From: Phycisphaerae bacterium
Lineage (GTDB): Bacteria > Planctomycetota > Phycisphaerae > UBA1845 > UTPLA1
Direction: 5' to 3'
NCBI GenBank assembly: GCA_019636475.1
Contig: JAHBXN010000007.1
Coordinates: forward strand, 124,001-188,000
DNA length: 64,000 bases
The translations under genes and the position numbers were made by a program. Each line of letters begins with the position of its first letter. Positions within the stretch are counted from its first letter, which is position 1. A model generated the notes under the pieces. The model was not told the origin of the DNA. It was given only the letters and a program-made list of their open reading frames with translations, and searched no databases. This document shows positions 1 to 64,000 of this stretch, in pieces.

Positions 1-242
1 TCGCCAACGGAACGGAATATGGACTGACCGGCGCAATCTACTCGAACGACCGAGTGCACCTCGAACGAGCGCGGCATGAATTCCACGTGGGCAATCTATA
101 CTTCAATCGCAAATGCACTGGCGCGCTGGTGGACGTGCAGCCGTTCGGCGGGTTCAACATGTCCGGCACGGACAGCAAGGCCGGCGGCCGTGACTACCTG
201 CAACTCTTCATGCAGGGCAAGAGCGTGACCGAGCGTTTGTGA
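1..242 (+). CDS. L-glutamate gamma-semialdehyde (P5C) dehydrogenase, C-terminal fragment
   Basis: The 3' end of a gene that begins before the window; the frame is open from base 3 to the stop at 240-242. The visible 79 residues match the C-terminus of the aldehyde dehydrogenase family that oxidises glutamate semialdehyde/P5C to glutamate in proline breakdown. Typical landmarks are '[12 protein letters not shown]', '[17 protein letters not shown]' and '[10 protein letters not shown]', near-identical to the family signature, which includes residues close to the NAD and substrate sites. The catalytic Cys and Glu lie upstream and are not seen. The fragment cannot show whether the protein is single-domain (RocA-like) or the end of a PutA fusion. 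It converges on yidC with about 20 bp between stops. Confidence 0.85.
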
Positions 243-262
243 TTCGCACCGGCCGCGTCTGC

Positions 263-2434
263 CTAGAATCGGCTCTTCTTGCGCTTGCCGTTCGGGGTCT
301 GCCCTTTCGCCTGAGCCAGGCGCTGTTGCTCGGCAAGCTTCTGCATCTCCGCCAGCTTTCTCGCCAACCAGCCCCCCCCGGGCTTCGGCGCTGCGCCGGC
401 CGGACTCGCCGCCGGTTCGAACTCACCGCGCACTTCCTTTTCCTTGATGTGCTTGCGGATGTACCACTGTTCGATCATGCCGAACAGACTGCTGCAAAGA
501 ATGTAAAGACACAGTCCGCTCGGCATATTGTAGAAAATGAACCCCATGAAAATCATCATGAAGTTCATCATCTTCTGCTGCTGCGCCATCGTATCCGGCA
601 GCGGCCGACCGTCCTTGTCGAGCTTGGGCGCAGGCGGCTTGTCCGGCTTCGTCAGCTTCTGAGTCAGCTTCTGCTGGCCGTACATCAGCAGCGTCATGAT
701 GATCGGCAGCAGATTGAACGATGAAATCGCACCGCCCATGAGCGTGGATATCAGCGGGATGTGGTACTCGCCGCCAAAGGAAATCAGCGCGTCCGGCGCC
801 GACAAATCGCGTATGTAGCCGAAGAAAGGCGCATGGCGGAGGTCGACCGTCGTATTCAGCGTCGTGTACAGCGCGACCCAGATCGGCATCTGGAGGAACA
901 TCGGAAGGCAACCCATCATCGACGCCGCAGGATTGACACCTTCCTCGCGATAGAGCTTCATCGTCTCTTCGCTCAGCTTCTGCTTATCGTTCTTGAACTG
1001 TTCCTGAATCACGTCGAGCTTGGGCTTGATGCGCGCCATGTTCTTCTGCATGCGCATCATGTTGATCTGCCCCCGCTTGCTGATCGGATGCAGAATCGCC
1101 CGGACAATGATAACCAGAAGGATGATCGCTATACCGTAGTTGCCGATCAGATCGTGAATGTGGGTCAGCAGCCACAACATTGCCACGTTCAGCACATCGA
1201 ATGTGCACATGGATCGATCCGGCGACATCGTCAGACCAAAGTTCAGCGTCTTGGCCAGCGGCAGTTGACTAAATGCGCGATCACTCTTCGGACCGCAGTA
1301 CGCATCGGCGACAATGGTCACCTTCCCGCCGGGAGCAATCGCCTCTTGGGGAGCGAAGACCTGCTTGACCGTCAGATCGCGGTCATACTTCGGTTCGCCA
1401 ACCCGCGTCACGGCATAGAGCTGATCAAGATATCCTGCCCGCCTGGTTTCCGAAGACTCCACCGGGCGCGGTGCGACGATACAAGTGTAATACTTGTTGC
1501 TGACCGAAGCCCAGAGAAACTGGCTGCCTTCGGTCGGAACAAAGTCGCGCCGGTGCTCCGCAAGACCATACACTTCGTCACGCGTGACGATCGTACCTTT
1601 GCGCGACCGGCCATCGACATCAACGATCGCGAACATCGCGCGGACCATGTCGTAACGCTGATCCTCTCGCATCAACCCCGTCGGCCCGGTTTGCGTCAGC
1701 CGAACGCTCGACGCCTTCGGACCAAGGTTCTCGATTTCATGCGTTACGATGACCAGCGGCGATTCCTTCTCGACCCGGAAAGTCTTCGTCAATCGAAGGA
1801 CCGGCTGGCTGCCTAACTTCACGATGGTCGTCAGGGTCGCGGTCTCGCCCTTCTCGTCGCGGCTCTTTGCAGCCGTCCAGACCGCTGATCCGAGCGAAAC
1901 ATCCTTCTTGTCTTCGACGAGGCGCAAGGATTCCGTCACGAAAGATCGATAGACATCGCCTGTGATCGGATCCTTCACGGGCTGCAGGAGCACATACGGA
2001 GCGTGGTCCGGATTTTTCCGGTTCCGCGCGACATGGGAACGATGCTCCGAAAGCCGCACTTCCTCGACCGATGCCCCCACCGGCGATATCACGACGCTGA
2101 GGCGATAAGGATTGACAAACTGTGCGCGCTTGTTGTCCTGCCGATCGTCGCCGAGAACGATGGGCTCGGTTGACGTTCCGCCCTCGAGGACATACTCCAA
2201 ACCGCCGCTCACCGTCGGCGTGGGCGGCGTCGTTCCAATCGAAGGTGCCGTGCTTGCTGCGGCGGAACCGTCTGGATTGAAAGCGCTAGCCGGCGGTTCT
2301 TCAGTCGACGCGCTGGTCGGCGCAGGCTTGCTGGGAGCGGGAGGATTGTAAATCTGCTGAATCTTGATCCAGCCGAAGAGGAGCAACAAGCAAAGCGCTG
2401 TCGCCGCCATCGTCCTCTTGGTTTGTGCATCCAT
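263..2434 (-). CDS. yidC: Membrane protein insertase YidC (Oxa1 family)
   Basis: Inner-membrane insertase and chaperone, 723 aa, with the Gram-negative YidC layout. An N-terminal membrane anchor (residues ~8-26) is followed by a Pro/Ala/Ser-rich linker, a large periplasmic beta domain (~80-400), and then the conserved Oxa1 core from ~425 on. The core shows 'GIAIILLVIIVRAILHPIS', whose Arg is the conserved residue of the hydrophilic groove, a charged cytoplasmic hairpin (KNMARIKPKLD...), 'MMGCLPMFLQMPIWVALY', and a Lys/Arg-rich tail ending KRKKSRF. It lies 106 bp downstream of a phosphoesterase gene on the same strand; the usual rpmH/rnpA neighbours are absent. The start ATG at 2434 has no obvious Shine-Dalgarno sequence. 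The C-terminal region contains a Lys/Pro-rich insertion (TQKLTKPDKPPAPK) common in planctomycete homologues. Confidence 0.97.
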   Translation of the reverse strand: MDAQTKRTMAATALCLLLLFGWIKIQQIYNPPAPSKPAPTSASTEEPPASAFNPDGSAAASTAPSIGTTPPTPTVSGGLEYVLEGGTSTEPIVLGDDRQDNKRAQFVNPYRLSVVISPVGASVEEVRLSEHRSHVARNRKNPDHAPYVLLQPVKDPITGDVYRSFVTESLRLVEDKKDVSLGSAVWTAAKSRDEKGETATLTTIVKLGSQPVLRLTKTFRVEKESPLVIVTHEIENLGPKASSVRLTQTGPTGLMREDQRYDMVRAMFAIVDVDGRSRKGTIVTRDEVYGLAEHRRDFVPTEGSQFLWASVSNKYYTCIVAPRPVESSETRRAGYLDQLYAVTRVGEPKYDRDLTVKQVFAPQEAIAPGGKVTIVADAYCGPKSDRAFSQLPLAKTLNFGLTMSPDRSMCTFDVLNVAMLWLLTHIHDLIGNYGIAIILLVIIVRAILHPISKRGQINMMRMQKNMARIKPKLDVIQEQFKNDKQKLSEETMKLYREEGVNPAASMMGCLPMFLQMPIWVALYTTLNTTVDLRHAPFFGYIRDLSAPDALISFGGEYHIPLISTLMGGAISSFNLLPIIMTLLMYGQQKLTQKLTKPDKPPAPKLDKDGRPLPDTMAQQQKMMNFMMIFMGFIFYNMPSGLCLYILCSSLFGMIEQWYIRKHIKEKEVRGEFEPAASPAGAAPKPGGGWLARKLAEMQKLAEQQRLAQAKGQTPNGKRKKSRF

Positions 2435-2540
2435 AATCAGTTGGGTCCGTATGGGAAAATGTCGCGTGTCGTCCGCCGGGCATGAGTGGCAATCGTCCTG
2501 CGGTGTCTTTTAAGTGTCGTTCGCCAAACTTCCGATCGGC

Positions 2541-3299
2541 CTATTTTCCTTCGTACAAGCGCTGGCCGAGAAAGTCGTCCAGAAAGGGGTTATCACGAAT
2601 TCGTTTCGCCGTCACGTCGATGTTGTAATCGACTCGGACAAACTCCACCTCGTTGCCATCAACGACGACGTAGGCCGCTCGCGGATCACGATCTCGAGGC
2701 TGGCCCACCGATCCGACGTTGATAATGACCCGTTCCTCGCCGATCGTATACTTGTGCTCATCACCCATCTCGTCGGGAGTCTCAAAATACGGATCATCCA
2801 CGAATACTCCCGGCACATGGGTATGTCCACAAAAGCACGTCAGCTTCTCCATCCGGTCGAAATTTGCGAGCAGCTTCTGAGGCGCCGTGTAAACATCATC
2901 AGGAAAAAGATACTCGTTGATCGGTTTCCGCGGAGAGCCATGTACAAACAAAAAGCCGTTTAGCTCCTCGCGAGGATTCAAGCCGCCCAGGAATCGCCAT
3001 CGCCGGTTGCGCCGTTCGGCTTCCGGCTCATCCTCCAGGCTGGCCCGGGTCCAGAACGCCGCTCGCTCTGCACTGACATTGAAATTCGTCGGCTCATAGT
3101 AAACCGCGTGATCGTGATTGCCGCACAGGCTTAGCGTGGCGTGCTCCGCCACCAGATCAAGACATGGCCCCGGATCAGGGCCGTAACCCACGATGTCGCC
3201 AAGACAGTAAATCGTCTTGATACTGCGGCGCTCAATGTCCGCAAGCACTGTGCGCAGTGCCTCCAGATTCGAGTGGATATCGGAGATGATCGCGAACAT
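2541..3299 (-). CDS. Metallophosphoesterase (calcineurin-like, YfcE/MJ0936 type)
   Basis: A 252-aa cytosolic phosphoesterase of the calcineurin superfamily. All metal-binding motifs are visible in order: 'DIHSN' near the N-terminus, 'GDIVGYGPDP', 'GNHDHA', 'VHGSP' and 'CGHTHVPG', followed by 'NVGSVGQPRD', typical of the YfcE/MJ0936 branch. The family hydrolyses phosphodiesters or phosphomonoesters with two divalent metals; the physiological substrate cannot be read from sequence. The frame stays open upstream to 3347, but I chose the ATG at 3299 because the family begins directly with M-x-I-ISDIHSN, and the extra residues (AARALSACVKVF) look untranslated. It sits between a Trm112-like gene and yidC on the same strand. 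Confidence 0.9.
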   Translation of the reverse strand: MFAIISDIHSNLEALRTVLADIERRSIKTIYCLGDIVGYGPDPGPCLDLVAEHATLSLCGNHDHAVYYEPTNFNVSAERAAFWTRASLEDEPEAERRNRRWRFLGGLNPREELNGFLFVHGSPRKPINEYLFPDDVYTAPQKLLANFDRMEKLTCFCGHTHVPGVFVDDPYFETPDEMGDEHKYTIGEERVIINVGSVGQPRDRDPRAAYVVVDGNEVEFVRVDYNIDVTAKRIRDNPFLDDFLGQRLYEGK

Positions 3300-3371
3300 T
3301 CCCGCTGAAAACACCTTTACGCAGGCCGACAGTGCTCGGGCCGCCACCTGCTATTCGACCGGCCGGAGCAA

Positions 3372-3575
3372 CTATTTCGACGGCGCCGCCTCATCAATCA
3401 ACATGATCGGAATGTCATCGCGTACGGGAAACCGCAAGCCGCAGCCCGTGCACACCAGCCGTCCCTGAACGTCATCCCCCGGTTCGGGTTCGCGCCACTC
3501 CACCGGCTTCTTGCAAGCCGGACATACCAGGATGTCCAACAGGTCTTTGCTAAGCACCGCTCGATTGCCTCCCAA
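3372..3575 (-). CDS. Trm112-family zinc-ribbon-like protein
   Basis: A 67-aa protein of the Trm112/UPF0434 (YcaR-like) family. It begins with 'LSKDLLDILVCPACKKPV' and later has 'GRLVCTGCGLRFPVRDDIPIML'. The two CxxC pairs (CPAC, CTGC) keep a zinc-ribbon fold, and 'YPVRDGIPVML'-like wording is the family hallmark. In eukaryotes and archaea Trm112 activates methyltransferases; the bacterial proteins often sit beside lipid A genes. Here too it follows an LpxL-like acyltransferase by 139 bp on the same strand. The start at 3575 is the first in frame; a shorter GTG start giving VLSKDLL is also possible. Confidence 0.85.
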   Translation of the reverse strand: MGGNRAVLSKDLLDILVCPACKKPVEWREPEPGDDVQGRLVCTGCGLRFPVRDDIPIMLIDEAAPSK

Positions 3576-3714
3576 TCCGCATGACTGACAGAAAATAGAT
3601 GCTAGGGGTAACAGAATGAGACGTCAAACCACCATTGATTCTGCGCACCCGAGCAGACAAACGCTCGCCGCAGCAATTCGACCTGCCAGCCGTGCCCGGA
3701 TTCCTGATTGGGAA

Positions 3715-4674
3715 TCACCCTGCGGCCCCAATCGGGCTTGCCTCGCCACTGCCGTACAACGATGATCCCGCGCCGCGATGCCTCCGGGCATCTTCCATAG
3801 CCGCCATCCCCCACAGATACTGTTCAGGGGCCAGCATCATTCCCTTCTCAAGCTCGCCAAGGACCCGCAACATGAACGAGTCGTCGGAATCGCTCGGCGC
3901 AATCGTGATTAGCTTGTGCACTCGCAAATGAAACTCGAACGCACCCGGGCCGCGCGGACACGTCACGACGGCTGCCGGCACGTCGAACCACCGGCACAGC
4001 CGCTCGATCGTCGGACGCGCCGCGAAGTGTCGGCCCATGAACCGAACTCGATGACCCCGACCGCCCGGCCGCTCGTTCTCCGCGACAATCATGACCGACT
4101 TTCGCTGCGCAAGCACATCCGGAAGAACTCGGGCGGCATCGCTCCGATCAATCAAACGTACGTGCGACAGTGACCGAATCTCCCGTTCCCAGATTCGAAT
4201 TTCGGGACGGCCACTCAAATCGGAAACCACTTCCAATCCGCCGAGCAGGTTCCCCAGCGCGCACGCCGCGGCGGCGATGTTCCCGTGATAGCCCACCACG
4301 ACGACACAACCGCGAGCGGAAACCGCTCGAAGGCGTTCCTCATCGCTCGACTCAATCCGGACAAACTCGCGCCAGCCTTGAGCGTCCAGCCGCTTCGCGA
4401 CAAATAGGCACTCGGCCCAGAATCTCGCGAAGTGTTCGTAGCTTTCTCGACTGATCCGAAGCGCTAGCTGGTTTGGATCGATGGCATTCGACCTTTCCTG
4501 ACATGCAACGGAAAACGCTTCGCCAAACGCCGAAAGGACTCGCTTCATGGCGCGCTCGCGTCCGGGAGGGTTCAGGTCGAATAAGCCTGTCCCAAGTCGT
4601 GCTGCGAACTTCGTAGCGACACGCGGACCCGCCAACCGAACCAACGGCGCGACCAGCCATCGAAGATACGCCAT
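3715..4674 (-). CDS. LpxL/HtrB-family lysophospholipid/lipid A acyltransferase
   Basis: A 319-aa membrane-associated acyltransferase of the lipid A late-acyltransferase (LpxL/HtrB) family, which transfers an acyl chain onto a lipid A precursor or related glycolipid at the inner membrane. The catalytic His lies in 'VVGYHGNIAAAACALG', equivalent to the HxGNWE block although the Trp and Glu are replaced. A later block, 'ENERPGGRGHRVRFMGRHF', corresponds to the D/NxRPG...F.G region, and 'MLAPEQYLWGM' to the PEQWxW motif, here without the following HRRW. These changes leave the exact acceptor uncertain. The ATG at 4674 is preferred over 4788 because it starts the usual membrane-anchor region (MAYLRWLVAPLVRLAG) and has GAGAG about 9 nt upstream. 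Confidence 0.75.
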   Translation of the reverse strand: MAYLRWLVAPLVRLAGPRVATKFAARLGTGLFDLNPPGRERAMKRVLSAFGEAFSVACQERSNAIDPNQLALRISRESYEHFARFWAECLFVAKRLDAQGWREFVRIESSDEERLRAVSARGCVVVVGYHGNIAAAACALGNLLGGLEVVSDLSGRPEIRIWEREIRSLSHVRLIDRSDAARVLPDVLAQRKSVMIVAENERPGGRGHRVRFMGRHFAARPTIERLCRWFDVPAAVVTCPRGPGAFEFHLRVHKLITIAPSDSDDSFMLRVLGELEKGMMLAPEQYLWGMAAMEDARRHRGAGSSLYGSGEASPIGAAG

Positions 4675-5266
4675 TCTGAGATCTCTCAAGCTCAATGTAT
4701 CGCCCCGCAGAACTGGCGGCCAACTGGTTGCCCGGCTGCGCAAGCCGTGTCCGTGTGTGCACGCGCACCCATTAATTATCGGCATCATCGCGCCAGATTC
4801 CCGTGATTCGGATCGGTGGATTTACCCCCGCTCACAGCCGTTTGCCGGGCGTAGCTCGGCCAATCCTTTTCCACGGCCCGCCGCTCCCGATTACGGCCGG
4901 CCGAAAGGTGCTCACCCACCCAGCCGACGAATATCGCCTGCCTCGGACGCGAATTATCGGGTCCCGTAACATATACTTACTGGAGCGCGCATTGCTAAAA
5001 TATCAGGATAAACCGGACTTTCCCCGAAGCCCGCACGCGAGCGACACGGAAATCCCCGTCCCGACCGACCGGGTCCGAACGCACACTCATGGGAAATCCG
5101 CTGATTGGCTCGAACACTCCGCCCGATTGAGTGATATCTATCGAGATGAAGACCAGAGCGGCTCAAAATTCGATTGAGATCCTTACCCCAATGTACCGAC
5201 CCAGATCCCCGCGGCGAACGGCGGCCGAAAAAAACATGCGGATCAGTTGACGGAGGCAACAAAACG
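4675..5266. other. Intergenic region between divergent lpxL-like and subtilase genes
   Basis: A 592-bp gap with no convincing gene. It must carry the promoters of both divergent genes. One minus-strand -35/-10 candidate is listed separately. The good ribosome binding site GGAGG (5252-5256) belongs to the subtilase gene. Open frames in this interval show no recognisable protein. Confidence 0.6.
4970..4998 (-). promoter_or_regulatory. Candidate sigma70-type promoter for the lpxL-like operon
   Basis: On the minus strand TTAGCA (4998-4993) and TATATG (4975-4970) are separated by 17 bp. Each hexamer matches the consensus at four of six positions. It would give a leader of about 290 nt before the lpxL-like start, which is long, so the call is tentative. 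Confidence 0.25.
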
Positions 5267-7675
5267 ATGATCACTGTCGGCATCGCCATCGCGATGCTTC
5301 TTTCATTCAGCGCACAGGTGGTGCCGCCGGCCATTTCGTCTGAAACCGTTCGCGATGAAACGCTCGGTTCAAACCCTCACGCGCTCTATCTCGCGGCCGG
5401 AAACGTGGATCTCGCCACCGCCCCGTCGCTTCTCGACAATCTCAATACCCGATTCGACCCGAATAAGTACTACGTCTTGCAGCTTGATGGCCCCATGACG
5501 CGCGACCGTCGGGCCGCGCTCGCGGAAACCGGCCTTGAACTCCTCGACTACGTTCCGATGAACGCATACATCGTCCGCGGCGTCACCATCAACGCCGCGG
5601 CACTCCGTGGGCTTTCGTTCGTTCGATGGCTCGGCGAATACGAGCGGCAGTGGCGAATCTCGCCGGAAATTCCAAAGGCAAAAGCTTATCAGGACGCAGA
5701 CAGGCGTGCGATGAACGATCGCGGCGAAAAGCGGCTTTCGGTCAGCCTCATGCGCGGCGCCGATCTGACTCAGGCGGCCAGAATCATCGAAACCCAGGCC
5801 CTCGCGATCAACGAAGTGCTTCCCACACCGGATCGCTGCAAGCTCGAATTCGACATCGCATCGGACAGAATTGATGGCCTGGCCGATATTCCCGACGTGC
5901 TCTTTATCGCCGAGACGCCCGAAGGCGAACCCAGAAACTCGATGACCACATGGGTCATTCAGAGCGATATCCCCGGCTCGACACCCCTCTGGAACGCCGG
6001 ACTGCATGGAGAAGATCAGATCATCGGCCTCATCGATTGGGGGCTCGACGAATCCCACTGTGCGTTTGACGATCTCGTAGCGCCAGGACCGGCGCATCGC
6101 AAGCTGCTGGCCTACGTCGTGGCGAATGGCCAGGTCATTCCCGGTGGATTCGGATACCACGGCACCCATGCCGGCTGCACACTCGCCGGTGACGATCTAT
6201 CCGGAACCTCCGCCAATTTCAGAGGCATGGCGTACAAATCCAGAATCGTCATGCAGCACTATGCCGGACTCGTCACGTCGACCAATGTCGATGAGCGCCT
6301 CCAGTTCGCATACGACCTTGGCGCGCGCATTCATTCCAACAGTTGGGGAAGTTCGACCGACACAACCTACAACGCGTGGTGCGCCGATATTGACCAGTTC
6401 GCGCACGATTATGAGGAGAATCTCGTCCTGGTGGCGATCATGAACGGCGGATCAGCAAGCCTGCCCGGCTCCATCCGCTCACCTGAAAACGCCAAAAACT
6501 GTCTCGCCGTCGCCGCCGCCAATGAACCGCCGAACCAGAATAACCACGGAAGCGGCGCACGTGGACCCACCACCGACGGCCGACAGAAACCGGAAGTCTG
6601 GGTCTCGGGCTGCCCCACCTCCGCAAACGTCAACACCGCATGCTCCGAGATAGACCGGACCTGCGCCACGTCCTGGGCGACACCCGCGATGTCCGGTTTT
6701 GCCTCGCTCACTCGACAGTACTTTATCGATGGGTTCTATCCCGGTGGCGCCGCGAATGTCCTCGATGCTTTCGAGCCGTCCGGCGCACTCATCAAGGCGG
6801 TCATTCTCAATTCGGCCGTCGACATGTCCGGATTTGCGGGATACCTGGGCACCCACGAAGGCTGGGGTCGCGCAATCATGGACCGAGCCCTCTATTTTGC
6901 CGGCGACGATCGGAAACTCATTGTGCACGATGTCCGCCATGCCGAGGGCCTTTCAACCGGCGAAACGCAGAGATTCTATGTCAACGTCATGTCATCATCC
7001 GAGCGGCTGAAGGTCACGCTCGTATGGTCCGACGCCCCCGCGTCTGTCGCGGCCGCTTTCACCCCTGTTAACAATCTGAATCTGGTCGTCATCGACCCGT
7101 CCGAGGTGTCGTACACGGGAAACAGCTTCGAGGGCATCGAATCCGTGCCCGGGGGACCAGCCGATTCATTGAATAACACGGAACAGGTCCACCTGTCGAA
7201 TCCCACCACCGGCGTCTGGGCGATCGACGTCGTCGGAGCCGCCGTCAATCTCGGCACACAGGGCTTCGCGCTCGCCGTCACGGGCGATGTCCAGCAAAGC
7301 ATCTGCACCAGGGGAGACGTCAACGGCGACGGGCTCGTGGACGGCGCTGATATTGCCGCATTCGTCTCGGTGCTGTTGAACGGCGGCTCCTTCGTTGAAC
7401 GATGCGCCGCAGATATCGACGATTCCGGAGTTGTTGACCAACTTGATGTCGGTCCGTTCGCGGCGTTACTGCTCGGTGTCACCTATTGCCCGCGAATCAA
7501 GGGCGATATGAACAACGACGGACTCGTTAACGCAGGCGACGTCCAGGGCTTTACCGATGTGCTTACCAACGGCGGAACTCCCGACGAAATCTGCGCGGCC
7601 GATTTCGACTATTCAACCACCGCAGATCTCGACGACCTCAGTGCCTTCGTATCGCTATTGATTGAGATGGAATAA
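5267..7675 (+). CDS. Secreted S8 (subtilisin-like) serine protease with two dockerin-type repeats
   Basis: An 802-aa exported protease. The start at 5267 has GGAGG 10 nt upstream and opens a signal peptide (MITVGIAIAMLLSFSAQVVPP). An N-terminal pro-region (~40-220) precedes the catalytic domain, with the triad in 'IGLIDWGLDE' (Asp, ~residue 256), 'GYHGTHAGCTLAGDD' (His, ~300) and 'TCATSWATPAMSG' (Ser, ~467). A beta-sandwich domain (~570-680; 'LKVTLVWSDAPAS') resembles those that follow many subtilases. The C-terminus carries two Ca-binding dockerin/EF-hand-like units, 'GDVNGDGLVDGADIAAF' and 'GDMNNDGLVNAGDVQGF', each followed by a second half-repeat (ADIDDSGVVDQLD, ADFDYSTTADLDD). The Ser, His and Asp are all present, so activity is likely. 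Dockerin repeats imply attachment to a cohesin-like partner or to the cell surface; that partner is not in the window. Confidence 0.92.
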   Translation: MITVGIAIAMLLSFSAQVVPPAISSETVRDETLGSNPHALYLAAGNVDLATAPSLLDNLNTRFDPNKYYVLQLDGPMTRDRRAALAETGLELLDYVPMNAYIVRGVTINAAALRGLSFVRWLGEYERQWRISPEIPKAKAYQDADRRAMNDRGEKRLSVSLMRGADLTQAARIIETQALAINEVLPTPDRCKLEFDIASDRIDGLADIPDVLFIAETPEGEPRNSMTTWVIQSDIPGSTPLWNAGLHGEDQIIGLIDWGLDESHCAFDDLVAPGPAHRKLLAYVVANGQVIPGGFGYHGTHAGCTLAGDDLSGTSANFRGMAYKSRIVMQHYAGLVTSTNVDERLQFAYDLGARIHSNSWGSSTDTTYNAWCADIDQFAHDYEENLVLVAIMNGGSASLPGSIRSPENAKNCLAVAAANEPPNQNNHGSGARGPTTDGRQKPEVWVSGCPTSANVNTACSEIDRTCATSWATPAMSGFASLTRQYFIDGFYPGGAANVLDAFEPSGALIKAVILNSAVDMSGFAGYLGTHEGWGRAIMDRALYFAGDDRKLIVHDVRHAEGLSTGETQRFYVNVMSSSERLKVTLVWSDAPASVAAAFTPVNNLNLVVIDPSEVSYTGNSFEGIESVPGGPADSLNNTEQVHLSNPTTGVWAIDVVGAAVNLGTQGFALAVTGDVQQSICTRGDVNGDGLVDGADIAAFVSVLLNGGSFVERCAADIDDSGVVDQLDVGPFAALLLGVTYCPRIKGDMNNDGLVNAGDVQGFTDVLTNGGTPDEICAADFDYSTTADLDDLSAFVSLLIEME

Positions 7676-8173
7676 ACACGAAACGTCGGCAGCCGTTCGC
7701 ACGCATCTAGCTGTTTCGCAATCACCGAGGTCCATTCCGATCTCAATGTGAATTTCGCGAAATGCAGTCCGGTAACAATCACGCTGGCGCGGAGCGGCTT
7801 AGTGCGCGATTCCATGCACAATTCCTCTCTGATTCGCGCGCGCTTTCACAAAGCCACATCGCATCGAAGCTTGTCAATGCGTGTCCGAACACGTTACACA
7901 ATCCGCGCGAAGCAGCCACGTCGCAGTCTCTCGTGAATATCGGACACCACCACCAAATCGATCAGTATGCTCGTTGATTTCCATTACTCAGAGTGGTATT
8001 TTCGATCCTTGTAATGCAACGAAAGAAGCACTCTTTATGTGTGCGGCTTCCTTCGCGTCCGTTGGGACTGCATTGCGTCGGACCCTATCAGTCGCGAGTT
8101 CGGGCGTGCATCGCCGAATCGATCGACACACGTCCGTGCCAGACAATCGTCGAATCTGCCAAAAGAGGTTTAC
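7676..8173. other. Intergenic region upstream of the DUF2203 gene
   Basis: A 498-bp stretch with no supported gene. It contains one possible promoter (7974-8002) and the ribosome binding site of the next gene (AAAAGAGG, 8161-8168). I see no terminator hairpin after the subtilase stop. Confidence 0.6.
7974..8002 (+). promoter_or_regulatory. Candidate sigma70-type promoter upstream of the DUF2203 gene
   Basis: TTGATT (7974-7979) and TATTTT (7997-8002) with 17-bp spacing, in an AT-richer island of an otherwise GC-rich gap. A transcript from here would have a leader of about 165 nt. Confidence 0.3.
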
Positions 8174-8635
8174 ATGGAAGCATTCGGCACCACAGCGATC
8201 GCCCGGAAAAGCCGCCACCTACGCGGCCGCAAAATATTCACACTCGCCCAGGCCAATCGAACACTGCCGCTCGTGTCTCGAATCGTCGCCGACATCGTCG
8301 CAAGGCATAAGCAGATCTGCCGCATCGAAGAGCGGTGCCACGCCGATGACCACGATCATTCGATGGAACAGCTCGATCGGTTGCGCGATCAATATGCCGA
8401 CGAGCTCGATGCCCTGCAGGACCTCATCGAGGAACTCGAGCAGATCGGATGCCAGTTAAAGGATTGGGAGCGAGGCGTCGTCGACTATCTCGCCTTCATC
8501 AACGGCAGGCCCGTCGAGTTCTGCTGGCGGCTGGGCGAGCCGCGCATCGCTCACTGGCACGAGATGGATTCAGGTTTTCGTGGCCGGCAGAAGCTCGATC
8601 AGTGCATGGAAGCCGACGCGCCCGCGGGTTCCTGA
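8174..8635 (+). CDS. DUF2203 family protein
   Basis: A 153-aa cytosolic protein of the DUF2203 family, whose function is unknown. Family landmarks are 'FTLAQANRTLPLVSRIVADIV' near residue 25, a long helical, highly charged middle, 'LEQIGCQLKDWERGVVDYLA' and 'GRPVEFCWRLGEPRIAHWHEMDSGFRGRQ'. The terminal C-W-x-x-GE-x-x-I-x-x-WH block is strongly conserved in the family and may bind a ligand, but no reaction is established. The ATG at 8174 is chosen because AAAAGAGG lies 5-12 nt upstream. It is followed, convergently, by a thioesterase gene. Confidence 0.85.
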   Translation: MEAFGTTAIARKSRHLRGRKIFTLAQANRTLPLVSRIVADIVARHKQICRIEERCHADDHDHSMEQLDRLRDQYADELDALQDLIEELEQIGCQLKDWERGVVDYLAFINGRPVEFCWRLGEPRIAHWHEMDSGFRGRQKLDQCMEADAPAGS

Positions 8636-8732
8636 AATCGCCGAACTGCGCCATCCACGGATGACGCCGCATTTCTCGCGAGAACCGCGGTTTTCAACCA
8701 CCTGCCGATTCGCCAACAGGAGTCGCCACGGA

Positions 8733-9122
8733 TCACTGCTCCCCGAGCAGCCGTTGCAGGACGGTTCGCGGCATCGTTTTCTGATCGGTCCGACCGGTCG
8801 CAATCAGCCGATCGCCAACAAATGCCCGCGTCTCGCACACCAGTTCGCGAACCGATACCGAGCTGGCCTTCGCCACCACGCGCACCATGGATCCGACTGG
8901 CGCGGGCGCGTGATGATCGCAGCTCACATGCGTGCCGACCCCTTCTTCATGGGCCTCGAGAAAACCCGCCAGCACGAGGCGACCGGCGATTTCCATATAC
9001 TGCACGACCGTCCATGTCGCACAGACGCGGTGCACGACCACGCCGTCGAACGCAGGACACATGTCCTCTGTCACGATGAATTGCGTCTCTCGTTCCAGTC
9101 CGACAACCAAGCCCGGTTTCAT
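8733..9122 (-). CDS. Hotdog-fold thioesterase, fluoroacetyl-CoA-thioesterase-like
   Basis: A 129-aa single hotdog-domain protein resembling the FlK-like acyl-CoA thioesterase group. The start 'MKPGLVVGLERETQFIVTEDM' and the block 'CATWTVVQYMEIAGRLVLAGFL' supply the Thr and Glu that act with the His in 'GVGTHVSCDHHAPAPVG', equivalent to the FlK catalytic Thr/Glu/His set. The group hydrolyses small acyl-CoA thioesters; fluoroacetyl-CoA is the substrate of only one characterised member, so the substrate here is unknown. It lies 59 bp upstream of a convergent DUF2203 gene and downstream of an FMN-binding protein gene on the same strand. Confidence 0.75.
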   Translation of the reverse strand: MKPGLVVGLERETQFIVTEDMCPAFDGVVVHRVCATWTVVQYMEIAGRLVLAGFLEAHEEGVGTHVSCDHHAPAPVGSMVRVVAKASSVSVRELVCETRAFVGDRLIATGRTDQKTMPRTVLQRLLGEQ

Positions 9123-9181
9123 TGGTCAATCCGCCTGATCCTGTCACCGCAGCCGATGAGGCATGAAACGCCATGCCGTCT

Positions 9182-9811
9182 TCACGGTTGCACCCAGTGT
9201 CCGCTCGTGTCGCTCGCCGTATAAGTCAATCGCGCCCGCCGGTGTCCCGTCAGCCCCAGTTGCAGCCAATCCATCTCGTCAATCGTCGTGCGGATGACCG
9301 CAAAATTCCGTCGAGCCGATTCGCGATCAACGGCCAGATGCGCCGCCGTTCTCGCCAACCCGCTGACGCCGCCCGGCGATGCTATCAACTCGCCGGGCGC
9401 GGAGGCCGACGCGTAATTCATCACACTCAGGCCGTCCACGGCCTCCCATGCCGCATCCACTATTTCGCCGCCCGTCTCGATTACCGCCCCGCCGAATGCT
9501 CGAATCTGAACGAGCCGCGTCGGATCATAGAACAACCACGCCGCCCGTTCGAAGTGCCTAAGTTGCGTCACCTTGGCCGCCCGAACGTCGGAATAGCAGC
9601 TCAATTCGCGCCGCCCGATGTCAACCGCCCGCAACACAACCATCCGCACGTCCGGCGAGGACGGTTCATCGGCGCCGGACCGGCCGGATGAAATCGTCGA
9701 AAAAGCCGCAAATCGAAAAGGATGCCCATCGGCCGTGACGGCTTCGGCGAGTTCTCGCCAGATGGAATGATGAAGCTGGGTCAGCGAATCGGGCATCATG
9801 AATGCCAGCAT
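9182..9811 (-). CDS. Pyridoxamine 5'-phosphate oxidase-like FMN-binding protein
   Basis: About 209 aa with the split-barrel fold of the PNPOx/flavin-binding family. Evidence is 'SPDVRMVVLRAVD' (family R-x-V-x-L-R strand), 'LSCYSDVRAAKVTQLRHFERAAWLFYDP' (equivalent to the TD-x-R-S-x-K-x-x-L FMN phosphate region), and 'QIRAFGGAVIE', with a C-terminal 'WLQLGLTGHRRARLTY'. It is closest in pattern to the Alr4036-type pyridoxamine oxidase-like proteins, not true PdxH, since the PLP-binding C-terminal RxxxR is not obvious. The frame opens to 9901; I prefer the ATG at 9811 (or 9799), because the upstream part is Arg-rich and overlaps the sigma factor gene. Partner and substrate are unknown. Confidence 0.7.
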   Translation of the reverse strand: MLAFMMPDSLTQLHHSIWRELAEAVTADGHPFRFAAFSTISSGRSGADEPSSPDVRMVVLRAVDIGRRELSCYSDVRAAKVTQLRHFERAAWLFYDPTRLVQIRAFGGAVIETGGEIVDAAWEAVDGLSVMNYASASAPGELIASPGGVSGLARTAAHLAVDRESARRNFAVIRTTIDEMDWLQLGLTGHRRARLTYTASDTSGHWVQP

Positions 9812-9897
9812 ATCGCGCCGAGGCAATCCTTGCCGCGTCGAGATGGACGATTCCCGGCGGTATCCCGACCGATTGTGAATCTGACAAAAGGCCCGGT

Positions 9898-10527
9898 TCA
9901 TTCCTCGTGGGTGAGGCCCTTCTTCTCCGCCTCTTCACGAAGTTGCTTCAATGCCCGATGGCAGATCATGTGTATCGATCCGATGGACCGGTCCAGTTGT
10001 TTGGCGACTGCCGCGACCGGAAGCCCCTCGATGAATCGCATCTGAATCACCTCGCGATAGTGCTCCGGCAGATTCGCCAGGCAATCCTCTATCGCGTTGA
10101 CCGCCTCCGTCTTGCGAACGACCCGACTCGGGGTCGTACCGCTAGACATGATCCGGGCCATCAGATCAACATAAGTGGTCTGATTCCCCGAAGCCGCCGT
10201 CTGCTTCACTTCCCGACGCACGTCGCGCCGTTCCGCGCGAAGCGCTCGATGTTCGTCAATTAACTTGCGATCGAGGATCGCATTCAGCCAGCGCAGAAAC
10301 GAGTCCGGGCCTTGATAGGTAAACTGGTTTAGCGCTCGAAACGCCTCCAGATAAACCTGCTGGAGAATGTCCTCCGCCTCAATCTTCGAGCGCATGACAT
10401 GATCCATCTGCCGCTGAAGCCGCGCCCGCAGCCGGGGATGATACAAAACCAGAAGGCGCTGGGCGGCCGATTCATCGCCTTTTCGGGCCTCATCGATCAG
10501 AATCTGCGTTTCCTTCGCATCAGACAC
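9898..10527 (-). CDS. ECF-type RNA polymerase sigma factor
   Basis: A 209-aa sigma-70 family factor with only regions 2 and 4. Region 2 is ~residues 12-95 ('LVLYHPRLRARLQRQM', 'EAEDILQQVYLEAFRAL', 'FLRWLNAILDRKLIDEHR') and region 4 is ~145-205 ('LANLPEHYREVIQMRFIEGLPVAAVA' then 'RSIGSIHMICHRALKQLR', the promoter -35 helix-turn-helix). A GTG start at 10527 has GGAGG about 11 nt upstream. No anti-sigma factor with a zinc or transmembrane signature is adjacent. Instead a Ser/Thr kinase gene is divergent, a pairing seen in planctomycete ECF groups, so regulation by phosphorylation is a reasonable inference. Confidence 0.9.
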   Translation of the reverse strand: MSDAKETQILIDEARKGDESAAQRLLVLYHPRLRARLQRQMDHVMRSKIEAEDILQQVYLEAFRALNQFTYQGPDSFLRWLNAILDRKLIDEHRALRAERRDVRREVKQTAASGNQTTYVDLMARIMSSGTTPSRVVRKTEAVNAIEDCLANLPEHYREVIQMRFIEGLPVAAVAKQLDRSIGSIHMICHRALKQLREEAEKKGLTHEE

Positions 10528-10800
10528 GATTTACGTCGCCTCCGCGCCGCCGGTCGGTCCCTGCAAACGCCATCAGAATCACCGATTCCGGTATCAATGT
10601 CACAATAACCGTTCTTGAGTGTAGAATACACGGAGAGAATGACCGCGCATCGGTCGAATCCTCGTCTTGTTTTGTAATCGGACGATGCCAATTTTGTGCT
10701 AACCTAATATTGAGGCATTGAATTGGGACCAACGAGAGGGTTGCGACGTACTAAATCCCGGCCACTGGCCGACAGTCTCCGCCACGAGGAGCGAGAACCG

Positions 10801-10941
10801 ATGAACCCTCGCGAATCCGGTCAGCCGATTTCGCCGGAGGCGCACATGGTACGAATTTCCGGAACTCCTTTTCCAGCAACGACGTACGGATTCTTGACAA
10901 CAGGGAGCAGCCAGAACCGCGCAAACTCGCGATACGAATGA
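10801..10941 (+). CDS. Small leader ORF overlapping the kinase start
   Basis: A 46-codon reading frame with a strong Shine-Dalgarno (GAGGAG, 10786-10791) spaced 9 nt from its ATG. Its TGA overlaps the ATG of the kinase gene (ATGA at 10938-10941). The kinase start itself has no visible ribosome binding site, so translation of this ORF would explain how ribosomes reach it. The peptide (MNPRESGQPISPEAHMVRIS...) has no recognised domain, signal or membrane segment. It may be a real small protein, a coupling leader only, or an accident; I favour coupling. Confidence 0.4.
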   Translation: MNPRESGQPISPEAHMVRISGTPFPATTYGFLTTGSSQNRANSRYE

Positions 10942-12734
10942 CGTCCGAAAACAACAATTTGCAGCATTCCGGTCAGGATGATGGTGCGGAAGTCATTGGC
11001 GCCCTCATCAACGAGTTCTTCGACCGGCGCGAAGGCGGGGAACCGCTCACCGAGGAGCGTTTCCTTGCGGAACATGCCGAACATGCGGCGGTGCTTCGGG
11101 AGCATTTCGAGAGCATCAGACTCCTGCCGGCTTCCGGGTCTTCCGAAGCTCCCAAAAAACTTCCCGGAGACGAGACCGTCGACCTGCGCGGAAGTTCCGC
11201 GACCGCCGAACCGCCGGACTCACAGCATTTTCCACGAATCGACGGCTACCAGATCAGTCGCCTCATCGGCCGCGGCGGAATGGGCATCGTGTACAAGGCG
11301 GTGCAGATCAGCACCAAGCGTCAGGTCGCGCTAAAGGTTTTACTCGAAGGTCCGCTTGCATCCGACCAGTCTCGTAAACGATTTGAACGCGAGATCGAAG
11401 TCGCCGCGCAGCTGCGCCACAGCAACATCATTCCGATCTATGACAGCGGGAAGTGTGAAGGCCGGATGTACTACGCCATGGCGTACATCAAGGGCGTCTC
11501 ACTGACCGACTTTCTCACCGCCAATCGCCTGTCATTCAATGAGCGCCTGACACTTTTCGCCAAAATCTGCGGCGCGGTTCGTCATGCCCATCAGCGCGGT
11601 GTCATGCACCGCGACTTGAAGCCGACCAATATCCTCGTCGACGCCGAGGGCGAGCCGCATGTGCTGGATTTCGGTCTCGCGAAGATCAGTGCACTCTCCG
11701 ATCTTTCGATGTCCGTCTCCGCTCAGATTGTCGGAACGCCCGCATACATGTCGCCCGAACAGGCCGCCGGCGATCCGGCCGGCGTCGATACCCGAACGGA
11801 TATCTATTCACTGGGCGTCGTGCTCTACGAAATGATGGTCGGAAAAATGCCGTACGACACGGCGGTTTCCATGGGCCGCGTGCTTGACAACATCGCGCAC
11901 GCCGAGCCGACGCCGCCCCACCTCGTGGACCGAAAGGTCACTGTGGAATTGTCGGCCATCATGATGAAGGCGCTGGAGAAGAGCAAGGACCGGCGCTACC
12001 AGTCGATCGATATCCTGCTCTCGGACATCGACAACTATCTCAAAGGCAATCCGATCTCGGTTCGTCCGCCGACCATCATTTACTTCATGCGAAAGACCAT
12101 CTGGCGACATCGTGCGGCGCTGGGGTCGATCGCGGCCGTTCTGATGGTCGCAGCGTCGGTTGTGATCTTCATTCGAGGTTATTCGAAAGACCTCCGCGCT
12201 CAAAATCAGAATCTCGAACAGCAGAAGCGCGAGATCGCCCAGGAGCGCGAGCGTGTCGTGCGGGAAAAGCAGGAACTGGAGCTGCAGCGCGACAGCAAAC
12301 AGGAGGAACTGAACCGCGTCTATGCCTGGCTCAATAGTCAGGATCCGGTGATTGCGGAGAACTTGAAGTCGTTCGCGACGGGCGTCACAAATCCTTACCG
12401 GCTGCCCGAACTGATCGCGCAGGGCGCGGCTCGCGGCCTGACCCCCACACCGTCCAAGCCAATCAGCAAACTTGACGAGATCGATGCTCAGGCGACGATC
12501 GTTTTCGAAGCGCCGTCGTTTTCAACCAAGCCGGCGCCAACGGAAGAGACGACCGACTTTCTCAGCCGAATCGGGAAAGTCGCTGAAGACGCGCTGACGA
12601 AGGGAGTGCCCTCCGTCATCAATCGATCAACCTCGCAGCCGGCGCCAACGTCACAGCCGTCAAAGAAAGTGGAACCGCTGTCCGCCCTCTCTCAAATCGC
12701 TGAGGAGAAGCCGCTGCCGTCCGGTTCGCTTTAG
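10938..12734 (+). CDS. Serine/threonine protein kinase with one membrane anchor
   Basis: A 598-aa Hanks-type kinase. The N-terminal ~100 residues form a planctomycete-style acidic segment. The kinase domain (~107-375) holds the glycine loop 'IGRGGMGIVYKA', the Lys in 'VALKVLLEG', the catalytic 'MHRDLKPTN', 'LDFGLAK', and 'GTPAYMSPEQ' in the activation segment. A single transmembrane helix follows (~395-415, 'ALGSIAAVLMVAASVVIFI'), then a charged coiled coil (~420-475, rich in Q/E/R) and a Pro/Thr-rich tail, probably extracytoplasmic. All catalytic residues are intact. It is divergent from an ECF sigma gene and ends 4 bp from a convergent gene for a CX4CH protein. Its ATG overlaps the stop of a small leader ORF, suggesting coupled translation. 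Confidence 0.95.
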   Translation: MTSENNNLQHSGQDDGAEVIGALINEFFDRREGGEPLTEERFLAEHAEHAAVLREHFESIRLLPASGSSEAPKKLPGDETVDLRGSSATAEPPDSQHFPRIDGYQISRLIGRGGMGIVYKAVQISTKRQVALKVLLEGPLASDQSRKRFEREIEVAAQLRHSNIIPIYDSGKCEGRMYYAMAYIKGVSLTDFLTANRLSFNERLTLFAKICGAVRHAHQRGVMHRDLKPTNILVDAEGEPHVLDFGLAKISALSDLSMSVSAQIVGTPAYMSPEQAAGDPAGVDTRTDIYSLGVVLYEMMVGKMPYDTAVSMGRVLDNIAHAEPTPPHLVDRKVTVELSAIMMKALEKSKDRRYQSIDILLSDIDNYLKGNPISVRPPTIIYFMRKTIWRHRAALGSIAAVLMVAASVVIFIRGYSKDLRAQNQNLEQQKREIAQERERVVREKQELELQRDSKQEELNRVYAWLNSQDPVIAENLKSFATGVTNPYRLPELIAQGAARGLTPTPSKPISKLDEIDAQATIVFEAPSFSTKPAPTEETTDFLSRIGKVAEDALTKGVPSVINRSTSQPAPTSQPSKKVEPLSALSQIAEEKPLPSGSL

Positions 12735-12738
12735 CCCC

Positions 12739-13716
12739 TCAATTCGAATCTGCAGGCTCGGTCGCGTCCGCATCGCCGCCATCATCATCGCTCGGCATTG
12801 TCGTCGTTTCGATGAGCCTAACGCCATAATCCTCGGACGGATGCTTCAGCGATGCGATCCATGCCAGAATCCGCGTATAGAGCTTGTGTTTGCGCGACGG
12901 GAAGAGCGGCTTGATGTCTGCCGTGCCGGGATGCCGATACTCAGGCAGCACGGCATTACGCGGAAGAAGATAAGTCAGAATGAGCGAATTCTCGGGCTGG
13001 CTTCGATCGATCATCCGTCTCTTATCGACGCGGAGATCGTTGAGAATGAGGAAGTTCGAATACACGGACAGCGTCGTGCGCTTCGGATCATTAAGAAATG
13101 CGAATCCAGGCGCGCTGCGATTCGTGCTCGTATGACAGCCTGTCGTTGCGCAGCCCCGCAGCACATGCGGAAGCACATTCTTTCGGAATTCAACGAACAC
13201 CTCCGGATCGCTGGTAATGCGAACCTTGTCGGCGTAGGCGGCTCCTTTGTATTTGGCGATCGTGTGCAGCTTCTGAGGCGGCGTCATCTTCAGGAAATTC
13301 CGTCGGTCGCGGTCCTCGCGAAAATTCGGGTCTCCCTCCATTGAAAGCAGAAACTCATCAATGACGTCACGCGAGATCCGCACTGTGACACGGTCCGGTT
13401 CCGTCATCGAGGGTTTTCGCATCCCGCGAAGTTCCATGTATCGAATGCGGCTGACCTGCGCGTAGGTCAGCGCCTTGTCCGGCCCGGTTGCGGAATCATC
13501 CCCTGCACCAGTCGCTTCGCCGCCCCCATCCGCCGGTTCGGATGTCGGCGGAGCCGGCAACGTCCCTTCGACATGTCCCGGTGTCGCGATGGTCGTCCCA
13601 TGGGAATGGGTCCGATCGCTGAAAGAGTGGATGTGATCAGATGCAAGCCCGAAGGCCGCTGCCAAAAGGCCCGTACCCGCGAGCAGTCGAATGGCAATGC
13701 CCGAACCGTCAATCAT
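12739..13716 (-). CDS. Exported protein with a CX4CH motif (possible c-type heme site)
   Basis: A 325-aa protein with an N-terminal signal or anchor (IAIRLLAGTGLLAAAFGLA), then a His/Pro/Gly-rich low-complexity stretch (~28-78), and a folded region from ~80. Near residue 190 it reads 'VLPHVLRGCATTGCHTSTNRS', a C-x4-C-H element after 'NVLPHVLRG'. This resembles planctomycete cytochrome-like domains in which 'lp.l...C...CH' introduces a heme site, but the spacing is four rather than the usual two, so heme attachment is inferred. The ATG at 13716 has GAGG 7 nt upstream. It converges on the Ser/Thr kinase gene with a 4-bp gap. Function unknown; periplasmic redox or binding roles are possible. Confidence 0.7.
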   Translation of the reverse strand: MIDGSGIAIRLLAGTGLLAAAFGLASDHIHSFSDRTHSHGTTIATPGHVEGTLPAPPTSEPADGGGEATGAGDDSATGPDKALTYAQVSRIRYMELRGMRKPSMTEPDRVTVRISRDVIDEFLLSMEGDPNFREDRDRRNFLKMTPPQKLHTIAKYKGAAYADKVRITSDPEVFVEFRKNVLPHVLRGCATTGCHTSTNRSAPGFAFLNDPKRTTLSVYSNFLILNDLRVDKRRMIDRSQPENSLILTYLLPRNAVLPEYRHPGTADIKPLFPSRKHKLYTRILAWIASLKHPSEDYGVRLIETTTMPSDDDGGDADATEPADSN

Positions 13717-13886
13717 ATCACGCCTCGCACTTTCAAAACGTGGGCCCGTTTCAGCCTCGGCGCCACTTTCAATCGTATACCGTCATTATAAGCCGCTGGC
13801 GCTCGAATCTCCTAACCAGAGGCATGCTGAAAATGCCACGGCGCCGCCGGCCCCGTGGGGCCCATCGGTCGCTGAGCCGGGTGCGT

Positions 13887-13914
13887 TTGACGACAATTTC
13901 GCGGCCGCTACACT
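13887..13914 (+). promoter_or_regulatory. Probable sigma70-type promoter for ndk
   Basis: TTGACG (13887-13892) and TACACT (13909-13914) with 16-bp spacing. They sit about 65 bp before the ndk GTG start, which gives a leader of roughly 60 nt. The -35 matches the consensus at five of six positions. Confidence 0.55.
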
Positions 13915-13979
13915 GTTCGCACGATTATCAGGACGTCACCACACGATCCATCCATTCCAAACAAGAAGGACAAAGTACC

Positions 13980-14450
13980 GTGGAAAACACCCTTATCATT
14001 CTCAAACCCGACGCCCTCCAGCGCGGCGTGGCCGGACGAATCATCACCCGCTTCGAGGAGAAGGGCTTTCAGATTCTTGCATTGAAGGCCATGCAGATCT
14101 CCAGGGAACTCGCGGAGAGACACTACGGCGTCCACAAGTCCAAACCATTTTACCCGCGACTTCTGCAGTACATCACGAGCAGCCCGGTCGTCGTCCTCGT
14201 CTTGCGCGCGAACAATGCCATTGCAGTTGCACGAAAAATGATGGGCGCCACATTCGGCAGCAATGCCGAGCCAGGCACCATCCGCGGCGACTTCGGCCTG
14301 TCAAACAGCTTCAATCTCATCCACGGATCCGACTCGCCCGAGGCCGCCGCATTCGAGATTGGACTGTACTTCAAGCCTGACGAATTGCTCGAATATCCCC
14401 GCGCGGTTGAGAAGTGGGTTTACGACTACAGCGGCGACAAGCCGGAATAG
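13980..14450 (+). CDS. ndk: Nucleoside diphosphate kinase
   Basis: A 156-aa cytosolic enzyme that transfers the gamma-phosphate from ATP to other nucleoside diphosphates through a phosphohistidine. It shows the full family pattern: 'TLIILKPDALQRG', 'RFEEKGFQILALK', 'HYGVHKSKPFYP', 'SSPVVVLVL', 'TIRGDFGLSNSFNLIHGSDSPE' with the catalytic His in N-L-I-H-G-S-D, and the conserved AAFEIGLYF end. The start is a GTG at 13980 with AAGAAGGA 9 nt upstream; upstream in-frame ATGs would add an unrelated 113-residue extension. A promoter is visible 65 bp before. Length is normal. Confidence 0.97.
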   Translation: MENTLIILKPDALQRGVAGRIITRFEEKGFQILALKAMQISRELAERHYGVHKSKPFYPRLLQYITSSPVVVLVLRANNAIAVARKMMGATFGSNAEPGTIRGDFGLSNSFNLIHGSDSPEAAAFEIGLYFKPDELLEYPRAVEKWVYDYSGDKPE

Positions 14451-14489
14451 TCCACGTCCGCGACAATCAATTCACGAAAATCGCAAGTC

Positions 14490-14515
14490 AGCGCCGCGAC
14501 CTGGTATTCGGCGCT
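14490..14515 (+). terminator. Weak hairpin downstream of ndk
   Basis: Perfect 7-bp arms AGCGCCG/CGGCGCT with a 12-nt loop, 40 bp after the ndk stop and before a convergent gene. There is no T-run, so termination is uncertain. Confidence 0.25.
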
Positions 14516-14585
14516 TCCACGGCAGGTGCGCGCGCCGGGACGGGCCGCTGTTGGGGCGGAGCCGGCGTCCGCATTCGGTGAAATT

Positions 14586-15023
14586 TCAGGAGGCTTTCGC
14601 GGGCTGAAGGCCCTGAAGTTTTTCCAGCGCGGAAAGATTCCGACGATAGTTCTGCTGGATTGTGGAAATCAGCGCGTCCGCATCGCGATTGCCGCTGGTG
14701 CCCGCAGCCGATTCGTACACCGAAATCAGGCGGCGCAGATCGGCGAGCACCTCAGGCATCAGGTGGGACAATCTGACGTAGTGCATTCCACCCGTCACCG
14801 TCGAGTAACGAGGGGGAATCGGCGCTCCGCGCAGATTCAGGATCATCTCAGATAGTTCGCGCCGATGCTGCTGAGCGTCTCGAAGCAAACGCGAAATCTG
14901 ACTCCGGTCGTCGGCCGTCAACATGCTCACATACGGATCGACCTGCTCCAGTCGCGAAATGACACTCTCATACTCCGCAAGGAGCAGCCTGTTGAGCACG
15001 TTCACGGATTGATCGTTTGCCAT
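14586..15023 (-). CDS. Small all-helical protein of unknown function (ferritin-like fold possible)
   Basis: A 145-aa soluble protein, not recognised with certainty. It is predicted nearly all helical, with helix-like stretches 'SVNVLNRLLLAEYESVISRLEQV', 'RSQISRLLRDAQQHRRELSEMI', 'VRLSHLMPEVLADLRRLISVYES' and 'ISTIQQNYRRNLSALEKL'. The spacing and the E-x-x-x/H-x-x-E-like positions (AEYES, QQHRREL) resemble a ferritin-like or DUF2383-type four-helix bundle, but a metal site cannot be proved by eye. The gene begins 8 bp after the nuoN stop and on the same strand, so it is probably the last gene of the complex I operon. Confidence 0.65.
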   Translation of the reverse strand: MANDQSVNVLNRLLLAEYESVISRLEQVDPYVSMLTADDRSQISRLLRDAQQHRRELSEMILNLRGAPIPPRYSTVTGGMHYVRLSHLMPEVLADLRRLISVYESAAGTSGNRDADALISTIQQNYRRNLSALEKLQGLQPAKAS

Positions 15024-15031
15024 ACCAAAAA

Positions 15032-16714
15032 TTACCGCAATTGAGCCGCGGCGGATCGAGCTGACGACTGTCCCGCCGTTTCCTCCTGCACGCCCGCGGA
15101 CTCCGGTCCAGCGACCGCGACGCCGCCCGTCCGCGCGTCCCGCGTCTCCACCACCGAGTACAAATCCCGCGAGCGATTATCCGAGAATGACTTGAGCCAG
15201 CCGGCGCCCATCGTTCCCGTGTAAAGCACCAGAATTGCACAGAGGGTGACCATGGCCTGACCCGCCAGGGGTGCACGAAAGACCGGCTGTCCATCGTCCT
15301 CGAACACCATCGCCCGTGCCACCCGGGCATAGTAGTAGAGCGAGATCAGCGTGTTGAACACAGCCACGATGACAAGACTCGTCCATCCCGCGCCCCACAA
15401 TGCGTAGAGCAAGTAGAGCTTCGCGATAAACCCACCCATCGGAGGCAGGCCCACAAGGCTGAACAGAAACACAACCATCATCACGGCCAAAACCGGACTG
15501 CGCCGCATGAGCCCTTTCATCGCATCGATCGACTCACTGCCGGTGGCCCAATACACCATCGCGACGACGCCGAACGCGCCGAGATTCATGATCAAATAGA
15601 TGGTGATGTACCCCACCATCGCGCTGAAGCCGGGATGTGCCGCCCCCTCGGTGCGATGACCCTCATTCATCCAGACGATCGCGACGGCCATCAACATGTA
15701 GCCGGCATGTGCGATCGAACTGAATGCAAGCAGGCGCTTCATGTTTGTCTGGCGAAACGCGGACAAATTGCCGACCGTGCATGTAAGTGCCGCCATCAAC
15801 GCCACCGCCATCGCCACTGCATCAAGCGTTTGCGGCGAAGCGATCTGGAATGTCAGCACGCAGATTATTCGGAGCATGAGTCCCAGCCCGGCCGCCTTGC
15901 TGGCCACACTCAGCCAGGTCGTGACTTCGATCGACGCACCCTCGAAAACGTCCGGACACCAGAAATGGAACGGAACGGCCGACACCTTGAACGCGACGCC
16001 GATCATGAATGCAAAGAGCGAAACACTCATCAGCAACGTCGGGGCGCCATCGCTCTTGATCTGTCGGCCGATGTCAGAGAGATCGAGCGTGTGATAGTTT
16101 CCGTACAGCAGCGACGCGCCGTAGATCATCATGGCGCTGGTCACCGCGCCGAACAGAACATACTTCAGCCCGGCCTCGGCCGCCGGTCGATGGTGTTTGC
16201 GGAAGGCGGCAATTGCGTACGAGGGAAGTGACGCCATTTCCACCGCCAGCACGATCATGAGCAGGTTGGTCGTGCTGACCATCATCGACATGCCGAAGGC
16301 ACTGCCAATTAACAGGATGAAAAACTCGACAGCGTCATTCTTGCGGGTCACCCGATCCGACAGGCCGGAGGTCTGCCCCATCCACCACAGACCGGTCACG
16401 AGCAGCATGAAAACGCAGACGAGCAGCATGAAAAATGCGCTGAACTGGTCGGCGATGAACATCGGCATGGTACCGGGAGCAAAGCCCGCCCAGTTCGATG
16501 ACGGCGACATGACATTGCGCATCGCCAACCAGGCCGTGACCGCAGCGCCAAGCCCGGCCAGCATGCCGGTCACGCGCCAGTTTCGCCCGATGCAAAGCGC
16601 GGCGATCAAAATGGCCACGATCGTCACGACAAAGCCCCAGAGCGGCCCGATGGCTCCGAGGTCGCCGGCAGAAGGCATCCAGATTTCAGCTAGAATCAGG
16701 TTCACGAACGACAT
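15032..16714 (-). CDS. nuoN: NADH-quinone oxidoreductase subunit N
   Basis: A 560-aa antiporter-like membrane subunit of complex I, one of three proton-translocating modules in the membrane arm. About 14 transmembrane helices are visible. Conserved ion-path residues occur in 'MIVLAVEMASLPSYAIAAFRKH' (Glu of TM5), 'AGLKYVLFGAVTSAMMIYGASLLYG' (Lys of TM7), 'TNMKRLLAFSSIAHAGYMLM' and 'GLPPMGGFIAKLYLLYAL' (Lys of TM12). The C-terminus has a ~60-residue Ala/Gly-rich tail beyond the core. The ATG at 16714 lies 7 bp after the nuoM stop. The gene is part of nuoH-x-JKLMN, all on the minus strand. Confidence 0.97.
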   Translation of the reverse strand: MSFVNLILAEIWMPSAGDLGAIGPLWGFVVTIVAILIAALCIGRNWRVTGMLAGLGAAVTAWLAMRNVMSPSSNWAGFAPGTMPMFIADQFSAFFMLLVCVFMLLVTGLWWMGQTSGLSDRVTRKNDAVEFFILLIGSAFGMSMMVSTTNLLMIVLAVEMASLPSYAIAAFRKHHRPAAEAGLKYVLFGAVTSAMMIYGASLLYGNYHTLDLSDIGRQIKSDGAPTLLMSVSLFAFMIGVAFKVSAVPFHFWCPDVFEGASIEVTTWLSVASKAAGLGLMLRIICVLTFQIASPQTLDAVAMAVALMAALTCTVGNLSAFRQTNMKRLLAFSSIAHAGYMLMAVAIVWMNEGHRTEGAAHPGFSAMVGYITIYLIMNLGAFGVVAMVYWATGSESIDAMKGLMRRSPVLAVMMVVFLFSLVGLPPMGGFIAKLYLLYALWGAGWTSLVIVAVFNTLISLYYYARVARAMVFEDDGQPVFRAPLAGQAMVTLCAILVLYTGTMGAGWLKSFSDNRSRDLYSVVETRDARTGGVAVAGPESAGVQEETAGQSSARSAAAQLR

Positions 16715-16721
16715 GCCTCCG

Positions 16722-18314
16722 TCAGCCTCCGATCGCCGCGCTGGCCACCGCCTTCACCGCCGGCGATACCACGGTGATCAGATGATCGATCGTTCCGTTC
16801 ATCAATTCGAAGGTGTATTTCGGCATGATCCCGAGAAAAATCGCCAGGACGGCCATCGGAAACAGGATGGCGGTTTCGCGAGCGGTCGCGTCGGGATAAT
16901 GAGCGTATTCCTCACGCAGCTTGCCGAGATAAACGCGCTGGATCATCCAAAGGATGTATGCCGCCGTCAGTACGACACCGAAGGCAGCGACAACCGCCAT
17001 CGGCTTGGCCCAGCCAAACGGCGCGTCAAACGTGCCCAGCAGCACCCAGATTTCCCCGATGAATCCGCAAAGCGACGGCAACCCGAGCGATGCGAAGAAG
17101 CCGAGCGTCGCCATTGATCCGTACTTCGGCATGGCGAGCCACAGTCCGCCGAAGCGATTAAGGTCGCGATGGTGGGCGCGGTCGTAGATCACGCCGACCA
17201 GGAAGAAGCACATCGGGCTGCTGATTCCGTGCGCCAACATCTGGAACATCGCCCCCTGGAAACCGACATCGGTCATGATCGCACAACCGAGAACCACGTA
17301 GCCCATGTGGCTGATCGAACTGTATGCCACGAGCCGCTTGAAGTCCGTCTGGGCCAAGCAACAGAACGCACCGTAAATGATGTTGATCACGCCAAGCATC
17401 GCGACCCAATATGCGAGATCCGCGCCCGCCTGCGGAAAAATCGGATAGCAGACACGTAGGAACCCGTACGAACCGAGCTTCAGAAGAATGCCGGCCAGGA
17501 TCATGGAAATCGGGGTCGGCGCTTCAACGTGCGCGTCGGGCAACCATGTATGGAAAGGGAAGAGCGGGACCTTGATCATGAAGCCGATGAACAGCATCAC
17601 AAACATGCAGATTCCGAAGTTCCATCCAAGGAATGTCGTCGCCGGGGAATTGAAGACCTGCTTGATGGCTTCGTTGTTTGCGTACTCAATCAGGTTGAAA
17701 GTGCCGATTCCGCCGAGCAGATCCGCACTCATGTAGTACATGGCAAGCAGCGCAATCAGCATCAGGACCGAGCCTGCGAGGGTGTAAATGAAGAACTTGA
17801 TCGCGGCATACTCCTTCCGAGGACCGCCCCACACGCCGATCAGGAAATACATCGGCAGCAGCATGACTTCCCAGAAGATGTAGAAAAGGAAGAAATCCAG
17901 AGCACAAAACGTACCCAATACGCCGGTTTCCAGAATAAGAAACAGGGAGAAAAAGCCCTTCGGCCCCTTGTTGACATTCCAATGCTCGAAATTCCAACTG
18001 GCCCACGCCGAGAGAAACGTGATCAACGTGGTCAGAATCACGAGCGGGAACGACAAGCCGTCCATGCCGACGTGCCAGAAGATGTTGAAGCCTCCGACCT
18101 GAATCCAGGGCATTTTGCTTTCAAACTGCATCTGGCCGTAGCCGCCGCTGCCGTATTCGCCCGTCAGGAACGGACCGAACGTCATACAAGACAGAACCAT
18201 GACAACAAAAGTCGTCAGCAGCGCGATCGACCGAGCCTGCTTCCCCGGCGCCAACAGCACGAGGACCGCGCCGATCAATGGGGTGAAGATAATCCAGTTG
18301 AGAATGCTCTCCAT
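16722..18314 (-). CDS. nuoM: NADH-quinone oxidoreductase subunit M
   Basis: A 530-aa antiporter-like complex I subunit with about 14 membrane helices. Family signatures include 'FLFYIFWEVMLLPMYFLIGVWGG' (functional Glu), 'AIKFFIYTLAGSVLMLIALL' (functional Lys), 'VPLFPFHTWLPDAHVEAPTPISMILAGILLKLGSYG' split across TM7-8, and 'FKRLVAYSSISHMGYVVLG'. Length and layout are normal. It lies 87 bp downstream of nuoL and 7 bp upstream of nuoN, so it is co-transcribed. Together with NuoL and NuoN it pumps protons coupled to quinone reduction. Confidence 0.97.
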   Translation of the reverse strand: MESILNWIIFTPLIGAVLVLLAPGKQARSIALLTTFVVMVLSCMTFGPFLTGEYGSGGYGQMQFESKMPWIQVGGFNIFWHVGMDGLSFPLVILTTLITFLSAWASWNFEHWNVNKGPKGFFSLFLILETGVLGTFCALDFFLFYIFWEVMLLPMYFLIGVWGGPRKEYAAIKFFIYTLAGSVLMLIALLAMYYMSADLLGGIGTFNLIEYANNEAIKQVFNSPATTFLGWNFGICMFVMLFIGFMIKVPLFPFHTWLPDAHVEAPTPISMILAGILLKLGSYGFLRVCYPIFPQAGADLAYWVAMLGVINIIYGAFCCLAQTDFKRLVAYSSISHMGYVVLGCAIMTDVGFQGAMFQMLAHGISSPMCFFLVGVIYDRAHHRDLNRFGGLWLAMPKYGSMATLGFFASLGLPSLCGFIGEIWVLLGTFDAPFGWAKPMAVVAAFGVVLTAAYILWMIQRVYLGKLREEYAHYPDATARETAILFPMAVLAIFLGIMPKYTFELMNGTIDHLITVVSPAVKAVASAAIGG

Positions 18315-18401
18315 ATCGAACCTCTGACTACTAGTCTTGCTCAGCTGACCGGTCGCAATGCTGTCCGGCCGATGAATCGTTTATTTTTCAAGCCGGCGAT
18401 C

Positions 18402-20924
18402 CTATGAATTCAAGGATTCCGCCATAAAAAACGTGTGCCGGATCCTCGCCAGGCCTTCGCCAATTTCCTCCTTGAAAATCACGGCAACCAGAACCGCCGC
18501 GGCGATTCCCGCGGCGACCGTGACGTAGGTGCGAATGCGGCCGTCCTGGGGCCTGCGAATGATCGAGCCGACGTCGTAAACCGCACCGGCGATGCCATTG
18601 GCCAGCGCGTCGACTGCGCCGATGTCGGTCTTTCTCACGGCCATGTCCAGCTGCCGGCCGACGAAGATTCCAACTCCCTTTGTGAAGTAGCCGGCCATGT
18701 TCACCATGCCATCCACGATGATCTTATCGAATGCCGAACAGGCGACACCGACGACGCGGCAGCCCATGATGAGACAGGTATTGTACGCCTCGTCGATGTA
18801 GTATTTTCGCTCGACGAATGTTGCGACGATGCCGAGTGATTTCTTGACACGGGCCGCCGCCGCAAGCCCCTTCCAATAAAGCATTGCCGCGAGCCCCATG
18901 CCGATGACCCACGAAAAACCGACATACCGGGCCAGCCATGCGTGGGCGTCGTGCTCACCGCCATGGGTCAGCGTGAGCATGGTCGGCGACCTTTCGGTCG
19001 TGCCGTTTTGTGACGTCAACACGGCACTCGGCACTTCCTCGAGCGAATGGGCGTGGCCGTCGATCGCGACGACGGCGGCTGCATCGGCGCCCTTCGCCCC
19101 GGCATCCGCAATCAGCGGCCGGAACATGAAATAGCTGCAGAAAATGGTCCCGACGCCAAGCACGACGAGCGGGATGTACATCATCGGGCTTTCGTGGGCG
19201 TGGTCGTACACATGATGGTCGCGCGGCCTACCCATGAATGTCAGCCACCAGCACCGCATCATGTAGAACGGCGTCACATAGGCGATGATGATCGGACACC
19301 AGAACATCCAGGCCGGTATGTTGCGAAGCGTCGATGCGATCTCGAGCTTCTGCGGTGTTCCCGTTGCGTGATGATCGTGGTGAGCGGCGTGGGCATCCTT
19401 ACCGTGCGCGGGCGCCGGCTCGGAAACCAACCGGATCGAATGTTGAACGGACGACGCGGCCGATGGGCCTGATGACGCGGCCAATCTGCTGATCTGCGGA
19501 ACTTCGCGATCTGCCAGACCGGACTCGGCTGCGCCTCGATCCACCATTTCGCCGGACTCATCATTTCGAATGTTGTGATGCCGTTCGAATGACACCGCAA
19601 GGATCTCGTCCTTGCTGAAGAATCCGCCAAGGCCGATCTGCGTCCCCGGGATCCCGAAGCCGGAAATGGCAAGAACACCCAGAAAGAAAGTCCAGCAGGT
19701 GACCGGCATCTTCTTGCGCAGGCCGCCCATCCTGGTGATTTCCTGCTCATGGTGGCAGCCTTCGATCACCTGACCGGAGCCGAGGAAGAGCATGGCTTTG
19801 AAGAAGGCATGCGCCATGAGGTGAAACAGCGCGGCGATCCAGGCGCCGACACCGAGGCCGAAGATCATGTATCCGAGCTGAGACAAAGTGGAATAGGCCA
19901 GTACTTTCTTGATGTCGGTCTGGGTCAGCGCGATGAGCGCGGTCAGCACCAGCGTGATGCACCCGATGGACGCGATGAAGAACTGGGCGTCGGGCGTCAA
20001 AAGCCGGAACACACGAGCGACGAGATAAACGCCAGCGGCGACCATGGTTGCCGCATGGATGAGGGCGGACACGGGAGTGGGACCGGCCATCGCATCCGGA
20101 AGCCACACATGCAGGGGAAACTGTGCGCTTTTGCCCATTGCGCCGCAGAACAGTCCGATGCCCATCAACGTGGCCAGCAGCATCCCCGAAACCTGCCAGC
20201 CGAAGAGGTTGATGGACGCGGCGAAGATGCCGGTTCCATGAACGAACTGATCGCTGAAAGCGGCGGCCGCAGCATCAAGATCGAAGGTCTTCATGTACAG
20301 AACGACCATCGCCAGGCCGATGATGAAGCCGAAATCGCCGACGCGATTGGTAATGAACGCCTTCATCGCGGCGTCGCTCGCGTACTTTCGTTCGAAGTAG
20401 AATCCGATCAGGAGGTATGAACAGAGGCCGACGAGTTCCCAGAATATGAACAGGAAGAGCAGGCTGCTGGAAATCACGAGACCCAGCATACTAAAGCAAA
20501 ACAGCGATAGATATGCGAAGAAGCGGTGGTACTTGCTCTTGCCATCGACCTCGTCGCTATGACCCGCCATGTACCCGATGGAGAAGAAATGTATCCAGAA
20601 AGCGATGAACGTCACCATGAAGTACATGATGACAGTCAGCGCATCGAGCTTGACACCTACGGTGATCGGGATTGATCCGATCCGACCCCAGTCGTATCGA
20701 AACGCGCCGTGCTCAGCCGCGAAACGAGCCGCCTCGTCCATTCCCAGCCATTGAAGCAAGACATAGGTCGACAAGCCGCAACTGAGGCCGATGGCGGCCA
20801 GCGCGACCCAGGAAGACTTGGGCTTCCCAAGCGCCGGTCCCCAGAATGCAAGAAAGGCAAAGCTGATCAGCGGGATCAGCACGCCGAGTGCCAGACACAG
20901 TTCCATCGTTTGGCTTGGTGACAT
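18402..20924 (-). CDS. nuoL: NADH-quinone oxidoreductase subunit L, with large His-rich insert
   Basis: An 840-aa antiporter-like subunit at the distal end of the membrane arm, about 200 residues longer than usual. Core motifs are intact: 'FLFIFWELVGLCSYLLIGFYF', 'GKSAQFPLHVWLPDAMAGPTPVSALIHAATMV' in two parts, and 'TQTDIKKVLAYSTLSQLGYM'. After 'GGFFSKDEILAVSF' a hydrophilic, low-complexity insert of ~90 residues follows (~448-540) containing 'AHGKDAHAAHHDHHATG', before the next helix (MFWCPIIIAYVTPFYMMR). A second smaller insert with His and Thr lies at ~605-650. The C-terminal lateral helix and anchoring helix appear present at ~690-835. The reading frame is continuous, so the insert is translated. 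Confidence 0.95.
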   Translation of the reverse strand: MSPSQTMELCLALGVLIPLISFAFLAFWGPALGKPKSSWVALAAIGLSCGLSTYVLLQWLGMDEAARFAAEHGAFRYDWGRIGSIPITVGVKLDALTVIMYFMVTFIAFWIHFFSIGYMAGHSDEVDGKSKYHRFFAYLSLFCFSMLGLVISSSLLFLFIFWELVGLCSYLLIGFYFERKYASDAAMKAFITNRVGDFGFIIGLAMVVLYMKTFDLDAAAAAFSDQFVHGTGIFAASINLFGWQVSGMLLATLMGIGLFCGAMGKSAQFPLHVWLPDAMAGPTPVSALIHAATMVAAGVYLVARVFRLLTPDAQFFIASIGCITLVLTALIALTQTDIKKVLAYSTLSQLGYMIFGLGVGAWIAALFHLMAHAFFKAMLFLGSGQVIEGCHHEQEITRMGGLRKKMPVTCWTFFLGVLAISGFGIPGTQIGLGGFFSKDEILAVSFERHHNIRNDESGEMVDRGAAESGLADREVPQISRLAASSGPSAASSVQHSIRLVSEPAPAHGKDAHAAHHDHHATGTPQKLEIASTLRNIPAWMFWCPIIIAYVTPFYMMRCWWLTFMGRPRDHHVYDHAHESPMMYIPLVVLGVGTIFCSYFMFRPLIADAGAKGADAAAVVAIDGHAHSLEEVPSAVLTSQNGTTERSPTMLTLTHGGEHDAHAWLARYVGFSWVIGMGLAAMLYWKGLAAAARVKKSLGIVATFVERKYYIDEAYNTCLIMGCRVVGVACSAFDKIIVDGMVNMAGYFTKGVGIFVGRQLDMAVRKTDIGAVDALANGIAGAVYDVGSIIRRPQDGRIRTYVTVAAGIAAAVLVAVIFKEEIGEGLARIRHTFFMAESLNS

Positions 20925-20961
20925 ATCTCGAAAATCTCAATGCACGGCGGCCGTGCTCGAG

Positions 20962-21273
20962 CTAATTTTTCAACTCATCGCCCCGATCCACGTCGATCGT
21001 CCGAAGGGCACTATAGAAATTCATGAATATGGCAATGGCGATGGCCGCCTCGGCCGCCGCCAACAAAATGATGAATATCGCGAATATGTGTCCGTCGGCC
21101 GCCCCGGCGGTGTACTTGCTGAAAGCAACGAGGTTGATGTTCGCCGAATTCAGCACAAGCTCGACGCCGATGAGGATTCCGATGGCATTGCGCTTGGTGG
21201 CCATGCACAAAATGCCAAGCGAAAAAACCAGCGCGGAAAGAACAAGATAGTGATTGAGTCCGATTTGGGTCAT
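20962..21273 (-). CDS. nuoK: NADH-quinone oxidoreductase subunit K
   Basis: A 103-aa, three-helix complex I membrane subunit. It shows the two functional glutamates in 'IGILIGVELVLNSANINLVAFS' (TM2) and 'LLAAAEAAIAIAIFMNFY' (TM3), needed for proton transfer along the membrane arm. Length is standard. It lies 37 bp upstream of nuoL and 7 bp downstream of nuoJ in the same operon. The C-terminal tail (TIDVDRGDELKN) is normal for the family. Confidence 0.97.
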   Translation of the reverse strand: MTQIGLNHYLVLSALVFSLGILCMATKRNAIGILIGVELVLNSANINLVAFSKYTAGAADGHIFAIFIILLAAAEAAIAIAIFMNFYSALRTIDVDRGDELKN

Positions 21274-21280
21274 TGCCGGA

Positions 21281-21775
21281 TTACTTCTCCGATCTCGCCA
21301 GGTAGGCCGCGCCGATCATCACGACGAGCAGCAGCACACTCGCCACCTCAAAGGGCGCGAGATAGGTTGTCAGAAGCGAATGACCGACCTCGGCGACGGT
21401 CGGCGAGGCGGCGAGGGGCGCGGTTGACGACACATTCCAGTCGGCCGTGGTGGTCAAGGTGATAAGACCGAGAGCCAGCAGCAATGCGACGATGACCGCA
21501 CCGACCGTCTGAGATCGCGTGGGTTTGAAGCCGACCCAGGGCGACTGACTGGTGAGCATGACGCCGAAGACAATCAGGATGAGCGTGCCTCCCGCGTAAA
21601 CAATCAACTGGATGGCCGCCAGCAGATTCGCATCGAGAAGGAAATAGAGACACCCTACGCCTCCGAGCGCTCCGAGCAGACAGACGGCCGTTCGCACGAT
21701 GTTCTTCGAGACGACAATGCCGAGCGCACTACCAAGCACGAGCGCCGCGAAGATATAAAAGGCAAGAACATCCAT
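21281..21775 (-). CDS. nuoJ: NADH-quinone oxidoreductase subunit J
   Basis: A 164-aa, five-helix complex I subunit. The family pattern is clear: 'NIVRTAVCLLGALGGVGCLYFLLDANLLAAIQLIVYAGGTLILIVFGVMLT' in pieces, with the conserved 'YAGG' in the pi-bulge-bearing TM3 and 'EVASVLLLVVMIGAAYLAR' at the end. Length is slightly short but complete. It starts 10 bp after the stop of a zinc-ribbon gene; the usual upstream neighbour nuoI is missing from this site. Confidence 0.96.
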   Translation of the reverse strand: MDVLAFYIFAALVLGSALGIVVSKNIVRTAVCLLGALGGVGCLYFLLDANLLAAIQLIVYAGGTLILIVFGVMLTSQSPWVGFKPTRSQTVGAVIVALLLALGLITLTTTADWNVSSTAPLAASPTVAEVGHSLLTTYLAPFEVASVLLLVVMIGAAYLARSEK

Positions 21776-21785
21776 GGCTACACGA

Positions 21786-22016
21786 TCACTGATTCGTAAC
21801 TGGTCCGGCGAATTCCATCAGGAAGCCGCACTTCACACAACGCATTGCCCGCACGCGAACGACTTCGTCGGGCTTCTTCAGTCCAGCCCAAAATGAACGC
21901 TCCGGGGGGCCGGCCCACCATTCCTGTTGCTGCCGGCTGTTTCCATGCCCTCGATCCACAATGAAGCCTTCTTCAGTTTGCGATCGGCAGATCAAGCATC
22001 GCACCGTCGATTCCAC
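21786..22016 (-). CDS. Small zinc-ribbon protein inserted between nuoH and nuoJ
   Basis: A 76-aa protein with two CxxC knuckles, 'RCLICRSQTEEGFIVDRG' and 'MRCVKCGFLMEFAG', separated by a Trp-rich middle (QQEWWAGPPERSFWAGLKKP). The layout matches small bacterial proteins of the DUF6487-like zinc-ribbon type (C-x-C...GF-x-x-DRG...W...GL...RC-x-x-CG-x-x-E). Function unknown. I chose the GTG at 22016, which has GAGG 9 nt upstream; another GTG at 22034 overlaps the nuoH stop. The gene is 10 bp from both neighbours, so it is part of the nuo operon and occupies the place where nuoI often lies. It has too few Cys to be an Fe-S NuoI. Confidence 0.7.
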   Translation of the reverse strand: MESTVRCLICRSQTEEGFIVDRGHGNSRQQQEWWAGPPERSFWAGLKKPDEVVRVRAMRCVKCGFLMEFAGPVTNQ

Positions 22017-22026
22017 GGCCGGGACC

Positions 22027-23823
22027 TCACGCACCTGGAAGCTGCTGCGCCGCCATGCTGCCGACGAGCCGCCGATTGTTCTTGTAGCCGAATGCCGCGA
22101 TACCAAGCATCGCGAGGGTGACCACGACACCGATCGCCACGAGTATCCAATGCAGCGCCGCATCAACCGCGACGAGCCAACCCAGTTTCAGATGCTCCAC
22201 TCCCAGTATCCAGAGTGTATTCGCCAACAGCACAACCATCGTGAGCGGGAGCAGCACCTGCACGCACGCGTACAAGACCTGATCGATTCGAATTCGAGGC
22301 AGTGTCCAGCGAATCCAGAGCTGCACATAGTACAAAAATGCCGCCTTGAGCAGGAACAGAATCGGCCCTTCCTTGAGGACGCCGCGAATGACCGTGCCGA
22401 TCATGTTTTCAGCAACGCCCATCTGCAGGACAAGACTCTCAACCCATGCTTCCGGCACCGGAGATTTCCAGCCGCCGAGGAAGAGAATGACGGCCAGCCC
22501 CGAGACCACGAACATCGCGACATACTCGCCGAAGAAGAACAGCGACCATCGCATTCCGCTGTACTCCGTGAGAAAGCCGGCGACCAGTTCCGACTCCGAC
22601 TCCGGAAGATCGAAGGGGGCGCGTTTGCAACTCGCCAGCGCGGCGGTGTAGTAAACGAAAAACGCGATGAAGCACCAGGGGTTCGCAAAGACAAACCAGT
22701 TCCAGAACCCACCGGCCTGCATGTCAGTGATCGTCGTCAGCTGGAGCGAGCCGGCCATCATGACCGGAATGAGCAATGACATCCCCATCGGGATTTCGTA
22801 GGAGACCATCTGGCAGGCCTCGCGCATCGCGCCATAGACCGACCACTTGTTGTTGCTGGCCCAGCCGGCAAGAATCACGCCGAGCACTTCGATGCCGAGC
22901 ATCGCAAGGATGAAAAGCAATGCAACATCGAGATCACGGAACACCCACGCTCCGGCAAACGGCAGCGCGATGAACGCCAGCAAAGGCGGGATAAAGACGA
23001 TATAGACGGCGAGCTTGAACAGCAGCCGGTCGCCGCCGGAGGGGATGAAATCCTCCTTGAAAACAAGCTTGATACCGTCCGCCGCGGACTGCGCCCATCC
23101 GTGCCAGCCGCCAGTGCGCATCGGCCCCATTCGCGACTGAATTCGACCAGCCACTTTGCGCTCCCACCAGATACCGAACGCGGGGATGATGCTGATAAAG
23201 CCAATGATTCCCGCCAAGGCCACCACATCGCGAACCAGGACAAACTGCAACGGCCAAAGCAGGTAGGCAACAGGCGGGATGCTCAGCCGGGCAGATTCCA
23301 TGAACGGAATTCCGAGCGGTGTATTCCGCATGGCCTCGTATATCTGTGAGGAACTGAGGGGATATTCGATGCCAAGAACCGGGATGGTGTGTGCCGGAGC
23401 TCCCGCGTTCGACGCAGCGGCTACCTCAACCAGCGAAAAAACGAAGGCATGCAACCAGACGATGAGGCAAACCCCAACGAGGGCGGAGAGAAAAATCACG
23501 AAGGCGACATAAGGCGCCTTGAGAATCCGCCCAATGCCTTCGTAGGAGGCGACCGCCAGGCCCGCGGCCAGAAACGTCAACCCGCCAAGGCCGGCGCCAA
23601 GACACAGAATAAAGAAGGGGATGATCTTCGCATCGGAGAGTGCATCGGGATTGAAAGGATCGATCGCAAACGAGACGTCGGCCAGACGATGCAGAAAGGT
23701 CGCGACGAGGGCAACCGCAAGACTTACGAACCCCAACCCCAGAAGGCGCGTCACGGCCTTTCTACGGTAACTTGCCAGTTTCTCGGGGCTTCGCTCGATC
23801 CAAGGCAGTGTGATCTGGCTCAC
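22027..23823 (-). CDS. nuoH: NADH-quinone oxidoreductase subunit H, N-terminally extended
   Basis: A 598-aa version of the complex I subunit that forms the quinone chamber with NuoB/D; usual length is 330-430. The core begins near residue 215: 'WWERKVAGRIQSRMGPMRTGG', 'ADGIKLVFKEDFIP', 'GWASNNKWSVYGAMREACQMVSYEIPMGM', 'PFDLPESESELVAGFLTEYSGMRW' and 'LFLLKAAFLYYVQLWIRWTLPRIRIDQ' (each seen in shorter blocks), so the quinone-site loops are intact. The extra ~200 N-terminal residues contain about three predicted membrane helices with a periplasmic-type loop (~130-190). The ATG at 23823 opens the whole frame; a GTG or ATG nearer the core would lose hydrophobic segments that look genuine. Confidence 0.94.
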   Translation of the reverse strand: MSQITLPWIERSPEKLASYRRKAVTRLLGLGFVSLAVALVATFLHRLADVSFAIDPFNPDALSDAKIIPFFILCLGAGLGGLTFLAAGLAVASYEGIGRILKAPYVAFVIFLSALVGVCLIVWLHAFVFSLVEVAAASNAGAPAHTIPVLGIEYPLSSSQIYEAMRNTPLGIPFMESARLSIPPVAYLLWPLQFVLVRDVVALAGIIGFISIIPAFGIWWERKVAGRIQSRMGPMRTGGWHGWAQSAADGIKLVFKEDFIPSGGDRLLFKLAVYIVFIPPLLAFIALPFAGAWVFRDLDVALLFILAMLGIEVLGVILAGWASNNKWSVYGAMREACQMVSYEIPMGMSLLIPVMMAGSLQLTTITDMQAGGFWNWFVFANPWCFIAFFVYYTAALASCKRAPFDLPESESELVAGFLTEYSGMRWSLFFFGEYVAMFVVSGLAVILFLGGWKSPVPEAWVESLVLQMGVAENMIGTVIRGVLKEGPILFLLKAAFLYYVQLWIRWTLPRIRIDQVLYACVQVLLPLTMVVLLANTLWILGVEHLKLGWLVAVDAALHWILVAIGVVVTLAMLGIAAFGYKNNRRLVGSMAAQQLPGA

Positions 23824-24216
23824 TCACCAATCTCCGTGGGCTCCCGTCACCGCGAGACGAGAGGCGGCACACCGATCCTGCATATACCGAATCTGCTCAG
23901 AGACTCATTGCAGCCCGCACGTCGAAGTCGCGTCCTGTCCGCCGGCGCGGGACACCGTCGGGCATGTACTCCGCAGCGGCCTGGCATTTTGAACGCACTG
24001 AACGAGCCAATGCCGCTGAGCGGGCTACTTTTATAGCGAGTCCGTGTTGACTTGGCTAGGCCGTGAAATCGGCGATGAAATGTCGACTTTTTTTGATGAG
24101 AATGACGCGATTTGCTCTTGCGAACGGGGCGCAACGAGCCTCCGCGTATGCCGGACAGACAGTGAGGACACGGCGGCGATTCAGACGCCAGGCCCCCCTC
24201 CTCACAATACGCTCAC
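23824..24216. other. Intergenic region upstream of nuoH
   Basis: A 393-bp gap on the minus-strand operon path. It holds a good minus-strand promoter candidate at 24030-24058. Nothing else is recognised; short open frames here show no protein-like features. Confidence 0.6.
24030..24058 (-). promoter_or_regulatory. Probable promoter of the nuoH-JKLMN operon
   Basis: On the minus strand TAGCCA (24058-24053) and TATAAA (24035-24030) are spaced 17 bp. The -10 matches the consensus at five of six positions in a clearly AT-rich spot. The leader to the nuoH ATG would be about 200 nt. Confidence 0.5.
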
Positions 24217-24438
24217 TTACTCGACCACCGGGACGACATCGGCGACGTCGCTCGACGCGCCGCCCACGATCTCAACATCGCCGGATCGAGATTTTGCCTG
24301 GCTGGCCTCTCGCTGTCTTTCCTGAAGCTGCCGGGCCACCCAGCAGGAGGCTTCGCGTTCGGCAGCGAAGATGCGGAGGCTCACGAGACTGAACAATCCC
24401 AATACCGCCCAAGTCGTGATACCGTCCGCCGTGTCCAC
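24217..24438 (-). CDS. Small membrane protein of unknown function
   Basis: A 73-aa frame starting with GTG at 24438, with GGGGG about 8 nt upstream. It has one hydrophobic segment near the N-terminus (TTWAVLGLFSLVSLRIFAA), then an amphipathic, charged helix (VARQLQERQREASQAKSR) and an acidic tail. No family is recognised. It lies 42 bp downstream of a lipoprotein gene on the same strand and before the nuo promoter. It may be genuine, given position, ribosome binding site and the clear membrane segment, but the length leaves doubt. Confidence 0.45.
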   Translation of the reverse strand: MDTADGITTWAVLGLFSLVSLRIFAAEREASCWVARQLQERQREASQAKSRSGDVEIVGGASSDVADVVPVVE

Positions 24439-24480
24439 TGGACAACCCCCGTGAATTGCAATTGTGAATTTGCAACTGCC

Positions 24481-24882
24481 CTATCGGCCGAGATCCCATG
24501 AGCTTCCGGTGCGGCCGCTCTGATATGAATCATCGCTGGCCTCCAGGAGAATATTGTTTTGCTGCAGGAATTCGCTCTCTGACATGTTCAGGGTGTAGTA
24601 ACCGGGCTTCTCAAGTTTGATTCGCCCGCCACCCTTGATGTTCGCCTTGAGGATATTCCACTTGCCCTTGCCGTCGGAATTGCCGATCCGCTTCCACGAT
24701 CCGTCGGACTGCTGTTGAGAGATGACGACATCGTTGACCGGCCAGGTGCCCTGACGGTCGCTGATCTGCCCGAAATGATTGAATTCGACGCAGCCGGTGG
24801 ATAGCAGGCCCATCGCCAGAACAACGAGGGTCCAACTCGCATACGCACGAGAGCATCGGGCACGAGGCTGGAAGAGTGTCAC
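24481..24882 (-). CDS. Lipoprotein with a small beta-sandwich-like domain
   Basis: About 133 aa if translation begins at the GTG at 24882; the frame also has starts at 24942 and 24966. I favour 24882 because it leaves a textbook lipoprotein signal: a short Arg-rich n-region, hydrophobic 'TLVVLAMGLLSTGC' with the lipobox Cys, then the mature protein. It also avoids overlap with the upstream ThiF-like gene. No strong ribosome binding site decides the matter. The mature part (~100 aa: 'NDVVISQQQSDGSWKRIG', 'GGRIKLEKPGYYTLNMSE') looks like a carboxypeptidase-regulatory or Ig-like beta domain. Function unknown; probably anchored facing the periplasm. Confidence 0.7.
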   Translation of the reverse strand: MTLFQPRARCSRAYASWTLVVLAMGLLSTGCVEFNHFGQISDRQGTWPVNDVVISQQQSDGSWKRIGNSDGKGKWNILKANIKGGGRIKLEKPGYYTLNMSESEFLQQNNILLEASDDSYQSGRTGSSWDLGR

Positions 24883-24919
24883 GCTCGCGGAGCGCGCGGA
24901 ACTCCGGCTTGTGAAGGCG

Positions 24920-25948
24920 TCATGCCCCGATGTATCTCGCATAGATAGTTCGGCCTGCTTCGACATCGTTCACACCTTTGATGATTGCTCGCCCATCACG
25001 AAATAATGTGATTTCATATTGATCCACCTCGAAACGTAACAAGTATCGGTTCAATCGCGGTGGATTTTTGGCCGCGGATTTCAAACGTTCCGCGACTTCC
25101 TCCAGCCGGATCGAGATATCGGACGCGGGACGCACCTGGACAGCGTTTCTACCGCATAGTGTGACGGTTCTGCCGGTCTGCGTGCCGTCGAGGTACGCGA
25201 ATTGGCGTTGTCGGCAGCAGGCACAGTCGCCCGCATCCAGTGCTGCCTGCATTTCAAACGCCGTGAATTCTCCAGTCCAAACGTTGAACTGGACGAGCCG
25301 GCGCACCAGCGCATCGGTCCTTCCGATCATGATTTTCATGGCTTCCATCGACTGGATGCTGGCGATGATATTGACGATCGGCGAGAGCACGCCGGCCGTA
25401 TCACAGGTCGGACTGACGCCGGGAGGCGGCGGCGCATCGAAAATGCACCGCAAACAGGGCGTGGCGCCGGGTATGATCGGCATGACCATGCCCTCGGCGC
25501 TGACACATGCGCCGTATACCCACGGCAGATTTTGCTTTACGGCTGCATCGTTAATGAGGTATCGCGTCTCGAAATTGTCGGTGCCATCCAGCACGACCGT
25601 CGCGCCATTTATGAGCGACTCGATGTTGCCGGCATGTGCATCGGCGACGATCGGCTCGATCGTGATTTCAGAATTCGCGATCGCCAGTTTGCTCGCGGCC
25701 GCGACGGATTTTGGCACGCCGTTCAGGGCGTCCGATTCGTCAAAAAGCACCTGGCGTTGAAGATTGTTCAACTCCACAAAATCCCGATCGACCAAGCGCA
25801 GATAACCCACACCGGCGCGAGCGAGCGTGTTGGCAATGACGGTGCCCAGTGCTCCGCAGCCGATGAGCGTCACCCTGGCCTGGGCAAGCCGGTCCTGAGC
25901 CGCCGGCCCGAATTGTTCCTGAATAATCTGCCTTGAGTATCGTGACAT
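24920..25948 (-). CDS. ThiF/MoeB/HesA-family E1-like adenylyltransferase
   Basis: A 342-aa ubiquitin-activating-like enzyme. The Rossmann nucleotide site is 'VTLIGCGALGTVIANTLARAG', followed by 'RLVDRDFVELNNLQRQ' (ATP-binding Asp/Arg/Asn), 'VLDGTDNFETRYLIND', and 'PCLRC...', which pairs with a later 'CACC' to bind zinc. 'CDTAGVLSPIVNIIASIQSMEAMK' is the MoeB/ThiF crossover region. The last ~75 residues ('VTLCGRNAVQVRP', 'LNRYLLRF', 'ITLFRDGRAIIKG', 'IYARYIG') form the C-terminal domain seen in Bacillus-type MoeB/ThiF proteins. Family members adenylate the GG terminus of ThiS or MoaD-like carriers. No such carrier is nearby, so the pathway (thiamine or molybdopterin) is open. Start chosen at the ATG of MSRYSRQ. 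Confidence 0.9.
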   Translation of the reverse strand: MSRYSRQIIQEQFGPAAQDRLAQARVTLIGCGALGTVIANTLARAGVGYLRLVDRDFVELNNLQRQVLFDESDALNGVPKSVAAASKLAIANSEITIEPIVADAHAGNIESLINGATVVLDGTDNFETRYLINDAAVKQNLPWVYGACVSAEGMVMPIIPGATPCLRCIFDAPPPPGVSPTCDTAGVLSPIVNIIASIQSMEAMKIMIGRTDALVRRLVQFNVWTGEFTAFEMQAALDAGDCACCRQRQFAYLDGTQTGRTVTLCGRNAVQVRPASDISIRLEEVAERLKSAAKNPPRLNRYLLRFEVDQYEITLFRDGRAIIKGVNDVEAGRTIYARYIGA

Positions 25949-25981
25949 TGACCTGACTCTATCCATGTATCCGACGCGTGG

Positions 25982-26050
25982 TCACTCCGCCTTGCGTTGA
26001 TCGAGATTCGCCTTGCGCTGATCGCGATTCGCCATGCGTTGATCGCGATG
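25982..26050 (-). repeat. Three tandem 21-bp coding repeats
   Basis: The 3' end of the membrane protein gene holds three successive 21-bp units, each starting near CGCGATCARCGCA on the coding strand and encoding a heptad with D-Q-R. Units differ by only a few bases, so recent slippage or unequal exchange is likely and copy number may vary between strains. Confidence 0.75.
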
Positions 26051-26566
26051 CTCTTTCGCGAGCGCCGCGAGATAGCCTTCGGGTGGAGGCGGCTCGTCGG
26101 CGGATGGCAGCACACTGGATGAGATTTTGACCACCGATATTTCGTCAATCTGCACCCTTTGCGCGCGGTCCGCCACGTCGGCGGCCGCCGCACGCCAGAG
26201 CATCCAGCCGGCGCAACCGCTTCGAATCAGGCTGCCGGCGATAAGCAGGGAGAGGATGTTAATCAAGTCGAAGCCTCGTTCAAAAGCGAACCAGGTCACC
26301 ACGCATGCGAAAAGAATAACCCCCGCCGTCAATGAAAAGACGGAATGAAGCAGCGGTCCCAGTCGCCGGCCAGCGGCGCACAGTCCGGCAGCAGCCAACA
26401 GCAGCAGACCACCGACTCGCAGCGTCCAGTTGTATGCGTGAATGGAAAACACATAAAACGGCCCATGATTCGTAAAGACATTGATGGCGAAGAAGAAGCC
26501 GAATACCAGCAGGACGAGGCCGTTGACTGCCGGAACATATGCGCGATCTGATGGAATTCGATTCAT
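25982..26566 (-). CDS. Membrane protein with C-terminal 7-residue repeats
   Basis: A 194-aa protein with about four hydrophobic segments: 'GLVLLVFGFFFAINVF', 'TLRVGGLLLLAAAGLCAAG', 'HSVFSLTAGVILFACVVTWFAF' and 'LINILSLLIAGSLIRSG'. A cytoplasmic-type tail then ends in three near-perfect heptads of the form xRDQRxA (DQRMANR, DQRKANL, DQRKAE). The ATG at 26566 has GGGAG 6 nt upstream. No family recognised. It lies between a rhomboid-TPR gene and the ThiF-like gene on the same strand (33 and 60 bp), suggesting one operon. The repeat tail is very hydrophilic and probably helical. Confidence 0.75.
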   Translation of the reverse strand: MNRIPSDRAYVPAVNGLVLLVFGFFFAINVFTNHGPFYVFSIHAYNWTLRVGGLLLLAAAGLCAAGRRLGPLLHSVFSLTAGVILFACVVTWFAFERGFDLINILSLLIAGSLIRSGCAGWMLWRAAAADVADRAQRVQIDEISVVKISSSVLPSADEPPPPEGYLAALAKEHRDQRMANRDQRKANLDQRKAE

Positions 26567-26626
26567 GTTCGGCTCCCGCAACCTCCCCGACTATGCAAGC
26601 AGGAACATCGACCCCGCCGATCGGCG

Positions 26627-27841
26627 CTAGGCGGTCGTGTGGCCGCGACCGAGCGCGGTGAGCACGACATCGAGCCATTGCGAGGCCTGTGCCCGCTGTT
26701 CAGGGTCGGTCAGTTTGTCCGCGGATTCCCGCAGCAGCGGCTCAGCCGTGGCATGTTGCTGCAGGTACTTCGCGTAGATGATACCGAGCATCAACTGAAC
26801 GCGCGGACTCTCGGTGTCGCGCGGGTAGGTCTTCAGGTATTTCTCGTAGGCGGCGGCCGCCTGCGGGTAGCGGCTCATTGCGACAAATTGATTCGCTACG
26901 GCCAGCATCGCCTGACGTGACAGCACCTGTCCCGGATCGCGGGCAAGAAGCGCCTCATAGGCATCGGCCGCGCCAGTGTAGTCCCCGTTTGCGAGCAGTT
27001 CGATGACCCTCGAACGCATTTGAACGAGGGCCTCCTCCTCCGGTGACAGCCGCTCCGCGATCTGCTGCTCGCCTGGAACTTCCGCGACTCGCCCGTAGAT
27101 CGCACGGGCTTGCGCGGCCGGATCGGCCATCATTGAGCGCATGATATGGCGTTGTCTGCCGCGTCGCACGATCGCCACGATATCGTATTGATCACGGGGC
27201 AACGCCCTGATCATCAGGAGAACGAAGCAGACCACGAAGCCAAACAGATATCCGGCGATGTGCGCCTCGTAGGCAACCTGCGAATAGGCGAATCCTCCTG
27301 ACAGGCCTGGCGAGATGATGTTGTCCCAGAGGATGATTTTCACAATGATGAGAATAATGGCACGAATATGCCACGTGCCGATGTAGAACCAGAACCAATA
27401 GAACAAAGTGATCTGACTGTGCGGGAAAAGCACGAGGAAGGCCGTCGTCACGCCTGCAATGGCACCGCTGGCCCCGATACACGGATTTTGTGAAGTCAGA
27501 ACGAAACCGACCCCTGCAAATACGCCCGCCGAAAGATAGAAGAGCAGGTACGGAATCTGCCCCATCTTCGAATTCACGCTGTTTCCGAAAATCCAGAGGA
27601 AAAGCATGTTGCCCAGCAGGTGCATGATGTCGCCGTGAAGAAACTGATAGGTGAAGAACTGTGACAGCTCCGGACCCACCGGATTCAAGTGATACTGGTC
27701 CTTGATCTGATCGCCGAGTCCGCTGACACCGATTACGTTTGTGATTACGAAAATGAGGACATTCAGCCCGATCAGGCCGTAATTGACATAGGGCGCACGG
27801 CGAACGGGAGAATCGGTCTTGATTGGAATTGCCAGCAGCAC
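26627..27841 (-). CDS. Rhomboid intramembrane serine protease with C-terminal TPR region
   Basis: A 404-aa fusion. The N-terminal ~210 residues form a six-helix rhomboid: 'FFTYQFLHGDIMHLLGNMLFLWIFG' (oxyanion/His-Asn loop), 'CIGASGAIAGV' with the nucleophile Ser (~125) and 'AYEAHIAGYLFGFV' with the catalytic His (~195). The dyad is intact, so it should cleave transmembrane substrates. After a basic linker the last ~150 residues hold TPR-like repeats ('YTGAADAYEALLARDPGQVLSRQAML', 'YPQAAAAYEKYLKTYPRD' in parts), presumably cytoplasmic and able to bind partners. The start is GTG at 27841 with GGAAG upstream. It is first in a minus-strand run with the heptad-repeat membrane protein and ThiF-like genes. 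Confidence 0.92.
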   Translation of the reverse strand: MLLAIPIKTDSPVRRAPYVNYGLIGLNVLIFVITNVIGVSGLGDQIKDQYHLNPVGPELSQFFTYQFLHGDIMHLLGNMLFLWIFGNSVNSKMGQIPYLLFYLSAGVFAGVGFVLTSQNPCIGASGAIAGVTTAFLVLFPHSQITLFYWFWFYIGTWHIRAIILIIVKIILWDNIISPGLSGGFAYSQVAYEAHIAGYLFGFVVCFVLLMIRALPRDQYDIVAIVRRGRQRHIMRSMMADPAAQARAIYGRVAEVPGEQQIAERLSPEEEALVQMRSRVIELLANGDYTGAADAYEALLARDPGQVLSRQAMLAVANQFVAMSRYPQAAAAYEKYLKTYPRDTESPRVQLMLGIIYAKYLQQHATAEPLLRESADKLTDPEQRAQASQWLDVVLTALGRGHTTA

Positions 27842-28049
27842 GCTTGCTTCCGATTGGGAGAGTGTAATGACCGGCCCATCCCATTGTGGAACGGACGGCG
27901 CGGCATGTCCTGATGATAAGGCGCAATTGGCCGGGAGGCGAATTCGTCAGCCTGAAGTCCCGGCGTCTTCGACACCGAACGGTCGGTGGCCGGCATGTCC
28001 TCGTGCTGGATGACCACCGGGCCGAAGGGCCTGATTGAGGCGTAACTGG

Positions 28050-30026
28050 TTAATTCGCTTCATCAAAGAGAGGGCCGTTTGCGGTCCCGCCTCTTGAATC
28101 GACAACGATCGTGTGTTCTCCGTACTCGCTGCCCGGCGCGGCGTCATCCTTCTTAATCTTTCCATCCATCTCGAATTCGACGTCGGCCCGCGCAGTGACG
28201 CGCCTTGAGATTGTCAGGAGATCCTCACCAAGTCTTGCGGCATCGATTTTTGTGATCGCTGAGCAGGACGATACCAGCTCGCCGATGTAGCGTTCGAAAA
28301 TGCTCCGCCGGTCGGCTTCGTATTTCTTCTTCTGGCGGCGATTCAGGTAGGTTTGGAGGCGGCGACCACACTCCTGCACGGCCAGTTTGATTTCCTTTCG
28401 GATTTCATCGTAGTCCGCGATCGCCTCTTTGCCCTCGCTGGTGAACGGAACCCACACGCTCGCAAGGTGCACGAAGATGGCCAGCGGCCCCTGCGGCAAC
28501 GCTCCATTCGGCTGGGACAGTCCGTATCGGCGCCAATCAAGCTCGGCGACGCTGCGGGTGATGCAGCAGCCCGACGATTGATAGAGCAATGGTACCCGGT
28601 TCGCGAAGCGCATGAGCTTCGCCTGGGTCGGCTGACGCGTTTCATTGACGACTTTTCCACGGCGAACCTTGGCCTCGTTCTGAGGCTCCTCCGGCTGTTC
28701 CGATGGATCCGGACCCAATTCGCCGCCAAACGCCAATCCCACTTCAATCTGGAACGGGTTTCCGCGGTACACGGCGGGCGCGCGGGTGTTGGCCGTGAAG
28801 AATTCCGCTTTCACGCCCTTGAGCAAGCCAGCAAGGATCTGTTCCGGGCCGATCGGTGAAAGGCAGTCAGTCTGCGGCGGGCGAATCTGCGTCTCCTGCA
28901 TCGCCTTGTAGAGCGTCTCGGCCTCGTGCGTACCGATCGTCACCGGGCGGGCGCGGGTGCTCAAGCCGGCCTTCTCGCAGATGGCAGCGGCGACCCCAGG
29001 TCCGACGCGACTGAATTCATGCTGAAGAAACTGCGACAGGGTTCCCGCTTTCGTGTCGTGGAGCATCTTGATCAGCACGCCGAGTTCGATTCCATAGGGG
29101 TGTGGCCTGATTTCGACCGGCGGCTCCGGCGCCGTCGAGGTGCCACGCGAAAACTCCATCACGGCTCCGGCGGGATCGACGAAAGAAAAGCTCGCATGAG
29201 GATTGGCGATGGCCGTCAACTCCAGATATTCATCGACGGAGCCTCGGCCCTTCTTATACTCGGCGACCAGTTCGATCGCGACTTCGGTGCCGTGTCCCCA
29301 TTCGACACGAACGGTCTTGTCTTCGACGATCTTGGCCTCGTTTTTCTTGGTGTCGATCTGCAACTCGTAGTAATGAGCGTCCTTTTTGTCGCCCGTTCGC
29401 GACGTGATCCTGACACTCTTGCCCGTTGTCAGCAGGCCGTACATTCCCGCCGCCGAAATGCCAATGCCCTGCTGCCCGCGACTCATCTTCAGCCGATGGA
29501 ATTTTGATCCGTAGAGCAGTTTCCCGAAAACGTTGGGAATCTGTGACTTGACGATACCGGGGCCGTTGTCACGCACCGTGACACGAAATCGATCTGGATC
29601 GGTCTGTTCGATCCGCACGGCGACATCCGGAAGAATTCCGGCTTCCTCGCAGGCATCCAGACTGTTGTCGACGGCCTCCTTGACGGTCGTGAGCAGGGCC
29701 TTGCGTTTGTTGTCAAAGCCAAGAAGGTGGCGATTCTTGGCGAAGAACTCTGAAACGGAAATCTCGCGCTGAGACTTCGACATCGATTCGGCCGTCGCGA
29801 ATTTCCTGGACGGCGGCTTCTTCGAATCGTCGCGATCCGATTCCGGCGTCTTGCGCGAAGAACTCCTGGATTTGGCGGCGACGGGGATTCTGGGCTTGTT
29901 GGGCATTTCGGGTTCCGGTGGAATCTGCCGGGACGGAACAACCGCCGGCGTCGTCTCAAACGAAAACTGCATCTGATCAGCGCTGTCCGATTGGTTGGGC
30001 GTGCGTTCCTTCGCGGTGGCGGCCAT
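28050..30026 (-). CDS. top6B: DNA topoisomerase VI subunit B
   Basis: A 658-aa GHKL-type ATPase subunit of the type IIB topoisomerase, which relaxes and unlinks DNA by double-strand passage together with the cleaving A subunit. The ATP site is complete: 'VKEAVDNSLDACEEAG' (~115-130), 'VRDNGPGI' (~151-158), 'FGKLLYGSKFHRLKMSRGQQGIGISAAGMYG' in pieces (~168-198), and 'VEWGHGTEVAIEL'. The central helix-two-turn-helix and transducer domains follow (e.g. 'RVPLLYQSSGCCITRSV', 'SVWVPFTSEGKEAIADYDEI'), so it is full length. The first ~80 residues are a basic, Ser/Pro-rich extension. Topo VI is mainly archaeal and plant, patchy in bacteria. No A subunit is adjacent: upstream is a divergent TPR gene, downstream a rhomboid gene. 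Confidence 0.95.
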   Translation of the reverse strand: MAATAKERTPNQSDSADQMQFSFETTPAVVPSRQIPPEPEMPNKPRIPVAAKSRSSSRKTPESDRDDSKKPPSRKFATAESMSKSQREISVSEFFAKNRHLLGFDNKRKALLTTVKEAVDNSLDACEEAGILPDVAVRIEQTDPDRFRVTVRDNGPGIVKSQIPNVFGKLLYGSKFHRLKMSRGQQGIGISAAGMYGLLTTGKSVRITSRTGDKKDAHYYELQIDTKKNEAKIVEDKTVRVEWGHGTEVAIELVAEYKKGRGSVDEYLELTAIANPHASFSFVDPAGAVMEFSRGTSTAPEPPVEIRPHPYGIELGVLIKMLHDTKAGTLSQFLQHEFSRVGPGVAAAICEKAGLSTRARPVTIGTHEAETLYKAMQETQIRPPQTDCLSPIGPEQILAGLLKGVKAEFFTANTRAPAVYRGNPFQIEVGLAFGGELGPDPSEQPEEPQNEAKVRRGKVVNETRQPTQAKLMRFANRVPLLYQSSGCCITRSVAELDWRRYGLSQPNGALPQGPLAIFVHLASVWVPFTSEGKEAIADYDEIRKEIKLAVQECGRRLQTYLNRRQKKKYEADRRSIFERYIGELVSSCSAITKIDAARLGEDLLTISRRVTARADVEFEMDGKIKKDDAAPGSEYGEHTIVVDSRGGTANGPLFDEAN

Positions 30027-30044
30027 CCTTGCACCTCATTTACC

Positions 30045-30071
30045 GAGGGCGTTCATTCCGTGAACACCCTC
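30045..30071 (-). promoter_or_regulatory. Leader hairpin just upstream of the Topo VI B gene
   Basis: An inverted repeat with 11-bp arms (GAGGGCGTTCA at 30045-30055, TGAACACCCTC at 30061-30071), one mismatch and a 5-nt loop. It ends 19 bp before the start codon and only a few bases from the ribosome binding site GAGGTG. It could be an operator or an RNA structure affecting translation. Confidence 0.55.
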
Positions 30072-30089
30072 TGACTGAGCAGTTCGTTC

Positions 30090-30117
30090 ATCCTATCTCC
30101 CGATAACGGCGCGACAA
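30090..30117 (-). promoter_or_regulatory. Candidate promoter of the Topo VI B gene
   Basis: Minus-strand TTGTCG (30117-30112) and TAGGAT (30095-30090) with 16-bp spacing. Transcription would start near 30083, placing the hairpin at 30045-30071 within the leader. Confidence 0.4.
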
Positions 30118-30264
30118 GGGGTCTTACCTGATTCGCGATTCACACGCGGAATTTGCCGATTCCGGGACGTAATCTCCCATTCCGATGCGGCCGATAGTTT
30201 CACCGGAAAGTCGTTCTTGCGTGCCGCGCCTTCTCGGACGCAGCCGCCCATGCGGGAATAAATA

Positions 30265-31542
30265 ATGCTCGATCGAAGTCAAAGTTCTTCGAATTCCGAC
30301 GCCGAAGCGCTCGCCTATCAACAAGGCATCGCCGCGCTCGAAGCGGGACACTACCTGCATGCCGTCGAATCGCTGCGGCGTGCTGCGGGCTCAACGCATC
30401 TGTGCGCAACCCTTGCTCGCTTCTATCTCGGTCAGGCCCACATGATGCTCGGAATCGAGCAACTGCGATCGGGCCGTCACGCTGAAGCGATCGAACAACT
30501 TACGGCCGCGCGCCAACTGAATCCCGGTTCGGAAACGCTATCGAAATACCTCGCGGCTTCTTACGCCGCCCAGCGCAAATTCGACCTGGCGGCCGCCGAG
30601 ATCGAGCGTGACAACGTGGTGGGTTGTCCCGATCCCGAACGGCCGATTCGCCTCGCCCACGCATTCGCCCGCGACGGTCGATTTGAGCAGGCCGTTGAAA
30701 CACTCGTCAAGGCGATTGACGACGCCCCCCATCGACTCGACGTCCGCATTCAACTCGGTCTGCTGTACGGCGCGGCTGAGCGATATGAGGACGCCGTCTG
30801 TGTGCTGATGGAAGCCGTCGAATTGGCACCGCTCGACGCCGACGCTCGCACACGCCTGGGACTGAGCCTTGCGGCGGCGGGCGATCTCTCTGAATCAGTC
30901 GAGCAACTGGCCATTGCTCAAAAGCTGCGACCGCAGGATGCGTCGATCGCACTCATGCTGGTCATGGCAGTCGAGGCAGCGCAGACGACCTGCATCAAAC
31001 TGGCGATGGATCCGATTCAGGGCCGGCTCGGCGTCGTGGACGACCGCTCTCTTGATACGCTGGGAGAACTGGTTGCAAAAGACCCGGAACTCGTGGAATC
31101 GTTCTTCGGCCTGCCGTTCAGTGAAGCCGATCGAGAATTGTTCCCCATGCTGGCGGCCGTTCTGGAACGGGCAATCGAGCGCCAGCCCGGCTATGCGGAT
31201 CTCTACCTTCATTGCTCGCGGGTGTATGAACGGCTCGGAATGACGCGGGAAGCGCTGGCCCGGGCCGACCAGGCCGTGGAGATCAATCCGAAGTATGTGC
31301 AGGCGCTGATCCACCTGGCTCGGCTTCGTGCGACGGCCGACCAGACGGATGAGGCGATGAATCGGCTCGACGAAGCGGTCCAATTCGGCGGGGACTACCC
31401 CGATGTGCATCTGCTGATGGGTCAGCTTTACCAGAAAAAGGGTGCCACGTCGGAGGCACGTCGCCAGTTTAGTCGGGCCTTGGAACTGAATTCCGGATAC
31501 GACGCCGCTCGTCACGCGCTTGCAGCCTTGAAGAGCGCCTGA
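30265..31542 (+). CDS. TPR-repeat protein
   Basis: A 425-aa soluble protein made mostly of tetratricopeptide repeats: clear units include 'AIAALEAGHYLHAVESLRRA', 'EAIEQLTAARQLNPGSE', 'EDAVCVLMEAVELAPLDADA', 'EALARADQAVEINPKYVQA', 'DEAMNRLDEAVQFGGDYPD' and 'SEARRQFSRALELNSGYD'. No signal peptide or catalytic domain is visible. The middle (~215-290) departs from the repeat pattern and may be a linker or degenerate units. It is divergent from the Topo VI B gene and 16 bp upstream of a second TPR gene, so the two probably form an operon. Function is probably scaffolding; partner unknown. Confidence 0.9.
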   Translation: MLDRSQSSSNSDAEALAYQQGIAALEAGHYLHAVESLRRAAGSTHLCATLARFYLGQAHMMLGIEQLRSGRHAEAIEQLTAARQLNPGSETLSKYLAASYAAQRKFDLAAAEIERDNVVGCPDPERPIRLAHAFARDGRFEQAVETLVKAIDDAPHRLDVRIQLGLLYGAAERYEDAVCVLMEAVELAPLDADARTRLGLSLAAAGDLSESVEQLAIAQKLRPQDASIALMLVMAVEAAQTTCIKLAMDPIQGRLGVVDDRSLDTLGELVAKDPELVESFFGLPFSEADRELFPMLAAVLERAIERQPGYADLYLHCSRVYERLGMTREALARADQAVEINPKYVQALIHLARLRATADQTDEAMNRLDEAVQFGGDYPDVHLLMGQLYQKKGATSEARRQFSRALELNSGYDAARHALAALKSA

Positions 31543-31558
31543 GGGGGAAACGCGGAAG

Positions 31559-33262
31559 ATGTCATATATTCTCGAACTGCTCGGGCGAGGCCTCATCTCG
31601 CATATGTCCGGCGCATTTGCCGAATCGCTGGGGCTTCGTGAGCCTGTCGATCTCGACGAGCTCCAGGACGCCATCGCCGACCAACCCGAGGATTTGGGTT
31701 TGCAGGTCCGGCTTGGCGGCCATTATCTGAAATCCGATCAACCGATTGAGGCGCGCGAGGTCTTCCTCCGGGTATTGAACCGAAACAGGAACCTCCTCGC
31801 GGCGCGCCTGGGGCTTGCCTGCGCGTTCGACGAGATGGGGCAACTCGATGTCGCGCTCGAGCAGCTGCGCATTGCGCAGAAAATCGAGCCGGCCAGCCCG
31901 GGCATTCTGTTCTGTCTCGGCTATTGTCACGAACGACTTGGAAGCTCGGATCAGGCGATTGATTACTACCGCGATGCCGTGCAGATCTGTCCGACGCTCC
32001 GAAACGGACACGAGCGATTGGCCGCGATCTATCTGAAGCAAGGTGACGTTGAACTCGCGATTCACCACTACACGCGGTTGTGTGAGCTGGATCCCCATCA
32101 TGCCGATCTGCACCTGACGCTTGCCAACCTGCTGCTGCGATCCGGTGACCACGATGCCGCCATACGGCGATATGAACAGGCACTGACGCTCGAACCCGAC
32201 AACTGGTCCGCGCATCACGACACCGTAAGCGCCTACGAGGAAGCGGGCCTGATCCGCGAGGCGATCGAACACCTGCATAAGATGATCGATAATGAGGCGG
32301 ATTTCGCCGATACCCGCCTGAGGCTCGGTGATCTCTACGCTCGAATCGGCGATGATGTCTCCGCCGTGGCACAATACAAACGAGCGATCGAGATGGCGCC
32401 CGACTATCTTGAGGGCCACGTCAAACTCGCCACACAGCACCTGCGGGCCGGCCGATTTCATGACGCGGCTCACGGATTTTCCAGCGCGCTGGAGATCAAT
32501 GACCGCGTGCTCAGCGCGTATATCGGGATCGGCGTCGCACAGTTCGTCGGCGGCAAATGCGATGAGGCAGCCGCTTCGTTCGAAATGGCTCGAAACATCG
32601 AACCGAACAGCACGCTCCTGTTCACCGAGGTGGCCCGGATGCAGCTTAAGGCCGACGCCGCTCGCGAGGCCGACCGACACCTGTCCACGTTTCGAGCGGA
32701 CGCCAACAAGCCGCAGAAGAGCACGTCACCGGCGATTCTGGATCTGGTGGCGCGGCAGATTGACCGACTCCGCGAGACCATTCGGCGAAATCCCAATCAT
32801 GCCGACCTGCATTATCGTCTCGGCCTCCTGCTGAAGAATCGCGGACAGGTCGAGGAATCGATGGAGTCCTTTCGGCGTGCCGTCGAGATCAATCCATGTT
32901 ACATGAAGGCCATCATCAAGCTGGGCCTCGCCTTAAAGGATGTCGGGCGCTATGCGGAGGCGATCGAGGTGTTCCGTGGCGCGCTGGCGACCGAACCGAA
33001 TTACATCGATCTTCACTACCAGTTGGGTCTGCTGTTCTCGCAACGACAACAATTCCAGTTAGCCATCGAGCACTTTGAGGCAGCCGCGGAAGGCAATCCG
33101 AACAACGCGGAGTTTCAGGCGAATCTTGCACTGGCCCTTCAAAACATGGGTCTGCTGGATCGGGCCAATGCATCCTGGCAGTTGGTGTGCAACCTCGCGC
33201 CCGAATCAGTCCAGGCGGCGCAGGCCCGGGTCGCGGTCTCGAAGAAGGAGGAGAAGGAATGA
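31559..33262 (+). CDS. TPR-repeat protein, long
   Basis: A 567-aa protein composed of about 12 TPR units from ~residue 45 to the end, such as 'DVALEQLRIAQKIEPASPG', 'QAIDYYRDAVQICPTLRNG', 'AAIRRYEQALTLEPDNWSA', 'SAVAQYKRAIEMAPDYLEG', 'ESMESFRRAVEINPCYMKA' and 'EAIEVFRGALATEPNYIDL'. There is no signal peptide; the first 40 residues ('SYILELLGRGLISHMSGAF') form an amphipathic start. An interruption near 345-385 divides the repeats in two blocks. The start has GGGGG/GGAAG just upstream. It follows the shorter TPR gene by 16 bp and converges on a FliN-like gene. The repeats suggest a protein-binding superhelix, perhaps jointly with its neighbour. Confidence 0.9.
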   Translation: MSYILELLGRGLISHMSGAFAESLGLREPVDLDELQDAIADQPEDLGLQVRLGGHYLKSDQPIEAREVFLRVLNRNRNLLAARLGLACAFDEMGQLDVALEQLRIAQKIEPASPGILFCLGYCHERLGSSDQAIDYYRDAVQICPTLRNGHERLAAIYLKQGDVELAIHHYTRLCELDPHHADLHLTLANLLLRSGDHDAAIRRYEQALTLEPDNWSAHHDTVSAYEEAGLIREAIEHLHKMIDNEADFADTRLRLGDLYARIGDDVSAVAQYKRAIEMAPDYLEGHVKLATQHLRAGRFHDAAHGFSSALEINDRVLSAYIGIGVAQFVGGKCDEAAASFEMARNIEPNSTLLFTEVARMQLKADAAREADRHLSTFRADANKPQKSTSPAILDLVARQIDRLRETIRRNPNHADLHYRLGLLLKNRGQVEESMESFRRAVEINPCYMKAIIKLGLALKDVGRYAEAIEVFRGALATEPNYIDLHYQLGLLFSQRQQFQLAIEHFEAAAEGNPNNAEFQANLALALQNMGLLDRANASWQLVCNLAPESVQAAQARVAVSKKEEKE

Positions 33263-33371
33263 CGCGGCGAATCGCGACATCGTCGCCGGCCCATTACTCC
33301 AATGCGCCGGATTGACGACACGCCCGAAACTCGGCGGATTCGAGATTCCCAACCGGCCGCGCGATGCGGCG

Positions 33372-33854
33372 TCAATCTGATCCGAGCGAGCGGATCCGCG
33401 ATGCCACATCGCCGATTGAAGTGATTCGTAAGCCGAAATGTTCATTCACTTTGACGGCCACACCACGACCGATTTCTCGGTTATTAACCATCAAAGCCAG
33501 CTCATCCTCAACGCTTTGTTCGAATTCAAGAATGCTTCCCGGCATGATCTTCAGAATCTCGTTGACCGGCATCGGCCGCTGCGCCAGGTGCACCCGAACC
33601 GGCACAACCAAGCGCATGATCCGCTGAATGTGCCTCGGACGGCTTGATCGTACGGGACTGAGTCCTTCGCGAGACGGCGGGCGCGCCGGCCCGGCCGCGG
33701 GTGTCGATTGATGAGTCGATCTCGCGGTCGCCGGCGCGGCGACAGTTGAAGTTGCTCCGGAACCCTGCGACGCGTGGGACACATCGTGCGCAAGATCGTC
33801 CACGGCCGCCTGGGCGTCGCGAAGGACAGCATCAATTTCCTCTTGCGAAAACAT
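33372..33854 (-). CDS. FliN/SpoA-domain protein (flagellar motor switch-like)
   Basis: A 160-aa protein with two recognisable parts. The N-terminus 'MFSQEEIDAVLRDAQAAV' matches the short EIDxLL-type peptide that opens FliM and some FliN proteins and that binds phosphorylated CheY in FliM. A Pro/Thr/Ala-rich linker follows (~35-75), then a C-terminal SpoA domain (~78-155): 'VPVRVHLAQRPMPVNEILKIMPGSILEF', 'DELALMVNNREIGRGVAVKVNEHFGLRITSI', each in pieces. FliN-type proteins build the C-ring of the flagellar switch or the sorting platform of type III secretion. No other flagellar gene is in the window. Start taken at the ATG of MFSQEE; the longer frame to 33887 lacks similarity. Confidence 0.85.
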   Translation of the reverse strand: MFSQEEIDAVLRDAQAAVDDLAHDVSHASQGSGATSTVAAPATARSTHQSTPAAGPARPPSREGLSPVRSSRPRHIQRIMRLVVPVRVHLAQRPMPVNEILKIMPGSILEFEQSVEDELALMVNNREIGRGVAVKVNEHFGLRITSIGDVASRIRSLGSD

Positions 33855-34047
33855 CCGGGCAACCCAGCGGAACGCGGCGGCCATCAACCTGCGACGCGAC
33901 GGAATCGCGATTGCAATTGGATGACGCGGTGTCGGCCTTCGACGCGACGAGCGCGGATTCAGCGCTATGCGGAGAATATCGGTCTATCGGAGGCTGAACT
34001 TGAGGCAGAGCCGGCTAGCGGTCTGCCCGGCCGGGTGAATCTCGCAT

Positions 34048-35301
34048 TCAAGACTTGTACTTCGCGACGACCACACAGGCGTTGTGGCCGCCGAAGCCGA
34101 ATGAGTTGCTGACGGCGATTTCAACTTTTGCGTCCTGGGCGGCCAACGGCGTGTAATTGAGGTCGCAGCCTTCACCGGGATTCTCAAGGTTGATCGTGGG
34201 ATGAATCACGCTGTTGCGAATGGAGCAGACCGTGGCGATCAGTTCCACGCCACCACTGGCGCCGAGCAAGTGGCCGATCGCGCTCTTGGTGCTGCTGATA
34301 CGAAGCTTGTAGGCATGGGCGCCGAAGACGGACTTGATCGCCAGCGTCTCGGCCACGTCGCCCAGCGGCGTGCTGGTGCCGTGCGCATTCACGTAGTCCA
34401 CCTGCTCAGGCCTTACGCGAGAATCAACGAGTGCGGAGCGAAGCGCCTGTGCGGCACCGAGTCCCCGCTCTTCCGGCTGTGTGATGTGGTACGCATCCGC
34501 GCTGGTGCCGAAGCCGAGCACTTCCGCGTGGATCTGCGCGCCTCGGCGCTTGGCATGTTCCAGTTCCTCGAAGACAAACATGCCGGCGCCTTCGCCCATG
34601 ACGAAACCATCTCGATCGCGATCGAACGGACGAGATGCGCGCGCGGGTTCATCATTGCGCTCAGACAGCGCCTTCATCGCGGAGAACGCCGACATGCCCA
34701 GCGGTGTCAGGGCTGCTTCAGCTCCACCAGTGAGCATGATGTCGACGTCGCCACGGCGAATGGCATAGATGGCATCGCCCATCGCATTCGTTGCGGAGGC
34801 ACAGGCCGTCGCAACGGCGGTGCTTGGGCCCCGCGCACCAAGCATGATGGAGATGTTGCCGCTGGCGGCATTGGTCATCAGCTTGGGAATGGTGAAGGCG
34901 GAAACCTTGGAGGGCCCCTTGTTAATCAGGCGAAGGTGCTGTTCTTCAAGCTCTTTCAGGCCGCCGATGCCGCTGCCGGTAATCACGCCGAAGCGCGTGG
35001 GATCAATTCGATCATCGCCAATTCGGTAACCGGACGATTCGAAAGCATCCTTCGCAGCGCAGACGGCGAGTTGGGCAAACCGGTCGAGGCGCTTTTCTTC
35101 GCGCTTGTCGAAGAACTTCGACGGATCGTATTCACGAGCCTCACCGCCAAAGCGCGTGCCGTAGAGGGATGCGTCAAAACTGGCAATTGGCGCGATCCCA
35201 CTCTGCCCGGCAATCAGCCGCTCCCAGAACACGTCAACCGTGTTTCCGAGCGGACTGATCAAACCCATTCCCGTTATGACGACTCGACGCCGATCAGACA
35301 T
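34048..35301 (-). CDS. fabF: 3-oxoacyl-[acyl-carrier-protein] synthase II
   Basis: A 417-aa condensing enzyme of fatty acid elongation. The Cys-His-His triad is visible: 'GPSTAVATACASATNAMGDA' (Cys), 'NAHGTSTPLGD' (His) and 'KSAIGHLLGASGGVE' (His). It opens with 'RRVVITGMGLISPLGN', and ends 'NSFGFGGHNACVVVAKY' as in KAS II. It elongates acyl-ACP with malonyl-ACP. It is 61 bp downstream of acpP, the usual acpP-fabF pairing, in a long minus-strand fab operon. Length is normal. Confidence 0.97.
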   Translation of the reverse strand: MSDRRRVVITGMGLISPLGNTVDVFWERLIAGQSGIAPIASFDASLYGTRFGGEAREYDPSKFFDKREEKRLDRFAQLAVCAAKDAFESSGYRIGDDRIDPTRFGVITGSGIGGLKELEEQHLRLINKGPSKVSAFTIPKLMTNAASGNISIMLGARGPSTAVATACASATNAMGDAIYAIRRGDVDIMLTGGAEAALTPLGMSAFSAMKALSERNDEPARASRPFDRDRDGFVMGEGAGMFVFEELEHAKRRGAQIHAEVLGFGTSADAYHITQPEERGLGAAQALRSALVDSRVRPEQVDYVNAHGTSTPLGDVAETLAIKSVFGAHAYKLRISSTKSAIGHLLGASGGVELIATVCSIRNSVIHPTINLENPGEGCDLNYTPLAAQDAKVEIAVSNSFGFGGHNACVVVAKYKS

Positions 35302-35362
35302 CCAACAAGCCTCGCCTCGGAACCAAACGAACCGGAAGCACTCGGCCGAAAGCGACCGAAAT

Positions 35363-35635
35363 TCAGCCTTCCTTACCGCCCTTCTCCGACTGAGCCTTGT
35401 GAATGTACTTCACAGCCAGACCGACGGTGCTGATCTTCTCGGCTTCCTCATCGGGGATGCTCAATTCGAACTGGTCTTCGAACTCCATGACCAGTTCGAC
35501 CGTGTCCAAGGAATCCGCGTTCAGATCGTTGACGAAGGATGTGTCCTGGGTGATTTCCTTCGCCTCGACACCCATCTGCTCGCTTACGATCTTGACGACC
35601 TTGTCAAATATTTCCTGTTCCGTCATCACAGCCAC
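35363..35635 (-). CDS. acpP: Acyl carrier protein
   Basis: About 90 aa, acidic, helical. The phosphopantetheine attachment site '[15 protein letters not shown]' (D-S-L with the modified Ser) is intact, and the protein shows '[22 protein letters not shown]' and '[23 protein letters not shown]' in the standard order. Three start codons compete: GTG at 35650, GTG at 35635 and ATG at 35626. I prefer 35635 because GGAG lies 9 nt upstream; the ATG start would give the more usual protein beginning MTEQE. The acyl chains grown by FabH, FabF and FabG are carried on it. Confidence 0.96.
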
Positions 35636-35773
35636 TACGTTTTTCTCCACTTGACTGACTCACTTTGATTGGGGATGCCGCCCGTCGGCCCGCGCCGCCC
35701 TGTCGGAAACATCCTTACCATCTTCCCTCGCGAGACGCCCACGCGACGCGCGAACCGCCTAAGAGTCCCACAA

Positions 35774-36523
35774 TCACATATGAAGACCGCCATCGACAAC
35801 AAGAATCTGCCCGTTGACGTAACTTGCCGCCGGTGACGCCAGAAACGCCACGGCCGCCGCAACTTCTTCAGGCTCGCCAAAGCGCTGGAGCGGTATGAGC
35901 GGTTTGACTGCTTCCTTGACCTTTTCCGAGAGGATATTCGTCATGTCGGTTTTGATGAAGCCTGGCGCAACCGCATTGCATGTGACGCCGCGGCGAGCCA
36001 GCTCTTTTGCGACCGACTTCGTCAGGCCAATGACGCCGGCCTTGCTGGCGGCGTAGTTCGATTGGCCCGCGTTGCCCATGATTCCGGAGACGCTCGTGAT
36101 GTTGACCACGCGACCCCATCGAGCGCGGACCATGAACTTGCTGACTTCGCGCGTCATGACAAACACAGCACGAAGGTTCGTATCAATCACGCGATCGAAC
36201 TGATCGACCGTCATGTTCATGATCAGCCCGTCGTCGGTGATTCCCGCATTGTTCACGAGGACATCGATGCTGCCGAAATCGGTGGCGACCTGGTCCACCC
36301 ACTTTTCAATATCCGGAGAGTTGGTGATGTCCAGCGCGCGCGGAACAATCCGTCCCGGTAGTTTCTGATCCGCCGCGAGCGAAGGCAGCGCCGAAAGCCG
36401 GCTTGTATCACGAGCGCATGCAATCACCGTCGCGCCTTCGCGCGCGAGCGCCAGGCAGATCGCCCGCCCAATTCCGCGCGACCCGCCGGTCACGATTGCC
36501 ACCCGATCAACCAGTCCTGCCAT
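35774..36523 (-). CDS. fabG: 3-oxoacyl-[acyl-carrier-protein] reductase
   Basis: A 249-aa short-chain dehydrogenase that reduces beta-ketoacyl-ACP with NADPH. It carries '[16 protein letters not shown]' (cofactor glycine motif), '[10 protein letters not shown]' and the catalytic '[20 protein letters not shown]' (Ser, Tyr, Lys), with '[14 protein letters not shown]'. The pattern [14 protein letters not shown] and the fab context make FabG much more likely than another SDR. It lies between fabD and acpP on the same strand. Confidence 0.96.
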
Positions 36524-36647
36524 GCGGGCTCTCTTTCTTCCTCTGAATCCTAATTAGTACGCTCCCGACAATGCCCTGGGCCTGCGCACATCCATGATGA
36601 CAAAATCGCAAGAGTCGCTGGGGCGACAATCCCCCATCCCAACCACA

Positions 36648-37577
36648 TCAACCGCGCTTCTCAAACGCCGAGGCCGATGAAAAATTCACGCCCGTCGCCG
36701 CCCGGCTAATCTTGCGTAACAGGCCGGTTAACACACGTCCCGGCCCCACTTCCACAAACCGATCATAACCCTCGGCGATCAAACGCTCGATCGACGCCTG
36801 CCAGCGAATCGGCTTCGCAATCTGCTCCCTCAGGAGCGTGCGAACCTCGTCAGGACCGGCATGATAGTCAGCGGAGACATTTGATACCACACCTATTTGG
36901 GTCGGATTGATCGAAACCGCAGCCAATGCCGACTTTAGCCCATCGACGGCGGGCTCCATCAGTGATGAATGGAACGCCCCCGCCACCACCAGGGGAATTG
37001 CTCGGGCGGAATGTTTTTCCGCGATCGCGACCGATCGCTCGCAAGCCCCTTTGGATCCAGAGATTACGATCTGACCGGGGCAGTTGAAATTCGCAGGGCC
37101 GAGGACTTCGCCATCGGCGGCTTCGTCGCAGATCTTCTGGACGACATCCTCGCCGACACCCATGATCGACACCATGCTGCCGCCGGATGACTCCGCCGCG
37201 GCCTGCATCAATCGGCCACGCTCTGCCACCAGTCGAAGCCCGTCCTCGAATCCAATCCATCCGGCAAGATGAAGCGCGGTGTATTCGCCAAGGCTCAGAC
37301 CCGCCATCGCCGTTGCAGCAAACTCCGAGTCGAGACCGCGCTCCTGCATCGCCGCCCAAACGGCAGCAGACATCACGAAGATGGCCGGCTGGGACGTATC
37401 CGTCGCGTTTAGAACATCGGCCGGTCCTTCGAAGCAGATTTCGCTCAACTTTCGGCCGAGAATCTCATCGGCGCGCGTGAAGACGCGGCGAGCCGCATCA
37501 GACATCTCGGCGATGTCCTTGCCCATGCCGACGACCTGAGCGCCCTGCCCCGGAAATACAATTGCTGTCTTACCCAA
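36648..37577 (-). CDS. fabD: Malonyl-CoA-ACP transacylase
   Basis: A 309-aa acyltransferase that loads malonyl groups onto ACP. The nucleophile elbow 'AGLSLGEYTAL' holds the Ser of G-H/L-S-L-G-E, where the usual His of GHSLGE is Leu here ('GLSLGE'), a common variant in planctomycetes. 'VFPGQGAQVVGMG' opens the protein, and 'VVAGAFHSSLMEPA' carries the catalytic His. The active-site Arg lies in 'AERGRLMQ'. Between fabH and fabG in the operon; length is normal. Confidence 0.96.
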   Translation of the reverse strand: MGKTAIVFPGQGAQVVGMGKDIAEMSDAARRVFTRADEILGRKLSEICFEGPADVLNATDTSQPAIFVMSAAVWAAMQERGLDSEFAATAMAGLSLGEYTALHLAGWIGFEDGLRLVAERGRLMQAAAESSGGSMVSIMGVGEDVVQKICDEAADGEVLGPANFNCPGQIVISGSKGACERSVAIAEKHSARAIPLVVAGAFHSSLMEPAVDGLKSALAAVSINPTQIGVVSNVSADYHAGPDEVRTLLREQIAKPIRWQASIERLIAEGYDRFVEVGPGRVLTGLLRKISRAATGVNFSSASAFEKRG

Positions 37578-37682
37578 TGCGCTTCCTCGAAAAGTAGCAC
37601 GCGGCCCTGGCGCCGGAATTCAAGAACGATTTTTCAGCCCGACTACCCCGCTATTGATCGCCCATGCCGCGTCGCTGATGGC

Positions 37683-38684
37683 TTACAATCGCACCAGCGC
37701 CGAACCCCATGTGAATCCCGCGCCGAACGCGATTAGCAACACGATATCACCGGAATTCAGCCGCCCACTGCGGCGGCACTCATCCAGACAAATCGGAATT
37801 GAGGCGCCGGATGTATTGCCTATGCGATCGATATTGGTGTACACCCTTTCCGGCGGCAAGCCCAGCCGTTCCCGCGCGGATTCAATGATACGAAGATTGG
37901 ACTGATGCGGAATCACCAATGAGATGTCCTCGGGCTTGACCCCGGACTCGGCCAGTGTCGAATCAACCAGATCCAGATTCCGCTTCACCGCCCGCTTGTA
38001 CACCTCGCGGCCGTTCATCTTCACATAGTGCAGACGCTCGTTGACCGTCATGTTCGACACGCCCACGCGGGAACCGCCCGCGGGCACATGCAGGAGCGAA
38101 TCGCCGCTGCCCTCGGCACTCATGGAATAATGGAGAATCGCCGGGCCATCGGTGTTCTCGGTGGCGGTCAGAACAACGGCGCCGGCGCCGTCCCCGAAGA
38201 GGATGCAGGTCGCCCGGTCTTCCATGTCGGAGATCAGTGACATGACTTCGGCACCGATGACGAGAACCTTCCTGAATGAGCTGTTCTGGAGCATGAAAGT
38301 CGATGTCAACAGCGAATAGACAAAGCCGCTGCAGGCCGCGACCAGATCGAAAGCCGCAACGGGCCGGGTGCAGAGAGCCTGCTGGACAAAGCACGCGGTG
38401 GAAGGCAGGGTCGCCTCGGGCGTAATTGTCGCGACGATGATGAGGTCCAGTTCGTCCGCGGTCATGCCGGCATCGGCGAGAGCGAGCTTCGCGGCTTCGC
38501 AGGCAAGCGATGCAGTGGTTTCGCCCTGTTCGCGGGTGGCAAACCGCCTCTCGCGAATACCCGTTCGCTCGCGGATCCAAGCGTCCGAGGTTTCGAGCCT
38601 TGTCGCGATCTCATGATTGGTCACCACACGCTTCGGAAGCGCATGGCCCGACCCGGCGATTCGCACGCCCAACGGTTTAATCAT
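37683..38684 (-). CDS. fabH: 3-oxoacyl-[acyl-carrier-protein] synthase III
   Basis: A 333-aa initiating condensing enzyme that joins acetyl-CoA (or a branched primer) to malonyl-ACP. The triad is seen in 'AFDLVAACSGFVYSL' (Cys), 'LVIPHQSNLRIIES' (His) and 'IGNTSGASIPICLD' (Asn). 'RIAGSGHALPKRVVTN', and 'WIRERTGIRERRFA' are the family N-terminal blocks. Its start overlaps the end of plsX by 8 bp, indicating tight coupling. Primer choice (straight or branched) cannot be read from sequence. Confidence 0.97.
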   Translation of the reverse strand: MIKPLGVRIAGSGHALPKRVVTNHEIATRLETSDAWIRERTGIRERRFATREQGETTASLACEAAKLALADAGMTADELDLIIVATITPEATLPSTACFVQQALCTRPVAAFDLVAACSGFVYSLLTSTFMLQNSSFRKVLVIGAEVMSLISDMEDRATCILFGDGAGAVVLTATENTDGPAILHYSMSAEGSGDSLLHVPAGGSRVGVSNMTVNERLHYVKMNGREVYKRAVKRNLDLVDSTLAESGVKPEDISLVIPHQSNLRIIESARERLGLPPERVYTNIDRIGNTSGASIPICLDECRRSGRLNSGDIVLLIAFGAGFTWGSALVRL

Positions 38685-39681
38685 CGTCCTCGATCTCCGT
38701 CAGGCGGGATGCGATGACCTTGTTTAACTCGGTGCGGATGAACTCGGCGGCAATGCGCACCGCATTTCGGATGGCGCGGTGGTCGCTACTCCCGTGGCAG
38801 ATGATGCACGTGCCGTCCACGCCCAGCAGCGGCGCGCCGCCATATTCACTGTAATCGTGTTTGCGCCAGATCTCCTGAAAAACCGGCTCCAGCCGCTGTG
38901 CCATCTCCGGACTCATCTGATGCACTTCGCGAGAAATGATCCGCAGCAGGCCGGTCGCCAATCCCTCTGTCAGCTTCAGTACGACATTGCCGACGAAGCC
39001 GTCCGAGACGGCAACCTCGCAAGCACCGGAAAACACTTCGCGCCCTTCGACGTTACCGATGAAGCGGATCGACGTGTTTGTGCGCATCATTTCATTGGCG
39101 CGCTTGACGAGCGGATTGCCTTTGACATCCTCACCACCGATCGAGATCAGACCCACACGTGGATTCTTGATCTTCAAGACGCACTCCGCATAGGCTGATG
39201 CCATTTGTGCGTATTGCAGCAGGTGCGCCGGCTTCGGCGCGACATTGGCCCCGACGTCGCAGACTGTCAGCGGGCCCGCAAAAGAAGGCAGCACCACGGC
39301 GATGCCCGGACGCTGCACATTGCCGATCGTCTTCATCTTGAGCTGGCACGCGGCAGCGAAGGCCCCGGTGTTGCCAGCACTGATGACGGCGTCCACCTGC
39401 CGATCGGCGGCCATTTTCGCCATGATCGCCATCGAGGATTGACGCTTCAGTTTCAGCGCTTCCACCGGAGAATCATCCATCCCGATGACTTCCGGCGCAT
39501 GAACGATGCAGACTTTTGGAGGGAGCCCATCGGATGGTAGAAAAGGCTTGATCGCATCCTCGCGGCCGACAAGTACCAATTGGTCGTCGTCGTTCTCGAG
39601 GAACGAGAGACCTTCGATCGCGCCGCGGACGATCTCCTCGGGAGCGTGGTCGCCCCCCATGGCGTCGACTGCGATTCGCAT
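38677..39681 (-). CDS. plsX: Phosphate acyltransferase PlsX
   Basis: A 334-aa enzyme that makes acyl-phosphate from acyl-ACP, used by PlsY to start phospholipid synthesis at the membrane. It opens with the hallmark 'RIAVDAMGGDHAPEEIVRGA' and shows 'AVISAGNTGAFAAACQLKMKTI', 'VCDVGANVAPKPAHLLQYAQMAS' and 'GEDVKGNPLVKRANEM' in pieces, plus 'YGGAPLLGVDGTCIICHGSS'. Located 6 bp downstream of rpmF and overlapping fabH, the classical rpmF-plsX-fabH order. Length is normal. Confidence 0.97.
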   Translation of the reverse strand: MRIAVDAMGGDHAPEEIVRGAIEGLSFLENDDDQLVLVGREDAIKPFLPSDGLPPKVCIVHAPEVIGMDDSPVEALKLKRQSSMAIMAKMAADRQVDAVISAGNTGAFAAACQLKMKTIGNVQRPGIAVVLPSFAGPLTVCDVGANVAPKPAHLLQYAQMASAYAECVLKIKNPRVGLISIGGEDVKGNPLVKRANEMMRTNTSIRFIGNVEGREVFSGACEVAVSDGFVGNVVLKLTEGLATGLLRIISREVHQMSPEMAQRLEPVFQEIWRKHDYSEYGGAPLLGVDGTCIICHGSSDHRAIRNAVRIAAEFIRTELNKVIASRLTEIEDDD

Positions 39682-39687
39682 GGATGA

Positions 39688-39873
39688 TCAGCTCTCTTTG
39701 GTTTCGACCTTCAGCGAAACTTTGCCATTGACGTAGCCGCAATTCTGACACGCGCGGTGCGGAAGTCTGGCGGTACCGCAGCGAGGACACGCTGACAGAT
39801 TCAGCGGTCGAAGCGCGTGGTGAGACGCGCGAGCGCGTTTCGCGGATTTGGATGCTTTTCTTGCTGGAACCAT
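39688..39873 (-). CDS. rpmF: 50S ribosomal protein L32
   Basis: A 61-aa basic ribosomal protein. The start is 'MVPARKASKSAKRARASHHAL', and the zinc site is complete with two pairs of cysteines, 'CPRCG' and 'CQNCG', so this is the zinc-containing form. First gene of the plsX-fab operon, 6 bp before plsX. AGGTGA stands a few bases upstream of the ATG. The -35/-10 pair at 40039-40067 is its likely promoter. Confidence 0.96.
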   Translation of the reverse strand: MVPARKASKSAKRARASHHALRPLNLSACPRCGTARLPHRACQNCGYVNGKVSLKVETKES

Positions 39874-40307
39874 GAGGTCACCTATTCATTCTCGTTCTAT
39901 CAAACGGGATCACGATGCGGGCTTCTCGGCCAAATCCCGAGAGCGGGTGGACATTCCCGCCACCCTCGAACCAGATTCGAGGACGCGTCAACGCCGGTTG
40001 CGGACGGCCGCATGGCATCGCCGCTGATCGAATCGGGCACTTTAGCCGACAGAATCGAGGCTGTCAAGAAATTGCTAAATCCCCAACCTTATGCAAGTCA
40101 AGCAGTTATCACGGAGAACGCAAAACCACGTTCATCTCGGCAAATTGAACACAATCCAGAGGCTATCAGGTGGTGTTCCCTTCACCCCTACAAACATTAG
40201 GCTACGGCAGAAATGATTGCGAGTTCGCCACAAACTACAGGATCCATACCGGTTGTGCGATCGAGACCGATGGCAAGTCTTCCGAAATCAATGGAGGTAC
40301 GACAGCA
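39874..40307. other. Intergenic region between divergent rpmF and exported hydrolase genes
   Basis: A 434-bp divergent gap. It contains a strong minus-strand promoter (listed separately) and the GGAGG ribosome binding site (40293-40297) of the hydrolase gene. I found no convincing plus-strand promoter or RNA gene. Confidence 0.6.
40039..40067 (-). promoter_or_regulatory. Promoter of the rpmF-plsX-fab operon
   Basis: On the minus strand a perfect TTGACA (40067-40062) and TAAAGT (40044-40039) are separated by exactly 17 bp. Transcription would start near 40032, giving a leader of about 160 nt before rpmF. This is the best sigma70-type match in the window. Confidence 0.65.
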
Positions 40308-41825
40308 ATGATTCGCACTCGCCTGCTCGAGGTCGTTCGGACGGCTTTTGCGCTCTTCCCGATTCTGATCCCGTTTACCGCAGCAGCGGGCGTCCATGGA
40401 GACTCGCCATCCTCCATGCCAACCCCGTCATCCTGCGTATGGCAGGGCAAAATCATGGTTTCGGGAACGGTGCTTGATTTTGTTGTGCGGTTCGGTGGAG
40501 ACGAAGAATCGCCCACCGGCACCATTGATATTCCCGCTCAAGGCGCGAAGGGGCTCCCACTTCGGGAAATCACACTTGGACCCGAGCGGATGAAATTCAC
40601 GCTTGCCGTCGGAAGCACCACGGCCGAATTCGATCTTGACGTCGATCCCGACGGGAAATCAGCCGAGGGAACGATGACACAGTTCGGTCAAAAATTCATC
40701 GTCACCGCCGAACGGATCACCGAATCCGAAGCCCGCGAGGTCGGACCGCGACGACCGCAGACCCCGAAACCGCCTTTCCCTTACGAAGCCGAAGAAGTCA
40801 CCTTCAAGAACAGCAAAGACGGCATCACGTTGGCCGGCACGCTCACTCGGCCCACCGGCCAAGGTCCATTCCCGGCGGTTGTCCTCATTTCCGGGTCCGG
40901 GGCGCAGGATCGGGATGAAACGCTCCTCGGGCACAAACCGTTCCTTGTTCTGGCGGACCATCTCACCCGTGAGGGAATCGCCGTGTTAAGGTTCGATGAC
41001 CGCGGCGTCGGCGGCTCTACCGCGCCCCTCGACGTATTGCGACGTTCCACTACCGCCGATCTGGCGAATGACGCGCGTGCGGCACTCAATTTCCTGAGAA
41101 CGCGCAAGGACATCAATCCGAAACACATCGGCCTCATCGGCCACAGCGAAGGCGGCGTCATCGCGCCGATGATCGCGGCGGAAGACCGCGACGTCGCGGC
41201 GGTAATAATGCTGGCGGGAAGCGGCGTACCGGGCCGCAAGGTGCTGTCGGGCCAATTGGAGCGAATTGCCCGCGTGTCCGGGGTGTATCGGCACAATGTG
41301 GATCGCCAGCTTGAGGCGCAGTCTCGCTTCTTTGACGCACTCCTGAATGATTCGAGCGAGGAGAAACTTCGCGAGACGCTTCGCGAACTAGTGAAAATTC
41401 AATATGAGCCAGCCGGCAAGCCAATGGATGGGAAGGAACTGGATGCGGCGGTCGAACTCGCAATGAAGTCGAGCGCATCGCCCTGGATGCGGTATTTCAT
41501 CGCACACGATCCACGTGAAGCGCTGCGCCGGGTGAAGTGTCCAGTGCTTGCAATAAACGGTACGCTCGATCTGCAGGTCCTCTGCGACGACAACCTGCCT
41601 GGGATTGAGAAGGCACTTCATGATGCGGGCAACAAGGACGTTACCATCTTAAGGCTCGAAGGCCTCAATCACCTGTTTCAGCATTCCGGCACTGGACTGC
41701 CGACGGAGTACTCCTTCATTGAGGAGACCTTCGCGCCCGAGGCGCTGAGTGCCGTTTCCCAGTGGCTGAACAAACGCTTCGCCCCCGCGGACGGACCGGG
41801 AAAGACGCCGGAAGCGAGGAAGTGA
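40308..41825 (+). CDS. Exported alpha/beta-hydrolase
   Basis: A 505-aa secreted hydrolase. The ATG at 40308, with GGAGG 10 nt upstream, opens a signal peptide (RTAFALFPILIPFTAAAGVHG). An N-terminal beta-rich domain (~40-150; 'GKIMVSGTVLDFVVRFGGDE') precedes an alpha/beta-hydrolase core (~175-490). The core shows 'PAVVLISGSGAQDRDE' (oxyanion), 'LRFDDRGVGGS', 'IGLIGHSEGGVIAPMIAA' (nucleophile Ser), 'VLAINGTLDLQV' (acid) and 'LEGLNHLFQHSGTG' (His). The two-domain layout is found in many secreted esterases or acyl-peptide-type hydrolases of planctomycetes and Bacteroidota; substrate unknown. A terminator follows it. Confidence 0.88.
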   Translation: MIRTRLLEVVRTAFALFPILIPFTAAAGVHGDSPSSMPTPSSCVWQGKIMVSGTVLDFVVRFGGDEESPTGTIDIPAQGAKGLPLREITLGPERMKFTLAVGSTTAEFDLDVDPDGKSAEGTMTQFGQKFIVTAERITESEAREVGPRRPQTPKPPFPYEAEEVTFKNSKDGITLAGTLTRPTGQGPFPAVVLISGSGAQDRDETLLGHKPFLVLADHLTREGIAVLRFDDRGVGGSTAPLDVLRRSTTADLANDARAALNFLRTRKDINPKHIGLIGHSEGGVIAPMIAAEDRDVAAVIMLAGSGVPGRKVLSGQLERIARVSGVYRHNVDRQLEAQSRFFDALLNDSSEEKLRETLRELVKIQYEPAGKPMDGKELDAAVELAMKSSASPWMRYFIAHDPREALRRVKCPVLAINGTLDLQVLCDDNLPGIEKALHDAGNKDVTILRLEGLNHLFQHSGTGLPTEYSFIEETFAPEALSAVSQWLNKRFAPADGPGKTPEARK

Positions 41826-41858
41826 TTGTCGCGGATTCGCTTGAAACAAAATGCCGTT

Positions 41859-41882
41859 CTCGCGCACTGACGCGGGCTTTTT
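41859..41882 (+). terminator. Rho-independent terminator after the hydrolase gene
   Basis: A 6-bp stem (CTCGCG/CGCGGG, one G-U pair) with loop CACTGA is followed by C and five T, 34 bp after the stop. It is immediately followed by an 18-bp palindrome (41881-41898). Confidence 0.55.
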
Positions 41883-41898
41883 CCGACGATCGTCGGAA
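41881..41898. repeat. Perfect 18-bp palindrome
   Basis: TTCCGACGATCGTCGGAA reads the same on both strands. It lies between convergent genes, directly after the terminator. As RNA it could form a second stem; as DNA it could be a dimeric protein site. Confidence 0.6.
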
Positions 41899-42059
41899 TC
41901 GTGGATCGGAGCCTGCATTACATCGTCACATTGGCGCAGATTCTGCTTCGGGCTGACCTCCGCAATTTCGGCGCCGGGCACCGTCGCTTTCGCCTCTGAC
42001 CGAAATTCTTCAAGGCAATTCCTCGCCTCTCCCGCATCCGAACCAACAAACGCGCTCAT

Positions 42060-42743
42060 CTACATGGTTGCGCCGCACAAGGACGCCAGCTTTGTTCGAA
42101 TGCCCGGCCATTCGTCGCGGGTGATTGCGTAGTAAACAGAATCTCTCAGAGTGCCATCCCAGCAGATCATGTGGCTTCGGAGGACACCCTCGCGAACTGC
42201 GCCGATGCGCTCGATCGCTGTCTGCGAGCGCGTGTTGCGCGAATCCGTTTTCAATTGCACGCGAATGGCGCCCAACCGGTCAAAGGCATGACATAACATG
42301 AGATACTTGCAGATCGTGTTCACAGCCGTCCGCCGCACGTCCGGCGAAAGCCAGGTATAGCCGATCTCGAGGCCGCGATGCTCCCGGCGAATATCCAGAT
42401 AGCGCGTCGAGCCGACGGCACGGCCTGAGACGCCATCCACAATCGCGAAAGCAATTTCTCCTCCGGCGGCTGACCTCGCGTTGGCCTCGCTGATCCAACG
42501 CTCGGCGGTTGCCGCGTCAGCCAAGCCAGGCACAGGCATATACCGCCAGCTCTCGATTTCCTGCGACGCCGCGGCGCAGAGATCATTTGCATGTCCAAGC
42601 GCCAGCGGCTCGAGGCGAACCAAGTCATGGGAAAGCACGACCGGCCGCGGATCGAAAAGCGGCAGGCCGATCGGGGCTGTCGAGGTCAATTGTGCATCAG
42701 AGGGCATTGAACCCGGCTCGCTCCGTCTGCGTGGTTGCGACAT
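42060..42743 (-). CDS. GNAT-family N-acetyltransferase (RimJ/RimL-like)
   Basis: A 227-aa acyl-CoA N-acyltransferase. From residue ~35: 'LVRLEPLALGHANDLCAA', 'AFAIVDGVSGRAVGSTRYLDI', 'GLEIGYTWLSPDVRRTAVNTICKYLML' (acetyl-CoA pyrophosphate loop region), and 'RVQLKTDSRNTRSQTAIERIGAVREGVLRSH', the characteristic C-terminal half of RimJ/RimL-type GNATs. The ATG at 42743 overlaps the stop of the OPT transporter gene (TGATG), so the two are translationally coupled; an ATG at 42707 is an alternative. The target may be a protein N-terminus or small amine; not determinable. Confidence 0.85.
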   Translation of the reverse strand: MSQPRRRSEPGSMPSDAQLTSTAPIGLPLFDPRPVVLSHDLVRLEPLALGHANDLCAAASQEIESWRYMPVPGLADAATAERWISEANARSAAGGEIAFAIVDGVSGRAVGSTRYLDIRREHRGLEIGYTWLSPDVRRTAVNTICKYLMLCHAFDRLGAIRVQLKTDSRNTRSQTAIERIGAVREGVLRSHMICWDGTLRDSVYYAITRDEWPGIRTKLASLCGATM

Positions 42744-45013
42744 CAGGCCGCGGTGTTCTTCCCGTTTCGAGAACCGACGAACAGGAGCATTAATGCGAGA
42801 ACGCCAAACGGCACGAGCGTTACCCACGGCAGCGACGAGAAGTCGGGCGGCAGGCCGATGCGCACGAACCAATCGGTGACGCGCTCGGCTCCCGCAGCCA
42901 ACCATGCCTTCGGTGTGTCATAGATCCCGAGAAATGCCACAATGATCGCACAGATGGTCCCACCGGCGATATAGCCTGATGACAGCAGGACGCCGGGACT
43001 CAGGTCGGACTCGCCGGACGTTCGCTTTGCCAGCTTGTCGGAGAGCAATCGAATCATTCCACCGGCGAAAATCGGCGTCGAGGCCGACAACGGCAAATAT
43101 ACGCCCACGGCAAACGGCAGCGACGGCACGCCCGCCAACTCCAGGACAATCGCCAGCGCGACGCCCAGCAATACGAGCGACCAGGGCAGCTTCTGTCGCA
43201 GGATGCCATCGACAATGAATGACATGAGCGTGGCTTTGGGCGCGCTGAATTTTTTCACGGTCGAGCCATCGTCCGTCTGGGTGACACGGCCGTTGATGCC
43301 CGGATCGACCAGATATTGAATGTGGCCGGCATCGTCGACAAGATACTTTCCTTGCGGGACACCCTCGATGTCATCCAGCCGGGCCTGAAGCACGCGGTAC
43401 TCGGCCGTGTCCTTCGCCGCATAGGAGCCGCCCGGCTTTTCCCGACCCGAGAGCTTTGAGGCGTCGATGAGCACATCCGGTAAGTTCTTTTTTGTATAGA
43501 CCGTGCCTGCGTTGTTGAGCATGAGGAGTGTTCCGCCGATGACCAGCGCGGAAGTCAGCGCTCCAATCAGAATGGACACCTGCTGATGGCGGGGAGTTGC
43601 TCCAACCAGATAGCCTGTTTTCAAACATTGTGCCACGGTGCCGCCATTCGAACAGGCAATGCACACAATTCCCGCGATGGACATGGCGGCAAGCCGATAA
43701 ACTTCACCCGTGCGACCAACCAGAACGAACACGAGACAGGTCAGAAGCAGCGTGGCGACCGTCATGCCCGAAATGGGATTGGACGAAGAGCCGATTTCGC
43801 CGGTCAATCGCGCAGAGACGGTGACGAAGAGGAAGCCGAACATCACGATCAGAACAGCGCTGAGCAGTTCGATTTCAAGAATCGGCGCGGCCCAAATCGC
43901 CAGCACGAGCGCGAGACTCCCGAAAATCACGACGCGCATTGACATGTCTCGATCCAGGCGATTGCCGCCAGACTTTTCAACAGTTCCCACAGTTCTTCGC
44001 GCCTTCGCACCCGCCAGATCCGAGAAACCCGCGCGCACGGACTTGATGATCGTTGGAAGCGACTGGAACATGCTGATGATGCCACCGGTAGCGACCGCGC
44101 CGGCCCCGATGTAAAGAACATACTCATGCCAGAGATCACCCAGCGACATGTCGCGAATCAACTCCTTTGCCGGATAGAGAGGTGTCTCAAGGCCGTCGCC
44201 GAAGAGCTTGATCATCGGCATCAGCACCCACGAAGCCAGAATGCCTCCGCCAACCATGATGCACGAAATCTTCGGTCCGATGACGTATCCGACCCCGAGC
44301 AGCGCCGGCGAAGCCTCGATCGCAATGGAAGCCCCCTTGAACTCAAATGCTGTCTCACCGCTCTTTCGGAGGAATTTCAGCAAGCGCGACGGCTCCTTGA
44401 GCCAGAGGCCGAAACCGTCCATGAGAAACTGATATAAGAACGCCAGTCCGAAACCCGAGAAGACCTTGGCAGCTGACGAACCGCCCTTTTCACCCACAAT
44501 AAGGACATCCGCGCAGGCGACGCCTTCCGGGTAGGTGAGTTGTCCGTGCTGCTTGACAATGAACACGCGCCGCAGCGGAATCATCATCAATACGCCGAGC
44601 AGCCCGCCCAGCACCGCGACGAGCATCACGCGAAGCAATTCGAGGTCGTATCCAAGGATCAACAGGGCCGGCATGGTCACGCCAACGCCGAATGCAATTG
44701 ACTCTCCCGCCGAACCGGTGGTCTGGACAATGTTGTTCTCGAGGATGGTCGCAGGACGGCCAAATATCGGCGTGAAGAGCCGAAACAGTGTGATGGACAG
44801 TACGGCAATCGGAATCGAAGCCGACACCGTCATGCCGACTTGCAGAACAAGATAAAGCGAGGAAGCGCCAAAGACGATTCCGAGCAAGGCGCCGACAACG
44901 ACCGGGGCGATCGTCAATTCCGGCATGATGGTTTCGGCGGGAACATAGGGCGAGTGGGCCTGGGTCGATTGAACCGTACCTGGTTCCGACCCGGAGCTTG
45001 AATGCTGTGACAC
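42743..45013 (-). CDS. OPT-family oligopeptide/metal-chelate transporter
   Basis: A 756-aa polytopic membrane protein, about 15 helices, of the OPT family, which imports peptides or metal chelates with protons. Family features include 'PELTIAPVVVGALLGIVFGASSLYLVLQVGMTVSASIP' in pieces, 'NNIVQTTGSAGESIAFGVGVTMPALL', 'GQLTYPEGVACADVLIVGE' and 'SSNPISGMTVATLLLTC'. A soluble loop (~560-640, charged, with 'LDDIEGVPQGKYLVDDAGHI') divides the last helices. I chose the GTG at 45013, with GGGAGG 8 nt upstream, over the open frame to 45124. Coupled with the GNAT gene downstream. Confidence 0.92.
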   Translation of the reverse strand: MSQHSSSGSEPGTVQSTQAHSPYVPAETIMPELTIAPVVVGALLGIVFGASSLYLVLQVGMTVSASIPIAVLSITLFRLFTPIFGRPATILENNIVQTTGSAGESIAFGVGVTMPALLILGYDLELLRVMLVAVLGGLLGVLMMIPLRRVFIVKQHGQLTYPEGVACADVLIVGEKGGSSAAKVFSGFGLAFLYQFLMDGFGLWLKEPSRLLKFLRKSGETAFEFKGASIAIEASPALLGVGYVIGPKISCIMVGGGILASWVLMPMIKLFGDGLETPLYPAKELIRDMSLGDLWHEYVLYIGAGAVATGGIISMFQSLPTIIKSVRAGFSDLAGAKARRTVGTVEKSGGNRLDRDMSMRVVIFGSLALVLAIWAAPILEIELLSAVLIVMFGFLFVTVSARLTGEIGSSSNPISGMTVATLLLTCLVFVLVGRTGEVYRLAAMSIAGIVCIACSNGGTVAQCLKTGYLVGATPRHQQVSILIGALTSALVIGGTLLMLNNAGTVYTKKNLPDVLIDASKLSGREKPGGSYAAKDTAEYRVLQARLDDIEGVPQGKYLVDDAGHIQYLVDPGINGRVTQTDDGSTVKKFSAPKATLMSFIVDGILRQKLPWSLVLLGVALAIVLELAGVPSLPFAVGVYLPLSASTPIFAGGMIRLLSDKLAKRTSGESDLSPGVLLSSGYIAGGTICAIIVAFLGIYDTPKAWLAAGAERVTDWFVRIGLPPDFSSLPWVTLVPFGVLALMLLFVGSRNGKNTAA

Positions 45014-45315
45014 AATGCGCCTCCCAAGCGACAGCCGCGATTCGCGCGACGCGATGATGGATTCCGGCGAGAATGGAGCGGATTCTACCAAGTGTTGGGA
45101 TGAGTACGCCAGCGGCGAACTCATTGCATGGTACGATGCCGGGGTGTCTTCCCGTCAATTCGAGGAACGTGCTATCATGCCGTCGTCGCATCGAGGCGAG
45201 GTTCAATGACCGTCTGTGGGTCGTGCCGGTTACTTGCGCGGCTGGCTATCCAACGTGACCAAGTTGCTCGTGCGGGACGCACCTCGCTGCGCTGCACTTC
45301 AGAGCCGCCTTATCC
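45014..45315. other. Intergenic region between divergent OPT and glycosyltransferase genes
   Basis: A 302-bp divergent gap. It contains -10-like hexamers on both strands but no convincing -35 partner. No gene is supported. Confidence 0.5.
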
Positions 45316-46905
45316 GTGAGAACCACCGGCGTGAACCAGTGCTCCCAACCGAAGGCCGCGGCGGTTCAATCGACCGATCGCTGGCTGATACCGATTGCAA
45401 TCGTCGCCGCGATCAGCCACGGAACATGGGCATTCATTTCACCTGACCCGACGTACCTGGCGCGTCTGGCCACCGCATCGGCGCCCGCATCAGGAATCGG
45501 CTCCAACCAGTCATCGCTCCCCGTCGATGGTTATTCGACGCGGCCTGCCCCAACCGAACTCTATTACGAAACACGCTCTCCGGATGAACGGGAGTATATC
45601 GACCTCGCCATCTCGCTGGCCGAAAAGGGGGAACTCCGCCTGCCGTCGGGCGACATCGCCAAGCGCCCGCCGCTGTATCCTGCATTTCTTTCACTCATCT
45701 ATCAGACTCAGCCTCGGGAATACTGGTATAGTGCCGCCATACTCGTCCAGTCCGCCCTTGCGTGGCTCAACACGATGCTGATCGCGCTGCTGGCCGCCCG
45801 GGTGCTGGATGTGCGGGCCGGAATGATCGCCGGTGTGATTTCAGCGCTCTACGCGCCATTTCTCTATCTGGAAACCCTTTTTCTGACCGAGACGCTTGTC
45901 AATTTCTGCGTCCTGTCGGCAACCTACGCCTATCTGGCCAGTCTTCGGAATGACATAAACCACGGCGGAACGCCGGCCGAATCCCCGCATCCTGTTACTC
46001 GGGCGCTTGCCATTGGCGCCGCTTCCGCCTTCATCGGGCTGGCGGCGCTTGGGCGGCCGAATGCGATCGTGTTACTGCTCGCGTTTGTTATTCACGCCGT
46101 GTGGTCGCGCCGACGAGGCACGGTGTCCGTTGTGCGCGATGCCATATTATTGACAGTTCCGGCACTTCTGATCCTCGCACCCTGGGTCTACCGCAATCAC
46201 ACGCGGCTGGGTCGGTTGACACTGTCGACGACCGGGGGGATCAATCTCTACCTTGGCCATAATTCGGATTATGCCGCGAACCCTGGACTCGCCCACGCTG
46301 ACTACGGTCGATTCGATCGGCTCCGCGCCGAACGCGGCTTCTCCGAAATCGCCGCTGACGACGAACTTCGCCGACAGGCTTGGTCGTTCATTCGGGATAA
46401 CCCGGGAGAAGTTGTGACAAATCTGTTTCGAAAGGTGCGTGTGTGGTTCACGCCGACCATTCCCGGATTCGGACCGCTACTGCCCTTGGCTATGGCCGCT
46501 CTCTTCGCGGTATGCGCACGACGCGGCCGACCCGAAGTTGCGGTACATCCGCCCGGAAATTTTGGCCGACTGCGATGGATCTCGCTGGTCGCGCTAATCG
46601 TCGCAGCCATCGCCTATGGCGGCCACATCCTCACTTCCTCCCGCTGTCTTCCGTTTTTTTCCCCCTCGCATGTTCTTTTGATCGGGATTCCGGCTCTCGC
46701 TCTACTCCGGTCGGGCCTGACTGCCCGAAGCCTGTTTTTGCTGATCGTCGCAAGCCAGCTTTTTGTCGCCGTTTTTTTCATACCGTTATCCAGGATTCGA
46801 TGGACCGTTGACGCGTTTTTCATCATTGCAATCGCTGTCGCGGCCTCCCGAATCTGCGGAATATTCTCGGCGGCACGAACGGCGGAATCCCGGGCGACCC
46901 CATAA
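45316..46905 (+). CDS. GT39-like membrane glycosyltransferase
   Basis: A 529-aa polytopic protein with about 11-12 helices, of the dolichyl/undecaprenyl-phosphate-sugar mannosyltransferase type (PMT/ArnT-like). Family members use lipid-linked sugars to modify proteins or lipids on the outer face of the cytoplasmic membrane. The first loop contains the acidic 'RSPDEREYIDLA', the position of the catalytic Asp/Glu in GT39 proteins, followed by 'GDIAKRPPLYPAFLSLIY', with the P-P-L-Y-P motif, and 'VLDVRAGMIAGVISALYAPFLYLETLFLTETLVNF'. A later soluble segment (~300-360) holds 'LGHNSDYAANPGLAHADYGRFDRL'. The start is a GTG at 45316; another GTG lies five codons on. Confidence 0.85.
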   Translation: MRTTGVNQCSQPKAAAVQSTDRWLIPIAIVAAISHGTWAFISPDPTYLARLATASAPASGIGSNQSSLPVDGYSTRPAPTELYYETRSPDEREYIDLAISLAEKGELRLPSGDIAKRPPLYPAFLSLIYQTQPREYWYSAAILVQSALAWLNTMLIALLAARVLDVRAGMIAGVISALYAPFLYLETLFLTETLVNFCVLSATYAYLASLRNDINHGGTPAESPHPVTRALAIGAASAFIGLAALGRPNAIVLLLAFVIHAVWSRRRGTVSVVRDAILLTVPALLILAPWVYRNHTRLGRLTLSTTGGINLYLGHNSDYAANPGLAHADYGRFDRLRAERGFSEIAADDELRRQAWSFIRDNPGEVVTNLFRKVRVWFTPTIPGFGPLLPLAMAALFAVCARRGRPEVAVHPPGNFGRLRWISLVALIVAAIAYGGHILTSSRCLPFFSPSHVLLIGIPALALLRSGLTARSLFLLIVASQLFVAVFFIPLSRIRWTVDAFFIIAIAVAASRICGIFSAARTAESRATP

Positions 46906-46908
46906 CGA

Positions 46909-46933
46909 CCGGCAGGCAGGAGTCGCCTGTCGG
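46909..46933 (+). terminator. Stem-loop after the glycosyltransferase gene
   Basis: Nine-base arms CCGGCAGGC and GCCTGTCGG with one G-U pair and a 7-nt loop, starting 3 bp after the stop codon. It lacks a T-run, so it may be a weak terminator or an RNA-protecting stem. Confidence 0.4.
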
Positions 46934-47084
46934 GAGTACGTCAAGTGTGCGACAAGCTCGATCCGATGAGACTGATAGGCGCGGGCGGGCAATTTCAGCC
47001 GGCTCGACCTCCCAGCGCGGCATCACGGGGCCTATGATCGCGGATATAATCGATTTGGCGGATCGCGATGGGCGACCGAGAATA

Positions 47085-47114
47085 TTGAACCTGATTTCGT
47101 ATGAATCATATAAT
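47085..47114 (+). promoter_or_regulatory. Probable promoter of the S41 protease gene
   Basis: TTGAAC (47085-47090) and a perfect TATAAT (47109-47114) with 18-bp spacing. The RNA would start near 47121, leaving a long leader of about 255 nt before the ATG at 47376. Confidence 0.6.
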
Positions 47115-47375
47115 CACTGAGCGATGGCCGTTTGACGCTCCGGCGTGGCGATCGCCCGACCGGTACTGCCGACCGATATCGATTGATTCGGCCGTGGACC
47201 GGCCTGCTCCCGCAAGCAATGGCTATTGCCATGCTCGTTGCGGACTCTTGGAGGAGGCCCGACCATTTTTCATCCCGTCAAAGGCGCACGTTCAAGCCTC
47301 ACAAATTGCCATAGAATCCCATCGATTGAGTTAGATCGCTTCCGAGCATCCGATTCAATCTTAGAAGGAGGACCT

Positions 47376-49823
47376 ATGTCCAGTCATTCCGCTCGCCGTC
47401 GTTCATGGAGGATCTCTCTAACATCTCTTGCTCTGCTTTTCAGCCTGTCGCTGATGGCAGTTCCGGTTTTCGCGGATGATTCGCCGCGCCTCGCGTCAGC
47501 TGAGTCCCGTGAGCTTTGGATCAAGGGTTCGGATCAAATCCTGGCAGGCGACTTCCGGGCAGGCTTCGAAACGATCCGCCGTCTGCAAACGGCGGAGCCC
47601 GGCAACAAGTCGATTCAGTCAGCACTTTCCTGGATTGTCCAGTTGGATAATCTGGAGAACAGCCGCGAGTCGTTCCGCCAGGCGATGTACAATTTCTACG
47701 TCGATCGAGCGATCGAGGCTGCGAAGGAAGCCCGTGAAGGCAAGCCTGCCGACTCGGCGGACAATCCCGAATCAAAGGATTCAAGCGGACAAGTCCGGGA
47801 CCGCGATGAAGGGGCAAAAACTTCCGAGGAAGCGCCCAATTCGGATGAGGATGAGGATGAAGCAAGCGGTCTGGATGGCGCGGAACTCGGATCGCATGAC
47901 GACGCCGACCTGCGTTACAAGTGGAGCCGAGCGCTCTTCGCTGCTCAAAACGCCCTGCTGAACACCCGGGACGAGGAGAAATTCCGACAAGAGCCGTGGC
48001 TACAGGAGATTGTCGTCAACGTCCTGGATGAGATCGAGCGACACAAGACGGCCGGCGAATGGCGGGACGCGCTGTCTCTTTACGATGTTCTCGTTCGGAT
48101 CTTCCCCGATCACAAGGAATACAAGAGCGGCTTCGATTTTTGCGCCAAGCGGGCGCATCTCGAGTTTGTGTACGGCAATGAGAAGAAATCGACATGGCGG
48201 GCCGACCTCGAGGGCGTGACCCCGGACGCCCTTCGAGAAATCGTCGATCGGATCGAGGCCGACTATGTCGAGACCCCTGATTTTCGAAAGATAGGTCGCG
48301 ACGGTATTGAGCATCTCCTCATCCTCGCAGAGTCGGAATCGCTTTCGAAAACATTCCCCACGCTTGGTGAAAAGGACCTGGTGGCACGATTTGTCAATCG
48401 ACTCAAGGGACAACTTAAGCGTGAGGTCGAAGGCTCAACGCGATTCACGGCTCGTTCTCTGCGCTCGGTCTTCAACACGATCCTTGAGGCCAACGCCGAC
48501 ACGATTCGCCTTCCTGAATCGGTGATCGTCGATGAGATCGTCGCGGGCATTTCCGAGCCGCTCGATGAATTCACCTCCGTCATCTGGCCGACCGAGGTGG
48601 CTGAATTCAATAAGAGCACACGCGGCGAGTTCGTCGGCGTCGGAATTCAGATCACCCAGGAGATCGGCAAACCGGTCCGCGTCGAATCGCCTCTGGAGGA
48701 TTCCCCGGCTTACAACGCCGGTGTAAAGCCAGGTGACTTCATCCTCAAAGTCGAAGGCAAGCCAACCAAAGAAATGACGATCACCGAAGCCGTGAAAAAT
48801 ATCACGGGGGAGGCCGGTTCGTCAGTTCTGCTGACAATTGAAGACGGCGTCTCCCATGAAGTGCGCGATATCGAGCTGGTCCGGAAGCGAATCAGCATTC
48901 GCACGGTCCGCGGCCACATGCGAGACGAGCTTAAGCCCACCGGCTGGGATTACATGATCGACGACAATTTGAAGGTGGGTTACATCCGGGTCAGCGGCTT
49001 CATGGACAAGACCGTTCCTGATCTGGAGAAGGCGCTGACTCAACTCGATAAGGAGCATTGTCGTGGCCTGATCCTCGATCTGCGATTCAATCCGGGCGGA
49101 CTGCTTAATGCCGCGCGCGACATGTGCGACCTGTTTCTCCCGAATAATTCTCCGATCGTCCGCACAAAGGGGCGAGATCGGGGCCAGAACATGGTGCTCA
49201 AGGCTGCCGGCAGACGGGCCCGACACAACTCGGTTCCGATGATCATTCTGGTCAATGAATACAGCGCCAGCGCCAGCGAGATTGTCGCCGGCGCGCTGGC
49301 CGGCCTCAAGGAAGCATGCATCATCGGTACGCGAACGTTCGGCAAGGGCAGCGTGCAGAATCTGATCCCGATTCTGGACGCGCAGGCCTATCTGAAGCTG
49401 ACGACGGCGTACTACTACGTTCCCGACAAGGACATGCCGGGCGACGATCAATGGTATTGTCTCCACAAGAAGCCGGATTCCAAGAGCTGGGGCGTCGAGC
49501 CGCATATCGTCGTGAACACCATCCCGCAGGAGGTTGCGAAGATTCTCCGGCTTCGACGCGAGCGCGATGTGCTGAAAGGCAAGGGGCAAACCGGTGATGT
49601 TCCGAAGGAAGTGCTGGAGCGACGGCCGTCCAGTAAGCCGGCGGAGGAATTTCCTGAAGATCCGAACCCGGACGTCGATCCGCAACTGGCATCCGCGCTG
49701 ATCGTCATGCGAATGAAGCTCATGAGCGATCAGCCGTGGGCCCTGGCTCCGCGTCTTCAGCGAACAGCCGTGAGCGTGGCCAAGTTGCCGAGGGAGACGA
49801 GCGACAACACTGCCGAGAAGTGA
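47376..49823 (+). CDS. S41-family C-terminal processing protease
   Basis: An 815-aa exported Tsp/CtpA-type serine protease. The ATG at 47376 follows a strong AAGGAGGA and opens a signal peptide (SLALLFSLSLMAVPVFADD). A long helical N-terminal region (~40-400) includes an acidic, low-complexity stretch (~125-165, rich in D/E/S). A PDZ domain (~410-500; 'VGVGIQITQEIGKPVRVESP', 'AGVKPGDFILKVEGKP') and the S41 core follow, with 'VGYIRVSGFMDKT', the nucleophile Ser in 'VNEYSASASEIVAGAL' and the Lys in 'FGKGSVQNLIP'. The Ser/Lys dyad is intact. Such proteases trim C-termini of periplasmic proteins; the N-terminal region is longer than usual and may bind partners. Confidence 0.93.
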   Translation: MSSHSARRRSWRISLTSLALLFSLSLMAVPVFADDSPRLASAESRELWIKGSDQILAGDFRAGFETIRRLQTAEPGNKSIQSALSWIVQLDNLENSRESFRQAMYNFYVDRAIEAAKEAREGKPADSADNPESKDSSGQVRDRDEGAKTSEEAPNSDEDEDEASGLDGAELGSHDDADLRYKWSRALFAAQNALLNTRDEEKFRQEPWLQEIVVNVLDEIERHKTAGEWRDALSLYDVLVRIFPDHKEYKSGFDFCAKRAHLEFVYGNEKKSTWRADLEGVTPDALREIVDRIEADYVETPDFRKIGRDGIEHLLILAESESLSKTFPTLGEKDLVARFVNRLKGQLKREVEGSTRFTARSLRSVFNTILEANADTIRLPESVIVDEIVAGISEPLDEFTSVIWPTEVAEFNKSTRGEFVGVGIQITQEIGKPVRVESPLEDSPAYNAGVKPGDFILKVEGKPTKEMTITEAVKNITGEAGSSVLLTIEDGVSHEVRDIELVRKRISIRTVRGHMRDELKPTGWDYMIDDNLKVGYIRVSGFMDKTVPDLEKALTQLDKEHCRGLILDLRFNPGGLLNAARDMCDLFLPNNSPIVRTKGRDRGQNMVLKAAGRRARHNSVPMIILVNEYSASASEIVAGALAGLKEACIIGTRTFGKGSVQNLIPILDAQAYLKLTTAYYYVPDKDMPGDDQWYCLHKKPDSKSWGVEPHIVVNTIPQEVAKILRLRRERDVLKGKGQTGDVPKEVLERRPSSKPAEEFPEDPNPDVDPQLASALIVMRMKLMSDQPWALAPRLQRTAVSVAKLPRETSDNTAEK

Positions 49824-49884
49824 TGCCGCGACACCGTCGTGCGGACCCGCTTCATCCGGTGCTGCGCGGTGCTGGAATGCCCGG

Positions 49885-50775
49885 ATGGACGACAGTCGTT
49901 CGATCGAACTGAGGCAGGCTTACGCCGACCACAATCGGCGGTGGCAGGACTTTCTTTATTGCTACCCCGTGATATCGCGGCGCAGCAAGGGTCTATCCGT
50001 CGGCATCAACCTCAACCCCGACAAGGCGTGCAATTTCGACTGCATCTATTGCCAGGTCGATCGCTCAACACCGGGGCTTGTGCGTAAGGTGGACCTCCAC
50101 CTCGTGCGATCAGAACTTGCCGGTCTTCTGGATGCCGCCATCTCGACGAGCCTCTTCCGAGATTCGCCGTTTTCCGCCCTGCCCAATGACCAGCGCGTCG
50201 TTCGCGACATCGCTTTCTCAGGCGATGGCGAGCCGACAACCTTTCCGCATTTCGCCGAGGCCGTTCGACTGGTCGCAGATCTCAAGTCCGATCGCCGGCT
50301 TCATGACACGAAGATCGTTCTCATCACGGATGCCTGCTATCTGACCCGACCCGATGTCGCGGCCGGGCTGCGCACGATGGATGAAAACAATGGTGAAATC
50401 TGGGCCAAACTGGATGCCGGCACCCAGGAATATTATGAGCAGGTGAATCGACCGAACTTTCCGCTCTCACATGTGCTGGCGCAGATTCGTGAAGCCGCCG
50501 TCCTTCGGCCGATCGTCATCCAATCGCTCTGGATGCGCATTCACGGCGCCCCGCCGCCCGACGAGGAAGTCGCGGCGTTCGCCGCCCGCCTGCAAGCGAT
50601 TCAGTCGGCCGGTGGAAAACTGAAGCTGGTTCAGATCTACACGATCGCCCGGCATACTGCGGAGAAGTATGCTTCGCCCTTGTCCCCGCCCGAACTCGAT
50701 AACGTGGCGAGCATCGTGCGACAAAGCATCGACACTCCGCTCGAAACCTACTACGGCGTCGAAAAATCAACCTGA
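49885..50775 (+). CDS. Radical SAM protein (COG0731-like)
   Basis: A 296-aa radical S-adenosylmethionine enzyme. The [4Fe-4S] site is 'CNFDCIYC' (~residue 49), preceded by 'GLSVGINLNPDK', followed by 'DIAFSGDGEPTTFPHF' (SAM-binding GGE/GEP motif) and 'KIVLITDACYLTRPDV'. The order resembles the COG0731 group, related to tRNA wybutosine-type oxidoreductases, but bacterial members have no fixed role. The C-terminus ends in 'IDTPLETYYG'. The ATG at 49885 has only a weak ribosome binding site. It lies 61 bp after the S41 gene and converges on an S9 peptidase gene. Confidence 0.85.
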   Translation: MDDSRSIELRQAYADHNRRWQDFLYCYPVISRRSKGLSVGINLNPDKACNFDCIYCQVDRSTPGLVRKVDLHLVRSELAGLLDAAISTSLFRDSPFSALPNDQRVVRDIAFSGDGEPTTFPHFAEAVRLVADLKSDRRLHDTKIVLITDACYLTRPDVAAGLRTMDENNGEIWAKLDAGTQEYYEQVNRPNFPLSHVLAQIREAAVLRPIVIQSLWMRIHGAPPPDEEVAAFAARLQAIQSAGGKLKLVQIYTIARHTAEKYASPLSPPELDNVASIVRQSIDTPLETYYGVEKST

Positions 50776-50789
50776 CGCACCACGACGGA

Positions 50790-52751
50790 TCAGTTCTTCA
50801 ACTGACTCTCCAGAAACATGGTGGCCGTCAGCGTGGCCAGATCACGGTTCTCCTTCTTGGCAAAGCCGTGTCCTTCGTCCTTTGCAAGCATGTACCAGAC
50901 GGTTCGGCCGTTTTCTCGCATCTTTTTGACAATTTGCTCGGCTTCGAAGGCGGGAACGCGCGGATCATTCGCACCATGCTGAACGAACAGCGCCGATTTT
51001 ATTTTGTCGGCGTTGTTCAACGGTGAGATTCGTTCCAGAAATTCCCGCATTTCCGGGATGCGCTCGTCGCCGTACTCCGGCCGTCGAAGATCCTGCCGAT
51101 ATGGCGCGGTCTTCTCCAGGAAAGTGATGAAGTTGGCGATTCCGACGATATCGACGCCCGCCTTGATTCGATCCGGAAAGTGCGTCAGGCAGGCCAGCAC
51201 CATATATCCGCCGTACGAGCCGCCATAGACCGCCACGCGCTTGGAGTCCAGCTCCGACTGCTTCTCAATCCAGTCCAGAAGGCTGCCGATGTCCCGAACG
51301 CTGTCCTCGCGATTCATCCCATCGTCCAGCATGTGATAGTCCCTGCCATATCCCGTCGAGCCGCGAACGTTTGGTATCACGACCGCCGCCCCGAGTTCGG
51401 TCGCCCAAAACTGAAACACGCTCGAGAATCTCGGGCGCTCCTGCCCTTCGGGCCCACCGTGAATTGCAATAATGACCGGGAAAGGTCCTTTTCCGACGGG
51501 CTTGTAATAATAGGCCGGAATATCACGTGGCTTGCCGTTGATGCTGTCAAACGTGGGATATGCAATGCGCTTGGGGGAGACGAATCGAGCCGGATTCAAT
51601 CCGCCGGTCTCGCTCATGGTCCATCGGACCAGTCGTCCGTCGTCGACGTGAAGTATGAACACATCGCCGGGCATCGTCGGCGTGTTGAGCGTCATGCCGA
51701 TCTGTTTTCCGTCACGCGTGAATCGCAGACCGCCAATCAGTCCGACCGGGATCGAAGTCACGGCCTCGTAGGATCCGGCGTCAGGTTTCATGGTGTATAG
51801 CCGCGATTGTCCGTCTTCGTTCGCCGTGAATGCGACAAGATTCCCGCCGGGCGACACCGCCACCGACTCGACATCCCACGGGAGGTTGCCCGTAAGGATC
51901 TCATCCTTGTTGGTAGCCATATCGCGACGATACAGCGACTGAAACTGCCCATCGCGATCGCTCATGAAATAGAGCTGCTTGCCGTCAGCGGAAAACACGC
52001 CGCCGGAGTAAGCATGTTTCTCTCCCTTTGGCGTTAGGATGGTGGATTTGCCGGTCGCGATGTCCAACAGATGAAGGTATGACTCCTTTTCCGAGACATA
52101 TTCCATGACCGTCAACTTCGTGGCATCGCGGTTGAAATCCACCGGATAGAAGGCGCCGCTTACCTCCATGGCGAGCTTCGGCTTGAAATCCGGAGCTTGC
52201 GCGGTGTAAATGTCGTTGTCGCGCCCGTTGCGCCCCGTGCCTGTAAATGCAATCATTTTTCCGTTTCGGGCGACGCTCAATGCTTCGTGCCGGCTCGTGC
52301 CGTTCGTCAGAAGCGTGCTGCGCCCCTCTTCCGTGTCAAGGCGGTAGATCTGATTCGCCTCGCTGCCGCCTCGATCGGACATATACAACACGAAGCGGCC
52401 GCCGCTGTTGGGGATATATGCCGCGCCGCGTACCGGCTCGTCGTTGAACGTAATCTGTCGGCGAGCCCCGCCGGGCCGATCCACGATGTGCAGTTGATCC
52501 GTGTTTCCGAATCGTGTGCTGATGAGGATGCTACCGCTCTCGTCATCAATATCCCGAAGCGAACCGGCTCGCACGTTCAGGTACTGATTCATTCGTTCGC
52601 GCAGCTCCGACGGCACTTCCGGCACGTCTTCCAGGACGACTTGCCCCACCTCCCGGCGCACAGGTTCGCCGGCCAGAGCCGCTGCCGAAATCAACCAAGC
52701 ACTACTGACCGCGAGAATAATCGCCGAAAACCGGCCTGCGTTGTGGTACAT
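50790..52751 (-). CDS. Exported S9-family (prolyl oligopeptidase-type) peptidase
   Basis: A 653-aa secreted serine peptidase. A signal peptide (FSAIILAVSSAWLISAAALAG) is followed by a seven-bladed WD40-like/TolB-like beta-propeller (~40-390; repeats such as 'GKMIAFTGTGRNGRDNDIYT', 'DGKQLYFMSDRDGQFQSLYR') and an alpha/beta-hydrolase core. The triad is 'VYGGSYGGYMVLACL' (Ser), 'HGANDPRVPAFEA' (Asp) and 'AKDEGHGFAKKEN' (His). It resembles DPP-IV/acylaminoacyl-type peptidases that cut short peptides. The ATG at 52751 has GGAGG 5 nt upstream; the TTG at 52763 is less likely. Divergent from the GbsR-like gene. Confidence 0.92.
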   Translation of the reverse strand: MYHNAGRFSAIILAVSSAWLISAAALAGEPVRREVGQVVLEDVPEVPSELRERMNQYLNVRAGSLRDIDDESGSILISTRFGNTDQLHIVDRPGGARRQITFNDEPVRGAAYIPNSGGRFVLYMSDRGGSEANQIYRLDTEEGRSTLLTNGTSRHEALSVARNGKMIAFTGTGRNGRDNDIYTAQAPDFKPKLAMEVSGAFYPVDFNRDATKLTVMEYVSEKESYLHLLDIATGKSTILTPKGEKHAYSGGVFSADGKQLYFMSDRDGQFQSLYRRDMATNKDEILTGNLPWDVESVAVSPGGNLVAFTANEDGQSRLYTMKPDAGSYEAVTSIPVGLIGGLRFTRDGKQIGMTLNTPTMPGDVFILHVDDGRLVRWTMSETGGLNPARFVSPKRIAYPTFDSINGKPRDIPAYYYKPVGKGPFPVIIAIHGGPEGQERPRFSSVFQFWATELGAAVVIPNVRGSTGYGRDYHMLDDGMNREDSVRDIGSLLDWIEKQSELDSKRVAVYGGSYGGYMVLACLTHFPDRIKAGVDIVGIANFITFLEKTAPYRQDLRRPEYGDERIPEMREFLERISPLNNADKIKSALFVQHGANDPRVPAFEAEQIVKKMRENGRTVWYMLAKDEGHGFAKKENRDLATLTATMFLESQLKN

Positions 52752-52979
52752 CACATCCTCCAAGTCCGAGGGGTCGAGTTGTTCACAGTTCTATCCGGTT
52801 TGGCAGGACCCACCAGATACCAAACGAGCGGCGGGTTGCGAGTGCCTGCACCCCGGCTCAGGGACGCCAGTTTAGCGAATTTCGCACCTTCCGCTCGCCT
52901 GGCTGGGATTTCTGATCTATGATTGTTTCAGAGCATATTGAAAATCCGATGTATTCTGGCAATAAGGAGAATTACAGAC

Positions 52980-53582
52980 ATGTCGGAAAGTCTCAAATTA
53001 CAGAGCCGAGCCGCGCCGAGCGACGCCGGACTGACAGCATCCAAGGACCTCGAATCCGCCAAAGCTCTTCTGATCAGACGCTGGGGTGAGCTTTCCGGCT
53101 ACTGGGGCATCAACCGCACAATGGCGGAGATTCATGCCCTGCTCTTCGTCTCGAATGAACCGGCCTGCACCGACGACGTCATGGACAAGTTGCTCATTTC
53201 CCGTGGCAACGCATCCATGAACCTGCGTGCGCTGGTGGATTGGGGACTCATCGAGCGAGTTCACTTTCGTGGCGATCGGAAGGAGTACTTTACGTGCCGG
53301 ACCGACGTATGGCAGATGTTCGAAACAATTCTGAGGCAGCGGCGTCGTCGCGAGGTTGAGCCAATCCTAGAGACCATTGAGCGTTGCGAAGAGATGGTGG
53401 GATTGGGCTCGGAGGATCGGCTGGCGAGCGACATGGCTGACAGCGCGAAGGTCTTCCAATCGCGGCTGAAGGAAATGCGGGATTTTCTTCAACTGGTCGG
53501 ATCCCTGGTTGATGTCACAGTGAAACTGGGACCGAACGGTCTCAAGGCCGTCAGTGAATCAATGGCAGCCTGGACCCGGTGA
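52980..53582 (+). CDS. GbsR/MarR-family transcriptional regulator
   Basis: A 200-aa winged-helix DNA-binding protein of the GbsR (COG1510) group. The domain at ~35-120 shows 'RWGELSGYWGINRTMAEIHALLFVSNEPACTDDVMDKLLISRGNASMNLRALVDWGLIERV' in consecutive blocks, then 'FRGDRKEYFTCRTDVWQMFETILRQR', and a C-terminal helical region. GbsR-type members often sense small ligands such as choline or betaine; ligand here unknown. AAGGAG lies 10 nt upstream of the ATG. The nearest possible targets are the divergent S9 peptidase gene and the downstream genes. Confidence 0.9.
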   Translation: MSESLKLQSRAAPSDAGLTASKDLESAKALLIRRWGELSGYWGINRTMAEIHALLFVSNEPACTDDVMDKLLISRGNASMNLRALVDWGLIERVHFRGDRKEYFTCRTDVWQMFETILRQRRRREVEPILETIERCEEMVGLGSEDRLASDMADSAKVFQSRLKEMRDFLQLVGSLVDVTVKLGPNGLKAVSESMAAWTR

Positions 53583-53686
53583 ACGTCCTGATAAAGGAGC
53601 AATTGGGCGTTGAAGCCGGGCCGCCTCGCATGGCCGGGGGGCTCGATGTCCTCATCGGAGGCGGCTGGAAGGATCAGCGGCACCGC

Positions 53687-53857
53687 TTAGTTCTGACTGG
53701 CAACCTCGAGCGGCTCGACGGTCATCGTCGCAGGATCAATCGACTCGAGTTGTCGCAGGTAGTCGGCAAGATCGTTTTCCGTGAAAGCCTGGAGAAACTC
53801 TCGACGCGCCGAGCGGTTGATGTCCATGATGCGATTGATCAGTTCTCGCTTCGACAT
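53687..53857 (-). CDS. Small helical protein of unknown function
   Basis: A 56-aa frame: 'SKRELINRIMDINRSARREF', 'LQAFTENDLADYLRQLESID'. It looks like a compact two- or three-helix protein, and small proteins of similar wording occur in planctomycete genomes, though I cannot name a domain. GGGAG is spaced about 9 nt from the ATG at 53857. The frame continues upstream to 53947 without similarity. It is convergent with the GbsR-like gene and divergent from the methyltransferase gene. Confidence 0.6.
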   Translation of the reverse strand: MSKRELINRIMDINRSARREFLQAFTENDLADYLRQLESIDPATMTVEPLEVASQN

Positions 53858-54096
53858 TTTTCTGACTCCCTGCGAACTCGGCGAGCAATTGCGATCGACC
53901 GCGGTGACACGACCTGTCGTCGCAGCATCCTCATCGGCCTCGTGCAACAGGTAACTTTAGATTCCTCGAGCCTTGTTTGGACAAGCGGTTTGCAAGCGAC
54001 GATCCAAGGCCGTTTCAGCCAGACGCGCAACGGATTCGGGCGTCTTCTGCGCGACGGACCTGCGAATCAAAGGAAGTTCGTATAAGATCGTCCCCG

Positions 54097-54831
54097 ATGA
54101 GCGAGGACACTTTACAACCTGAACGATCGCCGGACATGCGCCAAGCGCTCGACGGTAAAGCAGCTGTCACGCATGCCGTCAAAGACCGCGCCAAGCATCA
54201 GTTCGATTCATGGGCACGCAATTACGATCGGTCGATCGTGCGACATTTGCTATTCGATCCCTCTTATCGGATGTTCATGGAGGAGTTGCATCGCTGGCGG
54301 CGGGATTCTTCGGAGCCCTTCGATCTGCTCGATCTTGGGTGCGGAACCGGCACATGGACCGCCATGGTCGCTGGAAGTCCCCTGCCATCACGAACTGTCG
54401 TCGGCCTCGATTACTCGCTTCCAATGGCGCGGATAGCACACCAGAAGGCCGAGGAAATCGGTGCAGGAGCCCCGTCATTCATCAATGGCGATTCAGAGCA
54501 TCTGCCGTTTGCGGATCATTCGTTCGACGTCGTGACATGCAGCAATTCGTTCCACCACTATCCGCATCAGCAGGCGGCGATTCGCGAGATGCATCGCGTG
54601 CTGCGTCCGGGTGGCCGGCTGATGCTTATCGACGGCTTCCGTGACAATGTGATCGGCTGGTTCGTTTTTGACGTGATCATCACGAAGATGGAAAGTACGC
54701 CGGATGCACGCGTATTCCATGCACCCTGGTCACTGATGCGAAAGTACTTCCTCGATGCCGGCTTCCGCGACATTCGACAAAAGAAGGTGAACATCTGGAC
54801 GCCGATTTTTATCACAATCGGTGAGGCGTGA
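54097..54831 (+). CDS. Class I SAM-dependent methyltransferase
   Basis: A 244-aa methyltransferase of the UbiE-like/Methyltransf_11 type. SAM-binding motifs: 'FDLLDLGCGTGTWTAMVA' (motif I), 'VVGLDYSLPMARIA' (motif II), 'FINGDSEHLPFADHSFDVVTCSNSFHHYPH' (motif post-I/III) and 'VLRPGGRLMLIDGF' (motif IV). The substrate is unknown. The ATG at 54097 is preferred as the start of the conserved 'KHQFDSWARNYDRS' block, though its ribosome binding site is weak; the frame is open upstream to 53977. The gene converges on a prepilin-like gene. Confidence 0.85.
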   Translation: MSEDTLQPERSPDMRQALDGKAAVTHAVKDRAKHQFDSWARNYDRSIVRHLLFDPSYRMFMEELHRWRRDSSEPFDLLDLGCGTGTWTAMVAGSPLPSRTVVGLDYSLPMARIAHQKAEEIGAGAPSFINGDSEHLPFADHSFDVVTCSNSFHHYPHQQAAIREMHRVLRPGGRLMLIDGFRDNVIGWFVFDVIITKMESTPDARVFHAPWSLMRKYFLDAGFRDIRQKKVNIWTPIFITIGEA

Positions 54832-54936
54832 TTCAGGCTTTCGACTGATTCCAACAAGCGAGGCGATTACGACATCGCTCCCGGTGCGCGCATTCCCGGA
54901 TATCCGACTTCTTCGGATCCGACGACATGCGCGGCT

Positions 54937-55806
54937 TCAAAAGCCACGCTGGGTTCCCGGCTCCGGCCAGATGTCGTAGTTTTCGTCAGATGTGTATCGC
55001 GAATCGATAAACCGGTACTCGGCGTGTCCGTCGAGCATCGCCATGGAATAGCGCGAGAACTTCCGGTGCCAGCCTTTGCCGAGCGATTGCAAACAGCTTG
55101 TACCAAATTGCCCGTTTCGGGGTCGCGCGTCCAGCATGTAAGAGTTCATCGCGTTTTCCATGAAGAGGACAAACTTGGCGGCGCTGCCGCCGACTTTCCG
55201 CGAGAGCATCGACTTGCCTGCCCGGGTCATAAGTCCGATGTCCGCATAGTACTGATTCTGGCCGAGCCAAGGCGGGCCCTCCATCCAGTACCAGTTCAAT
55301 GCGTAGCTCATGCCGTTGATCTGGAAGGAGGAGTAATTGACATCCAGCGCCGGCGGATCGCACGGATTCTGCACATTCGGCGTGCTGTAGTTCTTGTCGG
55401 ACGGACAGTTGTAGGATGCGATCGGGCCTCGCGCGACGCATGGTGCGATATACTTGTTGAACGGGCGAGACTCAGTCGGAATCACCGCCATATCGGTATT
55501 GAGACCGTACTCCGGATGCGGCGTCGATGTTTGGTAGCCGCCGAAGACATGCTCCGAAATGAGGTTTACGGTGCCCCACTGCGTGTTAAATCCGAAGTGC
55601 CAGACTTGAACGTACTCCCCGGCATCGTCCATGTACATCTGGCCGGTCGCGCCGAGCGTCTTCAGATTCGCGAGGCATTTGCCAACGTTGGCTGCTTCCT
55701 TGGCCGCGCTCAGCGATGGAAGCAGAATCGCTACCAGCAATGCGATTATCGCAATAACGACAAGCAACTCGAGCAACGTGAACGCACGATCTGCGAAACG
55801 GAGCAT
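54937..55806 (-). CDS. Prepilin-like protein with N-terminal methylation motif
   Basis: A 289-aa protein with a type IV prepilin/pseudopilin N-terminus: 'RFADRAFTLLELLVVIAIIALLVAILLPSLSAAKE', with the F-T-L-L-E-L cleavage/methylation motif and a long hydrophobic helix. The C-terminal domain ends 'YSMAMLDGHAEYRFID', like the H-X9-DG ending of planctomycete DUF1559-type proteins. Function not known. The ATG at 55806 has AGGGA 8 nt upstream; the longer frame to 55845 is unlikely. It lies 75 bp downstream of a lipoprotein gene on the same strand. No pilus assembly genes are near. Confidence 0.9.
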   Translation of the reverse strand: MLRFADRAFTLLELLVVIAIIALLVAILLPSLSAAKEAANVGKCLANLKTLGATGQMYMDDAGEYVQVWHFGFNTQWGTVNLISEHVFGGYQTSTPHPEYGLNTDMAVIPTESRPFNKYIAPCVARGPIASYNCPSDKNYSTPNVQNPCDPPALDVNYSSFQINGMSYALNWYWMEGPPWLGQNQYYADIGLMTRAGKSMLSRKVGGSAAKFVLFMENAMNSYMLDARPRNGQFGTSCLQSLGKGWHRKFSRYSMAMLDGHAEYRFIDSRYTSDENYDIWPEPGTQRGF

Positions 55807-55881
55807 TGGACCGTCCCTATCGCATTGGCGGTGACCGGCTCTCAAAGAGGATTATATCAGGCAGCACGAGCGTGATACGAG

Positions 55882-56376
55882 CTACTTTGCGGAGGAGTTC
55901 GAGGGCTGTGCCGATGCGCCGGCCCCGCTGCCGGAGAGATTGGACGATCGGGCGAGCGACTTCGCCTCACGCAACCAATCCAGAAACTGGGGCACGGACG
56001 GAACAGGATTGACGTACAAGCCCTGTCCGATCTTGTTTCCTTCAGCGTCGGTTACGACACATACCTGCGGTTTCTGAACGCCATAGATCTTGCGGTATGG
56101 ATCGCTCCATGCGAACTCAAGCTCGATGTTGACGGTATCAAGCAGCTCTTTTTTCACCTGCGCATTTTCGAGGACCTGGATTTTCATGTTGCGGTGCTGC
56201 GTGGAGTCCCACTCCTTGAAGTAGAACACCATCGGCTTCTTATCCCTTTCAGCCAGTTTCACGCCGTACGATGGATCAAGATACCAGACCGGTGTATTGC
56301 ATCCGATCGCCCCGACCAGCAGAACGCCGGCAAGAAATGCCGCAAGCGCTTCTGAAGAACGGCGAATCTGAATCAT
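55882..56376 (-). CDS. Lipoprotein with thioredoxin-like features
   Basis: A 164-aa lipoprotein. Signal with lipobox: 'LAAFLAGVLLVGAIGCNTP'. The mature region reads like a thioredoxin-fold variant: 'KPMVFYFKEWDSTQHRNMKIQVLENAQVKKEL' in pieces, 'VNIELEFAWSDPYRKIYGVQKPQVCVVTDAEGNKIGQGLYVN', but there is no CxxC pair, so it is not a disulfide oxidoreductase. The C-terminal 35 residues are Ser/Ala/Gly-rich. The start is uncertain; ATG at 56376 leaves a short n-region (IQIRRSSEA) and is preferred over 56400 or 56424. It precedes the prepilin-like gene. Function unknown. Confidence 0.7.
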   Translation of the reverse strand: MIQIRRSSEALAAFLAGVLLVGAIGCNTPVWYLDPSYGVKLAERDKKPMVFYFKEWDSTQHRNMKIQVLENAQVKKELLDTVNIELEFAWSDPYRKIYGVQKPQVCVVTDAEGNKIGQGLYVNPVPSVPQFLDWLREAKSLARSSNLSGSGAGASAQPSNSSAK

Positions 56377-56501
56377 ACATGAGAACACGCGCGAAACGTG
56401 CATGGACAGACTTTGACGATACAAGCCAGCGACTCCTACCCGGAATTTACTGCCGGAGCGAAACCAACACTGTTCCCAGAAACCTCAAATTCACTTCGGC
56501 A

Positions 56502-59318
56502 TCACTTTGTCGGATTCGGACGAGTGCCTCGTCCTCGACCGCGTCCGCCGCGCCGTCGACCACCGCGATTCGAAAATCGATTGCCGCCCCGATTCGAATC
56601 GTGGTTCGGATGAATCGCGTTGATACCGACCTCGCGTCCGCGCAGATCGGTACAAGCGAGTTCAACCTGATCGACACCGAATGTCTCGACACCATGAATC
56701 TGGATCGTCTGATTCTTCGCACGCTCCAGGTCGGTCAGTTGGTGTCGTTTGCGGTTGAGAAGGTCATTTGCGACCGCGGTCGAGAGGCGCACGTCGATCC
56801 GAGCAATGCCCTCCCGGTTGCTGGCCAGACGGATCTGGCGCATCACATCCAGCGCGACGGACTCAGACGACTTAACCCGTCCGCTGCCGGCGCACCTCGG
56901 ACATTCGCGGAAGACGCTCTTCAGCAATGAAGGCCGCTGCCGCTGTCGCGTCATCTCCAGCAGTCCAAAGCGGGAGATTCGAAGAATTTTCGCCCGCTCC
57001 TTGTGCTTTCGAAGGGCGTCCGCCAGTCGCTTCTCAATGCTGCGGCGGTGGCGTTCCAAACCCATGTCAATCAGATCGCAGACGATCAATCCGCCCAGAT
57101 CACGCAGACGCAGTTGTCGCGCGATTTCATCCACGGCCTCCAGGTTCACTCGGTAGGCCGTTTCCTCGGCATTTTCAGGCACGCGAAACCGGCCGGAGTT
57201 GACGTCGATCGCGACCATCGCCTCGGTCTGTTCAATGATGAGCGATCCACCCGACGGCAGCGGCACCGTTTTGGAATTCAGACGCTCAATTTCAGCTTCG
57301 ATTCCGTGATGATGGAAAATCGGTTCGTCGCCCTGGTAAACCTCAACCCCGTCGCTCGTCCTCGGACTGGCAATCGCAAGAAACTCCCGAATGCGGTCGG
57401 CGACGTCGGAACTATCCACGACGATCCTGCGCAGGCTGGAATCATAAACATCGCGAATCGTACGAATCACAAGGTCGGATTCCTTGTAGAGTTCGGCCGG
57501 CGCGGGATCCGTCTTGATCCGTCGTTCGACTTGTCGCCAAAGCCGCACAAGGAAGTTCAGATCGCGCTGGAGGTCCCGGCGCGTGCGATCCACGCCGGCG
57601 GTTCGGACAATGAATCCGATCCCCTCGGGCAGCGTGAGTCCGTCGAGCAGGGCGCGGATCCGGCGTCGCGTATTCTCATCCTCAATCTTTCGGGAAACGC
57701 CCAGTTGGTCCATTCCCGGCATCATGACCAGGAACCTGCCCGGCAGGGAAATGTAGCTCGTGAGCGTCGGCCCCTTCGTGCCAATTCCTTCCTTGATGAC
57801 CTGAACGATGACTTCCTGGCCGCGCTTCAGGCAACTCTGGATCGGCGGGCGCTGTCGTCGCGGCGTTTTTTTGCCGACTTGTTCGGATGAGTCGGAAGTC
57901 CCGTCGGGAAAGTACTGCGGGTGCAGATCGCTGATGTGCAGGAAACCGTGCGCCGGCAAACCAAAATCAACAAAGGCAGCCTGAATCGAAGGCTCGACAT
58001 TTGTCACGCGGCCCTTGTAGATGTTGCCGACATTGGACGACGCCGAGGTCCGCTCAATGAACAACTCATCCAATCGGTTGTCGCGGAGCACGGCGATCCG
58101 GCATTCCTCGGACTCCGAGACATTGATCAACATCTCGCGAACTTCGACGGCAGCGTCGACGGCCTCCTCTTGCGCGCGATGCGCTTCGTCCGCAAGTTCG
58201 TCGTCCGGGGACTCAAGGTCCACCCCTGCGTCAGCGGGCCATTCTTCGTCCGCCGAAATTCGGCGGCGAGTGCCTCGGATCGCCCGTTCATCCTCTTCAA
58301 CCGGTTCGGATTCGTCGTCGCCCACGATCGGCGCCGAGGCCGGAGCCTCTGCGGACTCGCCCCGTCCGCGACCGCGGCCGCGACGACCTCGACGGCGTCT
58401 GCGACGTTGCGAAATATCGCCTTCAGTCGTTGATTCCCCGCCGACCGGCATCGCAGGCCCAGGATCGGACTGCTCGATGATCAGTGGAGAATCGTCGACC
58501 GGCAGAATAAGCACTTCAGATTCGTCGTCCTCGACGGCCTCGGCATCCGCCAAGGTGTGCTTCGATTCAACGATCACGACTTCTTCATGGGTTGATTCGC
58601 CGGCGCCCTCTGTTCCGACTGGCCCGGGAACTCCCTGCACATCGCCTGACACACCCTGGCGATTCAGCGCGGCAATCACTTCGGCCTCTTCGGCCAACCG
58701 CTGCGTTCGGGACTTTCGGCCACGGCCCCGTTTCGGACCCTCGGCCGTGCGCCTGCCGCCCGGCATACCGGCCTCGCTGACTGCCTCCGAACGCTTTTCA
58801 GCGACAGGCGCGGAAGGCGGAGCAACGACGGGCGGCCGCGAAACGTGCGACGGCGCAGTTTGGCGCGCCGGTTCCGGCGCGCGATTGGTAACAGGCGAGG
58901 AAACGCTTCGTCGCTCTGACTGCGGCGGCGACATTTCCTTCACGGAAATTGGAACGACTGGTACCGGTTCCTCGTCGTCGAAAATGCCTGCGCCAAACGA
59001 TGTACGAGGCGCCTGCCGTGAGACGACTCCGTTCGACGAGGTTGACCGCGACGATTGTGCCGTCGAAGTCTGGGCCGGCACGGGGCTTTCTGCGACAGCC
59101 GGCGGCGCTGCGACAGCGGTGCTGGAAGCCGCAGTCTCGGCACTTTCGGGGGCGGGATCTTCATCGCGGCCGCGGCGCGCAGACTTCGCCGGCGGTCGCG
59201 CGGCGGGCTTGCGTGGCGTGCGAGTTTTCTTCTTGATGGGTGCGATCTTGGATTCGTTCGCGGCAGCAGCAGGTTCGACCTTCTTCCTGGCCGAACTGCG
59301 CTTCGTTGTCTTGGACAC
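56502..59318 (-). CDS. rng: Ribonuclease E/G with long disordered N-terminal region
   Basis: A 938-aa endoribonuclease. The catalytic core (~385-900) starts with an S1 domain ('VGNIYKGRVTNVEPSIQAAFVDFG', 'HGFLHISDLHPQYFP'), interrupted by a short basic insert (~490-510), followed by the RNase H-like and DNase I-like parts. Catalytic metal-binding aspartates are seen in 'AMVAIDVNSGRF' and 'GGLIVCDLIDM', and a zinc-link cysteine pair in 'ECPRCAGSG'. The first ~385 residues are low-complexity: Lys/Arg/Pro- and Ala-rich, then acidic, with an Arg/Gly block ('RRRRRRGRRGRGRGRGES'). The C-terminus ends in an RG-rich tail. In E. coli RNase E the scaffold is C-terminal; here the long extension is N-terminal. 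Downstream of the TIGR03936 gene. Confidence 0.93.
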   Translation of the reverse strand: MSKTTKRSSARKKVEPAAAANESKIAPIKKKTRTPRKPAARPPAKSARRGRDEDPAPESAETAASSTAVAAPPAVAESPVPAQTSTAQSSRSTSSNGVVSRQAPRTSFGAGIFDDEEPVPVVPISVKEMSPPQSERRSVSSPVTNRAPEPARQTAPSHVSRPPVVAPPSAPVAEKRSEAVSEAGMPGGRRTAEGPKRGRGRKSRTQRLAEEAEVIAALNRQGVSGDVQGVPGPVGTEGAGESTHEEVVIVESKHTLADAEAVEDDESEVLILPVDDSPLIIEQSDPGPAMPVGGESTTEGDISQRRRRRRGRRGRGRGRGESAEAPASAPIVGDDESEPVEEDERAIRGTRRRISADEEWPADAGVDLESPDDELADEAHRAQEEAVDAAVEVREMLINVSESEECRIAVLRDNRLDELFIERTSASSNVGNIYKGRVTNVEPSIQAAFVDFGLPAHGFLHISDLHPQYFPDGTSDSSEQVGKKTPRRQRPPIQSCLKRGQEVIVQVIKEGIGTKGPTLTSYISLPGRFLVMMPGMDQLGVSRKIEDENTRRRIRALLDGLTLPEGIGFIVRTAGVDRTRRDLQRDLNFLVRLWRQVERRIKTDPAPAELYKESDLVIRTIRDVYDSSLRRIVVDSSDVADRIREFLAIASPRTSDGVEVYQGDEPIFHHHGIEAEIERLNSKTVPLPSGGSLIIEQTEAMVAIDVNSGRFRVPENAEETAYRVNLEAVDEIARQLRLRDLGGLIVCDLIDMGLERHRRSIEKRLADALRKHKERAKILRISRFGLLEMTRQRQRPSLLKSVFRECPRCAGSGRVKSSESVALDVMRQIRLASNREGIARIDVRLSTAVANDLLNRKRHQLTDLERAKNQTIQIHGVETFGVDQVELACTDLRGREVGINAIHPNHDSNRGGNRFSNRGGRRRGGRGRGRGTRPNPTK

Positions 59319-59388
59319 TCAATACCTCTTCGATGCTTGCGGGCGAGAATGGCGGGAGAGGATTCAAATCATCAGGGCAAACGGAGGC

Positions 59389-60021
59389 TCAATCGCGAAA
59401 CGCGGCCCTTGAGCGTACGGCCCGATGCGTCCATTCAGGTGCGGGCAGGCCGACGGCCTCCAACACTTCGCCCACTCGGGCTGTTCCGTCAATGGACACG
59501 GTTTGCGACCAGACCAACCGATTTCCGTCAACCCGGACATCGATCAAGAACGCCCGGATGTCGACGTGTTTTGTGCATCGGCCTTCCGGATCGCGTCGCT
59601 CGACGCGATGCGTTTGGCTGGTCAACAATTCCGCGGCTCGCGCCTGCACGCTTTCGACGGATGCGCCGCTGAGATCGACGGTATATTCGACCTCGCGCGG
59701 CAACCGCCGATCTTGTGCATGCAGGGCTTCAACCTGATGAATCTGAATCCCTTCGGGTAGCTGCGCTGCCAGACGTGCGGATACGGCGTCAATTTCCAAT
59801 GGGGACGCAAGTTCGATCGTCATCAATTCGTCGTGCGACTCGACCCCCACGGGCCGCGGCATCGCGATGCTTATTCGAGGACGAGGGTTGAACCCTTCGG
59901 AATATCGCACCGGGATGTCGGCGCGGGCGAAGGCCCGCTGAAACAGTCGCAACGTGTCCTGATGAGAGAGAAATCTCAGGTCGCCGCGGATCGCGTATCG
60001 TATCGCCAGCCTCTGGCGCAA
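59389..60021 (-). CDS. TIGR03936/DUF2344 family protein (radical SAM-linked)
   Basis: A 210-aa protein matching the radical-SAM-linked family TIGR03936 (DUF2344): 'LAIRYAIRGDLRFLSHQDTLRLFQRAFARADIPVRYSEGFNPRPRISIAMPRPVGVES' in consecutive blocks is the classical N-terminal signature, followed by 'ELASPLEIDAVSARLAAQLPEGIQIHQVEAL'. In many bacteria it is fused to, or encoded next to, a radical SAM protein upstream of rng. Here only rng follows (70 bp), and no radical SAM gene is adjacent. Function is unknown; a role in RNA modification is inferred from the association. Confidence 0.9.
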   Translation of the reverse strand: MRQRLAIRYAIRGDLRFLSHQDTLRLFQRAFARADIPVRYSEGFNPRPRISIAMPRPVGVESHDELMTIELASPLEIDAVSARLAAQLPEGIQIHQVEALHAQDRRLPREVEYTVDLSGASVESVQARAAELLTSQTHRVERRDPEGRCTKHVDIRAFLIDVRVDGNRLVWSQTVSIDGTARVGEVLEAVGLPAPEWTHRAVRSRAAFRD

Positions 60022-60209
60022 CCGTGAAGCAATCCCTTCTTGCCTTACTTTCAGTCCCGAATTCGCCGGAATCGCCTACACAAGCGTTCGGATCGGGACA
60101 TTGACTCGGCACCCGTCAACAAATAGACGAGTGGCGAAAACACACGCAGGCCGCGTAGCCATTCCGCCACGCACGCGTGCGCTTTCGCGACTCGCCCGGA
60201 TGCGACACG

Positions 60210-61949
60210 TCAAATATCGCCCCAGACCCGTCGGGTCTCGTCACGAAGGTAGTTTAGCACCTCTCGCTCGGTTTCAAAGGTCATCACCCGGCGACGGACC
60301 CGAATTGCATCGGACAGCGTCACGCTTCGGATGATCTTCTTTACGCGAGGAATGTTTCCGGCGGCCATTGAAAACGTTCTTAACCCCATGCCTAGCAATA
60401 GGATAGTAAACAACGGATCGCCCGCCATCTCCCCACAAAGACTGACCTGGGTTCCCGCCCGGTCCGCATCGCGAACGACTCTTCGAACCAGCCGCAGCAC
60501 CGACGGATCGGCCGGTGTGTATAGCTGTGCCACTCGCTCATTGCCGCGATCGACCGCCAAAGTGTACTGAATGAGATCGTTGGTGCCGATGCTCATGAAA
60601 TCACATTCGCGGGCAAGCTCTCTCGCGCAGATCGCGGCTGCGGGCGTCTCTACCATGACGCCAACCGGAATGTTGCTGCGATACTCATAACCCTCTTCCT
60701 CAAGCTCCTCAGTCACGAGACTGAGCACGAACTTCGCCTGGCGCAATTCCATGATTCGGGAAATCAGCGGGAACATGACGCGGACATCGCCATATGCGCT
60801 GGCTCGCACGATCGCCCGTAACTGTGCCCGGAACATCGACAGATTCTGCAACGAATAGCGAATCGATCGAAGGCCGAGAAATGGATTCTTCTCGAGTTCC
60901 CAGCCACCGGCGCGATGACACTTGTCACCGCCGAGGTCCATTGTCCGGATCACAAGCGGGCGATTGCCGAGACTCTCCACCGCGGCACGATACGCCTCGT
61001 ACTGCTCCTCCTCCGAGGGCAACTGATTCTCGTCCATGAAGAGAAACTCGGTGCGGTAAAGCCCGATCCCGGTCGCGCCATTCCTGATGCAGTCTTCAAT
61101 CTCAAGCGGGAATTCAATGTTACCAAGCAGTTCGACCTGTATTCCGTCCTTCGTTTCAGCTCGAAGATCCCGGAGTTCCCCGAGCGTGGCGCGCACCTCG
61201 TTCAGATGGATTGCTTCGGCGGCATAGCCTTCACGCTGTGCCGTATCGGGATTGATGACGACAACGCCATGCAGACCGTCCACCACGACTGTATCGCCGC
61301 TCGAGACGTGCGCCGTGATGTCTTCGAGACCGACTACCGCAGGAATTCCGAGACCGGCTGCTATGATGGCGGTGTGCGATGTCGTGCCGCCCGCATCAGT
61401 TGCGAATCCGAGTAGGCGCTTCGACCGCTCCAACTCGACCAGTTGGGACGGAGTGAGATCATGAGCGATGATGACGACCGGTTCTTCCAGCGACTGGATA
61501 TCCTGGCGTGTTTCGCCGCCGACGTGAAAAAGCAGTCGCCGTTCAATGTCCTGGACATCCTTGGCCCGCTCTTGCAGGAAGGGACTGCCCATTTCCTGAA
61601 AGCGCCGACGATATCGCCGCATGAAAATGCTGATGGCGTAAGGCGCGCTGTATTGCTTCGACTCGATCAGGAGGGAAATTTCCCGCCGGGGTTTCGGGTC
61701 GGCCAGCCAGCGTTCGTGAAATCCGAAGATATCCGCGAGTTCGTTGCCGGCACGCTCCGCGAACCGCGTCCGTTCGGCCGAGACCTCTACGCGGGCGGCT
61801 TCAAACGCGCGATCGACGAGCGCGATTTCACTTTGGATGGCATCGGGTGGGACAATGCGCTTCGGAACGCGCGACTCTTCCGTATCCAGAACGAGTGCAT
61901 CACCGATTACCACCCCCGAGGAAACGCCGATTCCCCGTTTCAGCGGCAT
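60210..61949 (-). CDS. ptsI: Phosphoenolpyruvate-protein phosphotransferase (Enzyme I)
   Basis: A 579-aa cytosolic Enzyme I that takes phosphate from PEP and gives it to HPr. It shows the phosphohistidine 'GGTTSHTAIIAAGLGIPAVVG', 'GIGLYRTEFLFMDENQLPSEEEQY' and 'RTMDLGGDKC' for the PEP-binding domain, and 'VSLCGEMAGDPLFTILLLGMGL' with the catalytic Cys. Length is normal for EI. Directly downstream of ptsH (52 bp), in a hpf-ptsN-ptsH-ptsI order. GGAG stands about 8 nt before the ATG. Confidence 0.97.
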   Translation of the reverse strand: MPLKRGIGVSSGVVIGDALVLDTEESRVPKRIVPPDAIQSEIALVDRAFEAARVEVSAERTRFAERAGNELADIFGFHERWLADPKPRREISLLIESKQYSAPYAISIFMRRYRRRFQEMGSPFLQERAKDVQDIERRLLFHVGGETRQDIQSLEEPVVIIAHDLTPSQLVELERSKRLLGFATDAGGTTSHTAIIAAGLGIPAVVGLEDITAHVSSGDTVVVDGLHGVVVINPDTAQREGYAAEAIHLNEVRATLGELRDLRAETKDGIQVELLGNIEFPLEIEDCIRNGATGIGLYRTEFLFMDENQLPSEEEQYEAYRAAVESLGNRPLVIRTMDLGGDKCHRAGGWELEKNPFLGLRSIRYSLQNLSMFRAQLRAIVRASAYGDVRVMFPLISRIMELRQAKFVLSLVTEELEEEGYEYRSNIPVGVMVETPAAAICARELARECDFMSIGTNDLIQYTLAVDRGNERVAQLYTPADPSVLRLVRRVVRDADRAGTQVSLCGEMAGDPLFTILLLGMGLRTFSMAAGNIPRVKKIIRSVTLSDAIRVRRRVMTFETEREVLNYLRDETRRVWGDI

Positions 61950-62001
61950 CGCACGCTCCGTTCTCGCTGCGCACCATGCGCCGCCCGAGGGCCCGGGACG
62001 G

Positions 62002-62286
62002 TCATTCCTCGCCGAAGCGCGAATCGACCAATCGGGCCAGCGCCTCGACCGCCTCCCCGCAATCGTCGCCCTCGGCCACCAGCGTCAGCTTCGTGCCCTT
62101 GACGGCCTCGAGCAGCATCATTTCCATTGGACTCTTGCCGTCCACGGCCAACGAGTCTTTCAACACCCGGACCGAACTCTGAAAACGCGACGCCGTGTCC
62201 ACGAACCGCATTGCCGGCCGCGCATGCAAGCCCTGCACGTTCGAGATCACCACCACCCGCTCGGCTCTTTGCGGATTCTCTTGCAT
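62002..62286 (-). CDS. ptsH: HPr-type phosphocarrier protein
   Basis: A 94-aa phosphocarrier. 'NVQGLHARPAMRFVDTASRF' contains the active His (H-A-R-P), and 'VDGKSPMEMMLLEAVKG' carries the Ser equivalent to the regulatory Ser46 of HPr. Both sites are kept, so control by an HPr kinase is possible, but no hprK is in the window. The chosen ATG at 62286 gives a normal-length protein; the frame extends to 62325 and the ribosome binding site is weak. Between ptsN and ptsI. Confidence 0.95.
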   Translation of the reverse strand: MQENPQRAERVVVISNVQGLHARPAMRFVDTASRFQSSVRVLKDSLAVDGKSPMEMMLLEAVKGTKLTLVAEGDDCGEAVEALARLVDSRFGEE

Positions 62287-62418
62287 GTCGTTCGTCCATG
62301 ATCCATCCCGGGTTCGCGTTCGCACGCACGGCCCGCTGCAAACTTACCGATCGGTTCGATCCGAGCGCCAACCCTGATCCACCGTCACAGGGTGGATCCA
62401 TCAGTCGGGCGCGCCAGG

Positions 62419-62892
62419 TCAGGCACCGCTCGATTCGTCCGCTTCCTTCAAAAGATCAATGATCGCCTCGCGAGTTTCCGCCTGGCGAAGGAATTTTCGA
62501 AAATTGTCTCGTTGGAGATGCCGGAAAATATTTTCCATGGCCTGAAGGTGCCCGTCCGGAGAATCCGGCGGAGAAAGAAGTAGCACAATAGTATAAACCG
62601 GAGCACGATCCAGCGCCGCAAAATCGACACCCGTCGCACTGCGTCCGATCGCCGCCATGATTCGCGGAACCTTCACGTGCTTGACATGTGGCACCGCGAC
62701 GCCCTTGCCGAATCCGGTGCTTCCCTGATTCTCACGCTGAATCGCGGCCTTGGCGATGGCGTCAACGTCGTCCTTGTCCAAGGCGCCGGCCTCAGCAAGT
62801 GACTCGACCAACGACCGAATCACGCCGTTTCGGTCGGTGGCCTGCACGTTCGCATTGATGGCGCCCATTACGACGAAATCGCAGAGCTTCAT
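62419..62892 (-). CDS. ptsN: PTS EIIA protein of the nitrogen/fructose type
   Basis: A 157-aa EIIA-Ntr/fructose-like domain protein. 'FGKGVAVPHVKHVKVPRIMAAIGRS' holds the phosphoaccepting His, and the segment 'VRSLVESLAEAGALDKDDVDAIAKAAIQRENQGSTG' (seen in blocks) is standard. It accepts phosphate from HPr and usually acts as a regulator rather than feeding a permease. No EIIB or EIIC gene is nearby, supporting a regulatory role. Between hpf and ptsH, the widespread hpf-ptsN arrangement. Confidence 0.93.
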   Translation of the reverse strand: MKLCDFVVMGAINANVQATDRNGVIRSLVESLAEAGALDKDDVDAIAKAAIQRENQGSTGFGKGVAVPHVKHVKVPRIMAAIGRSATGVDFAALDRAPVYTIVLLLSPPDSPDGHLQAMENIFRHLQRDNFRKFLRQAETREAIIDLLKEADESSGA

Positions 62893-62950
62893 GTATTTCG
62901 GCCTTCATTCGCAACCGATGCACGGCGCCTCAGACATGCCTTCCGGGCAG

Positions 62951-63265
62951 TCATTGGCCCAAGCCTTCCGGGTGCTTTCGATTTCGGAATTTCTCTTTGT
63001 GCTTGTTTAGCTGCCGCTCAAGGTCCTTCACCGTCGCATCCAGCGCCGCATACGGATCTTCATGATTTTCCTTCGCGACAAAGGTCATATGATGATCCGC
63101 CTTGACGATGATTTCACACCGATGCGTCAGCGCTTCCTTGTCGAAAACGATGTCCGCTGACTGCGCACGGTCATAAAACCGTTCCAAGCGCGACGTCTTT
63201 TCGACTGAATAATTCCGGAGTTTCTCGCTCACGTCAAAGTGCCGACCGCTGACCGTGATCTGCAT
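62951..63265 (-). CDS. hpf: Ribosome hibernation promoting factor (HPF/RaiA)
   Basis: A 104-aa short-form HPF. It has 'MQITVSGRHFDVSEKLRNYSVEKTSRLERFYDRAQSADIVF' in consecutive blocks and 'VKADHHMTFVAKENHEDPYAALDATVKDLERQLNKHKEKFR' at the C-terminal half, with the D-x-Y-x-A-I/L-D block typical of HPF. It binds ribosomes in stationary phase and promotes hibernation. The downstream ptsN gene is a common neighbour. The stop-to-start gap to ptsN is 58 bp. Confidence 0.95.
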   Translation of the reverse strand: MQITVSGRHFDVSEKLRNYSVEKTSRLERFYDRAQSADIVFDKEALTHRCEIIVKADHHMTFVAKENHEDPYAALDATVKDLERQLNKHKEKFRNRKHPEGLGQ

Positions 63266-63441
63266 GTAAGTGTCTCAACTCGCCGTCGGCGGATCCGGAG
63301 TGGTTCGGTCCGCAGACGAAATCAGTTTGAAGTTCCAAGCACGGCAACTCATAACGCACGACAGCGCAGATACTTGCGCAATCCTACGACTGCCTCCCGA
63401 AAGTTTATTCGGTTCGACAAAGCCGGTCAACCCCCGGGAAA

Positions 63442-64000
63442 TCAAGCTCGCCCGGCTCGGGCAAGCACCGCAACAACGATCTTTTCGGCTTCGGCGCGGC
63501 GCAGGGCCCGCACCGCCTCATCGACCGTCGCCCCAGTCGTGTAGACATCGTCAATCACCCCGACTGTCCTGCCTTTGATGCTCGCGGGATCAACGACATC
63601 GAACGCACCGCGGATCAGCTCGGCCCGACCCGCATAGCTAACCATGGGCTGAGAATGAAACTCCGCCACATGCCGAACCGCCCGCAGCACGCGCTTCGGG
63701 CGCATTCCGATTTGACGTAACGCATGCGATGCCAACAGCCCGACGGGATGAAAACCCCGACTCAATCGACGGCGCCAATGTGATGGGATCGGCGTCCAGA
63801 AATCGACCGACGTCGCGATATCAGACGCGCGGATTGATTCTGCAAGCAGTCTGCCCAACAGATGATCCAATGTAAAGCGTGTCTTGAATCGAAGAATCAG
63901 TTCGCGCAGCACGCCCTCGTATCTTCCGACGCGAATGAACCCCGCCACACGAACCCGCCGGGATCGAGGCTCCCGACAGTCGCGACAGATGCCGTCGACG
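63442..64000 (-). CDS. comF: ComF-family phosphoribosyltransferase-like protein, 5' part cut by window edge
   Basis: At least 186 codons; the gene continues beyond the right edge. It matches the ComF/GntX family, a PRTase-fold protein involved in DNA uptake in competent bacteria but widespread in others. Visible features: the CxxC of the N-terminal zinc finger ('GICRDCR') just inside the edge, 'PIPSHWRRRLSRGFHPVGLLA' and the PRPP-binding 'TVGVIDDVYTTGATVDEAVRALRRA'. I draw the feature to 64000 because the frame remains open with the zinc-finger pattern; a GTG at 63948 is internal. Confidence 0.88.
   Translation of the reverse strand, partial: VDGICRDCREPRSRRVRVAGFIRVGRYEGVLRELILRFKTRFTLDHLLGRLLAESIRASDIATSVDFWTPIPSHWRRRLSRGFHPVGLLASHALRQIGMRPKRVLRAVRHVAEFHSQPMVSYAGRAELIRGAFDVVDPASIKGRTVGVIDDVYTTGATVDEAVRALRRAEAEKIVVAVLARAGRA

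Follow-up and report, generated by a model that had tools for sequence, protein, structure and literature searches.

A conserved locus of one planctomycete family places a kinase-paired ECF sigma factor beside an exported cytochrome-like protein and may serve heme-based sensing

Introduction

Some ECF sigma factors are encoded beside a Ser/Thr kinase gene with no adjacent anti-sigma gene, as in the ECF43 pairs EcfP/PknT of Vibrio and EcfK/PknS of Xanthomonas (PMC8999054). According to the parts of that paper drawn on here, ECF43 members are without the acidic DAED motif, and it is phosphorylation at that place that activates them; other STPK-linked ECF groups keep a DAED-like motif, may work differently and await characterisation. 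Replacement of the motif by phosphorylation is extended to ECF59 and the old ECF60 in the cited portion of PMC8103513. In extracytoplasmic sensing, covalently bound heme is described for the heme Cache domains (DUF3365) (PMC12889525, in excerpt) and for the Geobacter chemotaxis domains GSU0582 and GSU0935, which are periplasmic c-heme sensors (PMC3460858, in excerpt). Searches of the open-access literature found no combination of a cytochrome with an ECF sigma factor and a kinase, a weak negative because exact phrases were demanded, and found no planctomycete work naming CXXXXCH.

The locus described here comprises three genes, designated SIG, STK and EXP, which encode an ECF sigma factor, a Ser/Thr kinase and an exported cytochrome-like protein, respectively. 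Like the ECF43 pairs, as presented in the cited parts of PMC8999054, SIG has a Ser/Thr kinase gene as its neighbour and no anti-sigma gene next to it. Unlike them, SIG is acidic in region 2.2 (16 of 16 sequences), where the ECF43 motif is replaced and phosphorylation occurs, and it is accompanied by an exported cytochrome-like partner, none being mentioned for ECF43 in those parts. The acidic region 2.2 and the adjoining kinase gene, and these features alone, liken SIG to the DAED-keeping STPK-linked groups of the same source. The periplasmic c-heme sensors, in the excerpts cited (PMC12889525, PMC3460858), provide a precedent for covalent heme outside the cytoplasm, the heme of EXP being predicted. 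Their folds are Cache or PAS, and the Cache family has CXXCH and is often fused to a transducer, whereas EXP is cytochrome-like and separately encoded, next to an ECF-kinase pair.

Results

The window, the whole 64,000-nucleotide stretch of DNA that was analysed, lies on contig C7 of the source genome (G000; 4.4 Mb, 95% complete). It contains SIG (9898-10527, minus strand; 209 amino acids, GTG start), assigned to the planctomycete type of ECF sigma factor from its domains and EAED motif, STK (10938-12734, plus strand; 598 amino acids), assigned from its Pkinase domain, and EXP (12739-13716, minus strand; 325 amino acids), assigned from its motif, export signal and profile likeness. All three genes of the original prediction are real and in the places given for them, and the arrangement it described is borne out: SIG and STK are divergent, 410 bp apart, and STK and EXP are convergent with a 4-bp gap (12735-12738). 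The absence of an anti-sigma factor, also part of that prediction, agrees with a Pfam scan of the PPOX-family gene and six flanking genes (3715-9122 and 13986-15023), which found no anti-sigma family beside SIG; the gene at 14586-15023 matched no Pfam family and the remaining flanking genes belong to other families.

The PPOX-family gene (9182-9901, minus strand; Pyridox_oxase_2, 5.8e-9) follows SIG, its longest frame overlapping the end of SIG by 4 bp, and a PPOX relative likewise adjoins SIG in genome G016. An exported subtilase with a dockerin type I domain is encoded at 5174-7675 (plus strand; Peptidase_S8 1.6e-24, Dockerin_1 6.7e-7) and a small protein resembling the fluoroacetyl-CoA thioesterase FlK (5.4e-24) at 8733-9122 (minus strand).

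Regions 2 and 4 are both present in SIG (Sigma70_r2, 1.5e-8; Sigma70_r4_2, 2.1e-12) and its best NCBIfam model is TIGR02984 ('Sig-70_plancto1'), at 152.8 bits, below the cut-off of 183.75. STK consists of a short helical N-terminal region, a Pkinase domain (residues 104-355; 8.6e-49), one predicted transmembrane stretch (residues 394-412, 12117-12173 on the plus strand; a single 19-residue hydropathy peak) and a coiled-coil, low-complexity tail, and it retains VALK, HRDLKP and DFG. The tail is poorly conserved and TSQPA-rich, and the Pfam scan found no sensor domain in it. The N-terminal region was considered as a hidden anti-sigma domain and rejected: it has three helices (residues 14-61), yet its best PDB match had an E of 3.7. 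As a candidate for a general ECF-linked module, its profile matched too few places to be informative, one or two per genome in three genomes. Alignment A7 included eight of 11 named loci, with L105 omitted as being like L106, L110 as cut before the kinase start and L111 as without a kinase match.

Sigma-kinase neighbours are common in these genomes. Sigma region-2 matches, counts of which include non-ECF factors, start within 2 kb of a kinase match in 9 of 30 cases in G000, 12 of 38 in G001 and 8 of 28 in G012, against expectations of 0.73, 0.93 and 0.59, respectively. Among the matches listed, SIG and STK are divergent neighbours in all 16 family genomes that show both; in G004 the contig ends before SIG. 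Adjacency to a kinase without a neighbouring anti-sigma gene, by which STPK-linked ECFs are recognised, was found for SIG (adjacency in 16 of 16 genomes, the anti-sigma scan covering the window flanks). The pair fits a kinase-paired ECF of a known kind, as the original prediction had proposed from the linkage of some ECF groups to Ser/Thr kinases.

Phosphosites in the sigma factor, to which the original prediction had pointed, gave a divided result. Region 2.2 carries an acidic [ED]xED motif in all 16 sequences (EAED in the window's SIG) and has no invariant Ser/Thr, which leaves the ECF43 form unsupported; because SIG keeps this motif, an ECF43-type phospho-switch appears unlikely. Elsewhere in SIG, the Ser/Thr positions invariant in the 16 sequences (T7, S76, T132, S134, S/T181 and S184) are candidate phosphosites, and SIG may be controlled by another phospho-route.

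The SIG-STK intergenic region contains an element conserved across the family, TTGTAAT-N21-TAACCT (10672-10705, plus strand), oriented toward STK. All 16 intergenic regions have TT[GC]TAAT in one and the same orientation (resampled mean 0.41, maximum 3), and in 14 of them TAnnnT comes 21-22 bases later (resampled mean 0.008, maximum 1). Though it points toward STK, the box is 134-150 bp from the start of SIG in 13 of the 16 genomes. The element may be an STK promoter or activator site, or may serve both genes, and SIG is a candidate for the factor that reads it. The genome-wide pattern TTGTAATN{20,22}TANNNT gave 69 matches in 17 genomes, versus 34 for the reversed control, with the SIG-STK site itself accounting for 11 of the 69. 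No copy was found near EXP, and no promoter motif was seen by eye in 17 regions upstream of EXP.

Gene order was compared across 17 genomes of the family (12 genera), each with one EXP match, and 24 further genomes of the order, 41 in all. EXP was found in 13 of these 24 (30 of 41 overall), and sigma factors and kinases were searched for in the 30 EXP-bearing genomes, the counts being those among the matches listed. The named relatives with EXP are MAGs labelled Phycisphaerae, Phycisphaerales, Planctomycetaceae, Planctomycetota or uncultured planctomycete. In 14 of the 17 family genomes STK faces EXP, either directly or with one gene between, and EXP identity across these joined loci is ~40-59%. 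In G003 and G008 all three genes are kept, with STK and EXP on different contigs and several kb from the contig ends, and in G005 STK and the EXP cassette each lie at a contig end, which fits adjacency without showing it. The expectation that the three genes co-occur, with separation in close relatives counting against a unit, therefore held for SIG-STK in 16 of 16 genomes and for STK with EXP in 14 of 17, failed in two and was cut by a contig break in one.

In a tree of SIG, STK and EXP, midpoint-rooted and built from these same genes (weak nodes 0.13, 0.46, 0.68 and 0.76), G008 falls within a group of joined-locus genomes (support 0.975) and G003 is sister to G009 and G011, in both of which the locus is joined (0.997 and 1.0). 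Since the tree places both among joined-locus genomes, the two separations look secondary on these sequences. By comparison, ten other genes from the sides of the window, searched at E 1e-5 in the regions of the other 16 genomes, were not found beside the locus, except PPOX in G016; weak protease matches (34 and 43% identity) lie several kb off in two regions, and contig ends make the G004, G005 and G009 regions shorter than the others. No SIG- or STK-like match was found in any of the 13 order-level EXP regions, which lie outside the family.

Two further genes accompany EXP in most relatives. G4 (206-276 amino acids as called), on the EXP strand and with conserved GHSRR and FETG motifs, fills the STK-EXP space in 11 of the 17 family genomes and directly follows EXP in 13 (the 11 together with G005 and G008); its profile found no match in G000, G002, G003 and G013. 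SML (93-124 amino acids, starts trimmed) is divergent from EXP in 14 of the 17 and was found in 37 of the 41 genomes searched, with no match in G000, G004, G022 and G023. Neither family had a match above cut-off in Pfam or NCBIfam, and G4 was rejected as a relative of a known PDB sequence (the best match, RecA at E 0.0026, had no single stretch that passed). Of the 13 order-level EXP regions, seven have SML facing EXP and four have a G4 relative following it. Because G000 has no match to G4 or SML, the 4-bp STK-EXP gap is probably derived; compared at the sequence level, the older gene order was probably SIG< >STK <G4 <EXP SML>, of which the triplet in the window would be a reduced form. The absent matches in G000 may also be due to contigs missing from the assembly or to extreme divergence.

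By eye, ispE-like and spoVG-like genes, absent from the window locus, lie beyond EXP/SML in eight family regions (L062, L063, L069, L072, L074, L076, L077 and L079), the spoVG-like gene having an added zinc-ribbon-like stretch.

No Pfam family passed its cut-off for EXP, and NCBIfam gave it no match. A single 19-residue hydropathy peak, starting at residue 7, is the predicted export signal. Only seven columns are invariant in an alignment of 30 sequences (E95, C189, C194, H195, H262, P263 and W286). Three of these form the CX4CH motif (CATTGCH, residues 189-195; 13132-13152, minus strand), which ends in CHG in 18 of the 30, and two form the His-Pro at residues 262-263 (12928-12933, minus strand), a candidate distal heme ligand. 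The C-terminal part aligns with PSCyt1 (PF07635) in hhalign (local score 27.0, P 3e-4), a score reached by none of 60 column shuffles (maximum 19.8); the control scores were 11.6 for the reversed domain, 9.0 for SML and 9.9 for G4. The hhalign probability was 38.6% local and 10% global (controls 0.06-0.23%), with a PSCyt1 template of two sequences only, from G006 and G002.

The match is collinear over 86 columns, sharing the blocks C...CH, S-LL and a final WI. EXP differs from PSCyt1 in having CX4CH for CXXCH and an invariant His-Pro, and in not being recognised by Pfam: the PF07635 model matched neither EXP nor any other protein of G000. By eye, the HP stands at the place of the PSCyt1 MPP, although the printed alignments do not set H262 exactly opposite that Met. 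The cytochrome c assembly family PF01578 is present in all 17 family genomes. As CX4CH and the later His-Pro are kept in 30 of 30 sequences and there is a weak likeness to the planctomycete cytochrome c domain, EXP is probably a heme-c protein; we infer a bis-histidine heme with H262 as the putative second axial ligand.

In the AlphaFold model of EXP, residues 111-190 and 211-300 are predicted with confidence (block means 72-96) and the CX4CH loop is predicted poorly (46 over 191-200). A fold search with this model gave no PDB match (E 4.9 for the best Foldseek match; a single VIA row, with Z 2.4 across 46 residues), and EXP was rejected as a relative of a known PDB sequence (best E 0.54, none convincing). 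The structure alignment (A5) comprises ten of 11 named loci, L106 being omitted as a copy of L105. By eye, among the EXP relatives (L065, L081, L083, L087, L088, L091 and L092), several are extended at the N-terminus by a stretch bearing a 'DGR.L.GD' pattern, and in many of the order-level ones a TPR-like stretch precedes the conserved part; in L087 the sole family match was TPR_2, below its cut-off.

Discussion

The best explanation, advanced tentatively and at somewhat less than an even chance, is a two-module signalling locus conserved in one planctomycete family, in which heme-based sensing outside the cytoplasm would feed the STK-SIG pair. The first module would be the divergent ECF sigma factor and membrane-anchored kinase, without an adjacent anti-sigma gene, as indicated by domains and synteny. 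The second would be the exported c-type cytochrome-like protein, with the observed CX4CH motif as predicted heme site and a histidine as putative second axial ligand, accompanied in most relatives by G4, proposed to be a membrane protein, which follows EXP, and by the small protein SML, which faces it, both absent here. EXP, beyond the cytoplasmic membrane, would change with redox state or a bound gas, and the extracytoplasmic tail of STK, in which no sensor domain is recognised, would relay the change to the kinase. STK would then phosphorylate SIG, or something that holds SIG, in a manner not of the ECF43 kind, and SIG would drive its genes, perhaps including the STK gene. Heme sensing through STK is plausible.

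This sensor-type unit is rated about equal to a plain neighbourhood, in which SIG-STK would be a kinase-paired ECF switch of the ordinary sort, responding to a signal of its own, and EXP, with G4 and SML, an older electron-transfer or envelope cassette that has been a convergent neighbour since the family ancestor and is kept by inertia; the chance of that being so is likewise rather less than even. The synteny bears on both. EXP predates the link, and all 13 order-level regions are without a kinase or sigma match while SML faces EXP in seven and a G4 relative follows in four, which favours two modules and speaks against a unit. Within the family, inertia has to account for a locus that is joined in 14 of the family's 17 genomes (12 genera) at ~40-59% EXP identity, where none of the ten window-side genes is kept at the locus (PPOX in G016 excepted), and the sensor-type unit draws further on SIG-STK adjacency in 16 of 16 genomes and on EXP still lying beside STK in G000 though its older partners G4 and SML are gone. 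G003 and G008, which hold all three genes apart, count against a unit. In eight of the family regions compared, ispE, spoVG-like and further genes are also near the cassette; some gene order is thus retained here among genes with no evident common function, in favour of two modules.

The conserved intergenic element and the STK tail, in which no sensor domain was found, accord with a sensor-type unit. Against a unit, convergent genes have no common promoter and no copy of the element was found near EXP; the lack of a shared element upstream of EXP suits two modules. For a heme in EXP, which the sensor-type unit needs, there are the invariant C189, C194, H195, H262 and P263 (30 of 30), the PSCyt1 profile similarity (27.0, P 3e-4, 0 of 60 shuffles as high) and PF01578 in 17 of 17 genomes; to be set against these are the low hhalign probabilities with a two-sequence template, H262 not opposite the Met, and the lack of a fold match.

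A narrower form of sensing, in which EXP, as a heme-c protein, would be a detachable extracytoplasmic sensor of STK controlling SIG, redox state or gas binding outside the cytoplasm would reprogram transcription without an anti-sigma factor, and G4 would be an accessory adaptor dropped in some lineages, is considered unlikely.

Genes adjoining ECFs are often their targets, and EXP looks like a redox protein, so that EXP could be an effector of the pathway, such as an electron carrier whose amount is set by SIG, and not the sensor of that pathway. Upstream of EXP no copy of the SIG-STK element was found, which argues weakly against this, as the element may not be the real promoter consensus of SIG, and we regard an effector role as improbable.

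That the invariant Cys2His2 set binds zinc or forms a structural site in a protein without heme has the lowest standing, with only a slim chance of being correct: the four invariant residues could also be zinc ligands, CX4CH departs from the usual heme motif, the hhalign probability is weak and no fold matched, but the collinear PSCyt1 similarity over 86 columns (C...CH, S-LL and WI), the CHG in 18 of 30 sequences, the export signal and PF01578 in all 17 genomes stand against it.

For further work, the natural variants without G4 (G000, G002, G003 and G013) or without SML (G000; unfound also in G004) provide comparison material, and the conserved intergenic element is usable for a reporter. 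The locus offers a candidate input for a DAED-keeping kinase-linked ECF, in the form of a cytochrome-like family that is order-wide and uncharacterised and has an unusual, invariant putative heme motif.
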